DNA from: Pilaira anomala
Lineage: Eukaryota > Mucoromycota > Mucoromycetes > Mucorales > Mucoraceae
DNA length: 64,000 bases
Direction: 5' to 3'
Assembly (NCBI GenBank): GCA_025716855.1
Contig: JAIXMQ010000011.1
Location: forward strand, 62,001-126,000
Shown: positions 1-64,000 of the stretch, in pieces
Position numbering within the stretch: position 1 is the first letter of the stretch
How the letters are laid out: every line of letters begins with the position of its first letter
Notes under the pieces: model-generated
What the model was told of the DNA's origin: nothing
Database searches by the model: none
The model's input: only the letters and a program-made list of their open reading frames with translations
Made by a program: the position numbers and the translations under genes

Positions 1-1138
1 ATATAGATTATAACTAAAATAGTTTAGATAAACTGATATGCTTTTTTTTTTTTTTTTACATAGAATCCTAAGGAAACCTCTGTTGGACTTTCCAAGAAAA
101 TGGTGTAGGACATTGTAAGGAATAGAAGTGGCTTTACCCGTCAATAACGTCCTTATTCAAGCATAATACATATTTATTTTTACTACTGGTATAACGCTCT
201 TTTAATTGTTCATTGCCACCATTGCTCTTGTTATTATTCTAATATCCTCGTAGATTCTGGCCACAAAAAGTCTATATCAAATCAGCTTTATTTTCCTTAT
301 TATCCGTTTATTCATTTTTAGATTCAGTAAATACTGCTTTCATTATTTGGATTAATAAATTGGATGCTTATATTTAAGGGAAAAAAATATAACATAGGCT
401 TCATAGAAGAATTATGGATGATGATTCAAAAAGAGTATTTTTTATTTAATCTATATGTAATTGTTCGAAAATGGGAATATAGACATCTGTTATCATGTCT
501 ACAAACATATAGTTATATAAATTACATGTGTAAACTATTTAATAAGTAAGATATTATAGAGCAGATATGTGTATGATATTCTAATTTTAAAACAAAAAGA
601 ATTTTCAAAGTAAAAAGCTAAAGTTGCTCACATAAAAAAAAATAGAAATTTTTTACACATGATGCTACTGTATAAAACCTGGCCGAAAAAAGGTGAGAAA
701 TCCAGTACATGTCCATGGCATATAAAACTGTAAAGATAATCCTTGTTTTCAAAACTCATGGAACACTAATGCAATGCGCAGCCATGTAGATAATAAGTAG
801 AGCAACACATGATATACACGTGACTATTCTTCATTCAAATGACAAATGGATAAAATGCCTAGTGATTGAGAGAAGAATTGTCTCTATTCAACTATAAAAT
901 AAGTGAGTTCATTGATATCTAAATATGTATATCATATACGCAAATACACATACAAGTTTCAAAGAACGTTTAAAAAAAAAAAAAAAAATAAAAAGTATTA
1001 TAGGAAAGGAAGAAAACAACTTTTTTTTTTTTGTTATTTGTCACTTTTTTTTTATTTTATGCTTTGACATTGGTATTTAAATCGAAACCTTTGTATAGTA
1101 ATTCTCTCTCTTTTTTCTTTTTTTTTTTCTGCCTAAAT
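1..1138. other. intergenic, no gene seen
   Basis: AT-rich sequence with poly-T and poly-A runs and no open frame that looks coding. An E-box (CACGTG) lies at 817-822. The last 200 bases are pyrimidine-rich and probably contain the ADA3 promoter and 5' leader. Confidence 0.6.
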
Positions 1139-3164
1139 ATGAATACTGATTTGACGCGTCAGTATAACCTGCCTAAGCCGGTTTCTAATACAACAGCTTC
1201 TATCATTGAACAATATAAACAGAATTTAAATAACTCAACTCTACATAATGACAACAATACAACAACCGGAAACAATAATAATCATCCTTTAGGCATTCCC
1301 GATTTGCAAGATCTTTTAAACATGAAAGCAGACTTGGAAGCATTATTACCTTTATCTGAAAGTAGAGTAAGAGATCTAAAGAAAGACTTGAGTCATTTGG
1401 ACAGGAATGTTAAAATTCGCGATAATGGTAAAATATTTTTTTTATATATATACATGACTATAGCATACTCATTGAATATAATAGAAATTTCGGGTAAGAA
1501 TATGAATGTCATTATGGAAAAAATGAAAATCAAGCAAGAATCAGGTAACAGCAAGCTACCTTCAATTTTACAAAGTGTATACTAAAACTATATTATAGAC
1601 ACCTCAGGCGATTTACACTCTTCCAATATACCAAAAAGTGAATCAAGTAGGCAAGCGTAAGTGCTTCTTTTTTTTGTTACATGACACTTATGTATTTTTA
1701 TAGAGCTCTCGAAATCATACGCAGAAGAAGAAGACGAGAGGAAACAGAAAATTCAGATGATGGTAATGTGTAGACATATATGTATATAAAGGAGAGTATA
1801 TGTGATTAGATGTATTAAATCTCTTTTCTAATAGTAACTCGAAGAAGCGAATCACCACATCATATTATCAAACTAAAGAAACTAGATGGATTCCCTTCAC
1901 TTGCATCACAAAACACAACTTCATCCTCATCACCGCCTCCATCCAAACAATCCAACGACACAAAAAAGAAAAAATCAAATACTCATGCGCGGGCGCAACA
2001 TCATCATGGTGGAGAATCGTCCAAACAAGGGAAACAACACTCAAAACAAAAAAACTTTCAACAATCAAAAGATGATGTTGACTTTGTCCGTGTTAAACCG
2101 AAAGATCAAGTACCTATCGCTACATTTTGGACTGCAATGGAGCCTTATTTTCGTAATTTAACAGAGGAAGATCGTGCTTTTTTACTTGAGAAATCAGATA
2201 ATAGTAAACCTTTCTTGATACCTCCTCTTGGTCAGTATTATGCAGAACAATGGGCTGAGGAAGATCAAGCAATTGGGTTCGGTCTACATACTCGAACACC
2301 TTCAAGGCAAAGTATCGATCATACACCACAGCATAAATTAAAATACCTTCAGCGTGAAATCACTGATGAAAATTTACTTCAAGATGATATTGGATCTGGC
2401 ACTTTGACTGAAAGACTACTTTCAAGTTTAGTTGCTGAAGAAATACTGGATCCATCTGAAGTTAAATCCTTTCAAAATGATGACAATGATGATCCAATGA
2501 GTGATGTAGAAACCGATAAACAATCAAAACATCATGGAAGAACAATTGTTGAATTGTCTTCTGATCCTACTGAAGAGATTGTTTCATTTGAAGAAAGATT
2601 AAGAAGGGAGCTTCGATATGCTGGTTTATTTGCTGATGATGATGTAAGTAAAATATTTCTTTCATAGCTCTTTTTTTTTAAAAAAAAAATCATGTTTTGT
2701 GTATATAGATTGACTGGAATGCCAAAGAAGATGATGAAATTTGTGCTGAATTAAGGACTTTGGGACGAGAATTTAAAGAGCAAGTCAAAGAAAATGATTT
2801 CCGTAAAAAGAAGTTGTTACAAGTCGTTGATACTCAATTACAATTCGAGCAATATCGCCAAGTATTAGATACATTGGATAGCCAAGTTGAACAAGGATAT
2901 ATGAAACGATTTGTAAGTAGTAATTTAGAAATTGAATGTAACTAAATTACTGATAAAATAATCTAATATATTTTTGTTTAGCGTTTACAAAAATCCAAGA
3001 AACGTAAAACGACAGGCCCTAAAACAATGCTTTCAGAAAACGCAGTATTTGCTATGGATAAGCGAAAGACATGGATTAATGCACTTGGCGGTATATTCAA
3101 AGATAAAAATATGATTATGCCTACTACATCTATTTACACCCAAGATGAAAACTCTTCTTCATAA
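1139..3164 (+). CDS. ADA3: SAGA/ADA histone acetyltransferase complex subunit Ada3 (Ngg1)
   Basis: Model of seven exons: 1139-1427, 1485-1544, 1599-1656, 1704-1762, 1835-2643, 2709-2912, 2982-3164, giving 553 aa. Ada3 bridges the Gcn5 acetyltransferase and Ada2 in the nuclear SAGA complex. The C-terminal half carries the family signature: a block around DWNAKEDDEICAEL, then a charged coiled-coil stretch, and a basic KKRK segment near the end. The N-terminus has the short helical segment that begins with LGIPDLQDLLNMKADLEALL. A run of six arginines near residue 141 looks like a nuclear localisation signal, and residues 165-245 are polar and low-complexity. The start at 1139 is preferred over an upstream in-frame ATG at 1031 because the extra residues are a translated poly-T leader. 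The gene is convergent with PIG-F, 143 bp between stops. Confidence 0.85.
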
Positions 3165-3307
3165 ATGTACACTCAGACACTCTTTTTTTTTGTTTCCTTT
3201 CTTTCATTCATTATAAATCCCCCTTCCTTTTTTTTATTATTGTTATTATTCAAATTGTACATGTAGTCTCTCTCTTTCTCATTTTATATTAAATAAAAAG
3301 CTTCAAC

Positions 3308-4132
3308 CTATTCGCTCTTCTTTTTACCAAATAACAACTTGAGGGAGGACCAAACAAGTGCAGCTAATACACCAACTGAATGGCCAACATATGTGGAAAT
3401 CACGCAAGAAATAGGCCATGCTTGCCAATCTCTATCCCAATCTAAAGGTAAAACGATAGCTCCAATCCAAGCACCTGAAAGTGCACAAATAGCTTGAGTA
3501 TACGCGTAAATTTCTGAAGTTGTTGTAGGACTAAATTTTTAAAAAAAAAATGAATTTTCTTTTTTTAAGGTAGATGAAAACCTGTATATATTACCTATGT
3601 TGTAAAAACACTTTGATCCATACGTTTTCTTCCAATGCTTCGAAACAGGGCATGATGGTTAAGATAGACAAATAAGATGAAAATAAAAACGTATTGGGGA
3701 TTTTTCTAATAAACATCTATTATCAATAAAAACAATCTAATGTATGTAAACTTTTTTTTTTTTTTTTAAGAAAAACTTACTCTGTCAAAGGTGCACCAAA
3801 TAAAACTGTTATCAAGTGCAAAATACCAGTTGACACTAAACACGCCAAGATACTATAACCAACCGTTTTCTAAAATAAATACAAGTGTTCGTTAGTTAAG
3901 AAAACTACTTGGAGCCAACAAGCCAACTTACCAACGCTTTGTTTGTTGTTCCTCGAAAGACATTTGATAAAACAATGAGCATAATGTGGCCAACAAATAA
4001 TGCTGGAACAGCTGTTGATAATGTTGGAACAGGTTCTTTTAAAAGAGATGTCGTTGGTAATTTAAAAGTGGCACCATAATTGAGACCGATGGATAACAAT
4101 CCAATAACAAGTTCTGTACCAAAAGATTTCAT
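3308..4132 (-). CDS. GPI11: PIG-F / Gpi11, GPI-anchor ethanolamine-phosphate transfer subunit
   Basis: Four exons on the minus strand (4132-3932, 3869-3781, 3705-3595, 3530-3308) give 207 aa. The protein is a multi-pass ER membrane protein. The C-terminal block with IPLDWDRDWQAWPISC-like spacing (here VLPLDWDRDWQAWPISCVIS) followed by a glycine-containing membrane helix and a lysine-rich tail is diagnostic of PIG-F. PIG-F binds and stabilises the GPI ethanolamine phosphate transferases PIG-O and PIG-G (yeast Gpi13, Gpi7), which act late in GPI-anchor synthesis. About 207 aa is close to the usual family length. The start is 139 bp from the divergent MoCF-domain gene, so both probably use one bidirectional promoter. 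Confidence 0.85.
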
Positions 4133-4271
4133 CGTAAGCGATGTCGAAATAAAAGACTGTCAATTTGCTTATTTTATATAAGTAAAGTTTGTTCTGCTGG
4201 CATTGAAAAGCAAAAGTAGAAAAGGACAAGACAACCGTCAGCCAACTGGGGGTTTCACGAATATAATAAAA

Positions 4272-5210
4272 ATGCTTAGTTCTTTATTACGTCCTCTTAA
4301 ACTACACCACCACCAACGCTTATTTTTATACAAAAGAGCTTTCACTATTATGAGTCAACAAAAGAGAAGTCTTTCAGCAGCTTGTTGTATTATTGGTGAT
4401 GAAATATTGAATGGCAAGACCCGAGATTCAAATGCTTATTTCTTGGGTAAAAAAAATAAAACAAAATATTATATATCAAAAACTAACAAGAAATAAAAAG
4501 CTAAATATTTATTTAACCTTGGTATTGACTTAAAACGTGTTGAAACAATTCCTGATGATTATGAGTCTATCGCAGAAACCATAAAAAGATTATCAAACGG
4601 ACACGATATTGTATTCACAAGTGGAGGAATTGGTCCTACGCATGATGATATTACCTATGAAGCTTTAGCAAGGACATTTGATTTACCATTAAAATTAGAT
4701 CAAGAAACCTGTACACGTATGGAACAAGTATCCAAACCAAAGTTTCCTGACTGGAGTCTGACCGATGCAAGAAAACGTATGGCCATTTTCCCTGAACCTT
4801 CTACCAAATTACGCAACTCAAGTGACCTTTGGGTTCCCGTAGTCGTTGTAAATAAAAATGTACATGTGTTACCTGGTATACCAAGATTATTTGAACAATT
4901 ATTAGTTTCGCTAGAACCTCACTTTCAAAATATGGTTGGTGAGAAATCTTCTTATCATCGCGTTCAAATCGCTACCAAATTACCTGAAGGTGATATCGCT
5001 ACATTTTTATCCGATTTGCAAAAAGAATGTGATAGTCAATCGATTAAGATTGGAAGCTATCCAAATTGGGGGAAAGGAAAAGATGGTGCTCGCGTCGTTG
5101 TAAGCGTCGTTGGCAAAGATCAGGATAAAGTAGATCTTATTGGTAATAAGATTCTTGATGGTATTCAAGGTTGGATCACCAAAGGCAAAACTATAGATCC
5201 TACAGATTGA
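4272..5210 (+). CDS. MoCF/MPTb-domain protein (CinA/FLAD1 N-domain type)
   Basis: Two exons (4272-4446, 4501-5210) encode 294 aa. The fold is the molybdopterin-binding (MoaB/Mog-like) domain. The motif GDEILNGKTRDSN is at the start, and FTSGGIGPTHDDITYEAL follows at about residue 100; these are the nucleotide/substrate loops of the family. The same domain forms the N-terminal half of animal FAD synthase FLAD1 and of bacterial CinA, but no FAD-synthase (PAPS reductase-like) half is present here. The exact reaction is therefore uncertain; a hydrolytic role on FAD or NAD-related nucleotides is an inference from the family. The first ATG gives a leader rich in Arg, Leu and His that ends in KRAFTIM, resembling a mitochondrial presequence. 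A second ATG at 4350 (MSQQKR) would give a cytosolic form. Confidence 0.75.
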
Positions 5211-5332
5211 TTGGTTAATAATAAACTTTTGTAAAATCTTTTTTTTTTTTTTTTTTTTTTTTTTTGGCCGAAATTGACAGGCCGTAAATAATTCATTTAC
5301 CTTAAAAAAGGACCTTACTTTTTAAATATATT

Positions 5333-6958
5333 ATGAAACAACCTTTCTCTCTATCTATTAGAAGATTTTCTACTTCGCTAAAAATGAGTTTTACATACAA
5401 AGAAGCTGTAGAAAAATTAAATTCGTTACAAAGTAACGCTGCTATTTTGGAACAACTCCGTAAAGCTGGTCCTCGTATGAACGAAAAGAGTTTACCTGAA
5501 ATGAGACAATACTTTAAAAGAATCGGTTACGAACCAAAAGACTTTGATAAACTCAACTTAATACACGTCACCGGTACAAAAGGTAAAGGATCCACAAGTG
5601 CTCTGACTCAATCAACTTTACATCACTATGACACGAATATCAAGACCGGTTTATTCACTTCTCCTCATCTCGTTGCTGTGAGAGAACGTATTCGTATCAA
5701 TGGGGCTCCTATTAGTGAAGAACTATATGCTAAATACACTCAAGACGTATGGGAAAGATTAGAAGCTACAAAAGAAGAAGCTATCAAAGCAATGAACTTA
5801 TCTGAACAAGATACAAAAGAGTTATTAAGAAATAAGAGAGAACATCCAGATAAACCAATTTATTTCAGATTTTTAACTTTGGTTGCATTACATGCCTTTA
5901 TTCAAGAAAAGGTATAAAAAAAGAAGAAGCTTATTTATTAATAGTATTAAAAATATTAATGTCATTTATAGGTTGATTGTGCTATTTTGGAAGTAGGTGT
6001 GGGTGGAGAATATGATTCAACCAATATTATCGAAAAACCAATTGTATGTGGTATTACAGCTTTAGGTTTAGATCATGTCACTGTCTTGGGAAACACAATT
6101 GATCAAATTGCATGGCACAAGTCTGGTATTATTAAACAAGATGTCCCTGTTGTCTCATTTGAACAACCCCCTCTTGCAATGGAAGTGGTTATCAAGAGAG
6201 CACAAGAAAAGAATGCACCTTTGACCGTCCTGTACGCCAACCAAGTATCTAAATTAGAAGGTGTTGAAATTGGATTAGCCGGATTACATCAAAAGTATAA
6301 TGCTTTGACTGCTATAGAATTATGTAAAATTTGGTTAAAAAGAGTTCGCGGTATTGAGCTTAAAGAAGATGTACCTGAAGGTTTTAAAAAGGGCTTAAAA
6401 GCAGTAACATGGCCTGGAAGAGGACAAAAACTTTCAATTGCAGATACTAAATATAATACAGATGCCAATAACGTTACATGGTATTTAGATGGTGCTCATA
6501 CAATCGAAAGTTTAGAAACTTGCGCTGACTGGTTCCAATCCACTGTAGAAAACAATTTGAACGTTACTCGTGTCTTGGTATTCAATTGTACTCATGGTCG
6601 TGATAGCGATCGTTTACTTTCTATTATTGCAAAGATTCAACCTAATATTCATTTCGATCATGTCGTTTTCTCCACGAATATCACTTATAAAGAAGGTTAC
6701 ACTACTGACAATACAAACAAGACGGTCTCATTAGAAGAAGTTACTTCGGTACAACAAGCATTGGCTCAAAGCTGGAGAAAACAAGTACCTGACTTCAATC
6801 AACAAAATATTCATACTACTGATACCATTGAAGATGCTATTGATTTCACTGTTGAATTAGCAAAAAACAATGGTGATAAGCAAGTTCAAGTTTTGACTAC
6901 TGGTAGCTTAATTATGGTCGGTAATACTTTGACTGTATTAGGTATCGAACCTCAATAA
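5333..6958 (+). CDS. MET7: Folylpolyglutamate synthase
   Basis: Two exons (5333-5911, 5972-6958) encode 521 aa. The enzyme adds glutamates to tetrahydrofolates with ATP, which retains folates in the cell and in mitochondria and supplies the methyl donor for methionine synthesis. The P-loop VTGTKGKGST is at about residues 79-88. The Mur-ligase middle-domain motif ILEVGVGGEYDSTN follows the intron. GLDHVTVLGNT and the HKSGIIK segment are typical of FPGS. The C-terminal domain has the WYLDGAHTIES motif. The first ATG adds an Arg/Ser-rich leader (SIRRFSTS) before a second ATG at residue 18, the usual arrangement for making mitochondrial and cytosolic isoforms from one gene. Its product and that of MET6 at 33.5 kb work in the same one-carbon route, though the genes are not adjacent. 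Confidence 0.93.
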
Positions 6959-7152
6959 TAACAACATCTACTATGCGTGTGACATCATCGAGTCATTCAT
7001 TAAAAGTACAACCACCTTTTTTTTTATCTCTTTTTTTTTTGAGATATTGTATATACAAATTTTCTTCTTTCTCTTTTAAATAAAAAAAAATACGATAATA
7101 CCTATATACATATACATAGATATATAGATATATATATATTCGCTTTATTATA

Positions 7153-8200
7153 ATGTCTGGAATACCACAAGAATTTAGTTTAGAATTGGTGAGTATCAGT
7201 CTTAAAAGATAGGCTACGCATAACTCTTATTTTTTATTATTTATTTAGACAGCTTTACCTAGAGATCAAGTGAAAGACGCACTTCGAGGTAACTGAATAT
7301 AATAGAAAAAAGTAACAGTGTGTCCTCAGCTTCATCCTTTTTTATTCAGGACTTTTACATTCCATCTTCTTTCATCGACTCCTAATCAACGTATATCCTC
7401 GTGAGCTTCGAGTATTACACACCAGTATTGTAAAGTTATTATTTTTCGTATATACAGTTTCTCATAGATATATTGATTTGTTTCTCAAAAAAAAAAGTCG
7501 GTTACAGATAGTAAAGAAGTAGAAACTTTAATTGAAGAAAAGATAATAGAGTTTTTACATAACACAAGTCCAGCACAAGTAAAGCAAGGAAAGGTAAAAT
7601 AAAAAATAAAAAGGATAATAGTTTATACAGATGAAATGTATCGATATTTATGCACAATTATGTTAGTTGGCATTATTTTTTTACGAGAAAAGATTAAAAA
7701 AGAATTGGTTTCAATTTACAAAGTCAGAAGAGTTTGTTTGTTGGGAACAATGGAATATTACATTAAATTTGGTTCAACCACCACAATCAGAACAAGGTAG
7801 AAAAAGATATATGAAAGACCTTTTTTTTTACTTACATATTTCATCTATATAGAAAAGTCAAAGTCGAGTAAATCAGTAGAAAATCAATTCACACAATGCC
7901 TTATGAAGATATTAAAGATTGTAAATGATTATAAGGAGCATATTCCTTCTATCACAACTACAGAAGGCAATCCTTTTCCATATCAGGTATGATTTTTTTT
8001 TTAAAAATATAAACAAATAAACATTTATTTACTTCTTATCATAGATTGCAATACATTCACAAACAGAAAGTTGGAATTCAATGATAAAACGTATGTTAGT
8101 CACTGACGCTCCTACAATTGCCGGTAGTAGTTATCCTATCGCTCCCTCAAGTAGTAATCCATCTAGTAGACCAAGCAGCATAAAATCAGATAAAATGTAA
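7153..8200 (+). CDS. ATG101: Autophagy initiation protein Atg101
   Basis: Seven short exons (7153-7188, 7249-7288, 7350-7429, 7498-7593, 7667-7796, 7853-7986, 8045-8200) give 223 aa, the normal length. Atg101 is a HORMA-fold protein that stabilises Atg13 in the ULK/Atg1 kinase complex; it occurs in animals, fission yeast and many filamentous fungi but not in budding yeast. Family features include LLHSIFFHRLL near residue 30, the VTDSKEVETLIEEKI segment, and the block around residue 95 with FFYEKRLKKNWFQFTKSEEF and WEQWNI. The exon 3/4 junction was set by frame: the alternative acceptor at the following CAG gives an immediate stop. A Ser/Pro-rich tail ends the protein. It is convergent with the phosphate carrier gene, with 214 bp between them that include a long poly-T and a GA repeat. 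Confidence 0.88.
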
Positions 8201-8414
8201 TGATAAATAAAAACATTTTTTTTTTTTTTTTTTTTTTTAAATTTCTAAGATTTTTTATTTCGTATAATAAAAATTTGAATCACACTTTTTTTTTTTTTAA
8301 TAAACAACCAAGATGTATAAGCTAAGGTTTTAACAAGATAAAAGAGAGAGAGAGAGAGAGAGATGAATGAGAATATATAATAATTAACAGAGTATCAAAC
8401 AAGTGTTATTGCAC

Positions 8415-9812
8415 TTATTTGGAGATTTCAACACCACCGGTGGCACCCAAAACACGCTTAATATCACCATAGATGGCGCTAAAAGAAAAAAGAAAAATAT
8501 AAATTAGTAAACCAATTCCCTTCCTTTTTTTGAGTAATAAATCAACTTACAATTGACCAGCAGTAAGAGTAGCAACCATGACAATACGAGGACCGAGACC
8601 CAAGAAGAGACCCTTAACACCGAGTTGACCGGCCATGGAAAGAAGACGAGAGGTGAGAGATTCACCGACGGCACCCTTTTGCTTGTTGATCTTGGACAAC
8701 AAGGTATCAGCGGGTTGAGAAACGATGGCAGCAACAGTACCGGCAACAATACCGGAACTGAGGTTAACAGCGGTCATGGTGGAAGGAGCAATTTGATCCT
8801 TAGCAACACCCATTTGCTTAATGATGAGTTCGCTATAAAAATTAAAAAAAAAATTAAATTAATACCCAAAAACATATATAACACAATCTCTCTCTCTCCT
8901 TTTTTTTAAAAAAAAAAAACTTACGTAGTACGTTCAAAGACGACGAACTTGGCCATGGTATAAGGAACTTGCTTCAACAAGATGGGACCGAAACCAGAGT
9001 AGAAACCCTTGATGGCACCTTCTTCCTTCAAGATTCTGGAGAAACCACCGAGAAGACCGGAAGCGAAAGTAGGTTGAGAAACGAGACGAATACGGGTAGC
9101 TTCAAGAGGACAGAGAGCAACATCAGCGAAGAATTCAGCAATAGCAGAAGAACCGAGGTAGATAGCAGTACGGTTCTCAGAAGCCTTCTCAGCACCGAGA
9201 ATATCGATAGCAGTCTTCTTCCAGAATTCGTAACCACCGAACTTGAAAGCACCTTGCAAGAAGTAACCAGCAGCAGTGGGACCGAAACCGGTCAACAAAG
9301 CACCAGCACCTTCAGCAGCGATAACTTGACGGAAACCACCAATCATACCCTATAAAAATATTTTTTTTATTTATAATCAGTAAATCATTCACCCCTTATA
9401 TTTTAATCCACTTTTTTTTTTTTTTTTTTTACCTTGTTGTAAATCTCGGGAGACAATTGGATTCTGGTCTTAACAACATCGACGGGGGTCTATTAAAAAA
9501 AAAGATTAGTTATACATTATCTCTCTCTAATTTTCTCTCGATGTTTCCAATTTTTAAAAGAAAAAAAAAAAGGATTGAATTTCAATATTTACCCTGTAAT
9601 GATTCAAACAAAATATTAGTAAAATGGTCTACTTTTTTTTTTTAATTTAATTTATCTATATATACTTACATAGCACCGTGAGTGACAGCACAACAGACAG
9701 CACCGGCAAGGGCGAAACGAGCGTAGAGAGAGGCACCAGTAGGGGCGGCAACATCACCAGCGACGGAGGGAACGATGAAGTTCTTCTTTAAGGAATCTTG
9801 AGAAGGGAACAT
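8415..9812 (-). CDS. MIR1: Mitochondrial phosphate carrier
   Basis: The gene encodes a 323-aa inner-membrane carrier that imports phosphate with a proton for ATP synthesis. Six exons on the minus strand: 9812-9670, 9593 (one base), 9489-9433, 9349-8925, 8832-8551, 8478-8415. Three repeats of the mitochondrial carrier fold are present, with Px(D/E)xx(K/R) signatures [16 protein letters not shown] and PADTLLSK. The leading segment [22 protein letters not shown] and the THGAM stretch are typical of phosphate carriers. Without the one-base exon the total is 971 nt and the frame breaks between THGAM and TPVD; with it the total is 972 nt. Codon choice is strongly biased (AAG, AAC, GGT, TTC), as in highly expressed genes. 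MIR1 is used as the family name; PIC2 is an equally close label. Confidence 0.93.
9593..9593 (-). other. single-nucleotide micro-exon of the phosphate carrier gene
   Basis: On the minus strand the sequence reads TCATTACAG, G, GTAAATATTG. The first intron (9669-9594, 76 nt) runs from GTAAGT to ACAG and contains TACTAAT. The second intron (9592-9490, 103 nt) runs from GTAAAT to AATAG and contains AACTAAT before a long T-run. Inserting the single G restores ATG (Met) between GCT and ACC, giving the expected carrier sequence. Removing the 180-nt interval as a single GT-AG intron would shift the frame. Confidence 0.8.
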
Positions 9813-10615
9813 CTTGGACAAAAAAAAAAAAGTGTTAAGAGTGGGGTTAAAAAAGAGAATTTAATCAACAGGGTCACCCCGTAAAGATATATATTCCACA
9901 AAATGCGGTTCTTCAAAATCAAAAAAATTTTAAGGCCCAGGTTTTGAAGTCACTTCTCTTCTTCTTTGTTAGAAAACAAAAAGGTACTAAATAACATGTG
10001 CAATTGTTAATTCTTATATTCCTTTACTTGTATTCTTGATTGCAACTTCAATTCATCATTTCTTTACGCAAAAAAACGACTGAAAAAAAACGACTGAAAA
10101 AAGAAAAAAAAGATACAAAAAAAACATGTGCTTTCACTATCAATTTTTATTTGATAAGAATTTTTCTATTTTTCCAAGATATAGTTCGTAAAACCAAACT
10201 AGTTACAATGACGTTTTTCTTCAAAAAGACCCTGGGTTCGAACACATACTGAAAAAAAAAAAAAAAAATAGGTCAAAATACAAAAAAGATACACAAAAAA
10301 ATTCTGTTTTTTTTTTTACCCCTGATTCTTGTTTACTTTTTTTTTTTTTTTTTTTGGGCGTGTGCACCGTGCCTGTAACACAAAAAGCGCATTACGCTAA
10401 TAAAAAGCTAATATTTTTATACATTCGCATTAGATAATAAACTCTGTGCGTAAACTAAGTGTATATAATATATACAGCAATGTCGATCATCGATAATTCG
10501 GACACTTCTTTTACTAAGATTATTTGCAAAAAAAAAAAAAAAAAGTAATAAACAGAAATAATACAGTTTTATTTAATTATTACTATCCAATTTGTTGTAA
10601 AACTCTATTAGTTAG

Positions 10616-10695
10616 TTACCAATTCTTTAACCTAGATACTAATTATATAGACTAATTACTAATTCTATAGCCTAGATACTAATTAAACAACTAAA
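10616..10695. repeat. two-copy 40-bp tandem duplication
   Basis: Copies start at 10616 and 10656. Both contain the identical 15-mer CCTAGATACTAATTA (10631 and 10671) and similar flanks; the ends have diverged. Confidence 0.7.
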
Positions 10696-10750
10696 TAAAC
10701 ATTTAATTAAATGGATATACCATCGAATGATGCTTTAAATGTCCAGTTAT

Positions 10751-10767
10751 CACGTGTATATCACGTG
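10751..10767. promoter_or_regulatory. paired CACGTG E-boxes, 11 bp apart
   Basis: Two palindromic CACGTG hexamers separated by TATAT lie 58 bases before the tRNA-Ser gene. They are one helical turn apart. bHLH factors (Cbf1- or SREBP-type) bind such sites in fungi; which gene they would serve is not clear. Confidence 0.35.
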
Positions 10768-10824
10768 TTTTACAGTAAACATATGGGTATAAATACTACT
10801 AAAAAATTTAGATGACATGAAACA

Positions 10825-10906
10825 GTCGCTTTGTCGGAGTGGTTAACGAGATAGCCTGCTAAGCTATTGCTCTTTGAGCGCGCAGGTTCGAATCCTGCAG
10901 GCGACG
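10825..10906 (+). tRNA. tRNA-Ser (anticodon GCT)
   Basis: The 82-nt cloverleaf folds completely: a 7-bp acceptor stem (GTCGCTT with AGGCGAC, one G-T pair), D arm, anticodon stem ATAGC/GCTAT with loop CTGCTAA, a serine-type long variable arm, and T arm GCAGG-TTCGAAT-CCTGC. The discriminator base is G, as usual for serine. There is no intron. A T5 run at 10911-10915 is the expected RNA polymerase III terminator. Confidence 0.96.
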
Positions 10907-11626
10907 CTTCTTTTTGCTTCTTTTTGTTCGGATATGGTGCATGTAGTCAATCCTCTCCCAGCGATATCTTTTGTTAAAGATTGCTTGATCGTGGTTAAAG
11001 AAAAAGAGGTTCGATAAAGATAAAAAGAAATTCATGAGCGCCAGTACCTGTTGACAAGTAGAAATACTTGATGAAATAGAGCTTTGAAAAGTAAAATACA
11101 ATGGAGCGAGTCAAATATCTAAAGGAATCAAAATGTAAGAAATAGAATACATTATTATTAAATCAACAAGTGTAAAGAAGAATTAGGGTTTTAATTGCTA
11201 TAAAATAGAGAATTGATTTTTGTTAAGTTTATTCTTTTTTTTCTATGGTATATATGGTTGTATTGGTTTCATTTGTTTATTGACATCTATTATATAATAC
11301 CTTTAACTTTTTATTTCACATTTTCGTCTCTCTTTCTCAATAACTATATATTATATTATCAATGTAAATAAATAATCATTGCCTCTCCATTGAATCCTAC
11401 ATACAATCTGCTGCTTATGTCTATTTTGTAAAAAGTTCATTTTATTGTGAGGTGTACAGCCAATAATGACTGAAAATACAATTTTATTTATTGGAAAAAC
11501 ATCTTCCTTTTATTTGTGAACGATGAATGATAAACCGAGAACACATTATTGCTAAAACTAATTTCTTTGCTGGTAATAAGAATCCCAATCCCCCCTTTTT
11601 TTTATTATTATTATGATTGACATAAT
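10907..11626. other. intergenic, no gene seen
   Basis: AT-rich sequence between the tRNA and the 3' end of CTK3. No coding-like frame is visible beyond short random ORFs. Confidence 0.6.
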
Positions 11627-12451
11627 TTATGAAAGCCTTGATCTTTGACTAAGCATCATATTCCAAGAGTAATGAGGTAAACGCGACATATTTTGTACCA
11701 TCATGACTTCATAGTCAGACTCAGGGTCAAGAGGATCAGTTGAATTCCAAAATTCTTCAAACTCTGCATCCTTACTTTCTTCTGGTGGACGTATCCAGAT
11801 TTCTTCTCTTAATCTTTTATGCTATTACAAAAAAAGTTAATTTTTGGGCAAAAAAATTTCTTTTTCTTTTTCCTTTTCCGTTACCCTTTCTCTATCTTCT
11901 TCCATTCTTCTTAAAATATCTTTATTTGAAAAGGCTTCTGCATTTGTTTTTGTTGGTATTGAGCTATATATAAAAAGTTTAATACATTTTGTTTTTAATT
12001 TTCTCTATTCTTTCTTACCTTGAATCATGCTCTAATAGTGGTTTCCCTGCTTCTTCCAATTCCTTTTCATCAAAGTATCCTTTTCTCTTCCAGTTGTTTA
12101 AAATCTAATTTTTTTTTTATAAGTGATACAATAACATACGAACAATCTATCTTTACCTTTTGTGTGTTTGGTATATTCAGTACACCCTTGGGACCACCAG
12201 CCACCACAGCATGAATGATACGAGGCAAATCGGGTCGCGCTTGTTCTATATAGCTAGTATATCTTGCTTTCTGACTGGCTGAGAAGATAGCGTCCATTAC
12301 ATAGATTATATTTAACCGGGCGTTATATGACGCCTATTTATTTTTATCATTTCAAAATTAAAAAAAAAAAAAGAAAAAAAAAAAGAAGACAAAGAAGGCA
12401 ATTTAATATTATGGTTTTTATAAAATCGTTTTAATATATATATAAAGGGAT

Positions 12452-12488
<37 letters not shown>

Positions 12489-12689
12489 AACCTCTAAACT
12501 ATTTTTTAAAAAAAAAAATCTTACCTGTTCAAGTACTTCTATAATACAACTATAAAGATCTTCTGATAAATTTTTATGACGCATGGCATAGTTGGCTGCT
12601 TTTTGAATCGCTTGTTGTGTAGCATTCAGTTTGCTCAGTAATTCAGAAAATACCAAACGACATTCGAAAGGATCGGATTCGTCTCCCAT
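11627..12689 (-). CDS. CTK3: CTD kinase subunit gamma (Ctk3-like)
   Basis: Five exons (12689-12525, 12333-12157, 12104-12019, 11963-11885, 11821-11627) encode 233 aa. Ctk3 is the non-catalytic gamma subunit of the kinase that phosphorylates Ser2 of the RNA polymerase II C-terminal domain. The N-terminus DPFECRLVFSELLSKLNATQ, then AIQKAANYAMRH, and ASYNARLNIIYVMDAI after the first intron, match the CID-like helical fold of the family. The C-terminal third holds a charged coiled coil (NKDILRRMEEDRERHKRLREE) that in the family contacts the cyclin partner. Intron 1 is long for this window (191 nt) and contains a (CA)n tract that lies in the transcript as (GT)n. Confidence 0.8.
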
Positions 12690-14421
12690 TATGTTTAAAG
12701 AATAATAATAAAAAAAAAAAAATGGAAGAAAAAAAAAAATCTTTTTTCCTGTAAACTGAGCTTCAATACAAAAATGAGAAAACAAACAAAAGTAGAAGTC
12801 TTGTTTAGTTCTGTTGTGTACAAAGTCGAAATAAATATTTATCTAATCCATCAAAATATTTAGCATTGATAATTAAGAAAGATGAGAACTTTTTATTTTT
12901 TATTTTTATCAAATGTTTCTGTTCTGTAACAAAGCTCACATCATGTTTAATAAACAATGATTGTTCCTGTGATATGGTAGAAAATATTTCTTTCAAAAAA
13001 ACAAAAAAATGACATGTTTCTACTAAGCATTTTAAATTGTAAAAATTTATCACATCATGTTATTCTGTATAAGGTGATGACCCGAAATTACACACACAAC
13101 GATACATGTTTGATCTAGATCAAATTCAAATTATATATTTAAAATGAGAGCTACGGTGCTTTCATCATCATCATCTTCTTCTTAAACAGAACCATAGAAA
13201 TATTGTCTACACCATAGATTTATAATCTTGGCGGTAACAAGTGGGTGCACAAGACTTCTTCAGTGAAACTTAAATCGCCGGCATGAATGGCTGGATCAAA
13301 ATTATCAATTATTTCTGCCATGTATACATACATACATTACAATTTGATTATTTTTCTTAATAACGGTCTAGTGTGCTTGGTTTAAAATCATTTATTTGCA
13401 AGGATGCAAAAAGCATCAGTTGGCTTCTTGGAAGTCTTTGGTGGATGCTTTTTTACGGCTTGAGACTTCTCGTGAAACTCTTGACTTGGAGGAGGAGGAG
13501 GGGTGGGGGGGGGGTTTAAACATACGAGTTCTGACCTACTCGCTTCGCTCGCTGACAGCTGCCTCACCAACTAACGGGTTCGGATACTATCCAGTACATG
13601 CAATCTGTACAGAAAAGAGTATTTGCTATTGAGATGTATTATAGACAATGAATCATTTCTTTTTGATAAAGTTACTAGAGAGCTTTGATATGACTTTACT
13701 ACTGACGACAACATGTATTATATAGGTTTTTTTTTTTTTAAACTTCAAACAATCTCTCTTGTCGGGATAAAACGTACATTATCAAAGAAGTGATTAAAAT
13801 GGTAGACTATTTATCATTCATTTTAGAAAAAAGCCTTTTTTTATTAAAATTGAATAGCAGTAAAATTATTATAAACTAGAGGGTGAACACAGAAACAAAT
13901 AATCCCTCATGAGTTAGAAACATATACTTGTGAATTTTAGTAACAGAATTCTGTTCTTTTTGCGTGAGAAGTAAGAGAGGCAATTATAAAATGAGAAACA
14001 TTATTAATTTTCTTTAAAGTAACGGTCTACTCACGTGTTACACGCCTGAATAACATCAGATCACACCCCACCTTTTTAGCGTTTCTTGGATGATTTTTTA
14101 AAAAAAAAAAAAATATACACATATTTATAAATAAAAATAGCTATAATAGGTGAAATTATTTTTGTTTTTTCCTGCTCCGTTACAGGGATCATTTATATTT
14201 TAAAACAAACACTTGAGCAAAAAAAAAAAAGAGAGGTAATATGAGCCATTTTAAAGATCATATGTGAGTTAGTTTTGTTTATTTTGATTCAGTGTTTGAC
14301 AAGAGATAGGTTACACTTATTTTTTATGTGTACTTTAATAATGTGGTGATAATTTATATTTACCTCAAAAGACTATATCCGGTAATTTCGGGAACGTATA
14401 AACAACTCAGCTGGTAAATTC

Positions 14422-14456
<35 letters not shown>

Positions 14457-14576
14457 AAAATAAAAATCATGACCTTTTTTTTTTTTTATTTTAACTTTCT
14501 TCCCTTCTTCTTTATTATTTATATCTACATCTCTCTCTCTCTCTCTCTCTTTCTTTACTTATTTGAACAAAACAAA
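12690..14576. other. intergenic with possible relics and a G-rich tract
   Basis: No intact gene is supported. Short minus-strand frames exist at 12805-13053 (82 codons) and 13220-13321 (33 codons), neither recognisable. A purine/G-rich tract sits at 13488-13514, and an E-box CACGTG at 14032-14037. The final part before 14577 is a poly-T and (CT)n leader for the arrestin-domain gene. Confidence 0.5.
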
Positions 14577-16028
14577 ATGTTAAACGTTCATCCTATGCAT
14601 TTCGCTTCACCGCCCGAATTTCGAATTCAGTTGGAAAACGATCATCTTATCCTGCATGGTTCCTCTGAAGAATCTGCAGGTACCATTTTAAGAGGAAAAG
14701 TGTTTTTTAATTCGTACGAAAAAACCAAAGTAAAATCGATAAAATTAAGATTTACAGGTGTAACTAATGTCAGTTGGTCTGAAGGTAATTCTATAATATA
14801 CTGATTCACACACACACTTACTTTATACTCACACTCTTGATTCTTACAGGACGTAAAGCAAATCGAAAAGTATACAAGGCTAAACGTACAATCATTCAAA
14901 AAGAAATTACACTTTTAGAATCAACAAAGAAACCTCACTTATGTGAAGGCAAATACAAGTGGTAAATTTTTAAATTTTTTTTTTAATTATCTAAAAAAGG
15001 TTATTTTTTTCTAATTACTTTTTTTTTTCAGGGACTTTGAAATACCTTTGCCGGGAAACTTACCGGAAAGTATTCATCATGAGTTAGGTAAAGTTCAATA
15101 CGAACTCGAAGCGTACTGTGATCGACCCAAGTTCTCAAAAGATTATGTTGATACGTGTACCATCAAACTCACTCGAAACCTATCTGAATCCAGTCTTTTA
15201 TACTCACAACCCGTAGATATTTCAAATCTATGGGAAAATAAGGTTGCTTACGACATCTCTCTCCCAACAAAAATCTATAGTCCTAATAAGATCATTCCAG
15301 TCTCTTTTGATATCCTTCCCTTGGCACCTAACCTCAAGATTCAATCTGTCGTTTGTAGCCTGAAAGAATATATCACTTGTACTTCAGATTCAAACAATCA
15401 TCATCAAAGAACTCAATCTAAAGTTTTGAATTTAATTCATGATGATCAGTTCATTCAAAATCCTATCACCGGTCGATTCACTAAAACTCAAATCTTGGTC
15501 GTACCCAGTCGAAGAGATAAAAGACTTCATTTTGATGCTTCAACTGAATTAATTGAAATTTATCATAAACTTAAATTTATCGTCTCTTTAGAGAATTCGG
15601 ACGGTCATATTTCCGGTAAAAAAAAAAAAAGAAACAAATGACAACACCCTTTTTATTATTCTAATTTATTTATTTTAGAGCTTAAAGCATCGATTCCCGT
15701 TGTGATTACTTCTTCAGTGCCTCAAGATGATCAAGATATTTTACCGCCTTATCAAGCCACAAACAGAAGATCAATTCATTATGATCCCGAAACTTTAGCT
15801 CATATGGTTGCTATGGGAGAAATTAGACCTCCCGCACGTTCCTCTCCTCCTTCTTTAACTTCAATCACAAGTACTGAAAGTGACTCGGATGATCTGATAC
15901 CAACTCACTGGATGGGTATGGATATCTCTACTGTCCCATCTTATGCCACTGCATTACTTTCAACCAATGTACCATGTGCATCTACTTCTTCTTTACCTAC
16001 TTATGAATCTATTTCTATCATCTCCTAA
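14577..16028 (+). CDS. Arrestin-domain protein, alpha-arrestin (ART) type
   Basis: Four exons (14577-14784, 14850-14961, 15032-15615, 15679-16028) encode 417 aa. The N-terminal arrestin fold begins with FRIQLENDHLILHG and has the GTILRGKVFF strand; the sequence continues through SIKLRFTGV and WDFEIPLPGNLPES, which are hallmark positions of fungal alpha-arrestins. The C-arrestin half starts near NKVAYDISLPTKIYSPN. The tail carries LPPY and LPTY motifs, which recruit Rsp5/Nedd4-type ubiquitin ligases through WW domains. Such proteins direct ubiquitination and endocytosis of plasma-membrane transporters. Start chosen at 14577 because the in-frame ATG at 14454 leads into translated poly-T/CT leader sequence. 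It is convergent with the 5-phosphatase, 96 bp apart, with a (CA)n tract between. Confidence 0.85.
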
Positions 16029-16030
16029 TG

Positions 16031-16064
<34 letters not shown>

Positions 16065-16124
16065 ATCTCTATATACATATATTTTTTTTTTGTACATATT
16101 ATTTATTTTTATTTCATTCTCTTT

Positions 16125-18124
16125 TTAACCAAACATTCTTTGCCACCAAATAAACTTTCTTTTTATGGACCGCTGATTCGATTGCCGCGTATGATTACTT
16201 TGAATCGTAGCAGTTTTACCAAGCTTAATGATCTTTTGATTGATGGTTGGAGCCTGCGTCCATTCATCAAAATAGATTCCAAATACACCAATCACAGGCA
16301 TATGATCACTTACACCAAATAAGGATTCATGTAACACAGCATCATATGAATAACAAACGGTGTCTCGCATAAAATGTCGACTATTCCTATTGAACGGAAA
16401 GATGGAAAGTGTTGCCTTTTGTGACTTGAACGGCCTTTTCCTTTTTGGTTTCAAAGGTACAGGTGGGGCAATATGATGACTGGAGGCTCTATCACACCAA
16501 AGAATACGATCTGTCCAACTAGGCACTCTTTGCTTTTCTGAACTATCATAACATAAAATCACTTCTGAATCAAATAATGGAATTTTTGAGTCACATAATG
16601 TGGTGGGATGCGTTAGTTCAGGTTCTGAAAGTACTTCAGGTGAATCGATTTGATAGATGGCTTCTGATGGTTGCTTCTTTTTTGAACTAAGACGTCTTTT
16701 GATACTCTTGACAGATCTTGCTTTTGTGTTTGAGAGAGTGGTTTTGACAGATTGTTTCGTGGTTGTAGTGAGTTTAGGTGTAGTAGGTAAAGAAGTAGTA
16801 GAAGAAGTAGAAAGGGATATCATGGTGGTATTATTTGGATCACATACGGCAGGTAAACTTGAGTCAGAATCTTCAGAATTATTATTCGTATGTTGTGCTT
16901 CAATTACTTTTCTAGTAATAATGGTATCTAATTTATAAGTAGGAGGAAATTGTATAGGATGTTCTTGAAAAAGTGCTAATGGTGATCCTTCTATCATTCT
17001 TTCTGCAGATAATTGATCATATTCTAAAAGCATCTATTATACAAGTTATATATATATAAATATTTTTTTGTGTAAAAGGTTGTATTTAATTTCTTACATT
17101 ATAATCTCCTTGTTTAATAGCATCAAATACAAAGGAACGTTCGGCGTTAATACGGTAATTAGTATCACCAAACAAAAAAACGTGATCAAATTGATCGATA
17201 ACGGAGGGATCTACTCTTTTTTTTTTTTTTTTTTTTTTAACTTTTTTAAAAAATATTCATTAAAAATATTATAAAAATTTCTTACATGACTTTTTCTTGT
17301 TCTTTTTTGTCTTGAAGTTAGGCATATCTAATTCAGTTAAGATCCTTTGTACATTTGCATTTCTTTCTGCCAACTTAGTTTGATGCGCTTTTTAAGTATA
17401 TATAAGTATACAGATGCATTTTATACATTATCTATACTTTTACAATTACCTGTAAGGTGACAATTTATAAATAGTAAAGACCTGGAACCAAATAAAATGG
17501 AGATAGCTACAGCACCTTTATTACTAAAAAAAAAAAAAAAAAAAAAAAAATAAATAAAAATTAAATATTATTATCATTTTAACTTTACCCAACCATGTTC
17601 GCCCAACCAGTCTTTATAGATTCATGTTGAACATCTTTAACTAAATGTTTTACAGGTAACCAAACAAAGACAGCCACATGTAACGCAGCCAAGGTTTCGG
17701 TTTGTACTAATTTATAGTGTGTACCGAGATAGTCCGATAACCTCTTTTCCCAAACCTCTTTTGAAGGATAAAATAATGATTCTGAAATATCTCTTTCACA
17801 CTCTTGAGTACCAATCACTAATAAATGATATGGATGCGTTGCACTACCATCTAATCCTGCACTACCACTTTGTCGATGATGATGATAATGCATATATTCA
17901 TGATTTTGATTATTTTCAGTCAAAAAAGTTGATAAATCGATAGGTAGTAATCGTCCATACATATTCCAGGTACCTACAAACACTTTAAGTCGATCATTAT
18001 AACAATCTGATGTCTTCTTCTTTTCTGTCGGGCTTTGATTCACTGCTCTTGATTGACTTGTTCCATGTTCACTCTTTCTATTCTTTATAAACTGAGAGAC
18101 TGCTTTTGTCCAACCTTTGGTCAT
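16125..18124 (-). CDS. Inositol polyphosphate 5-phosphatase (type II catalytic domain)
   Basis: Five exons (18124-17589, 17523-17450, 17387-17286, 17210-17098, 17033-16125) encode 577 aa. All catalytic motifs of the Mg-dependent 5-phosphatase fold are visible in order: FVGTWNMYG, IGTQECERD, NKGAVAIS, INCHLTAHQ, FLFGDTNYRI, VPSWTDRILW and SDHMPV. The enzyme removes the 5-phosphate from phosphoinositides or soluble inositol phosphates. There is no Sac1 domain, so it is not a synaptojanin; it is closest in plan to free-standing OCRL/INPP5-type catalytic proteins. A Ser/Thr/Lys-rich insertion of about 80 residues separates the PPTYKLD block from VPSWTDRIL, and the protein ends in a basic tail. 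It is divergent from SCAP across about 330 bp of poly-A/T. Confidence 0.88.
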
Positions 18125-18456
18125 ATTTTAGTTGTAAAAAAAAAAAAAAAAAAAAAAAAAGAAAGAAGAAAAGGGAAAAGGGAATAAAAACAAAATTATT
18201 CTTAAAAAACAACTGAAAAAGTGTGACACTATTCCAAATCAAGAAATAAGTGTGTGCGTGCGTATACTGAGTGTAAACTCGTTCTTTTCGAGTAAAAATT
18301 CTTCTGTACGCTTCTTTCTGTGTTATATATCTTTTTTTTTTTTTCCTTTTTTTTTCCTTTTCTTTCTCTTTTTTTTTTTTTTTTCTCTCTCTTTTCCTTT
18401 CTTTTTTTTTTTTATACATATATATATATTAACACATTAAAAAAAAAATATTTATT
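18125..18456. other. shared divergent promoter region
   Basis: The 332 bp between the 5-phosphatase and SCAP starts consist of a long poly-A block, a central mixed segment (about 18190-18325), and a poly-T/CT block immediately before SCAP. No other gene is visible. Confidence 0.5.
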
Positions 18457-21400
18457 ATGCCTTATAGATCAATAACAAGATTAGCTAAAAGGTTATCAAC
18501 TTATTACTATGACTACGGTAAAACAGTGGCATCACGATATAATTTATTACTGCTATTCTCTCTATCGTTTATATCCTATTTTTCATTACCTTATCTCACA
18601 AAATCCGTTCCAACGGTCGTCACACCAACAACACATAATAATATACCATTATCTCAAATATCCACTTCCTTAGACGCACAATGTTGGCACGCCTCTGCTC
18701 ACGTTCAGTTCAATAATTTCACACAGTCTCGTCATCTCTCTCCTTCACACTACTTGGTGACTGAACGTATTCGTTTATCTCATCCCGATCAACCCGTCAC
18801 TTTTGAACTCATTCAACATGCAAAAGCAATTTACGAATCCATCTCTTCCATCATTGTCATGCACCAAGATTCTCCTGTTTCTCTTTCTTCCATTTGTTAT
18901 AAACACCAAGGTCAATGCCTTGTTCACGCTCCACCATTCGACGCTATTCAAGACGAAGCAGAATGGCGTAAACACACCAGTATTCATACTCAACCCGATT
19001 CAAGATATGAATCTCACCCTTATTCAATTTATTCAAACACTACTTTTAATCGCATTGGTGAATTCGTAAAAGCTGATGCTGTCTTATTAACGTTTGTCTT
19101 GAAACAAACGGCTCATAGTCATACTGTACCTATCTGGAATAATCTTTTACAACAAGTCAAATTAAAACACAATATCATTGATTTAGACCATCATGCAACA
19201 AGTAATTCTCATACTTCGGTCTGGGCTGGTTCAACCAATACTTCACCTCAAATGGTACAATACAAGGTAAATTATTTTCCAAGGGGGGAGGGGGGGGATT
19301 GTGAGGGGTGTGTGGGGTTGGGCAAAGTTTACATGTTTTTTTTTTTGACTGTTAAGGAGGAGGCACAAAAAAAAAAAGGCGGAGTGAATTATTATTATAT
19401 TTTGTGTATTCAACTCGTTCTTTTCTTTAAATAGTTTAATTTGTTTCCATACGAAATTTCAAACAAAGTACAATTATCCATTGTAGTGTATCTTGTTATC
19501 TTTTATTTAGTTTCAACTGCATTTGGTAAATCCAACTTGGTCAAATCAGGTTACACTTTTGGTTTAGCTGCTGTCTTTTTATCCATTGCTTGTTTCACCA
19601 CTACTTGGGGTATTTTCATCAAACTCGGGATCTCTCTTAATAATGTACCTTGGTATCTTTTATTAATTTCGGTCAATATTGCTTCATTGGAAAATGTATT
19701 TTTATTAACAAATGCTGTACTCAATGCTGGTTGTGATATGATCGTAATCGAAAAAGTCAGTCGTGGTAAAGTTCTCTTTAAATTACACATATATATATTT
19801 TTTTCTAATCTGAGATTTTATATATATATATATTTCATTAAGGTTTACAAAGTGTGGGCGTACCAATGACTGCAACCTTAGTTGCTGAATTGATTATTCT
19901 TACATTAGGTGGATACATGGATAACGCATTGATTAAAGAATTCTGTATGTTTACCAAAGTAGCTCTTTGTGTTGATTACATATTAGAAATGACTTTTATC
20001 ATTGCTGTCTTATCCATTGATATTAAACGTGTAGAGGTAAACTAGAGTCGATTTATATTTAGAATGAATAGCAATGAGCTCATATCTTTCCTCCATTTCT
20101 TTTTTATATTTAAAAAAAGTTGGCCGATTTAGATGACCGCCAAATGTCAAAACGATTACACGAAATTGCTAATCGCGATACAGATATAATTCAACAAAAT
20201 CCAGATTATTGTCCAGTACAAGATACCCCAAATGAAGTGGATTCGAAATCCTGTGCTGATTGTAAAGATTTTAAAACACATCGCGTCTATAACGCATTAA
20301 TGGTAATATATGTACATGTTTTATCACATTATCAGAAAAACTAAAACAAATAACTATATAGCTTTGCTTTGTCGTCATTCTATTAACTTTATTTTGTTCA
20401 AAAGAAGCAACGCAACAATACCAACCTCAACCATCCTCTCACCAACTCGATAAATACAAACTCCATCAACCTCAACTAAAACAACTCTCCAACCAATTCT
20501 GGGCTACCGTCAACCCAGACAACGACATCACCTGGCTTCAAATCGAACCACCGCATCTCTTCATTTACCATCACGACCTTCAAAAAGTCATGACCCATCT
20601 CGATCAACTCCAACAACTCTACCTCGCCAAATCTATTCTTGTGCGATCCAAATTACAACGCAGACCTTCTTTATTTCGTATGTTCGTCTTATCCCGGCTC
20701 CAAAACTGTTTGATTTTCATTTCTCATATCAATATCCCGATGCTCATGTTATGTTTCGTCACCATGGGTATCATTACCTGGATGACACCTAAATGGAGAG
20801 ATCAATGGTTAGTCCCATTCCTCACAAAATCTTTCAACGAATGCTGTGGTGCCATCATGCGTTATTTCCCTATCACCCTTTTAAAACGCATTTATTATCT
20901 TAAAGGCCCTGAACTCACAAAAGAATACGATAACGATGGTTTACATCGTGGCGCCATCGCCGTACAAAACATCTTCAATCAACAACAATACCGTGCAAAC
21001 GTAAAACATGTACAAGTACGTACCCTCAGTAGTCAACATGTGGCCGATATTCAAAACTTGGACGCCAATGCAAAACATTCCCTTGTCTCCTGTGGACAAG
21101 ATGGTCGTGTCGTCCTCTGGAACTCGAACCTATCAAAAGCAAATTGGATGGCTAGATTAGATCGATTGACACCGACACGAGGTGGTATCCTTCAAGCTAC
21201 ATTAAATCCTGATTTCTTTCATCAAAAGAAGAAAAAGTTATCCTCTTCTTCCTCTTCGTCACTCAAAAAATCTTTTCACTCCGTAAAGAAAAAATCTTCT
21301 GCTTCTTCGACTGCTTCAGCTCCTACAAAATTATTAAAAACTATCTTACCAAAAGCAAGATGCGTCAAAGTAGATCAAGGAAATAAATGGATCGCCGCCG

Positions 21401-23769
21401 GTTATGAAGATGGCATGATTCGAATTTGGAATATTAGTACCGGTACTTTAGTAAGAGAAATGGAATATCAACCTCATTTACCTTCAATTCAAGTACAAGA
21501 AACAACCAAGTTAAGAAATCGTTTAGCTCAACCAGTACAACAACAACAACAACAACAAAGAAAATCATTTGGTTCAGATCGTGTCTTATTTATTCAATTC
21601 ATCGGCATCATCACTGAATACTGTCATCCTTTAGTCGCTGAAGCCGCTGCGCGTGTCGCCACCAGTGCTACAGACGCTGAAGCTTCTCAAAACTTTGTCA
21701 TCTCTGTCCATAAAAGCGGTACCATGTACGAATGGGACATTTTATCCGGTGAATGCATCCAAACCATCAAAACAAACCATACCAAAGAAATCACACAACT
21801 CCATGTCGTCGATATCAAAGCGCCTTATCGTAAATTAGGTATCACCTGGGTCTTCACCGCTTCAAAAGATGGGACTGTCAAATGTTGGGAACGCAAATTA
21901 ATCGCCACAAAGGACCATGACCATGAAGATACTATCACGAGCCATTGGACATTAGCTTATAAGATTCAACAACCCACGCCTGTCACCTCCATCGCTACTG
22001 AATTACCTGTAGGTGGTATGGGGGTCTTAGTCACTGGCTGTACGGATGGTTCTGTACGTGTCTGGAACTTTGAAACAGGTGAACCCGTCAGTACTTTATC
22101 GGTCGGGAAATCTTCTATGCCTTCCTCGACTTCCATAGATGATTTATTGGTAGGCGGTCCGATTCGTAAATACTCGAATTTTTCAAGCCTTGCAACCGAA
22201 TCGTCTGAATCTGACCTTGACTCAGATGAAGAACACGACGACACGGGTTCACATTATGCTTCTTCTTCTATTATTTCAGATTCTTCGATAGCAGCAAATC
22301 ATCGTGGTTCCATCTATCAAGTGGTCGTCACACGTTATTGTGAAGTAGAGAACGGTCCTGGTTTATGTCGTAGTTGCGATACATGTTTCGGGAACGGTTT
22401 CTTGATCGCATCCAGTGCAATGGATAACAAAGTCCATGCATGGCGATTGGAACGTTCAGATGGTGGTCACGAAGGCTCTTGTACATTATGTACAAAAGAT
22501 TATCACCGTAAACAATATAAACATCGTAAATCTTCCGTCGTAGAAGAATCCTCTTCTGCAGATAGTCGACAAAAGTTAACACCCACCGGTAGAAGAAGAA
22601 GAAGATCTAGTTTGCAACAACAACAACAACAACCACAACAACAAGTCAAGAAAAGACCAATCAATTCAAACATACGTCCTCCAGTCGTCACCGATCCATC
22701 CATGTTGGAATTACTCGATATCGAACAATTAGCGGGTGATGCTCATATTCCACTCAAATCTACCTTTTTGGGGAAAGTCGATCAACCAGCAGGTCATGGC
22801 GTGGTATTCTGTGATAAAATCTTGGCAGGTGTACGTCGTCGACGTCATTCTACTTCCTCAAGAGGTGAAGGGGAATGGGAAACTTGGTTCGCTTCTTTAC
22901 AATATTATGATCCTTCTCTTTCCAAAGAAGATGGCCTTCCATCCATGAAGATTCCTATCGAAACCTTTAATTTAGATCAAGATACACTTTCCAATCTAGA
23001 TTCTCAAAAAGAAGATGATCTTCAAACTTCCACTCGTGCTTTAAAAGATACCTTGTTAGGTTTATTTACTTCGGCTACTGCTACATCAACCACCGCTGGT
23101 ACCAATGAAAAAAAGACCTTGGATCATCAATTAAAGTATAAACGTATTCATGCTTCTTCTGTCGAAGGATCGGATGATGAAAATGAGGATGAGTTAGATA
23201 CTGAAGATAGTCTAGAAGCAAATGAAAACTTACCCTTCTCTGCTGTACGTCATCTTATCCCATTAGATGGGTGTGCCTTAGCTTGTGATTTTGGTAACTT
23301 TATTAAATTAGTCTACCTTGATAAACCAAGTTTAACTGAAAAGGAAAAGATCAAGCAAGCAAGTGATTCCATTGACAGTCGACCTTTACATAAGAAGAAG
23401 ATGGTTGAACAAGTGATTGAAGAAGACGAAGGTGTAGACTCGGGTTGTCAATGTGATGATGAGGATACCAACGCTTGCTCTCCTGCCACAAAAGGTATCG
23501 ATGGCTGTTGTGGTGGTGCAAATAAAGAAAAGAATGGTGGTAAATGTTGCGGTGGTGGTTCGACGAACGTAAAGAAACAACAAGATGAAAAGAGAAGACA
23601 AAAGGCTTTATTAAAGAAGAAACCAGTTGAACCTTCCTTTAGTGGTTGTAGTGGTATTCGTAGTGTCGCCGATTGTTCTTTAAGAAATAATTGCTCGAAA
23701 GCTTCTGACTGTATGACTTCCTCTACTTCTGTTACTTCTTCTCCATATTCTTTTAATAACTGGTTATAA
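18457..23769 (+). CDS. SCAP: SREBP cleavage-activating protein homologue (SCAP)
   Basis: Five exons (18457-19266, 19435-19765, 19843-20036, 20120-20302, 20362-23769) encode 1641 aa. SCAP escorts the SREBP transcription factor from ER to Golgi when sterols are low. The plan is complete: a first membrane helix at about residues 30-48, a lumenal loop, a sterol-sensing domain at about 275-440, further helices, and a cytosolic WD40 propeller (VSCGQDGRVVLWN, IAAGYEDGMIRIWN, FTASKDGTVKCWE, VTGCTDGSVRVWN). The segment SIDIKRVELADL at 438-449 aligns with the vertebrate SIDIRRMELADL, which includes the sterol-response aspartate and the Sec24-binding MELADL signal; an intron falls inside it. Low-complexity Ser, Gln and acidic inserts enlarge the WD40 half. 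The C-terminal region is cysteine-rich (about 25 Cys in the last 110 residues). Functional pairing with ERG5 is inferred. Confidence 0.92.
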
Positions 23770-25165
23770 AAAAAAACCTAATATACATATTTTTTTTTTC
23801 ATTACATAGTAAAATATTTTCTTGCATACCACACACACACACACACACACTTTTTTTTTTATATATATATAAATAAATATACATAAATTCTCTCTTTTTT
23901 GTTTTTTTTTCTCAGTAATAACGAAACGTTTCTTTTTCATCATTTGATGCAGTGTTATGATGTTATTATGCGATATACATTAAGTTAGTGAAATATGCAG
24001 GCTATGATATTATTTACATGTATATGATGTAACGAAAAAGAGTAAATCATGAGAGTGAAAAAAGCGAAAAAAAAAAGAGGAAAAAAAGAGGAAAAAAGAG
24101 CAAAAAGAACAAAAAATAAAAAAAAACAGGATGAGAAATATACAGAAAGAAAGAAAAAAACCATGTTGTCTTTTTTCAACAGCTAAAAAAAAAAAAAAAA
24201 TCATACTATTTTATTTATTATTAAAAGCAATAAGAATGTATAAATCCTAACATTTGTGTGTCATTGTTAATAATAAATACTCGTTTTTACATGAAAAAAA
24301 AAAAAAATGGCATGACTTTTTTTTAATAATAATAGATTTTTTTACTATTTAATACTTGAAGAGAGAGAGGAGAGGGAATGATATGAATTGCCACACACAC
24401 ACACACACACACACACAAGAAGGCAACAAAAATACATAACTTTCTATAGTGTCTTACTCTCTCTCTCTCTCTCTCTCTCTTTAAATCTATAATAGAGACA
24501 GAGAGGGGTCTATAATGTTAATAAAAGGGATATATGCTCCCAGGTAAAAAAAAAAAAAAAAAGGTAGAAATTTTATTAAGACTAAGATTAAATGCGCAAA
24601 CAAAGCCTGAAAAGAAAAACGTATGTGTGTGTGTGTGTGTGTACATTTACGCACTTAACCCTTTTTTCATCTTTCCCCCTTATTTTTTTTTTTTTCGAAA
24701 CGGGATAAATGTTTCAAAAGATTAAACAATGTCAAAAACAAATGTTGATAGAGTGTATATTAGAATTTTACATATACACAAAAAGCCCAATAGGGGCTTA
24801 TAATATAACTGTAATTTTTTTTTTTTTTTTTTTAACAAAAAGATCGACTTGTCATTATTTTCCAAGCCATCAATTACTAGCAAAACAAAAAGTCAATATG
24901 TGCTGCACAACAACTGCCGAAAAAAAACTTTTTTTATTTTGATTCCGAAAGAAAATCGGTTTGATAAAAAGGGTGATGAACAACTCTTATATTGTAAAGA
25001 TACCAATAGATCTTGTGGAAAAATAGAACACCAGTTAGATCACATGAAGAGTTTATTCAAAGAATAAAGTTTGACAAAAAAACTATTATAAGCATCTCAG
25101 CCAATTGCTTATACAACTATATTTATACTATAGCACCAATCGTTTAACGATTAAAAATATAATTG

Positions 25166-25204
<39 letters not shown>

Positions 25205-25505
25205 TTCTTACATCATTTTTGTATATACATGTATAATATAACAAAAAGGGCATCTATTTTAAATTTAGCAGGGCTGATAAATTTAAATCCTATTTTTTTT
25301 TTTTGTGAATGTGTTTCAAGATGATCATTCAACTTCAATTTCGTTTCCTACTAACCCTAAAATAAAGATTTATTCATGCACGTACCTGTTTTTTTTTTCA
25401 TATTTAAAGTCAAATTTTTTTCAACAATTCTTTCTTTTTTCTCTCTCTTCATTATATATCTTTATATTACTTCAACAACAACTCTAACAAACTAAAAAAA
25501 AAAAA
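23770..25505. other. microsatellite-rich intergenic region
   Basis: No gene seen. It holds (CA)n at about 23830-23850 and 24393-24418, (CT)n at 24461-24481, (GT)n at 24624-24641, (GA)n at 25169-25200 and many poly-A/T runs. The apparent ORFs are Phe/Lys-rich readings of homopolymers. Confidence 0.7.
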
Positions 25506-25910
25506 ATGTTCAACAAAACTTCTATTCTCGTCTTCTTCTTCTTTGCCTTCATTGCATCCTTAGCAAACGCTATCGTCATCAATCCAAAGATTAATGTACC
25601 CAATTCTGGTACAAAATGGAGAGCTGGTCAAACGGTTACGATTCAATGGGATACCAACTTCTTTGATGGTGAATCCAATGTACCTATTCCTGAATACGCT
25701 ACCGGTATGATCAAGTTGGGTTACTTTGAAAATGGTGACAAGTACAACGAACATCTTTACTGGGATTTGGCTTCTGGTTTCAGTTTAGCTAGTGGGGCTC
25801 AATCTGTTACTTTACCTACTACTCTTGATACTAAAACTACTTACATTATTGTTCTTATGGGTAATTCTGGTAACGCATCACCTGAATTCACAATTCGTGC
25901 AGCAAAGTAA
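25506..25910 (+). CDS. small secreted Kre9/Knh1-like N-domain protein
   Basis: An intronless 134-aa protein. A clear signal peptide (hydrophobic core to about residue 18, cleavage likely after ANA) is followed by a single Ig-like domain with INVPNSGTKWRAGQTVTIQW near its start, the hallmark of the Kre9/Knh1-like N-terminal domain of fungal secreted and GPI-anchored proteins. There is no hydrophobic C-terminal tail, so it is probably soluble or wall-associated and not GPI-anchored. Two N-glycosylation sequons can be seen (NAS near the end, NKT at the very start within the signal peptide). A role in the cell wall or at the cell surface is inferred from the family only. Confidence 0.75.
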   Translation: MFNKTSILVFFFFAFIASLANAIVINPKINVPNSGTKWRAGQTVTIQWDTNFFDGESNVPIPEYATGMIKLGYFENGDKYNEHLYWDLASGFSLASGAQSVTLPTTLDTKTTYIIVLMGNSGNASPEFTIRAAK

Positions 25911-26179
25911 AAAAAAAAAAAAAAAAAAAAATGGAGGGAAAAAAAAAAAAAATCATTATTCAATCAAATTTTTCAATTATTCCTATTTTGTATTATCAGA
26001 CAGAACTTTTTTTCACATTTCAAAATGCATTTTGTAAAACCTTTTTGTCCTGTATTATATCCCTTGCCACTCATTACATAGTTTCTTCTTCTTTTTTTTT
26101 TCCCTTTTTTTGTATATTTTATTTCTCTCTCTCTTTTTTCATATTTTTAAATAAAAATTTATTTATTTTTGTTATTTAA

Positions 26180-27057
26180 TCAAACAGACTTTTTGTTTAA
26201 TCCTGCAACATCTCTTGCATGCTTTTTCAATTGAATAAGAGATCCAATACCAAACAAAGTAGAACTCAAGGTCCATTTCATCGTATTCAAAGGACTATAC
26301 CAACCTCGATGAATACATGTCAATAATGTATAAGCTCCTTCTGCTAAATGAACTACGCCTAAACCCTTCATCACTTTCATTCCCAATGGAGACAAAATCA
26401 GCTTACGTAATTCAAATACTTGACTTGGGAATTGTCGTTGTAAATAAGCATCGGATCCATTTGTAATCACTGCCACCATACCAACTGCCAATCCAATCGA
26501 TACCATAGCCGGTGTTTGTGGCAAATAAAAACTATTTAAAGGAACTTCCGGTTGAGGGGGTGTATATACATCGGTAGCTGAAGCAACCACGGCTTTTGCA
26601 ATTGCTTTAAAAGGAGGTGGTCCACTTAATGAACTAGGCTGTACAAAATAATGGAGTTTTTTAAAAAAAAAATTGTAATATATATTTCTTTTTTTTTTTT
26701 ACCAATCCCAAGGCTTCTTCGGCTTCTTTTGCCATAGCTTCTAATACTAACCGAATTTCTTCTCTCTTTTGCAAAGGTGTCTTGAATGGAATAATAACCG
26801 TATGCACTTTGGTGTCGTTAGGTAATTCATAATCTAATGTAAATGTAACCGAGTCCAGACTCTTGAACGTGGCTTTGGTTGCATTATCAATCTTTCCAAA
26901 GTATCGAACATAAGCCAGGTTGGTAGCTTAAAAAAACATATAGTTTAATTTTTTTTATATATATATAGAAGCTTATTTTCGGCATATTATTATTACCTTC
27001 ATGAACACTCATGTAAGCTGAAATAGGTGCACTATGAGGAGCGATAGGGTCAGACAT
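26180..27057 (-). CDS. DUF2470-like domain protein with C-terminal membrane segments
   Basis: Three exons (27057-26997, 26926-26703, 26638-26180) encode 247 aa. Residues 14-105 (SAYMSVHEATNLAYVRYFGK onward) resemble the small DUF2470 split-barrel domain that also occurs at the end of haem-utilisation proteins; in this region the usual histidine is present in VHE. The C-terminal 110 residues carry three to four hydrophobic stretches with charged turns, resembling the TMEM254-type membrane module. Function is unknown; a haem- or flavin-related role would be guesswork. It is convergent with the secreted Kre9-like gene. Confidence 0.6.
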
Positions 27058-28556
27058 GTTTGTTTTAAATAAAAAAAAAAAGAAAAAAAAAATAGAAAAA
27101 AAAAAGGAAAGTAGTAAATAAGATCAATCCACGTCTTGTCTTTCTTTTTTTTTTTTTTTTTACATAACTTTAAATCGGACAAATTCATACCCATCGTGTT
27201 ACTTGAATTATTTCTTTTAAAACGCAACAGAAAATCGTTGTCATTTCAGTAAAAAGAACACGTTTCATTTTTTTTTTAGAAAATACTCAGTTGTCTCTTT
27301 TCTTGTTTTACTGCTTTGAAAAATGATGAAAGATGTTATATAAACTTAATTTATGCAAAATAGGAGGAATTATTTATCTCTCTCTCCCTTTAAGCAAAAC
27401 GTAAAACCATTTTTTTTTAATGATGAAGAGTAGTCTCGATCATGATAAATTATTACTTATATACATAGCCCTCTTCGTTAAATGATACGTTTCACACTTA
27501 GAACAGTTCGCTTTTTCTTTTCTTTTTGTTTTGTCATTTAAAATCTACGAAGCCTGTTATCTTCTTTGATAACACCAGCAATAATGACACGATGTTTTCA
27601 ATGAAAGGAGTCCTTTCATAATTATAAGTGATAAGAGAAACATTGCTGAAGACAAGGTGACATGAAAAAGTCAGTATGTATAGCGGATTATCTCCAACAG
27701 AGTAGCCACTTTATCCATCCGTATCTGTTGTCCATCATTGTGAAACGAAAGATTCAGTTGGATCACTTTCGAGATGGTGTAATAAAATATGCTCAAGTAA
27801 GCCATGTTTACGAAGAGATTTACTATTTTCACATTGGTGCTGTTCGTAAAGGTCTTGTAGATATTTGACGTCAAGGGATGATCCAATATCCAAAACGGAT
27901 GAAACTTCTTAATTTATCGAATAGGACTTTTCTGATTTTTTTTTGGGCTGATGCAGATCATCAGACGTTATAATTCGATCCTTCTCTGTTAATGTGAGAG
28001 GAAAGATATACGCGCACCGTTTTTGTGTATTATTTTCGCACATGAGTCACTTTCTTCTTCGCGATAAAGTCATTGTAGCTATAATATATCTGAGACAAAA
28101 CACGTATATTTATACAATTTTCAAAGTTGGTTCAATCTCTTTATTTAGATAGAGTTTATATGCAGCGGTATTCATTTTTAAAAATATTACATGAATAATA
28201 AGTGAAAAGAAGTCCAATATATAACTATCATGCGATATAATTAGTTTGATGGTTAGATGCGAATTTACAAGTTTTATACAGGAAAACTGATTTTCCTTTT
28301 AAAAATAAATATTTGATTATCCAGCAGATGAATTGTGACTACAGAGAAAAATAACCTTAGCCCAAACATGAGTGGCAATCGATGATTACTTTAACCAGTT
28401 TATTTATATATATAAGTGAACACGAAAACCTGAGATTGAATAGCCTTTGAATAAGACTAAATAAAAATTTCCCTTTCGTTTTTTTTTTTATTTGTAACAA
28501 AACCATCTCATTTCTAAAGGTGGTTCACTTACATATTTAACCAGAAAAAAAAAACA
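27058..28556. other. intergenic region containing a gene relic
   Basis: AT-rich; no intact gene. The middle (27534-28043, minus strand) contains a decayed reading frame described separately. The last 60 bp before the RhoGAP start are a poly-T/A leader. Confidence 0.5.
27534..28043 (-). pseudogene. decayed protein-coding relic of unknown family
   Basis: One minus-strand frame runs for 170 codons from an ATG at 28043 to a stop at 27534, interrupted by only three stop codons (TAA at 27909-27911, TGA and TAA near 27745 and 27720). The intervening stretches have coding-like composition, for example SSLDVKYLQDLYEQHQCENS and ITYNYERTPFIENIVSLLLV, unlike the homopolymer-like ORFs around it. It could be part of a transposon-borne or multi-copy gene. 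The family is not recognised with confidence. Confidence 0.4.
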
Positions 28557-31500
28557 ATGCCTCCAATTCAACATTTCAAAACTGTCTTTTGGTCACAAAA
28601 GCAACCCGAGTTAACTTTACCTGACTTTCAAACAGGTTATTCAGTTTTACATCAGAAGCTCGCTCAAAGTAAAGTTGAAAATGAAGAAATGATCTATTTC
28701 TTTAAAGAACGTATTGCCATTGAAGAAGGGTACGCTTCCAAGTTATCAGACCAAGGAAAATACCCACTCAAATCCACCGGCTTTGCGCGTGATGAAGGCG
28801 CTGGCCTCGTCAAATGCTTTGGTCAGTTAAAAGAAACCAGTCGTCGTATGGGTGAGCAGCATAAAATTACTGCGAACGCTGTTCAAACACACGTCTTGAG
28901 CCCTCTACAAGAATTCCATGAAGACTATAAACGAAACGTATCCCATTCAAAACAAGCCGTCGATAGCATGTTGAAACAATTTGATGGTCTGATTAAAGAG
29001 GCTGAGCGTTCAAGACATACTTATCATCGTAAATGCAAAGAGGCTGATAAAGCTGAAGAACAAGCTTTGAAACAAGCTTCCTCCATTCATCACTTGGACG
29101 AAAAATCAACTACCCATACGCCATCTCCTCCTCCTCCTTCTTCTTCTTCTTCTACGTCTCCTCCTTCTCCTCCTCCTGCACCACCTTCAGTCAATTCACA
29201 ACCGGAGGATCCAAACTCAATCACAAAGATTCAATTAGGAAATCAAATCATGCCTCAAGCCGAATTGGATGGTTTAGTAAGACGTATGAGACAAGAAATT
29301 GCAATGGGTGATCATCGTGTACCTATTCTAGGCACTTACAAGAACACATCGACAGGTGAAGATATTGCTATCTGGTTACAGCATAATTTACCTCAATGTA
29401 AAGATTCGCCTGCAATGGCTGATGTGGTTGGACAACAATTAATTCAGCCTTACAATATATTACGTTTGATTGGTCAACGTGGAAATAAATTTACTGCTTC
29501 TTCCAATACTTATTATCAATGGCGTGTGGTAGGCGATGACGATACCTCCAGTATCGCTTCTTCTTCCACGACGGAAGCGACCTATGCTGCCTTGGGTGGC
29601 TTGATGGAAAAGATCACCACTGCTCCCCCACTGATCAATCCATCCACTACTACTGAAGAACCACACAAGAAATCAAGACGTGAAGCAGAGAAAGCAGATC
29701 AAGCCTATCGCAGTGCTGTACTTAAATTGGATCAAATGCGTATGGCCATTGAAGAAGCCATGTTTGCTCATTTGACTGAAATGGAACAGGTAGAGTTAAA
29801 ACGTATTCAGCAATTAAAAGAGTTCATCTCTTCTTTCATCGCTTCCATGTCCGTTCTCATCCCTCAAGATAAATTAGTGATTGAGGAAATGATGGTATTT
29901 CAAGAATCTTTAAAACCGGATCAAGATATTCAATTTATTGTTCAACAATATGCTGTTGCTTCATTCTCACCGAAAGCAATTCTTTATGATAATTATTATC
30001 ATGGTATTTCTCATGGTAAGTATATGAATATATATATACCTGCGTGTGTATGTGGAATAGAGATTAAACACATTTTTTTTTTTTTTTTTTTACTAGATCA
30101 AGTATTTGGTGTTCCATTAGAAGAACTTGGAAAGCAAACACAAGATAATGTACCTCGTTTCATCAGTATTCTTTTAGAAGTTATTGAAAAAGGCATAGAC
30201 AAAACAAAAGATGAAGAACAGAAAAAGAAGATCTGGTCTACACCTTGTGCTTTAGATAGAGTGCATGCTACCTGTATGGAATTAAATATAGGTAGTGATT
30301 TATTAAGTTTAGAAATACTTGAAAAGTATGATCCCGAATTACTGGTTGCCGTATTAAGATATTTCTTATTGGAGCTGCCTGAATGTTTAATGACCTATGA
30401 GTTCTATGATCCAGTGGACGCTCTTTTAGGAGGAGGAAGTAAGTCTTTGAAAATATGTATAGTATTTTTTATTTTGTTTTAACTTATTCAATGAAAATAG
30501 ATGATAACCAAGAGGAAAGTTTACGTCTTGCCTCTTTTAGTAACCTCATTTCTACTTTACCTGGCTCTCATTTTGAAACTCTCAAGGCAATTTTTGAAAA
30601 TATCACAAGGTACGTTTATAAGAGATACATTTATAGCCAAAAAAAAAAAAAAAACTAAATATATATTTCCCTTGTATAGTTTTGTAAATAAAGTAGATGT
30701 GTCAGAAGAAATCATTCATTCCATCTGTCAATCGCTTGGACCTGTCATTCTTCGATCACGAGTAGAATCATTTACTGTCTTGAACAGTAAAGTACCTGTT
30801 AAATTTGTCCACGAATTAATCAAACATACCAAAGACATATTTTCTGAATCCACCATCAAATTACACGCAGAGAGTGAAAAGAGACGCCATGCTAGACCCA
30901 TTATTGCCCCTCAACCAAATCACGATGAAGCCAAGTCGAATAATAATAAGCGTGGAACAAATTTAATGTCTTTTATGCGACCTGCAATTAACACGGATGA
31001 ATTGAATAAATGGACAATGAATTCTGTCATGGGTGTCTTTCAAAGAAATAATAATAACGCATCACCTACACAAGATCAACAGCAACAACAACAACAACAA
31101 CAACAACAGGCAACTACATCACAAAGTAGTAGATCGGTTCCTTTAGCTTTTGGTTCCATCATTACTAGACATGAATCACCTCCTTCCTCTCCTAGAATTT
31201 CTCCTGCGATCACTGAAGAGGTTGTAGAAGAAAATAAAGTCATGTTCAATAGTGATCATATATTTGATGATGAAGTCAGTCAAGAGAAACCTGATGATAT
31301 ATTGAAAGATTTTGATGAAAAGCCTAAGGTAGCTGCTCAACCTGATTCTGCTGCTGCTACTGCTGCTACTGCTACTACTGCTACTACTGCTGATACTGCT
31401 GATACTGCTGCTACTACTACTACTACTACTACTACAAATAATAATACCACTGTACCAAAAGAAGATCAGAAAAATGAGGATGAAAAGAAGGATACCCCAG

Positions 31501-31574
31501 AACAAAGACCACATCATGCTGGTCATATTGATTCATCATTTTTTGACGACGATGATGATGAAGACGAAGATTAA
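28557..31574 (+). CDS. RGD2: F-BAR / DEP / RhoGAP protein, Rgd2-like
   Basis: Four exons (28557-30015, 30097-30438, 30501-30609, 30680-31574) encode 934 aa. The N-terminus (to about residue 180) is an FCH/F-BAR membrane-curving domain, starting HFKTVFWSQKQPE. A Pro/Ser-rich spacer leads to a DEP domain at about 240-325, then the F-BAR helices resume at about 375-470; insertion of DEP into the F-BAR is the Rgd2 arrangement. The RhoGAP domain follows (VFGVPLEELGKQTQDNVPRF at about 488 to about 690). Rgd2 acts on Cdc42/Rho-type GTPases at sites of polarised growth. The position normally holding the catalytic arginine reads KIWSTPCALDRVH, without the usual GxFRxSG. The tail is low-complexity with poly-Gln (31079-31107), Ala/Thr and acidic runs. 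Confidence 0.87.
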
Positions 31575-31833
31575 AGAAAATTTTTTTATAATAAAATCAT
31601 TTTGCGTCTAAAATAGTTTTATTTTCTTTTCTGTCAATTAAGTGAATGACTCTATATCAATGCTAGTTTAAGGGGTGGACTTGCTTACAGAGCGTCTATT
31701 CAGTTAGAAGCGTTTCCTTTCATGTTGTATAATATTTTAGTTCGTATCTTTTGGGACTGATGATAGTGAGAGATGATAAAAAAACACACACACACACACG
31801 AGAAATCAAATCGCAGATCAAAAAAAAAAAAAA

Positions 31834-32070
31834 CAGATGAGCCAATAAAGGAAGATAAAACAGAAAGTGATCATCCATTGCACCATAAAGAAAAGAAGAG
31901 CCAGTATGATTGAAACTCAACACATCAAGATATTTTGATTCGCCCATCTTTGTATAAGCTCGAAGGATCTAAAACGAAGCAATAGAACTGCATTATTTTT
32001 TTAGATGTTGCATAGCATAATATCCTCACTTATGAGATTATTTCATTTCGTAAAAGTTGATACCATCATT
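31834..32070 (-). pseudogene. possible short gene relic
   Basis: A minus-strand frame of 79 codons with four stops ends in an uninterrupted 45-codon stretch beginning ILRAYTKMGESKYLDV that has coding-like composition and is preceded by a TTTTAG acceptor-like site. Family unknown; this may also be chance. Confidence 0.2.
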
Positions 32071-33277
32071 TGAGAAAGATATACGCTTTTAAAAATCACC
32101 TTTTCATCCTCTGGTTGTTCCTCCTCCCTTTTTTTTTTTTTTTACTATCTTACCTCTCCCTGTATCTAATGTAGAATTTTAAGGAAGATCGTCTAAATAA
32201 GAACTCGCTATGTTGGTGTCTTTTTTTTTTAGACTCATTTTCATTGCGTAGTAGTTGAGATAGACCTCCCCCCCCTTTTTTTTTGACACGTAAACACCAA
32301 AAATATGTCAATCAACTATTGAAGAAATAGAGTTAGAAGCAGTATATACATAAGTTAAAATAAACGCATAAGATATAAGTTACATTGAATGAATTCTTGA
32401 TACAAAACTTAGTTTAGCCACACGACATGAAGAACAAAAAAGACTTTCTTTTTTTTAAAAAAAAAGAACAGAATAAACCAAGTTTAATATAAAAATGCTT
32501 GTTGAGCCTCTTCTTTTTTTAATATACTCGCCTTCTATAATTTTTATACTCTTTAAACTTTAATTGATATAAAACTTTTGATTTTTTCGTGGGAAAATAA
32601 CATGCGATAAAAACTCTCAATTTAATATTTAATCTGATCCATTGATCGTTGTATACGTGTAAAAGATGATACAACTAGATTGAAAAAGAAAAAAAATGTA
32701 CATCCTCTCCCCTCTCACTCTTCCATTGTGTAGTAGTATAACTAAAAAACCAACTACTATTATCCTTGAATTAAATCCATATCACATTGTTCTATATATA
32801 TATACTAAGACGCTTTATTATGTTTTTATACACATGTACAAATATACTAATAGATACAAGTATTTCCTTCCGAAAATGTTTAAACCAACCATCCATTGAC
32901 TACGCCTGAATTGAATAGATTAAGATTAAAATTAACACGTATTTTTAAAGAAACGACCACAATCTGTGTATTACGAAATAAAATTATGCAAGATTTTGAT
33001 GCCAAATATTGATTGGCTAATGATTTTAACATAATTCAATCTTTTTTTTTTTTTTCCGCTGTAGCACATCAAAAGTAAAATGTTAAATCTATCAAAGCGC
33101 AATAAACAATAAAAAAAGATACAATAAAAGAAATAGATTTGAATAAAAATACCAGTTTGAACAAAAAAACGTATTCATCTTTTTTTTATAAAAATAGCTT
33201 TTTTTTTTTTTTTTTTTTTTTTTAGCATATATGAAAAAACGTCATCGGAGATTGGCATTGAAAAGAAAACACGAACC

Positions 33278-33364
33278 ATATGTATTCTAATTGGCCCTAA
33301 AGTAAAATATGCATTTTAACTGGCTATAAACCAAAATATGTATTTTTACTGGCTATCAATTCTT
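33278..33364 (+). repeat. three tandem 29-bp repeats upstream of MET6
   Basis: Copies start at 33278, 33307 and 33336, exactly 29 bp apart. Each begins ATATGYATTYTWAYTGGC or a close variant (copy 3 reads ATATGTATTTTTACTGGC). The block ends 173 bp before the MET6 ATG, a position suited to upstream activating elements. Confidence 0.75.
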
Positions 33365-33422
33365 TGATCCATTTTTTTTTATCATCTACATCTGAAGTAG
33401 AAACATTGCATTCTATGCAAAC

Positions 33423-33458
<36 letters not shown>

Positions 33459-33537
33459 TATTTAAACGGCCTCTAATTTTCACTCTTTCTTTTTTTTTTT
33501 ATTATTATTATTTAATATTAAATTACTTTTTAAAAAA

Positions 33538-35850
33538 ATGGTTGTTGCTACTAACCTCGGTTTCCCTTATGTCGGTGCTAAGCGTGAGTTGAAGAAATCC
33601 GTTGAAGCCTTCTGGTCCGGAAAGATTTCTTCTGATGAACTCAAGACAGCTTACCAAAAGATCCAAGAGACCAACTGGAACGTTCAAAAGGAACAAGGCA
33701 TTCAACATATCCCTTCGGGTGAATTCACCTTGTACGATCGTGTCTTGGATACCGCTCAACAATTCAACGTCATCCCTACACGTTATCAACATATTCAAGA
33801 TCCTCTTCAACAATTCTTTGCTATGGGTCGTGGTATTCAAAAGCCTGCTACCGCTACCTCTGAAAAGGTCGATGTCCCTGCTCAAGAAATGAAGAAGTGG
33901 TTCGATACCAACTACCATTTCATCGTACCTGAATTTGAACCCACTCAAGAATTCAAGCTTCAAGCGCCTCGTGCCGTTGAACAATACAAGACCGCTAAGG
34001 CCCTTGGTATCGAGACCCGTCCTGTCATCGTCGGTCCCGTCACTTTCCTTCATCTGGGTAAGACCGCCAAGGGTTTTGAGGAATTCGATACCCTCTCTCT
34101 TCTTCCTAAACTTCTTCCTGTCTATATTGAACTCTTGAACCAACTTCAAGCTGCTGGTGCTGAATGGGTTCAAATTGACGAACCTGCTCTTATCTTTGAT
34201 TTACCTGCTAACGTCAAGTCTGCTTTTGAAGAAGCTTACAAGACCATCAAGGCCGCTACTTCCATCAAGACTTTAGTTGCTGCTTACTTTGGTCGTGTTG
34301 AGGACAACATCTCCGGTCTCCTTCCTTATGTAAACGCTATCCATCTTGATCTTGTTCGTGCCCCTGAGGAACTCGATACCGTTCTTCCTCTCTTGAACAA
34401 GGATCAAGTCTTATCTCTTGGTCTTGTCGATGGTCGTAACATCTGGATCAACAACCTTGGTAACTCGATCAAGTTAGCTCAAAAGGCTGTCGCTGCTCTT
34501 GGTTCCGATCGTGTCTTCATCGCTCCTTCTTGTTCTCTTGCACATGCTCCTTTCTCTACCGTGTTCGAAAAGAAGATTGCTGAAAAGAATCCTGAACTCT
34601 TGAGCTGGTTAGCTTTCTCTGTTGAGAAGACTAAGGAAATTGTGACCATCGCTACTGCTGTCAATCAAGGTCTTGATGCCGTCAAGGACACACTGGATGC
34701 TAACGCTGCCGCTCTTGAATCCCGTCGTACCTCTGCTCAAACGTCTAACCCTCAAGTCCGTGAACGTGCCTCCAAGATTCCTGCTGCTGACTGGAAGCGT
34801 CCTGATGTATTCCAAGTCCGTGAAAAGGCTCAAGCTGAGAAACTCAAGTTACCTCTTTTCCCTACTACCACCATCGGTTCTTTCCCTCAAAACAAGGAAA
34901 TTCGTGTTGCCCGTCAAAAGTTCAACAAGGGTGAACTCTCCGCTGCGGATTACGATGCTTTCATCAAGGGTCAAATGAAGTTCATGGTCGATTTCCAAGA
35001 AAGAATTGGTTTGGATGTCTTTGTTCATGGTGAACCTGAACGTAACGATATGGTCGAACATTTCGGTCACTTGCTCCATGGTTATGATTTCACTGAAAAT
35101 GGTTGGGTTGTCTCTTATGGTTCTCGTTGTGTTAAGCCTCCTGTCATCTTTGGTGATGTCTCTCGTCGTGGCCCTATGACCATTGATGAAACTGTCTATG
35201 CTCAATCGCTTACCAAGAAGCCTATGAAGGGTATGTTGACAGGTCCCGTTACCATGATGAAGTGGTCTTTTGTTCGTGATGATATTACTCTTAACGAAGT
35301 CTGTACTCAAATCGGTCTTGCTCTCCGTGATGAAGTCGTTGATCTTGAATCCGCTGGTATTCCTTGTATCCAAGTAGATGAACCCGCTATTCGTGAAGGT
35401 CTTCCTATTCGTCGTGCTGATTGGGACGCTTACCTTGAATGGTCTGTTGCCTGTTTCCGTCTTTCTACCTCAGGTGTTCGTAACGAAACTCAAATTCATA
35501 CCCATATGTGTTACTCTGATTTCAACGATATCTTTGATGCTATTGCCGCTCTTGATGCTGATGTCATTACCATTGAAAACTCCAAGTCAGATGAAAAGTT
35601 ACTCAAGATCTTTGCCACCAAGAAGTACTTGAACGCTATCGGTCCCGGTACTTATGATATTCACTCTCCTCGTGTTCCCTCTGTTGAAGAAATGAGCCAA
35701 AAGGTTTCGGATATGCTCAAGTTCATCCCCAAGGAATTGCTCTGGATTAACCCTGATTGTGGTTTGAAGACCCGTGGTTGGCCCGAAACTGAAGCTGCTT
35801 TAATCAATATGATTGAAGTCACCAAGAGATTCCGTGCTCAATATGCTTAA
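33538..35850 (+). CDS. MET6: Cobalamin-independent methionine synthase (MetE/Met6)
   Basis: An intronless 770-aa protein of the usual MetE length. It transfers the methyl group from methyl-tetrahydrofolate polyglutamate to homocysteine in the cytosol. The N-terminal barrel starts TNLGFPYVGAKRELKKSVEA. The C-terminal catalytic barrel shows LFPTTTIGSFPQ, the FVHGEPERNDMVEHFG segment, and zinc ligands His and Cys in HTHMCYSDF, plus Cys in NPDCGLKTRGW. Codon use is strongly biased to AAG, AAC, GGT, CTT and CGT, like the phosphate carrier and unlike neighbouring genes, implying high expression. Its folate substrate is polyglutamated, which links it to the folylpolyglutamate synthase at 5.3 kb. The tandem 29-bp repeats upstream are candidate control sites. 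Confidence 0.97.
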   Translation: MVVATNLGFPYVGAKRELKKSVEAFWSGKISSDELKTAYQKIQETNWNVQKEQGIQHIPSGEFTLYDRVLDTAQQFNVIPTRYQHIQDPLQQFFAMGRGIQKPATATSEKVDVPAQEMKKWFDTNYHFIVPEFEPTQEFKLQAPRAVEQYKTAKALGIETRPVIVGPVTFLHLGKTAKGFEEFDTLSLLPKLLPVYIELLNQLQAAGAEWVQIDEPALIFDLPANVKSAFEEAYKTIKAATSIKTLVAAYFGRVEDNISGLLPYVNAIHLDLVRAPEELDTVLPLLNKDQVLSLGLVDGRNIWINNLGNSIKLAQKAVAALGSDRVFIAPSCSLAHAPFSTVFEKKIAEKNPELLSWLAFSVEKTKEIVTIATAVNQGLDAVKDTLDANAAALESRRTSAQTSNPQVRERASKIPAADWKRPDVFQVREKAQAEKLKLPLFPTTTIGSFPQNKEIRVARQKFNKGELSAADYDAFIKGQMKFMVDFQERIGLDVFVHGEPERNDMVEHFGHLLHGYDFTENGWVVSYGSRCVKPPVIFGDVSRRGPMTIDETVYAQSLTKKPMKGMLTGPVTMMKWSFVRDDITLNEVCTQIGLALRDEVVDLESAGIPCIQVDEPAIREGLPIRRADWDAYLEWSVACFRLSTSGVRNETQIHTHMCYSDFNDIFDAIAALDADVITIENSKSDEKLLKIFATKKYLNAIGPGTYDIHSPRVPSVEEMSQKVSDMLKFIPKELLWINPDCGLKTRGWPETEAALINMIEVTKRFRAQYA

Positions 35851-36742
35851 AAAAATCTTCAATATGTGAAAAAAGTTCAACACTTGCTTAGATATCCCCC
35901 CCTTTCAATATTTTTTAATTCTTTTATTTACCTCACGATTTATTTCCATCCAAAAAAAAAAAAAACCTCCATGTAAAAAGTTCAACACTGTATAATAGCC
36001 TTCAAAAAAAAAAAAAATATATGCTTTACTCTATATTTGTTTCAATAAAATTTAAACTTTGATTTATCTTTAAGAAACTATTTCTATTCTGCCACAAACA
36101 GCTTTTTTTAGTTTCATTATTGTGATTCTGGATTTTTTTTTTATTTTTTTTTCTTTACATATACTAAATATTTTTAAAAAATAAACTTTATACTTTAACT
36201 CTAACATAAACAAAAGCGATACTAGCCATAAATCTCTTATATATATATAAATAAAGTCATGTATTACCATACTGAGTCATGTTGTATCAATGCATATGCA
36301 TAAAATGATACTTATTCTTATAGAAAAGTGTTGATAAAAACGGATGGATCGTATACTTGTACTATAAAATAGATCGTGCATTTTGTCTCTATCTCGTTTA
36401 TTATATTATAATACTATACTCTTTAATTCAATCTCTTTAACCTCAAATAAATAAACAAGCAAGAAAAATGACGAATAATTATTATTGCTCCTCTATCTAA
36501 TAACAAACAAACAAGGCATGCATAATAAAGGTCAGTGTAGTTATATATGCATGCCTTCGTGTTATATACATAAAAAAGAGGGCCTGGATAAAATCTATCC
36601 AGTGACACGTTTTTTTTTTTTTTTTTACATTGATCCACCAATATCAGAATGTGTGGACATTAATCTCAGAAAGAAGATGCCTTCTAAAATAAATTATCAT
36701 TCGATAAAAAATATGTAAAAAAAACTAAAACGACTAAGCTGT

Positions 36743-36776
<34 letters not shown>

Positions 36777-39376
36777 GTTTGATGTGTCATTCATGATGAA
36801 ACATTTCACCTCTAATTTTTTTTTTTTTTTTTAATTATTCAATTGACATTTTGTTATGTATCATTTTCGTTTTACCATTGAAAAAAAAAATTTAATTCAA
36901 AAAATAATTCAATTAGCTCCGCTTCTTTTGTCAAACAATAGTTTGATCTTTTCCCCGAAAAAAACCCCTTTTATAGATTTTTAAAGGGGAGGTTTTGTCC
37001 TGTTTTTATCAAAGTTAAATACTCTAATTATAAAACATTTTATGCCAATTTTTATTTTTATAAAATAATGTTATTCCATCCGCATTTATAAAAAGTAAAA
37101 ATAAAAAAAAAAAACTGGTAAGACAAATTGCGACACGTTACGAATGACCTAATTTGTATTATATTGCCTAAAATTAATCGTAAATTGAGAAGATACAGCA
37201 ACAAAAATGCTGACCCAAGTATGACTAATATATAGCACCTTGGCCTCCGGAATTGAGCACAAATACAATGTTAGAATTGTCTAGTATTAGCGTGATCAAA
37301 AAAAAAAAAAAGAATGAAAGAAAGAAAGAAAGAGAGAGCGATAAAAAAAAGACAACTTTCCCGGTATAAATATGTATGAGGACAAACTATTCTACCATGT
37401 TTTGTGTCACTTTTATATATATATTATTTAAAAAATAAAAAAAAATAAAAAACGACTAATAATAAAAATGCCACTAAAAAAAAAAATATTTACATGAGCG
37501 CGAGTGAGGCAAAAGCGCACATGCCTTCAAAGTATAAAAAGTTAGAAAGTTTATTTTACTCTTTTTCAATGATGATGAGATGAAAAATTTAATTTTATTT
37601 TATTTTTATCGAGTACAAAATGACCTGATTTAGAATTTGATGTTTTTAAAACCGGAATCAAATTAGCCGCAGGATTAGTAACAAAAATCAGAGCACAAAA
37701 CAGTGTAACATGGACCAAAAAATCGTTTTTTTTTTTTTAATAGTCGTTGTTTGATTATTATTATTTTTTTTTTTTTAAAAAAAAAGTAATGTTTTTTTTT
37801 TCAGGTACGCGCGACGACTCACCATTTTAAATAATAAAAGTGTCTTCTTAAAACAAAAGACAAATGGATTCCAATTGTGCAGTTAAATCAATGTATACAA
37901 TCATCTGACGAGGTTTAAATACAACCATAACAAAAGAGCAGGTCCCCACACACACGGAAAAAAAAAAAAAAAGATAACAGAAAAATATTTCTCAGGTACA
38001 CTCACTTACCGGGGTTGTGAAGATCTTTTTTTTAAAAAAAAAGTTTTATATTTAAGCTATAGTTTCAATACCGCAGCAAACAACAGTAAATAATTGACTC
38101 TTTCTCCAAACTTTAATCAAAGAAGAGGGTTCCTTATTGTTCTATAATGCACTGATACATTTTTGTTCAATGTAACAATCCCACCATTTCTCTAATCTAC
38201 TACTATCCGGAATGTCCAGTTATGTCCTTTTTTTTTTTTTTTCGTACCGTTTTTTTGAAACGTTATACAATTCATGTCACAAATCCCCTTTACTTTTTTG
38301 TTACTTCAAAGACATTTTTATAACCTGAATCCCGCGGATGAAAGAGAGAAATCCGTTTTTTTATCAGTGACGACAGTTAGGTTTCTCCGACACCTAAGCT
38401 AGTGTAAATGGGAAATGGGGAAAATGAGTAACAAAAAAAAAGAGAGAGAGTGTATACATCTTGTGATTTAGAAGAGTCCCTTTTTGTTACAGAAAAAGTA
38501 ACAATTACAAGGACACAAGAAAAAAATGACGGAAGATTTGTTTACCGGTATTTTATCCTTTCGGCCCGAAAGGTTGTCTATATTCTATTCCCTTTCATCA
38601 GATAGAACACGTTTTTTTTTTTTTATAAAATAAAGTAGCGATGAGATATTTTTTATTTTTAAAAAAAGAAAGAGAGAGAGAGGCTATATGATTACATTGA
38701 ATGATAAACAGTAACGAAATCACGTTAATAAAAACAAGAAAAAACTTGATTTGGATAAGATTGGTTTTTTTTTTTTTTTGGATTCGGAGAAGGTTGCAGA
38801 CAAACAAAAAGATCTGTTTACTTCCAATTGTATAAACATTTTTTACTTTTTTTTTTTTTCGCCAAAAAATTCATCCAAAGTTTGATGTATTGAAATCTGA
38901 CTTTTTTTGATGAATTGTCAGAAAAAAAAAAAAAGTTTTTTGTTTGTTAATTAAATAACCTTTTTTTTCTTTTTTTTTTCTTTTTTTACTTCTTTCATCG
39001 TAATGGTTATAAATAACAGCTTCTTTGAACTTGGATTCAATTCATTTTTTTTTTTAAAACAGTTTTTTTTTTTTTTTGCTTTCCCGATGTTATCGTTGAA
39101 TTTTTTTCTTTGTGTAGCCTGACTTTTTTTTTTTTTTTTTTTTTTTTTTTAGTTGAATAATAAAAGCTCACATTAAATCTCGAACTTTTTGTTTCTCTTT
39201 TTTTTTCTCTGCTTTTTTTTTTTTAAAATTACATTTTTTTTTCTTTCTTTCTTTCTTGTCTCTTCTTTAAAAATCAACACAATTGTTTTAAACCAAAGGT
39301 AACAGAAAAAAAAAAAAAACCTATTGAACCCTACCGCGCTTTGTATTAAAAAAAAAAAAAATTACTCTTTTTTTAG

Positions 39377-39404
<28 letters not shown>
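35851..39404. other. 3.5-kb gene-free region upstream of ERG5
   Basis: No coding frame looks real. It is dense in poly-A/T runs, with (CT)n/(CA)n at about 36745-36777, a perfect 12-bp inverted repeat at 36513-36557, and an 8-bp palindrome at 38557-38573. It is the longest stretch without a gene in the window and could contain long ERG5 regulatory DNA, an unseen non-coding RNA, or decayed repeats. Confidence 0.5.
36513..36557. repeat. perfect 12-bp inverted repeat with 21-nt loop
   Basis: Arms AAGGCATGCATA (36513-36524) and TATGCATGCCTT (36546-36557) are exact reverse complements and could form a hairpin. Confidence 0.7.
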
Positions 39405-39407
<3 letters not shown>

Positions 39408-41239
39408 TCTTCTACAAGGTAAAATTATATAAAACAAGAAATAACAAAATTTCCTTAGCTAAAAAAAAAAATCATTTAGTGTATTTGATCCTCGTTCTAT
39501 TGAATCAGCAAAGAATACAGTCGCTTCATTCATGAAGACCGCCTTTTCTCAATCCAATGTACCTACCACCACCGTCCTTGTCTGTTCGGCCGTTGTAGGT
39601 TTATTCGCTTATGAACAATATGTCTATTTAAAGAAGAAAAAGTCCTTACCCGGTCCTAGCTTTAAGATTCCTATCATTGGTGCCTTTACCGATTCCTTAT
39701 ATCCTACGTTTGAAGGTTATATGAGTAAATGGAAGAGTGGTGAATTATCTTGTGTTAGTGTATTTGACAGGTAATAATGATACTTTTTTTGTTTTTTTCA
39801 AGCGTTTCAAAAAACAAAAAAAAAAAAAATGCGAGGGGGGTTAAGTTTGAGTGTCCGATATCAACTTTTTTTTTTTTTTTTTTTCATTAGATTTGTAGTG
39901 ATTGCTTCTACTTGTGAATTAAGTCGTAAAATCTTGAACGCACCTGCTTATGCTTCACCTGCTGTCGTAGATTCTATGAAACATATTCTTTGTGCTGACA
40001 ATTGGGTATTTTTAAACGGAAAAGCACATGTAGATTATCGTAAAGGATTAAACGTGTTATTTACACGTAGAGCGTTAGGGTAAAAAAAAAAAAAAAAAAA
40101 AAAATAGGGCGAAAGAAATGCTTACACAATTGTGATACTAAAAAAAATTTTTTTTTTTTATATGTGTATCTAGAATTTATGTCCCTATTCAAAAGAGAGT
40201 ATATGAAAAACATTTCCAAGAATGGCTTGCATTAGACGGTATCTCTGAACAATATCAATTACGTTTCCGTGAAATCAACATGGAAACCTCACTCCGTGTC
40301 TTCTTGGGTGACTACATGTCAGATCAAGTCGCCTCCACCATCTCTCAAGAATACTTCAACATCACAGCCGCTTTAGAACTCGTCAATTTCCCTATCCCTT
40401 TACCCGGTACCAAAGTCTATAAGGCCATTCAATCTCGTAAATATATCGTCAAACATTTCATCGAAAGTATCAAGGACAGTCGTATCCGAATGGCAAACAA
40501 GGGAACTGTCAAGTCCATGATGGATGCCTGGATCGCTTCCATGATCGAAGATGAACTCGAGTCTGAAAGACTCGGTAAACCTGCCCCTAGAAAATTCGAT
40601 GACCGTGAAATCGCCTTGACCATCTTGACTTTCCTCTTTGCTTCTCAAGATGCTACTTCCTCTGCTCTCACCTGGGCTTTCCAACTCTTGGCCGATCACC
40701 CTGATGTACTTCAAAAGGTCTATGATGAACAAATGATCGTACGTCAAGGAGATGCTACCATGGACCTCTCTTTAGAATTAATGGAACAAAGTCCTTACCT
40801 TCGTCAAGTGGTGAAGGAAGTCCTTCGTCTTCGTCCTCCTGTATTAATGGTACCTTATCAAACAACACGTGAATGGCCTCTGACTCCTAACTATACCGTT
40901 CCTAAAGGTTCCATGGTCATCCCTACCACCTATCCCGCTCTTCATGATCCCATCGCATATCCTAACCCGGACTCTTTTGATCCCGATCGTTGGGGTCCTA
41001 ACGGTACCGCTGAAAAGCATCCCAAGAATTTCATGGTCTTTGGTAACGGTTCTCATCATTGTCTTGGCAAAGAATTTGCTGTCATGCATTTAATGGCCAT
41101 TATCGCTGAAGCTTCTCTTAAATTAGAATGGACACATACACGTACAGAAAAGAGTGATGATATTTCAATCTTTGCTACTATTTACCCTCAAGATGGTTGT
41201 ATCATGAGTTTCAGACCTAAATCTGTCGTCTCTGCTTAA
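39405..41239 (+). CDS. ERG5: Sterol C-22 desaturase, cytochrome P450 CYP61 (Erg5)
   Basis: Four exons (39405-39418, 39480-39770, 39891-40079, 40174-41239) encode 519 aa. Erg5 introduces the C22-C23 double bond near the end of ergosterol synthesis, in the ER membrane. An N-terminal membrane helix (VLVCSAVVGLFAYEQYVYL) is followed by a KKKKSLPGP hinge. The oxygen-binding helix has FASQDATSSALTW, the ExxR motif is EVLR at about 379-382, and the haem loop FGNGSHHCLG places the cysteine ligand near 460. These match CYP61 and distinguish it from Cyp51. The first exon is only 14 nt. A long AT-rich upstream region precedes it; control by the SREBP-SCAP pathway is plausible because SCAP is encoded in the same window. 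Confidence 0.94.
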
Positions 41240-41464
41240 TTTTTTCCCTCTCTCTCTCTCTCTTTTTTTTTTTTAATTCATTTTTAATTCATTTTCCTCT
41301 ATACATTTTATAATTCTCTTGCATCGGTGTAAATCACCTTTCTCTCTCTCTCTCTCTCTCTCTTTCCATAATACTTTTTACTTTCTTTTTTTTTTCTTCT
41401 TTTATTTTACATTTATACGAATTTTTTATTTTATTATTAAAAAAGACATGATAATACTTTTTTT

Positions 41465-41704
41465 CTATTGGTTCGTTTTATCCTTTTCTTGGCTTTTACT
41501 TGCGTTAGCCGCAGCAGCAGCATCTAAAGACGCTTTCAAAGCTTTCATTTGTTCTTGCTCCTATTTATAAATATTTTAAGAGTCAGTACTTTTTATAAAC
41601 CATGAAAAAAAAAAAAAAACCTTTTGACGAGCATATTGATTTTCTAAAGCTTGTTCTCTTGAAGCAAATGCTTTTGATCCTGAAATACTTCCAGCTTGTT
41701 CCAT
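41465..41704 (-). CDS. IF1-like ATPase-inhibitor family miniprotein
   Basis: Two exons (41704-41621, 41560-41465) encode 59 aa. The segment GSKAFASREQALENQYARQKEQEQMKAL matches the minimal inhibitory helix of the F1-ATPase inhibitor IF1/Inh1 (pattern GxFxxRExAxExxYxRQxExEQ). IF1 blocks ATP hydrolysis by mitochondrial ATP synthase. Only eight residues precede the motif (MEQAGSIS), so there is no obvious cleavable mitochondrial presequence, unlike canonical IF1; localisation is uncertain. The tail is Ala-rich and then Lys-rich. The intron has an unusual GTTTTT donor at 41620-41619. The gene has the same 3' direction as the window's minus strand and lies between ERG5 and the CHCH gene. Confidence 0.65.
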
Positions 41705-41979
41705 TTTTTTTTAAAAAAAATTTAAAAGAGAGAGAGAGAGAAAAAGAAATGAAAAGAATCTCAAGGAAAAAAAAAATGACGAGTTAAAAGGGTTGCTTTT
41801 TGACGCATAATCGTTTTCCGTCACACCCGGATTCACCGAACCAATCAATTAGAAAACTGTACTTTAAAAAAACTCTTCATGCTTGCGTAGTATGATGTAT
41901 TTAAAGCAAAAAAAAAAAAAAAACTGGATTCTTTTTTTTCTCTCTTTATTTTTCATAAACTAATTTAAAATAACAAAAA

Positions 41980-42613
41980 ATGGCTCGTTCAAGACAGGTA
42001 ATTTAAATATTTAATAACATAGTAACATACAATAGGCTAAATCAATTCAATAGACTCGTCGTGCTCCCGCTCAACAACAAACTCGTAGTGCTCATACCAT
42101 GCCTTCAAGACAAGCTCCTCCTTCTCCTCCTCCTAGACAACAACATGCACCTGTGCCACATCAAGCGCCTCCTACACCTGCTGTAGCTCAACCACAAACG
42201 AGACAACCTGGCATGTTTGCACAAAGTAAGTGTTTTTTTTTTCTTGAATTGAATCCTACAGATTTTTAAAATTTTAATATTATACTAAAAAAAAAAAAAC
42301 TATTTTATTAGTGGCAACAACCGCTGCGGGTGTGGCTGTTGGTTCTGCTGTAGGTCACTCGATGGCCAACGGTGTCTCTTCCATGTTTGGTGGTGGTAGT
42401 GGTAGTCAAACCGAACCTCAACAACAACAACAACAAGAACTATACCCATCTTACCATCAACCCATGGTAGCCGAATCACAAAACGGTGCTTCTTGTGAAG
42501 CCAACGCAAAAGCATTTACACAATGTCTTGAAGCAACCAATAATGACATGTCTGCTTGTCAATATTATTTAGATGCACTGAAACAATGTCAAGCCATGGC
42601 TTCTCAATATTAG
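41980..42613 (+). CDS. MIX17: Twin CX9C (CHCH) protein, Mix17/CHCHD2-CHCHD10 family
   Basis: Three exons (41980-41997, 42054-42225, 42312-42613) encode 163 aa. An Arg/Gln/Pro-rich N-terminus (MARSRQTRRAP) can act as a mitochondrial targeting sequence. A Gly/Ala hydrophobic segment follows (MATTAAGVAVGSAVGHSMAN), then a Gln-rich linker, then the CHCH domain with two CX9C motifs (CEANAKAFTQC and CQYYLDALKQC). This order is that of yeast Mix17 and human CHCHD2/10, intermembrane-space proteins imported and oxidised by Mia40 and linked to respiration and cristae organisation. It is convergent with VMA5, 69 bp apart. Confidence 0.9.
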
Positions 42614-42682
42614 AATAAAAAAAAAAAAAAAATATACACAAACAATAAAAATGTTTTATTTTTTTTTACTTTTTTTTTTTTT

Positions 42683-43250
42683 TTATCTGCGTTCATATTC
42701 AAATTCAAGTTCAAATTGAACATAAGGTCTGTAACTACTATCGTTCACAGATTGTAAATCATGATCCAAAATTTCATCCTGGTTATCATTCTTGAAAGAT
42801 TGACCATGCACGCCACCTAAACGACCATACTGAGCTACCATGATTTCATCCACTTTCTTTTCAAACTTGGGCTTGGGAGAGATCGTGACAGAGGCAAAAT
42901 CAGGAGGTAACCCATAACGAAGAACGGATTCAACAAAGACGCGAAGTGCTTTTAAATGTAACCAAGAAGCAAAGATCTCTCCAAAGTTCGTCTTTGTCAA
43001 ACGTAATAATTCTGCTTGTTGTTCACGTTCCGTAGCAGATGCTTCTTCTAATTCACGATGTTGAGTTTGAAGTGCGTCTTCGTCATAGGTGAAATCACGA
43101 GGAATGAATCTTTCTTCTCTTGCCTTGTGGCAGAATTCGTCTACGGCTCGTTGGAATACTGTTACCGTGAATAATCCAAATTCTTCATCCTCAGCAATTT
43201 TACTATCATGTAATACTTTAGACATCGTTCTCTCTCTCTTTCTCTCCTTT

Positions 43251-43281
<31 letters not shown>

Positions 43282-44063
43282 ATCTATCTTTCATACTTAC
43301 ACTGAAGAACGAGGAACGACCATATCTGTCAAGGTTTCATATCGGTTATTCCATTGTTTATAAAGTGCCTTAGGTACAGCAACAATTAAAGTAGTCAAGA
43401 ACTCAGAATTCAATACACAATGTTGTTTCTTGACAATACCATTCAAGTTACGAACAGACAAATTACCACTAAAAATAAAATTATTAACATACATATATAC
43501 ATATATTCATATATATATATAAAAGAAGAGTATTTACGTTTGTTTACGTTGTAATGTTTGAAGTGCGTTCTTATTTTGGGTATAGATATTCATCTTATTT
43601 TTCATAATATTATCAATAGCTGTAACTTCCTATTACAACAAAAAAAAAAGGGGGGGGGGGGAAACAAAAAAGTTTTAGTTGTTTGTTGCATCATCGAAAA
43701 AAAAAAAAAAAATAATTAGTGTTTCAAAAAAAAAAAAAAAAAAAAAACTCACTTGACTTAAAGTTCCAGTCGTTTCTTGCAAAGACTTATCAGTACGATA
43801 TTTCATCGTATTCCATTGGAAAGTAGTAACATATTCGTCAATAGGTTCTATTAGGAAAACGCGTTAAGGAACGAAAAAAAAAAAAAAAAAAAAAAAATAG
43901 TTACACTTACTGTCATTAACTAACAATTGATCTTGAAGATTAGCTTGTTGACCTCTCATTAAGTTATTCAACATATCTGCCATCTTGTTGACAGATTGTT
44001 CAAATACTGTATCATATTTAACAAGGTCATCAGATAATACTACAAGTGCGTCCAAAGTACCAA

Positions 44064-44104
<41 letters not shown>

Positions 44105-44275
44105 TGAAGTTACTATTTTAAACCTTTCATCTTCCTTCTCTTTTTTTTATTTTACCTTAAATTCAGGAATATTGAATTGGTAAGTTTGAGCATAATCTGT
44201 CAACTTTCCCTTAATATTTAAAAAAGTATTTTGCTTATCTCCTAAAGCAGGAACCGAAATAAATGTATACTTCAT
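42683..44275 (-). CDS. VMA5: V-type proton ATPase subunit C
   Basis: Six exons (44275-44156, 44064-43911, 43847-43753, 43629-43538, 43468-43301, 43229-42683) encode 391 aa, the normal length. Subunit C joins the V1 sector stator to V0 and is released during reversible disassembly of the vacuolar proton pump. Family landmarks include the N-terminal YTFISVPALGDKQNT, the EPIDEYV-type segment (KPIDEYVTTFQWN), LTDMVVPRSS, the FGEIFASWLHLKALRVFVESVLRYGLPPDF-type block, and YRPYVQFELEF at the end. The last intron (43300-43230) is almost purely purine (GA/GATA repeats) right up to the acceptor. The acceptor used here was the one that keeps frame (RSSV-TMSKVLHDS). Confidence 0.95.
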
Positions 44276-45413
44276 TTTTTTTTTTGTTTAAAAGGAAAAA
44301 GAAAAAAAAAAAAAAAAGAGAGAGAAAATCCCCCTCTCATCAACCAAGTGTGTTTCATGGATTACACAACACATCGGACACTCAAAACAAAAACAATCAT
44401 CATCATCATCATCATCACACTGTATGTTACAACCAAAGAAAAATAGTACTTGGTTCATCCCCAAGATCAATAGAAACGCATACAATCTATCGTCTTTCTT
44501 ATAAACGCATCGTATTCGCTTTTTTTTTTTTTTTTTTTTTAAAAAAAAAAGGTACGATTTTTATAAACTGTACAAGAGAAAAAAAAGTAGATTTCATGCA
44601 TAGCTGCGTTTTTTACATTGTTTTTCGGCTATACCGAGATACCAAGATAAAATGGTCAGAAATGATATTTTACTAAAGGCAAGAGCTTACAAAATAGACA
44701 GTACTGGAGCACTTGAATAACAGGGTATTCACAAGGCATATCATTGATTGCTTACAACAAGGATTTTGTCTCCATGTGAAGTACATTTTTTTTTTTTTTT
44801 TTTGGAGTTTAGTTAAAGGTTGTCGGCGTATAATTAAGAAAAGAAGTGTCGCGCCATTAAGAATTTATCTATAGCAGAAGGTGATGAGGTCTCGAAGAAT
44901 AATTTCTATTTCTTGATACAATCTCTTGTTTGGATTATACGTATGTGTAAGCAAGTATGTTTTTTAAAGAAAAAAAAGAAGGAATTAACAAAAAGTGATT
45001 TATAAACTTAAAATCAACCTGTTTAGTAGTGGCGGCGTGTGATCAATTTGTTCCTACATATAAAAAAAAAAGCTTTCGAGTGAGCCCACCCTCTCACAAA
45101 ATGAGAAATGATTATTATTATTTCTTTTTTTCGAAAAAGGAAAGTATATAGTAGTGTAAGACAATAATAGATTTTTTTTTTCTAATTGTTAAGGTGAACG
45201 ATAAAATTATAATTAGGCATTCAAGTCATTATTCCAAATCAAGTAATCTGTTTTTATTTTCTTTTTTGTCGAGTCGCGTTACACGCACAATGTTGTATAA
45301 ATAAAATTTTTTTCCTTATTTTAGAACAAGATACAAAGACAAAAAAAACAAAAAAAAAAAAAAGCTATCTTCTTCTTCCTTCTTTCATAATTTAATAATA
45401 ATAAATAAAAAAA
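44276..45413. other. intergenic, no gene seen
   Basis: AT-rich sequence between VMA5 and the CH-kinase gene, transcribed divergently from each end. It includes long poly-T/A runs and a short (CAT)n at about 44398-44416. No coding-like frame. Confidence 0.6.
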
Positions 45414-48181
45414 ATGACAACAATCACAAATACCACACATACCCTAGTCTTTCAAAAAGAAAATGAAGATGCAGTTAAACAATTTATAATGGATACATTG
45501 GATAAGAGCGAGTTACCTACTGGATCACTACAGGAACTATTAAAAGATGGTATTTTATTATGCGAGTAAGATTGGTTTTTTTTTTTTTTTTGTTTTTTTT
45601 GTTAGGATGACAGTTTTTCAAGTTGTATTCAACATTCACTCTCTCTTACATAGGTTAATTAAAAAGTTTTCTCCAAAGGAACCAATTGTTAAAAATGAAG
45701 GACGTACAAAATTTGCATATGTAAGTTGAATAAAAAAAAAAAAAAAAAAAATCAAATTTTTATCTTATATCATGTCATTAAATCCATTGATTAGCAAGAT
45801 AATATCGGTCAATTCTTAAGAGTGGCAGAAACCGTAAAGTAAAAAATTAAAGGATTTCAAAGAAAATTAAAAAAAAACTCACTTTTTTTTTTATATATAT
45901 ATAGCTCCATATACCCCAATCTGATTTGTTTCAAACTGTAGACTTACTTGAAGGCAAAAGAATGCAAAGCGTCATCTCTTGCTTACTAGCCATCCAAAGA
46001 ATCATGTGTGACAGAAAAGTGATTGAGAAAAGCAACATGACAGCCATGAAAAAGAACACAAGTACTCGCAACTTACTCTTATTAGTAGATGAATCACCTA
46101 CTGCTAATAAAAAAAAGTCCCAATTACCAAAGAGACCTGAAATCATTGCCTGGCCAAAAAAAATTTCTACTGCCCATAGACGGATAGAACCTATTGAAAA
46201 AAAGAAATATTTCACTGAAAGATCTCAAAAAATATCCCCCTTAGCTGCTGTATCTTCATCATCATCATCTCCTCCTCCACTACCACCAGCGCCTAAAGGA
46301 AATGGAGGTTATGTTAAATCTCAAGTAAAAATAATCACAACAAGTAACCACCATCGTTCTTCTCTTGAACCCACTCGACTTCGACTCTCTTCCGATCCTT
46401 TACCAAAGGAACCAAGACAAAAGCTTTCTTTACCACCTATACCTAAACCATCTAAATCAACACCAGCTATACAAAAGACACAACAGCCTGTAGATCCAAC
46501 ACTTGCTCAGAGATCATCTCCTGCTCTACTCAAGTCTTCGGCAGAATACACACAAGAATGTTCCAACAGAAAGACCTCTTTAAAAAAGATGGGCGCTTGT
46601 GCAATCAAAGTGGAATGCGATGATGGTTCTTTAGCCGTCTATGTAAGTATTTTAACTCTCACACCTATGTTTTTTTTTTGTCACATGAAATCCTAATCTT
46701 TTATTTCATTCAGGCACTGGGTAAAAGTATAGGTAAAGGCCAATTTGGTGAAGTCTTTGGTGGTTTAAATATGGATACTGGAGAATACGTTGCAATTAAA
46801 AGAATTAGAAGAAATCAAATGGATTGTGATGATATGGTAAAATTTATTATTATTATTTACTTCTCTTTCTCATCTATTATAATCTAAAACAATTCAAATT
46901 TAGAATGAAGTAGGTTTACTTAAACATCTAAATAGTGAACATATCGTTAGATATGTAGGGTTTTCTAAAGATAAAGAGTTTTTAAACATCATTTTAGAGT
47001 AAAGTATCTCTTTATTTTATTTATAACTCTCTATTGACTTTTTTTTTTTTTTCTGTTAGGTACGTTGAAATGGGTTCACTACAACATAATATCAAAGCCT
47101 TTGGTAAATTTCCAGAGAAATTAGCAGCTTCCTATACATTCAAAATCCTTTCAGGTTTACATTACTTACACTCAAAAGATGTCATTCATTGTGATCTGAA
47201 GGCAGCCAATATCCTCACCACCAAGACTGGAGGTTTGAAACTAACCGATTTCGGTGTCTCCCTTAGCTTGAAAATGAAAGACGATGAAAACACAGGTGAG
47301 CCTGCAGGCACACCTAACTGGATGGCACCCGAGGTCATTAAATTTGCAGGCGCATCGGCCAAATCCGATATTTGGTCTTTAGGCTGTACCTTGGTTGAAA
47401 TGTTGACAGGGAAACCACCTTATGCCGGTATGCCTTCTTTTACTGCTCTCTATCGTATTGTAGAAGACGAGGAACCTCCCATCCCTAAAAACCTGACTTT
47501 ATCTGAAGAAGGAAGAGAATTCTTAATGGCTTGTTTCAAAAAAAATCCTCAAGATAGACCAAGTGCTTATGAACTCATGCAATCAAAATGGATGGCCCCT
47601 TACTTTCATCCACACGATCGGTCTTCGCCACCCACCGCAACGGTTAAAAAGAGTAAAAGTGAACCCTTTTTAGAACTTTCCGATAGTGAGACGTTATCGG
47701 ATATACAGCAGGATTTTAGAGCAACACATGAATTTGTAGATTATCAAACAAATCAACTAGGTGAGCGCTGTTATAGCTGTCGTATGCCGATGAAGAAAGT
47801 ATGGATTAAAAATTGTCAAGGTAAAAAAAAAAAAAAAAACTAGGAATAAGATGGTATATCCTATGACACAAGGATTTAACTTTTTTTTTTTATTTAGATT
47901 GTAATTTAAAATTTCATCCTCACTGTACAAACAAAGCACCTGTTTGTTCAAATCGTAACAAACCTGTAAAAAACTGTAGTTCCAAATCTTCTTCAAGTTG
48001 TAGCAGTAATGAAGACACAAAATCTCAATCAAAATACACTCCCTTAGGTCCCCTCAATGTAATCGCGAGTGATTTAAAGAAAATGTACTTGCCTGTGATT
48101 CAGCAACGTAAATACAAGTCGGAAGGATACACCCAAGAGAGAAAAGGTTTAAGAAAAAATGGTTCATCGATCATGACATAA
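45414..48181 (+). CDS. CH domain - STE-type protein kinase - C1 zinc finger protein
   Basis: Eight exons (45414-45565, 45654-45720, 45795-45833, 45905-46642, 46714-46836, 46904-46998, 47060-47820, 47898-48181) encode 752 aa. Residues 10-125 form a calponin-homology domain (GSLQELLKDGILLCELIKKF, NIGQFLRVAET, SDLFQTVDLLEGKRM). A Pro/Ser-rich linker follows. A kinase domain covers about 333-590, with GKGQFGEVFGG, VAIK, HCDLKAANIL, DFGVSLS and GTPNWMAPEVI; it resembles the Cdc7/MEKK branch of STE kinases. A C1-type finger (CYSCRMPMKKVWIKNC, then HPHC) is near 640-690. A role in MAP-kinase or septation signalling tied to actin and lipid is inference. The catalytic loop has Cys in place of Arg before Asp (HCD), making it a non-RD kinase. 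Confidence 0.85.
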
Positions 48182-48293
48182 ATATTCTCTATCTCATAAC
48201 ACATATATACATATATATATATATATTTTTCATTGTAAATAATAATAAAAAAAAAACATATCCTCTTATTTATTAAAAAACAAGCGCCAGTCT

Positions 48294-49263
48294 TTATTCT
48301 TTCTTATTTTCTATTTGTTGACCAGGTTTTCTATCCTTGATATAATCTGCTTTATGTCTTCTACAAAACTCCTTATTTTTTTTCTCTCCTTTAGAATAAG
48401 TGTACTGGATCAAATCATACAGGTACTTGAAATAAAACATTAAATTATCGTATCGTCCATCATAGACTTGACCTTCCTTCAGTTCATACGCTTGTGCATA
48501 CTCCACATATAAATAATAAATGGCTTCAATCGTTGAAAGGTAATTGACACTTATATCTTGGAACCGCCAAAAACTCGTTAATCTGGGTTCAATCGTCACT
48601 TTCTGTACTTTGCTCAGTAACGGTGTAAGTCTTACAATCTTATTTGCTTGTCTCCAAGTCCCATCGATCACAATCATATGATCAAACGCATCTCTATCAA
48701 TTTCACTTAATTTCTTTGCGTCCTACAAAAATATACACTCACAAAATCAACATCTGACACACACACACACACACACACACAAAAAAAACTAAAAATAGTT
48801 TAATTCAAAACTTACAGGTCCTGGAAATAACATCAATACTCGTTCTGGGTGTTCATATTCTGGCATATCTTTCCAATTAAATACTCGAACATCCTCTTCG
48901 GCTAAAACTCGAGCATGAAGTGCTGTCGTTTTACCATCGGATTCTAACTCATGTTTAATACTACAGGAATGGATTATTTTAGATCTACGAAAAAAAAAAA
49001 AAAAAAAAAGTCTCGATCGTTTTTACTTGATCTACTTACATGTCAAGTGGTACAGGTAATTTGATAAAAGGTACTTGCGATCGCTCCATACCCATCACAT
49101 TAAAGCAGTAATAACAATAGTGCTTCATATGTCTCAAACAACCAGGGCATGCGAGTCGACTTGCATTCTCATAAAGTATGGTATCATCTTGGATTTTTAA
49201 ATGAGAGAAGGGTGACTTTTCTCTTACTTCTTTCAAGTCTTCTATTTGAATTGTTTTTGACAT
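48294..49263 (-). CDS. DTW-domain protein, tRNA-uridine aminocarboxypropyltransferase (DTWD1-like)
   Basis: Three exons (49263-49040, 48960-48816, 48722-48294) encode 265 aa. An N-terminal zinc-knuckle-like CPGCLRHMKHYCYYC precedes the DTW (TDD) catalytic core, seen as HEL-x-SDGKTTALHARVLA, LFPGPDAKKLSEI and IDGTWRQANKI, the last being the Asp-x-Thr-Trp signature. The family transfers the 3-amino-3-carboxypropyl group of SAM to uridine in tRNA; human DTWD1 modifies U20. The C-terminal helix ends with HKADYIKDRKPG. The gene is convergent with the CH-kinase gene, 112 bp apart. Confidence 0.85.
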
Positions 49264-49377
49264 TGTATATTATATAATATATAAAAAAAAAAGATATTTA
49301 CAGAAAAAAAAGGGACAATTTTTTTTTTCTTTTTCGAAAAAAAAAAAAAAGATTTATTTCAATGAATTTTTGTTTTA

Positions 49378-51075
49378 TCAAAGCGTTTTAGGATCATTCA
49401 AATCACAAGCGTTAGGATGTAAAGCACAATACTTTGGTTGAACAGGTTCAGCATGGATCCCACGTGCCTGTAATCGATAAACCCAATCATAGAATCGTTC
49501 AGAGACTGTTTGAACTGTTCGTCTGATCCCTCCATCATCATAACTACCCGACCAATAAAGTTCTGCAGCAGCAGCACTTCGAGGCCAAAGACGCGGTTCA
49601 AGTACGGTCGGACCTGTTTGTTCTGACCAAACAGCCACTTCACCACCCAAGACTCTACCTGTATGACTTGGTTCGATTCCAAACGTAAGATCATAGCTAT
49701 AGATACGTTGCCAGGTCTTGAAAGGGGCGCACCAAGATCCACCTACACCGCCATAATTAAAGAGATCATTCGGACTTTCCGTTTGATTTGGACTGAGGTA
49801 GCGAGGATCATTGCCTACCCATCCACCATGACCACAATCCAGATAAAAGTAATCGTAATTACTCACAATCACATCATGACCCATTTTAGTATAGATAGAA
49901 GGTGCTGCAAGCCATGTCTGAATCACTGTATTGTTCGCATAACGTCCTCCATCACGTACTGGATCTTCCCAAATAATTGGCGTCTTCTTCAAAGTTTCGG
50001 TAACGTATTTCAATAACTTGGTTGTCCACTCAAACCAAACTTCCTTTGTGGTTATATTGCGCTGTTGTGTATAACGTTGGATCCCTTCATCCAGTTCCCA
50101 ACAAGCCGTATTAATTTCATCTCCTCCTGTATGATACAAACGATCGGGGAATCTTTCAGTGGCTTCCTTTACAATATCCTTGACAAGTTCAAAAGCTTCT
50201 TTCTTCAGAGGATCCAATTGTCCTGCAGGTGGTTCGGCTGCATAAGCAGACCAAAATTCATCTCCACAAAGAATATAATCCGGATGGGATTCTCCAATCG
50301 ATGCCGTATGAGCAGGCATATCAATTTCCAACACAATACGAACCCCTCGTGACTCACCGTACTTGATCACCGTCTGAACGTCTTTTAAACTATACGTCTC
50401 TTGAGCTGAATACGCTCCCTTTTTAGAAAGTTCAGGATGTGACTTGAAATAAAAAGGCCAAGATTGAGAGTCCGTTGCATGCCAATGTAATACGTTCATC
50501 TTGTTAAATGCCTGTGCATCAATCGTACGAAGCAAGTGCTTTACAGGATAGAAATTACGTGAGGTATCAAGAAGGATACCACGATGTTCATACCTAGGTG
50601 AATCTGAAATATCAACCGAATGCGCCACCAAAGGACCATTTCTTTTACCATCTTTTGCTTGAACAAGTTGAGAAAACGTTTCAAGCCCTCGAAGTGCTCC
50701 TACCCAAGTATTGGCGGTAAGTGTAGCCTGTCCACCTTTTGAAGGTACCTGTAATGTATACGATTCATTTATACCTGCGTCCAGCTTGACTTGATTATCC
50801 TTGACATCGATCCAAAGTGTATGAAGATCTCCTCCTTGTTTCAACGTTTGCTTTGGCGTTACTTGGACTGGAACCCATCTTTCTTTAAGAATCAGCCTAA
50901 GGTATCGTCTAGCAGCATCTTGAACATGAACATGTTTAGCCCCCTTGATATCAAAGCGATCGGAAAGTTCGTTCATGGATCCTATCCAAGAAACATTCTG
51001 AGGGATAGGAAAAAGTAATGTCTTGGCCTCAATCGTCACAAAGAAAACTAATGTTACAAGTATAAAGATTTTCAT
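49378..51075 (-). CDS. Beta-N-acetylhexosaminidase, GH20 (intronless copy)
   Basis: A 565-aa protein with no introns. A signal peptide (residues 1-17) leads to the GH20 N-terminal domain and the catalytic barrel. The catalytic pair lies in YHTGGDEINTACW, with Asp near 317 and Glu near 318. Other landmarks are [42 protein letters not shown] and the [14 protein letters not shown] block ([14 protein letters not shown]). The enzyme releases terminal GlcNAc from chitobiose and glycans; it is secreted or vacuolar. It lies divergently beside a second GH20 gene (51478), but that copy has eleven introns, so the two differ sharply in structure. The C-terminus has a Cys pair (KYCALHPNACD) probably forming a disulfide. 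Confidence 0.95.
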   Translation of the reverse strand: MKIFILVTLVFFVTIEAKTLLFPIPQNVSWIGSMNELSDRFDIKGAKHVHVQDAARRYLRLILKERWVPVQVTPKQTLKQGGDLHTLWIDVKDNQVKLDAGINESYTLQVPSKGGQATLTANTWVGALRGLETFSQLVQAKDGKRNGPLVAHSVDISDSPRYEHRGILLDTSRNFYPVKHLLRTIDAQAFNKMNVLHWHATDSQSWPFYFKSHPELSKKGAYSAQETYSLKDVQTVIKYGESRGVRIVLEIDMPAHTASIGESHPDYILCGDEFWSAYAAEPPAGQLDPLKKEAFELVKDIVKEATERFPDRLYHTGGDEINTACWELDEGIQRYTQQRNITTKEVWFEWTTKLLKYVTETLKKTPIIWEDPVRDGGRYANNTVIQTWLAAPSIYTKMGHDVIVSNYDYFYLDCGHGGWVGNDPRYLSPNQTESPNDLFNYGGVGGSWCAPFKTWQRIYSYDLTFGIEPSHTGRVLGGEVAVWSEQTGPTVLEPRLWPRSAAAAELYWSGSYDDGGIRRTVQTVSERFYDWVYRLQARGIHAEPVQPKYCALHPNACDLNDPKTL

Positions 51076-51417
51076 TATTTACAATAAAAAGGAAAAAAAA
51101 AAAAAAAGAAAACAAACATAAAACAAAAAAAAGGAAAAAAAAAAAAGGTTTCCCTATTTATATAAAAAATTTGTTGGTATGGTTTTGATAAATTTAAGAA
51201 TGTAAATGGAGTTAGCCTTTTTTTTTTTTTTCATCTTGATTATGAAAGCAAGTGGATGTGTTTTTTCTTTTTCAGGTTGTATATATATATATATATAAAG
51301 CGGTATTTTAGTAAAAGGGAATATTTTGATTTAAGCTATATGATGGTTTATTGATACAATTCGCATTACATCTAATTGTCTTAATTTTATTTTTTTTCCT
51401 TTTATTTTTCTCTTCTC

Positions 51418-51469
<52 letters not shown>

Positions 51470-51477
51470 GTAGAACG
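51076..51477. promoter_or_regulatory. shared divergent promoter of the two GH20 genes
   Basis: The 402 bp between the two start codons begin with poly-A/T next to the intronless gene and end in a long (CT)n tract (about 51421-51466) directly before the start of the second gene. Co-expression during chitin turnover is plausible but not shown. Confidence 0.45.
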
Positions 51478-53387
51478 ATGCAATTGTTTATTTTATCTCT
51501 AACAATTGCTATCGTTTCTCCTTCAATTGCTTGGGCAACCTTATTATGGCCAGCTCCTCAATCTTTTGTAAAGGGTGAAGTTGAATTGAATCTCGATGTT
51601 TGTATATAAACACTTATACTTGAAGATGTAATAAAATACATATTCATATTAATATATCAATCGCTAGACTACTTTTCATATAGATGCCCCTGAAGCTAAA
51701 CATCTTCAAGAAGCAATCGATCGTTACACTCACCTCATTACTCATGAAAGATGGACACCTGTAAAATAAATAAATAAACTATTTTTGGCAATTTGTAATA
51801 CTGATGATCTTTTTTTTTTTTTATTGTTTATAGGTTCAAGTTCCTCTTACACAATCAACCAACGTTACAGTTTCAGGTCGTACACTAGCCTCTTTAGACA
51901 TAAAAATCAAGTATAAAGACATACCATTGGGATTTGACGTAGATGAATCCTATACGTTAGAAATACCAGTCAATACTCGAAAGGCTACTTTACGATCCAA
52001 TACCGTTTGGGGTTCCATTCGTGGGTTAGAAACCTTTTCTCAGCTAGTCCAGTCCCGCCCAGAACGAAATGATCAGGGTGAGCTGATTTACTATGAAGAA
52101 GATCAAGAAATAGATTCAGATAATTATGGTTTTGAAGGTTTATTCATACCAAACGCGCCTATCAAAATAAAAGATTATCCCAAATATCCTCACCGTGGTT
52201 TGATGTTGGGTAAAAATCAAGTGTTAAAATTTTAATTTAAACTAATATACAACAACTAACCCAAATCTCAATTGTTGTTTTTTTTTTCTGTTAGATACCT
52301 CAAGAAACTTTTATCCCGTAAAAGACATTCTCCGAACTATTGATGCCATGGCCTATAATAAAATGAATGCAAGTCTGTTTTGCGTTATTGTTTGTTTACA
52401 TAGCTAACCCTTTTTTATTTTTTTATTTTACACATTACACAAATCATTATATATATATTAGGTCTTTCATTGGCATCTTACTGACTCTCATAGCTTTCCC
52501 TTAAAACTCGATACTGTACCCGAATTAGCTCGTGAAGGCGCATACAAATTACACCAAAAACGTTTAGTTTATACAAAAGATGATGTGAAACAAATTATTG
52601 ACTATGCTTATGAACGTGGTGTTCGCGTCATTCCCGAGATTGATATGGTAAGCTTTTCTTTTTATTCTATCATCTTTTTACTAACCTGTATCATAAAGCC
52701 TGCTCATACAGGTTCTTGGGCAGCGGCATTTAAGGATATTACGTAAGTTATCACCTTTCTCCTTATTACATTGTTTCTAATCTCCCTAAAAAAAAATAAT
52801 TTATCACACACACACACACACACTAACAGGACTTGTACGGGTCTTCACTACTTGGATGAGTCTAATGATTGGAGTAAACGACTCGCTGCAGAACCAGGTA
52901 CGGGTCAACTCAATCCTGTTCTCGGTAAGACATACGAAATTGTAGAGAAAGTGATTTCGGAAGTAGCATCTTTATTTACCGATGCTTGGTTTCACGGTGG
53001 CGGCGATGAACCTGTATATAATTGTTGGAATCAAGATAAACGTGTTACAGACTACATGAAGAAAAATAATGCAACAGGTATTGACCTCCTTCATTTGTTT
53101 TTAAAAAAAGAATTAGATTTTATTCATAAATCCAAAAAAACTGCTATTCTTTGGGAAGGTAATAAAAACATATCAATTTTGTATCACATGCAATTAAATT
53201 TTGGGGGGGTTTTTTTTTCTTGTCTTTATATAGATCCCGTTACCAATGATCATTTGCCTCTTTCCAAAGACGTAATTATGCAAGTTTGGACAAACCCTGT
53301 TCATGTGGCTGTCAAGAAAGGATATAAAGTAATTGCATCTAATTATAATTTTTGGTACCTGGATTGTGGCCACGGTGGTTGGAAGTA

Positions 53388-53445
<58 letters not shown>

Positions 53446-54166
53446 CAAAATTTTAAGTGTTTTTAATTTTTTTTTTTTCGTTAAAAAAAAAATAGTGGTA
53501 ACGATACTTCATATGATGAACAAGTTGCACCAAAAATACCTAAATCTGTCGCTAAAGCATTATCAAAGAACAACGTAGATGATAATTATAGACCACAAAA
53601 TTGGGGTGGATCAGGTGGCGATTGGTGCAGGTAAATTATCCTCAGTTCGGTTGCCACAAACAGGAAAAACTAATCTATCAATGACAAATAGTCCATTTAA
53701 ATCATGGCAACGTGTCTATAGTTATGATATGGCCTTCAATCTAACAGAAACAGAAGCACTGAATATTTTAGGTGGCGAAGTTGCTTTGTGGTCAGAACAA
53801 ACAGATACAACTACTTTAGATGTTCGTCTCTGGTAAGTTATTTAGTAGTAGAATTTTACAAATGTTCATGTAATCTAAAAAAAAAAAAAACTTTAGGCCA
53901 AGAACTTCTGCTGCAGCAGAAATCATGTGGTCTGGAAGGTATGACAAAAATAAACATAAGAGAGATATAGGAGATGCTATGCCTAGAATATTTGATTGGC
54001 GTTATAGATTGTTACAGCGCGGAATCAATACAGAAGCATTACAACCATTGTGGTGGTAAGTTCATCTTTTTTTTTTTTATCTATAAACTTTAATACTAAT
54101 GATGTATGTAGTGGACAAAACCCTCATATGTGCGATGCAAACCATTATCCTACTCAGTCTGAATAA
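51478..54166 (+). CDS. Beta-N-acetylhexosaminidase, GH20 (eleven-intron copy)
   Basis: Twelve exons (51478-51597, 51668-51760, 51834-52209, 52295-52368, 52462-52647, 52699-52742, 52830-53158, 53234-53384, 53496-53630, 53692-53832, 53897-54055, 54112-54166) encode 620 aa. A signal peptide ends near residue 19. Landmarks: [41 protein letters not shown], catalytic [13 protein letters not shown] (Asp near 356, Glu near 357), [14 protein letters not shown] and [12 protein letters not shown]. Same activity as its neighbour. An acidic insert of about 25 residues (around 163-187) separates two conserved blocks. The intron after MN uses a GC donor (GCAAGT at 52369). Another donor, GTTTGT at 51598, is weak. 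The Cys pair at the end ([10 protein letters not shown]) matches its neighbour. Confidence 0.93.
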
Positions 54167-55353
54167 ATTAATTTTATCTTGAAAGTTCAAATCATTACAT
54201 AACTCTCCTATTTATTTATTCTTTTTTATGTAATATTTTTCTTTTGATTTCCATTGTTTATGCGCCCGTTTTATTTACGATTAATGGTAAAGATTAATAT
54301 AAATAAAAATCAGTCTCATGAACTACAAACAAAAGAGAACAACAGTCAATAAATCAATTCTTTATTAGTTTTTTTTTTTTGATAAAGAAAGAGGTGAAAA
54401 AGCTTAGGTTTTTTTTTTTTAGTTTTTTCAGCCAATCAAATCATTTTAAATTTTCTCAAAAATTTCTTCAGAATCACAAAAATTTAAAAATTTAGGATCC
54501 TGATTTTTTTCTCATCTAATTAAAGTCCTTCAATACAAACTATTTTACTATACAATATAATATTCAAAGCATGCAGAATTTGAAGACGCATCTTTTTGTA
54601 TATTTAAATTAGTAAGTTTGTTTGTAAAAAATAAACTTGCCCTAACAAAAACTGAAATTTTGTTTTCTTAAAATATATATTAACTTTTATAATTATTTTA
54701 CTCTAATTTTTATATCGTTAAAAAGAGCGTCAAATTATACATTTAACTTTGCTATAAACATAGGGTCTAAAATTTCTCTAATGACAAGATATATCCAGAT
54801 TTCTGATTTTTGTAAAAATGCAAAGGGGTTCTATGGACCGATTTTCCATAAAATTTTCTAGCGGGGCTTGAAATTTTATGCGAAGAAAATCTGGTGTAAA
54901 AAAAGATATACAATAAGTGTTAAACTACCTTTTTATCAGGGTTAAACGAAACTATTTTGAGCAGTTACTTCATTAAATTAAAAAGCGCAATCCTCCGGTA
55001 CAGTTGCAATACGCTTTGTTTTTTTTTAAAAAAAAAAATAACCTTACATTTGCTCTTTACATTGGGCTTTTATATGACTGCAATATGTATAAAATGTTCT
55101 GATAAGTATTTTCGATAAATGCTTAAATAAGAAAATAAGTACTTGATACTTAGTATGGAATGTTAACCTAATCTTTAGCGGATAATAACTCTCACCCCTC
55201 AATGCTTCATGCTAAAATCAATTACCGTTTTTTTTTTGGAAATACGATCTGAATTTAAAGTAAATCTCCAAAGCTTAAAAACAGGTCGCGTCGAATAAAT
55301 TTTGTCGTGTTTTTTCCTGTTCTTTTTCTTTTACAAAAAAATAAAAAAAAAAA
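54167..55353. other. intergenic with an imperfect palindrome
   Basis: AT-rich; no gene seen. A nested inverted-repeat structure at 54795-54894 is the only organised element noticed. Poly-A/T runs occur near the CTF18 start. Confidence 0.55.
54795..54894. repeat. nested inverted repeats, possible small mobile-element remnant
   Basis: Outer arms CCAGATTT (54795-54802) and AAATCTGG (54887-54894) enclose inner arms at 54840-54857 and 54871-54891 that pair as GATTTTC-CATAAAATTT with a 3-nt bulge, around a loop containing CTAGCGGGGCTTG. The GC-rich loop is unusual in its AT-rich surroundings. Confidence 0.5.
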
Positions 55354-58300
55354 ATGAAAAGAGAATGTCCACCTACTTTCTTTGAAGAGGATGACGATGA
55401 GGATTATTTAATTCAAGCAAGTCTAGAAAACGAGAAAGAAAACGATCCTGTTGGTTTCGACGAATTCATGTCACATAAACCAGCTGTTGTAAAACCAGGT
55501 AATGAACAAAGAAGAAGAAGAAAAAAAAAAAACCATTCGATCGAACCCCTCACCTTTCTAACAATAACAATAGCTCCTTTAAAAACGTTCGATGTACAAT
55601 CTTCTTTTGATAATTATGATTATAGTTTACACGACTTAGACCTCGACAACGAAGAGCTTTTTCGGGACCCTGAACCTGCAACCCAAAATACAATTGTAGA
55701 CCGTATGGATTATATGGATATCTCAGGATTCGAAGAGGAAGATGAAGAAACATTTAATATTACAGGCATACCAGCCAACGATCAAATGCGACCTTCAAGA
55801 CAAACAAATAACGAAAAAGTAAATTATACATTAATTCCAGAAACAGGTGCCTTTATCACCGCCACTTGTCCTCAAACTGGCAAAAACCTTTATTTCCCAA
55901 AAATATCTGAAGGTCGATTAAAAAAAAAGACAAACCTTTTAGTAAGAGACTTGACTACCTCCAAAGGTGGTACCAAAGGCTTGTTAGCAAAACCTTTATG
56001 GCAAATGTTAGAGGATATTAAAAAGAAAAATTTAGAAAGAACTCAAGAAATTCAAAGGTAAAAAATAATTATATGTAAATTTTTTTAACTGAGGGATTAA
56101 TTTTTAATTCTTCTTTTTTATATATAGAGAAATAGATGAAGCAGGTAGAAAACATAAGAGACAAAAAGTAAATAGTAGTGAAACAGAACAACTCTGGGTT
56201 GATAAATATAGACCTACAAACTATATGGATTTAATGGGTGATCAACGATTAAATCGTGATGTCCTAAGATGGGTGAAACAATGGGATTTCTGTGTATTTA
56301 AAAAGAAACCTTTAGGTGAATCTCAACGTGATACTGTGATGAGACAATACAAAAATACGTTTGGAACTGATCCTAAATTTGCTGCTTATAAAACAAATAC
56401 TAATGTTACTACAAATGATCCTTTACGTCGCCCTGAAAAAAAAGTAAGTTTTTTGATCGTATGACAAGTTACTTCATGACTTATTTTTTATTTTTTGCAC
56501 TACTTAGATTCTATTAATGTCTGGTCCTCCAGGTTTTGGTAAAACTACTTTAGCTCATGTAATTGCAAAACAATCTGGATATAACATCATTGAAATTAAT
56601 GCAAGTGATGATCGTACAGGTGCAGCTGTCAAAAGTAAAATTAAAGCAGCTCTTGAAATGCAAGCTATCATTAGAGGAAATGCAGGTGATAATTCGATGG
56701 CAATGACCCAAAAGCCTAATTTAATTATTATTGATGAAATCGATGGTGTTAGCTCAAGTGGTGGCGCTGATGTGAGTTTTCTCTCTCCCTCTCTCTCTCT
56801 CTTTCTCTCTTTTTTTTTTATTGTTATATTTATAGTGTTAACTCCTTAATTATTATTAGAGTTTCATCAAGCAATTAGTAGAGATGGCTAGTATTGAACC
56901 AGTCGCAACACAAAAGAAGGGTAACTACAAAAATAAAAAAATGGTACGATATTTTTTTTTTATAATAATTAATTGAAATATACTATCTCTATAGGAAAAT
57001 CAAAAGATAAACCATTAATGAGACCTATTATTTGTATCTGTAATGATGCGTAAGTATATATACATACAACAAATTTTATTTATTATTGTTTCCAATTGAC
57101 ATGTTTCGAAAACCTTATCTAGTTACTCACCTGTACTTCGTCCTCTCCGAATGGTAGCACAATCTATTGTTTTTAAGAAAGTTCCAGCCATTTCTGTCGC
57201 TAAAAGATTACAAACTATTTGTGAGTTTGAAGGCTTAGATACCGATTTAAGAACACTTTGTATGTTGGCTGATTTAACCGATGGTGATATTCGTAGTTGT
57301 CTTAATACATTACAAGTAAAATATATTTTGTGGAAAGAAAAAAGAAATTACAGAATTTTAAAACTAATGAATGATATGTAGTATATTAGAGGAAAGAGTT
57401 CTGTGTTCACAAAAGAAATGTTGACTTCTTCTGGATCCGGCACAAAAGATATGGGCAAATCATTATTTTCTGTATGGGAAGATATCTTTAGTGCGCCCAA
57501 TGCACGTTATCGCACATCCGCTAATAGAACAGATTTTGGTAAGGAGTCAGAAAGTCGAATTATATACTAAACTTCATCATCGTGCTAATTTTTTTTTTTT
57601 TTTTTAATATAGACACAAACAAATATATGGATAGATTAAATAGTACAATTCATGGCAGTGGGGATATTGATCGTATTATGCAAGGTTGCTTTGAATCCTA
57701 TCCATTAATGAAATTCCATGATGTTGCACTTCAAAAGTTCTGTCAGATGGGAGAATGGCTAGCATTTTATGATTCACTGGATAAGCGAATTAATGCTCAC
57801 TTTGAATATGAGTTCTACAAGTATCTTCCATATCCAGTCATTAATTTCCATCGTTTCTTTGCTGGTACGAGTTCACAAGATATAAATGTACAATACCCAA
57901 GAGTTCAATATGAAGTTTTCTCTACAAAGAAATCTTTTGAAAACTTGATCGCCATCTTTTTATCTGGTATTCATTCATCCAAGAGAAGGTTTTTAAACAA
58001 AGATATGGTGGCGAATGAATTAGTACCTTTATTGATGCAAATTATTTCTCCCGATTTAAAGATCGTGAGTATTCTTTCTAACTTTGTTCTATGTAACACT
58101 AAGTCATATATATATATTTTTTATACAGACAAATAAGCAATTAATCAAGCCATTAGAAAAAGCAAAATTGGCAAGATTAGTTGATATCATGATCGAATAC
58201 GGTTTATCTTATAAACAAGAAAAGTTAGAAGATGGTCAATATGTATATAAACTTGAACCGTAAGTCTATTAGTTTTCTTTTTTTTTTTAAGGTTACTAAC

Positions 58301-58900
58301 TTTAACTATATATAGTCCTGTTGAACAACTTCTCTCTTATGACCTATCAACTCCCAAAACTATATTACCAAGACAATATGCAGTTCGACAAATGATTGCA
58401 TCAGAGGTAAAAACTATCGTGCATAGATTTAGGAACGTATAATCATTTTATTAAATCCATATAATATAGATCGATACAGAGATTTTAAGGAAAAGAGAAG
58501 AAGCTTTTCAAGCACGCAATGGTGACACAGAGGAAAAGATTAAACCAACGTAAGCATTTATATTGAATGACGAAAAAAATCTTTTTATTAATGAGATACA
58601 ATCATAGTATCAAAATCGTTCCAAAGGATTTAAATCAAAAGCAAGTTGCACTTGACTTCTTTGGACGGGCGCTGGTACCTAAAGTTAGATCAGAAACGGA
58701 TAGACCGATTAGAAATGCAAAGATGGAAGGTAAGTAAAAAAAAATATATATAAAAAAGAGAGATAGTTATTGTGTAATTCTAATATAAACTTTATCGTAT
58801 ATTTTTAGTTGATACACCAAAAGCGCATGTCAATTACCGATACCACGAGGGTTTTTCAAATGCGGTACGAAAACCGATGACAGTAAAAATGTTTCTTTAA
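55354..58900 (+). CDS. CTF18: Chromosome transmission fidelity protein 18 (Ctf18), RFC-like clamp loader
   Basis: Thirteen exons from 55354-56057 to 58809-58900 encode 905 aa (others: 56128-56443, 56508-56771, 56860-56920, 56995-57049, 57123-57315, 57382-57538, 57613-58064, 58129-58259, 58316-58406, 58470-58549, 58608-58729). Ctf18 is the large subunit of the alternative RFC that loads PCNA and supports sister-chromatid cohesion and checkpoint signalling. An acidic N-terminus is followed by LWVDKYRPTNYMDLMGD, Walker A GPPGFGKTT (about 345-353), NASDDRTG, Walker B LIIIDEIDG, ICICNDAYSPVLRPLR and DIRSCLNTLQ. The C-terminal tail KVDFFGR-like block (VALDFFGRALV) and the final basic Tyr-rich segment (VNYRYHEGFSNAVRKP) are the features that bind Dcc1-Ctf8 and Pol epsilon. 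The stop overlaps that of the next gene. Confidence 0.93.
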
Positions 58901-59967
58901 ATAAACCTTTTAAATGCACAGGCATCACATACATTATTTGTCTCGCTATTCTTTAAAGTACATTGTGAGCAGTTCCAACCATCATCATCATCAAGAGAAA
59001 TAATCTCATCATTACTACTATTTTTTTTTCTCAGAGATAAACAAACTTGACAAACGAATTCAACCGATTTGTTTATAAATGTACAAGTTGCACAAGACCA
59101 GTCTGATTCTTCGGTAAGATCAATTGTAACACAAGATCTTTTTGTTTGAGCTTTTGGTGTATTACTGTCGTTCTTTCTTTTCTGTTGAATAGATGAAGAT
59201 CTACTATTTTCAGTAATACTTCCTCCACACCAAACTTGATCTTTCAATCTCTTTTCCGCTGCTTCAGCGGCTAATTGAGCTGGTGTCATATCATTTCTTA
59301 AGAGAGAACTACTACTACTACTACTATTACTACCTAATTTAATTCCACCTGTAGGTAACATGATTCTAGATGTTTGAAGTCTCTTTTCTGCAGCAGCAGC
59401 TGATACTTGTTTACTTTTATATCTGGGAACAGATTGTGATCCAAGCGTTTTACCGTTTGAATGAAATCCTTCACCTGTATATCCTGAAGCAATCAATACT
59501 TCTGTTTCATTCTTTAATTCCTGCAAGACTTTATAAAACTGCTCATCATGAGGTGATCTTACGATATGTGCCATTCTATGATGATGATTAGTCGCAAAAA
59601 AAAAAAAAAAAAGCCAGTCCTGTACGAATATCATACTCATGTAATAAGGTTCCTAATATATCTTCATATTCTAAAAAGCTATTCTCGTCATGAGCATATC
59701 TTAGCCTCAAATTTATTTTCCAACCTTTATTGTAGTTAACACCTAAAGTTAAAAACAGTTTATTATTCTTGAAAGCAAATAATAATTGTGTTTTTTTTTG
59801 GTACCTAGCAAGTTTTCGTTTGTTGGATAAAATTCGTACAGGTTTTTTATAGTCCAGTTACGTTTATTTAATATTGGCTTTACTTGAGAAAATAGTTTTT
59901 CTAATAACAAAAGTGCTTTATCTGAATTCAGTTTCTTCTTTAAAGCGACACAATGAGGTTGTTGCAT
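58897..59967 (-). CDS. WSS1: WLM-domain DNA-protein crosslink protease, Wss1-like
   Basis: Three exons (59967-59805, 59742-59637, 59575-58897) encode 315 aa. The WLM metalloprotease core has the zinc site HEMAHIVRSPH (His89, Glu90, His93, His99), the HExxHx5H arrangement of Wss1 and the related SPRTN family. The splice joining CATGA to AATGGC completes this motif; reading through the intron destroys it. The C-terminal part has two RanBP2-type zinc fingers (each C-x2-C-x10-C-x2-C, preceded by Trp) and short acidic TIDLTEE and EIISLDDDD stretches resembling SUMO-interacting motifs. Wss1 removes proteins crosslinked to DNA in a SUMO-dependent manner. Its CDS overlaps the end of CTF18 by 4 bp, tail to tail. 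Confidence 0.9.
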
Positions 59968-59975
59968 TGAGGGGA

Positions 59976-60011
<36 letters not shown>

Positions 60012-60185
60012 TTCGAATTGTTTTTTTTTTGTTCTATTGGCGTAACTAGGACGGAGTTGTTTAAGGATACTTCAAATCTTTTTAAAAAACATGTTTCGGT
60101 TTTTTTATTTTCTCTTCTTTTTCTTTATTATTTTCGGTTATTTAGGGTAGTTAAAACATTCTTTATATTCTCTATAAAATATAAA

Positions 60186-63100
60186 ATGTCGGATTTACCT
60201 ATACATACAGAAGAATCTTCTTCACCGAGAGATATCACAGGATCCATTACAAGAATTGAAGAAGAGATCCCTTCACGTTCATACTATTCCTCTCATATCC
60301 ATATTGAACCTGGTAAAGAAAAAGAATAGAAAACAGAATAAAATTTTTCAAAAAACTAAAAACTAAAAAAAATCATTTTTTTCAATTTTTTTTTTTCTTT
60401 TTTTTTTTTTTTTTTACACTGTAGGAGATGCTCATTATTCAGCCTCGATTGAATCTATTCGAGCTCATTCTTTAGCATTAGGTGATAGATACATGGCCGA
60501 CACAAGTCCTGCCAATTCGCCTAATCAAAGTAGAAGACAAAGCGGCGATAATGATTACTTAACAAGTCCGGTATCTCCCGTCACACATAGTACAACCCAA
60601 TCCATCTTGTCTCATTTATTAAACAAGGATAACCATGAAAGGCAACCTTTGATCAAAAGACATAAATCAAAAGATTATCATGCTGTCAGTGACAGTTCTA
60701 CTTTATTCAATGACCCTGAATTAGCTAATAATAATACAAATGATCCAGAATCAACCATACCAAATGCTTTATCTTCAGATGATGATTTAAACAGACCTCA
60801 ATACCAACGTAACAAGAGTTCAAAAAAGGAATCCATGTATAATTCAGAAAACTTGTTAGATAGCTTCACTAAGCCAATTGGCTATATACCTGCTGTCATT
60901 CTTGGTTTATTACTGAATTTGTTGGATGCTATTTCTTATGGTATGATCACTTTTCCACTTAATAATCCAATCTTTGCTTCATTTGGTCCAGATGGTATTT
61001 CCATGTTTTATGTCAGGTAAAAATATTCTGCTATTTATTTATGCGGGATAAATTTATTAACTTTCTCTCTTTTTTATTTTAGTTGTATTATATCTCAAAT
61101 TGTTTATTCATGTGGTGGTAGTGTATTTAAAGGAGGAAATGGAAGGTAAAAGCTCTTTTATATTTATTTACTAGTTTATCAGTTTAAACTAATTTATACT
61201 TTGGCGTTCTCTCTATTTATTTAAACTAGTATGATGATTGAAGGTAAAAAAAAAAAATATTTGTTTGTTTGTTTATTTAATCAAGTTTTAATCATTTTTT
61301 GCTATATTAGTTGTACCATTTTTACACATCATGTAAGTTAAACTTTCTGCCTTTCTCTCTCTCTCTCTCTCTCTTTTTTTTTTAATTCTAAACAAAAAAA
61401 AAAATGTATATTCTTAGGGCCGAGAAAATTGTGACGATTGTAGGAAAAGAGAACCCATCTGTAGTCATTCCATCTACTATGGTAGCATTTGCATTAAGTA
61501 GTATCATGACAGGTCTTGCCTTCTTTCTATTAGGTGCATTAAAATTAGGATCGTTGATTGGTTTCTTTCCTCGACATATCTTGGTGGGTACAATTGGTGG
61601 TGTAGGTTGGTTTTTAGTTGCAACAGGTATTGAAGTCTCGGGTAGATTAGAAAGTAGTTTAGAGTACACTATTCCAATGTTCAAGAACATCTTTTTTAAT
61701 ACCCACGTCCTTTCACTCTGGTCATCCGCTTTGGCCGTCGCCATCCTTTTAAGATTGATTCAATATCGTATCACTTCTCCTATGGTCGTACCTATCTTCT
61801 TTATGACCTTACCTCTTGCCTTTTATGCAATCGTGTTTATATTTGGTCTGGATGTACAAACAGTAAGAGATGCTGGTTGGATTTTCCCTCTTGTCGAAAG
61901 TGATACTCCATTCTGGCATTTCTATACTTACTATGATTTCAAATTAGTCGATTGGCGTGCTGTCGCTGAAACAATTCCTGCTATGCTCGCATTAACCTTT
62001 TTCGGTACGTGTATTAGAATAGATACACAAATACACATTTTTTCTAATTCAATTAAATACAGGTGTTTTACATGTCCCAATCAATGTTCCTGCTTTAGGT
62101 GTTTCAACAAATAAAGACGATGTAGATGTAAACAGAGAACTTGTAGCACATGGTGTTTCTAATGCCGTATCAGGTTTATTCGGTTCCGTTCAAAGTAAGA
62201 AAAAAAAATGATTATCATAACGATTTATTTATATCTTATTGTTTATAGATTATCTTGTGTACACAAATTCATTACTTTTCATTCGTTCGGGTGGAGATAG
62301 TAGAGTGGCCGGTTTAATGTTGGCAGGTGCTACTGCTATTCTTTGGATGGTAGGTCCATGGATTGTTGGTTATATTCCGGTTATGGTAGTAGGAAGTTTA
62401 ATCTTCCATCTCGGTCTGGATTTATTAAAGGAGGCATTAGTAGACACATGGCACTCAGTACATTACCTTGAATACATCACAATTTGTGTTATTATTGCTT
62501 GTATGGCTACCTTGGGCTTTGTTGAAGGTATCTTGGTAGGTATCATCATGGCCTGTGTTTTCTTTGTCGTCCAAAACGCTCGTCGTAGTGAAGCCATTCG
62601 TGCTACCTATACTGCTCGCTATATGCGATCTACTGTCCGAAGACTTTATCGTCAAGAACGTTTCTTAAAGGAAGTAGGTGGTCAAATTCAGATAGTGAAG
62701 CTTCAAGGATATCTCTTTTTCGGTACAATTGATCAAGTGGAGAGTGCCATTCGTGACATGTTGGATGAACATGAATGGGATAAGCATCCAATCCGTTTCT
62801 TAATTCTTGATCTTCAACTAGTACAAGGTCTTGATTTTAGTGCGGCTGAAGCTTTTGTTCGTATTCGTCGATTATTGCGTGCTCGACAAGTTTATATGAT
62901 TGTTTGTAACGTTGCAAGAAAATCAGATGAAGCAAAAGCCTTGATGAAAGCTGGTATTTGGGTAGACCATTCTCAACAACACGATGAAGGGGATCTCAAA
63001 TGCTTTGAATACCTTAATGATGCAGTTGAATGGTGTGAAAATGTTTTATTAACTACTTATTTCGAAAAGAAACCCAAAGATCTTCAAAGTAAATGTTTAG

Positions 63101-63785
63101 AATCAATGACATGATTTCTTCGTCATATCTTTATTAACTGTTTTTTTTTCTATTTCTATTTATAGTTTTATCTGGAACGCCTGCTACAACTGTACCTGGA
63201 GCAAATGATACGACATACCCATATTCCGATAAATTAGCTGCTGCTGGCTCTCCTCGTCAACATATGGTATCAAACGCAATTCATCAAGTCTTTAGTGAGG
63301 CACGTACTCCTCTTGTTCACTCAAACACAACTCAGCCCACCCTTATCCTCGTACAAGCCTTTGGTGAAATAGGTCATGGTAAAATCGATATCGAATTCTT
63401 TCATAAATTAAGTAAATACTTTGAAAGAACTACCTGTAACAAAGGAGAGAATATATACCGAGAAGGAGATCCATGCGATCATTTACTTATTCTTGAACAA
63501 GGATCTCTTCGTAGCTTAATGTATGTACTGAAGGAGCAAGTCACAGTCGAAACAATTTTACCTGGAACTGTTGTAGGTGAAATGGGTATGTTTGTAGGTA
63601 ATACAACTCGTACACGTTCTTTAATGGCAGATCAGGATTGTGTCTACTGGAAATTAACACGTGAATCCTTTGATCGTATGTGTGAAACCGAACCTGCTTT
63701 AGCCAACAAGTTTATTCTTTTAACCTTGTATTTCTCTTCTGAGAGATTGGATACCATGACAAGATACGCCTTCCATTTGCATTAA
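60186..63785 (+). CDS. SulP-family transporter with STAS and cyclic-nucleotide-binding-like domains (Vsb1-like)
   Basis: Nine exons (60186-60312, 60425-61016, 61083-61145, 61230-61243, 61311-61332, 61418-62004, 62063-62194, 62249-63088, 63166-63785) encode 998 aa. A polar Ser-rich N-tail of about 210 residues, with [12 protein letters not shown], precedes the SLC26/SulP membrane domain (about 235-640). A STAS domain follows ([22 protein letters not shown] near 730). The C-terminal 120 residues form a cNMP-binding-like barrel ([29 protein letters not shown]). This domain order matches yeast Ygr125w/Vsb1 and its fission-yeast relative, implicated in vacuolar basic amino-acid storage, not sulfate uptake. 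Phosphate-cassette Arg and Ala of true cAMP sensors are only partly matched (RTRS), so ligand binding is uncertain. Start 218 bp from the divergent WSS1. Confidence 0.9.
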
Positions 63786-64000
63786 AAAAACACCCCCCTC
63801 AACTTGCATTTCTCTTATAAATATATCAATATTAACACAAAGTAATTAAAAAAAAATCTACTATATCTTTAGTTTTTTTTCAAGTATTATTTATTATTAG
63901 ATAATGTTACAAAAAAAAAGTGTGTGTGTGTGTGTGTGTGTGTGGGATATATAATATACATGCAAAAAAGAGAAAAAAGGAGGAGGAGGAGGAGAAAAAA
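63786..64000. other. 3' flank with microsatellites
   Basis: Downstream of the SulP gene: poly-A, (GT)n at about 63920-63943 and an AGG repeat at about 63979-63993. No gene seen before the window ends. Confidence 0.6.

Follow-up and report, generated by a model that had tools for sequence, protein, structure and literature searches.

How can a conserved stretch of protein, THGAM-TPVD, be encoded across a joint that no single GT-AG intron is able to make? This question is raised by a gene at 9812..8415 on the minus strand of the window, by which we mean the whole 64,000-nucleotide stretch of Pilaira anomala DNA that was analyzed. The gene is complete, and its protein contains three stretches of the Pfam domain Mito_carr (PF00153; E 1.8e-46). 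The best named relative among the 120 of 4,826 matches listed in a first homology search is a carrier from Thamnidium elegans, with 93% identity. Several of the nearest relatives bear the source name phosphate carrier, others that of mitochondrial carrier only, and by those names the product is predicted to be the mitochondrial phosphate carrier (SLC25A3/MIR1). Other carrier matches within the 34-Mb genome are 24 to 44% identical to the window protein. A tRNA-Ser gene (anticodon gct; window 10825-10907, plus strand) lies upstream of the carrier gene, at a distance of about 1 kb.

The internal G of the phosphate carrier gene

A preliminary description of this DNA had placed an exon of one nucleotide within 9490..9669, and the coordinates and letters given for that interval were confirmed on the sequence. 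Exon 1 has GGTGCTAT as its last letters, ending at 9670, and the coding block after intron 2 starts with ACCCCCGTCGAT at 9489. When 9670 is joined directly to 9489, the frame is lost and a stop follows 21 residues on, so that the description was right in holding that one GT-AG intron cannot make the THGAM-TPVD join. Inside the interval, G9593 is flanked by an AG and a GT, each from a complete intron, and the two introns, of 76 and 103 nt, were indeed found to carry their own branch-like sites. The A of TACTAAT is at 9616, 23 nt upstream of G9593, and that of AACTAAT is at 9506, 17 nt before exon 3. The base is needed for the conserved reading frame: the coding sequence closes at 972 nt, the length that had been claimed, only when G9593 is kept, and then forms one open frame of 323 amino acids that includes THGAMTPVD (Table 1).

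Table 1. Exons and introns of the predicted phosphate carrier gene, in window positions
Feature	Positions	Strand	Length (nt)	Remarks
Exon 1	9670..9812	-	143	ATG to GCTAT; ends in phase 2
Intron 1	9594..9669	-	76	GTAAGT...ATTACAG; branch-like TACTAAT at 9621-9615
Predicted single-nucleotide exon, G	9593..9593	-	1	third base of the Met48 codon
Intron 2	9490..9592	-	103	GTAAAT...AATAG; branch-like AACTAAT at 9511-9505
Exon 3	9433..9489	-	57	starts ACC CCC GTC GAT (TPVD); phase 0
Intron 3	9350..9432	-	83	
Exon 4	8925..9349	-	425	
Intron 4	8833..8924	-	92	
Exon 5	8551..8832	-	282	
Intron 5	8479..8550	-	72	
Exon 6	8415..8478	-	64	includes the stop codon

G9593 is very probably a constitutive single-nucleotide spliceosomal exon of the mitochondrial phosphate carrier gene, and we infer that the base is present in the mRNA. 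This one-base exon reading, which was the core of the preliminary description, is supported by the reading frame, by the quality of the splice sites, by a self-trained gene model, and by the failure of the annotation of relatives at the same joint.

In the route that we propose, the two complete GT-AG introns flanking G9593 would be excised in two successive steps by intron definition. Removal of intron 1 first would create the donor ATG/GTAAAT, which scores 6.08 (68.7th percentile); the donor as it stands before that removal, AGG/GTAAAT, is also good (6.72). Were intron 2 to leave first, the acceptor CAG/GACC would remain. In either order the G would complete the Met48 codon of THGAM-TPVD, and use of the outer GT-AG pair, with the G skipped, would yield a frameshifted mRNA with a nearby stop. 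Exon definition is hardly workable on one base, as argued for APC11 in the consulted sections of PMC4674806.

Splice-site tests and competing readings

The gene model combined codon scores with matrices for donors, acceptors, and branch sites; it was seeded with hand-set words and re-estimated over four rounds. Its data were the window and 20 stretches of 10 kb (264 kb in all), 18 of the 20 lying around other carrier matches and 2 on the window's contig. At intron penalties of -14, -16, and -18, the model gave 285, 262, and 221 introns whose two neighboring exons each measured at least 25 nt. At all three penalties it chose exons of 143-1-57-425-282-64 nt for the phosphate carrier gene, a choice to be read with the knowledge that this gene belonged to the training set and that the seeds included words resembling the gene's own sites (ATGGTAAAT, TACTAAT). 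No second one-nucleotide exon was called at those penalties anywhere in the 264 kb. A weaker penalty had over-called, with up to 4,012 introns and 136 one-nucleotide exons, and was dropped for the stronger ones.

For the scoring of splice sites, the introns of the carrier gene were excluded, and all three site matrices (donor, acceptor, branch) were rebuilt from 259 introns of other genes. The donors, acceptors, and branch sites of introns 1 and 2 are inside the range of these 259. Intron 1 ranks at the 46.7th percentile for its donor (100th for the GTAAGT hexamer), the 98.5th for its branch site, the 49.8th for its acceptor, and the 66.4th for length; the corresponding ranks of intron 2 are the 81.5th (69.1th for the intron part of the donor), 70.3rd, 88th, and 89.2nd. 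A composite score of the internal acceptor, branch site, and donor came to 15.69, a value matched by 1 of 20,000 dinucleotide shuffles and by none of 31 introns of at least 100 nt, of which three hold a suitably placed AG-N-GT (best score, 5.8). Across the genome, branch-AG-N-GT patterns showed no excess over reversed controls (10 vs 12, 18 vs 26, and 65 vs 105). Nine further sites of the form CTAAY..YAGGGTAART (L045-L053, 1.5-1.6 kb each) were considered as one-nucleotide exons and rejected by the model.

Four other readings of the interval were weighed against these results. A single non-canonical intron of 179 nt, either TA-AG from 9668 or GT-TA ending at 9491, would produce the same ATG-ACC mRNA, with the right frame and the same codon, and its TA-AG form would restore the frame in the eL24 gene described below too. 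We nevertheless regard it as very improbable. It leaves unexplained the internal cluster of branch site, acceptor, and donor that a single shuffle in 20,000 reproduced, and its TA donor (-9.95) and TA acceptor (-6.0) score below all 259 introns, a result partly built in, as the matrices come from a model that admits GT-AG introns only.

An error of sequencing or assembly, by which an exon edge would have lost one base and the interval would be an ordinary 180-nt intron, seems to us marginally less credible again. One deletion at either edge would make the frame gap, and the length itself is at the 94th percentile of the 259 introns, 15 of which have at least 179 nt. However, when one base was removed at the edge of those introns in a simulated deletion, a one-nucleotide exon was called in 0 of 259 cases upstream and in 1 of 259 downstream. 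A second gene, that for eL24, has the same predicted architecture, and records under the names Mucor, Helicostylum, Mycotypha, Rhizopus, and Apophysomyces break at this joint too, which argues against sequencing error.

A spliceosomal twin intron (stwintron), in which an external intron has one of its splice sites split by an internal one, has similar anatomy, with two adjoining introns that need consecutive excision, and such introns have been described in fungi. The external intron of a stwintron works only once the internal one is out, however, whereas here the sites of both introns are complete and uninterrupted, and removal of all 180 nt breaks the frame. At the carrier locus, no internal intron was found to interrupt the donor, branch site, or acceptor of an external one. 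Neither intron relies on the sites of the other, and the arrangement is therefore not a stwintron as the available text of PMC5639578 defines it; we give this reading hardly any credence.

We hold just as little by another joint in the mRNA, for example, one of AT to ACCAG/A inside exon 3. This gives THGAIIQLSPE, the joint recorded for M. flavus (P0010) and R. arrhizus (P0026), and it is the model's best result for the window gene once exons of fewer than 3 nt are forbidden. It deletes TPVDVVKTR, however; the free model prefers the one-nucleotide exon by 9.0 log units (144.6 vs 135.6), and three transcript-like records (P0002, P0004, and P0005) keep the TPVDVVKTR residues.

Records of the gene in other Mucorales

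The comparison with relatives was drawn from the 120 matches listed in the homology search and covered 48 Mucorales and Umbelopsis-type proteins (P0001-P0046, P0058, and P0072), with gaps before residue 28 ignored. Among these listed matches, 10 of the 48 have an insertion or deletion within 14 residues of the THGAM-TPVD joint, and the same count at the other three intron joints is 0, 0, and 2. The broken records are from Mucor bainieri (P0007), Helicostylum (P0009), M. flavus (P0010), Mycotypha (P0017), Rhizopus stolonifer (P0019), R. microsporus (P0020), R. azygosporus (P0021), R. arrhizus (P0026), an entry named R. delemar (P0041), and Apophysomyces (P0072). By NCBI taxonomy, the five taxa that were looked up fall in the Mucoraceae, Mycotyphaceae, and Rhizopodaceae. 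The joint is recorded intact in 38 of the 48 relatives and, by a sequence-pattern test, in 72 of the remaining 72 listed homologues. Broken forms used as queries, with 120 matches listed out of 276 and 120 out of 155, brought up no further protein broken at the joint among 261 compared; P0149 and P0185 have an insertion a few residues downstream of the joint, after TPVDV.

The broken records take several forms. In P0010, P0019, P0026, and P0041, GAI runs straight into IQL or MQL, which fits a predicted joining of AT to ACCAG/A inside the next exon. P0009 and P0072 lack residues before TPVD, a loss that fits a putative upstream phase-0 donor joined to ACC. In P0007, P0017, and P0020/21, extra residues ending in R stand ahead of TPVD, and back-translation of the three extra peptides permits ACTAAY and a final AGR; these peptides may represent the tail of intron 1, with its branch site, its AG, and the one-base exon. 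For Mucor bainieri, Mycotypha, and R. microsporus, an ordinary AG/GACC acceptor is a possible alternative; it would also give an R before TPVD in those peptides but leaves unexplained why the gene models of these species avoid the joint.

How far an intact record speaks for a simpler gene can be judged from two proteins that are both named R. microsporus. P0020 and P0015 are identical at 267 of 267 positions from QLSPE on and over their first 40 residues, yet the joint is broken in the P0020 record and intact in that of P0015. Because such near-identical proteins are recorded differently, an intact record does not exclude a one-nucleotide exon, and behind the intact records of relatives there may be a simple intron, no intron at all, or a correctly modelled gene. 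The contigs behind P0002, P0004, and P0005 are 1,053 to 1,398 nt long, contain the complete reading frame, and encode GAMTPVD; a whole frame in so short a contig suggests that the contigs are probably transcripts. P0004 (contig of 1398 nt) matches the M. bainieri protein P0007 at 263 of 265 positions from QLSPE on and at 40 of 40 over the first 40 residues, and the P0007 model breaks at the joint although the transcript-like P0004 encodes GAMTPVD.

Judged from these alignments, the ten broken public phosphate carrier records of Mucorales are probably mis-annotated at the THGAM-TPVD joint, which suggests that public Mucor and Rhizopus protein records are wrong at this point. The protein records also suggest that the one-nucleotide exon structure is probably common to other Mucorales by way of a shared ancestor. 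The nearest paralog (L025; G000 C35:302799-301663, minus strand) counts against conservation beyond the carrier gene. It is phosphate-carrier-like, 40 to 44% identical, reads THSLVTPLD, and was modelled as exons of 80, 52, 402, and 420 nt, with no intron at the joint. A scan of viral contigs found no relative.

The eL24 candidate and known one-base exons

A genome search for CTAAY..YAGHGTAAGTW gave 18 matches, against 26 in the reversed control, and three of the 18, picked by eye, were examined. Two were not one-nucleotide exons by the model. The third (L054; G000 C112, minus strand, base 138057) is a candidate one-nucleotide exon, an A, in a gene for ribosomal protein eL24 (PF01246; E 1.9e-28), and would be the second such exon in the same genome. 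The modelled exons are of 5, 75, 1, 306, and 72 nt, and omission of the single A gives a frameshift and a stop. In each of the five alignments printed for solved eL24 chains (best, 7pzy_7; E 1.7e-43), the protein is gap-free across the joint, and the composite score of 15.14 was matched by none of 20,000 shuffles. We hold this case less firmly, because the second intron has a weak branch site (TATTTAT, 2.96) and the protein reads R-H at the joint, against K-I or K-V in the five solved chains. Two more eL24 copies are found in the genome, on C198 and C219.

The preliminary description had called one-base exons extremely rare, with a plant gene as the best-known case. The plant cases stand: one-nucleotide microexons are reported for APC11 and VPS55 in the consulted parts of PMC4674806 and PMC8831610. 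The statement needs to be corrected for fungi, where a one-nucleotide exon of Fusarium CYP621A, confirmed by SRA reads, was published in 2026 (PMC12940212, available text). One-nucleotide exons are thus already published for plants and Fusarium, and G9593 of the carrier adds a case.

As far as the available texts describe them, the exons of APC11 and VPS55 are like G9593 in being a single nucleotide between two spliceosomal introns that is essential to the frame and missed by annotation (PMC4674806, PMC8831610). They differ in lying in plants and in other genes and in having been validated by cDNA, RT-PCR, or mutant constructs, and the base in Arabidopsis APC11 is an A rather than a G (PMC4674806). 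The Fusarium exon, in the sections of PMC12940212 that we consulted, is also a G, with the same AG-G-GT core, repair of the frame in a conserved motif, and wrong gene models at the joint. CYP621A is, however, an ascomycete P450 that its authors call rarely expressed, whereas the mitochondrial carrier is of Mucorales type and its exon is predicted from the genome. These authors propose that an exon-edge base was lost and rescued by a cryptic AGGGT. Stwintrons of filamentous ascomycetes, in the available text of PMC5639578, are similar as two adjoining U2 introns excised consecutively, but they have no exonic base between them and an external splice site that is interrupted, whereas the carrier keeps one base between complete introns. 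Recursive splicing likewise removes adjoining intron pieces stepwise and was proposed, with intron definition, for APC11, but it is described for large introns, whereas the carrier would retain one base between short ones (PMC4674806, consulted sections).

The one-nucleotide exon is an extremely rare gene structure, and one that gene-prediction programs seem to miss in related moulds too. Placozoans reportedly have a one-base exon in mitochondrial cox1. Text searches of the literature, including searches for Mucorales and Rhizopus, listed no one-nucleotide exon for Mucoromycota. The carrier case is unusual in that it concerns a housekeeping gene, is likely spread through the Mucorales, and is accompanied by a second candidate in the same genome; this second candidate points to an under-count of such exons in fungi. 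As a case in a core gene that shows signs of order-wide sharing, the carrier offers a ready model for one-nucleotide exons. More tentatively, and leaning slightly against it when all of its parts are taken together, we raise the possibility that one-nucleotide exons recur in housekeeping genes of Mucorales, with that of the carrier at least as old as the common ancestor of Mucoraceae, Mycotyphaceae, and Rhizopodaceae, a second in eL24, and an outer GT-AG pair that would make skipping a built-in frameshift off-switch.

Elsewhere in the window, at 49378-54166, two adjoining predicted genes on opposite strands have similar protein starts (LLFPIPQ and LLWPAPQ); we take them to be possibly duplicated secreted glycosidases.
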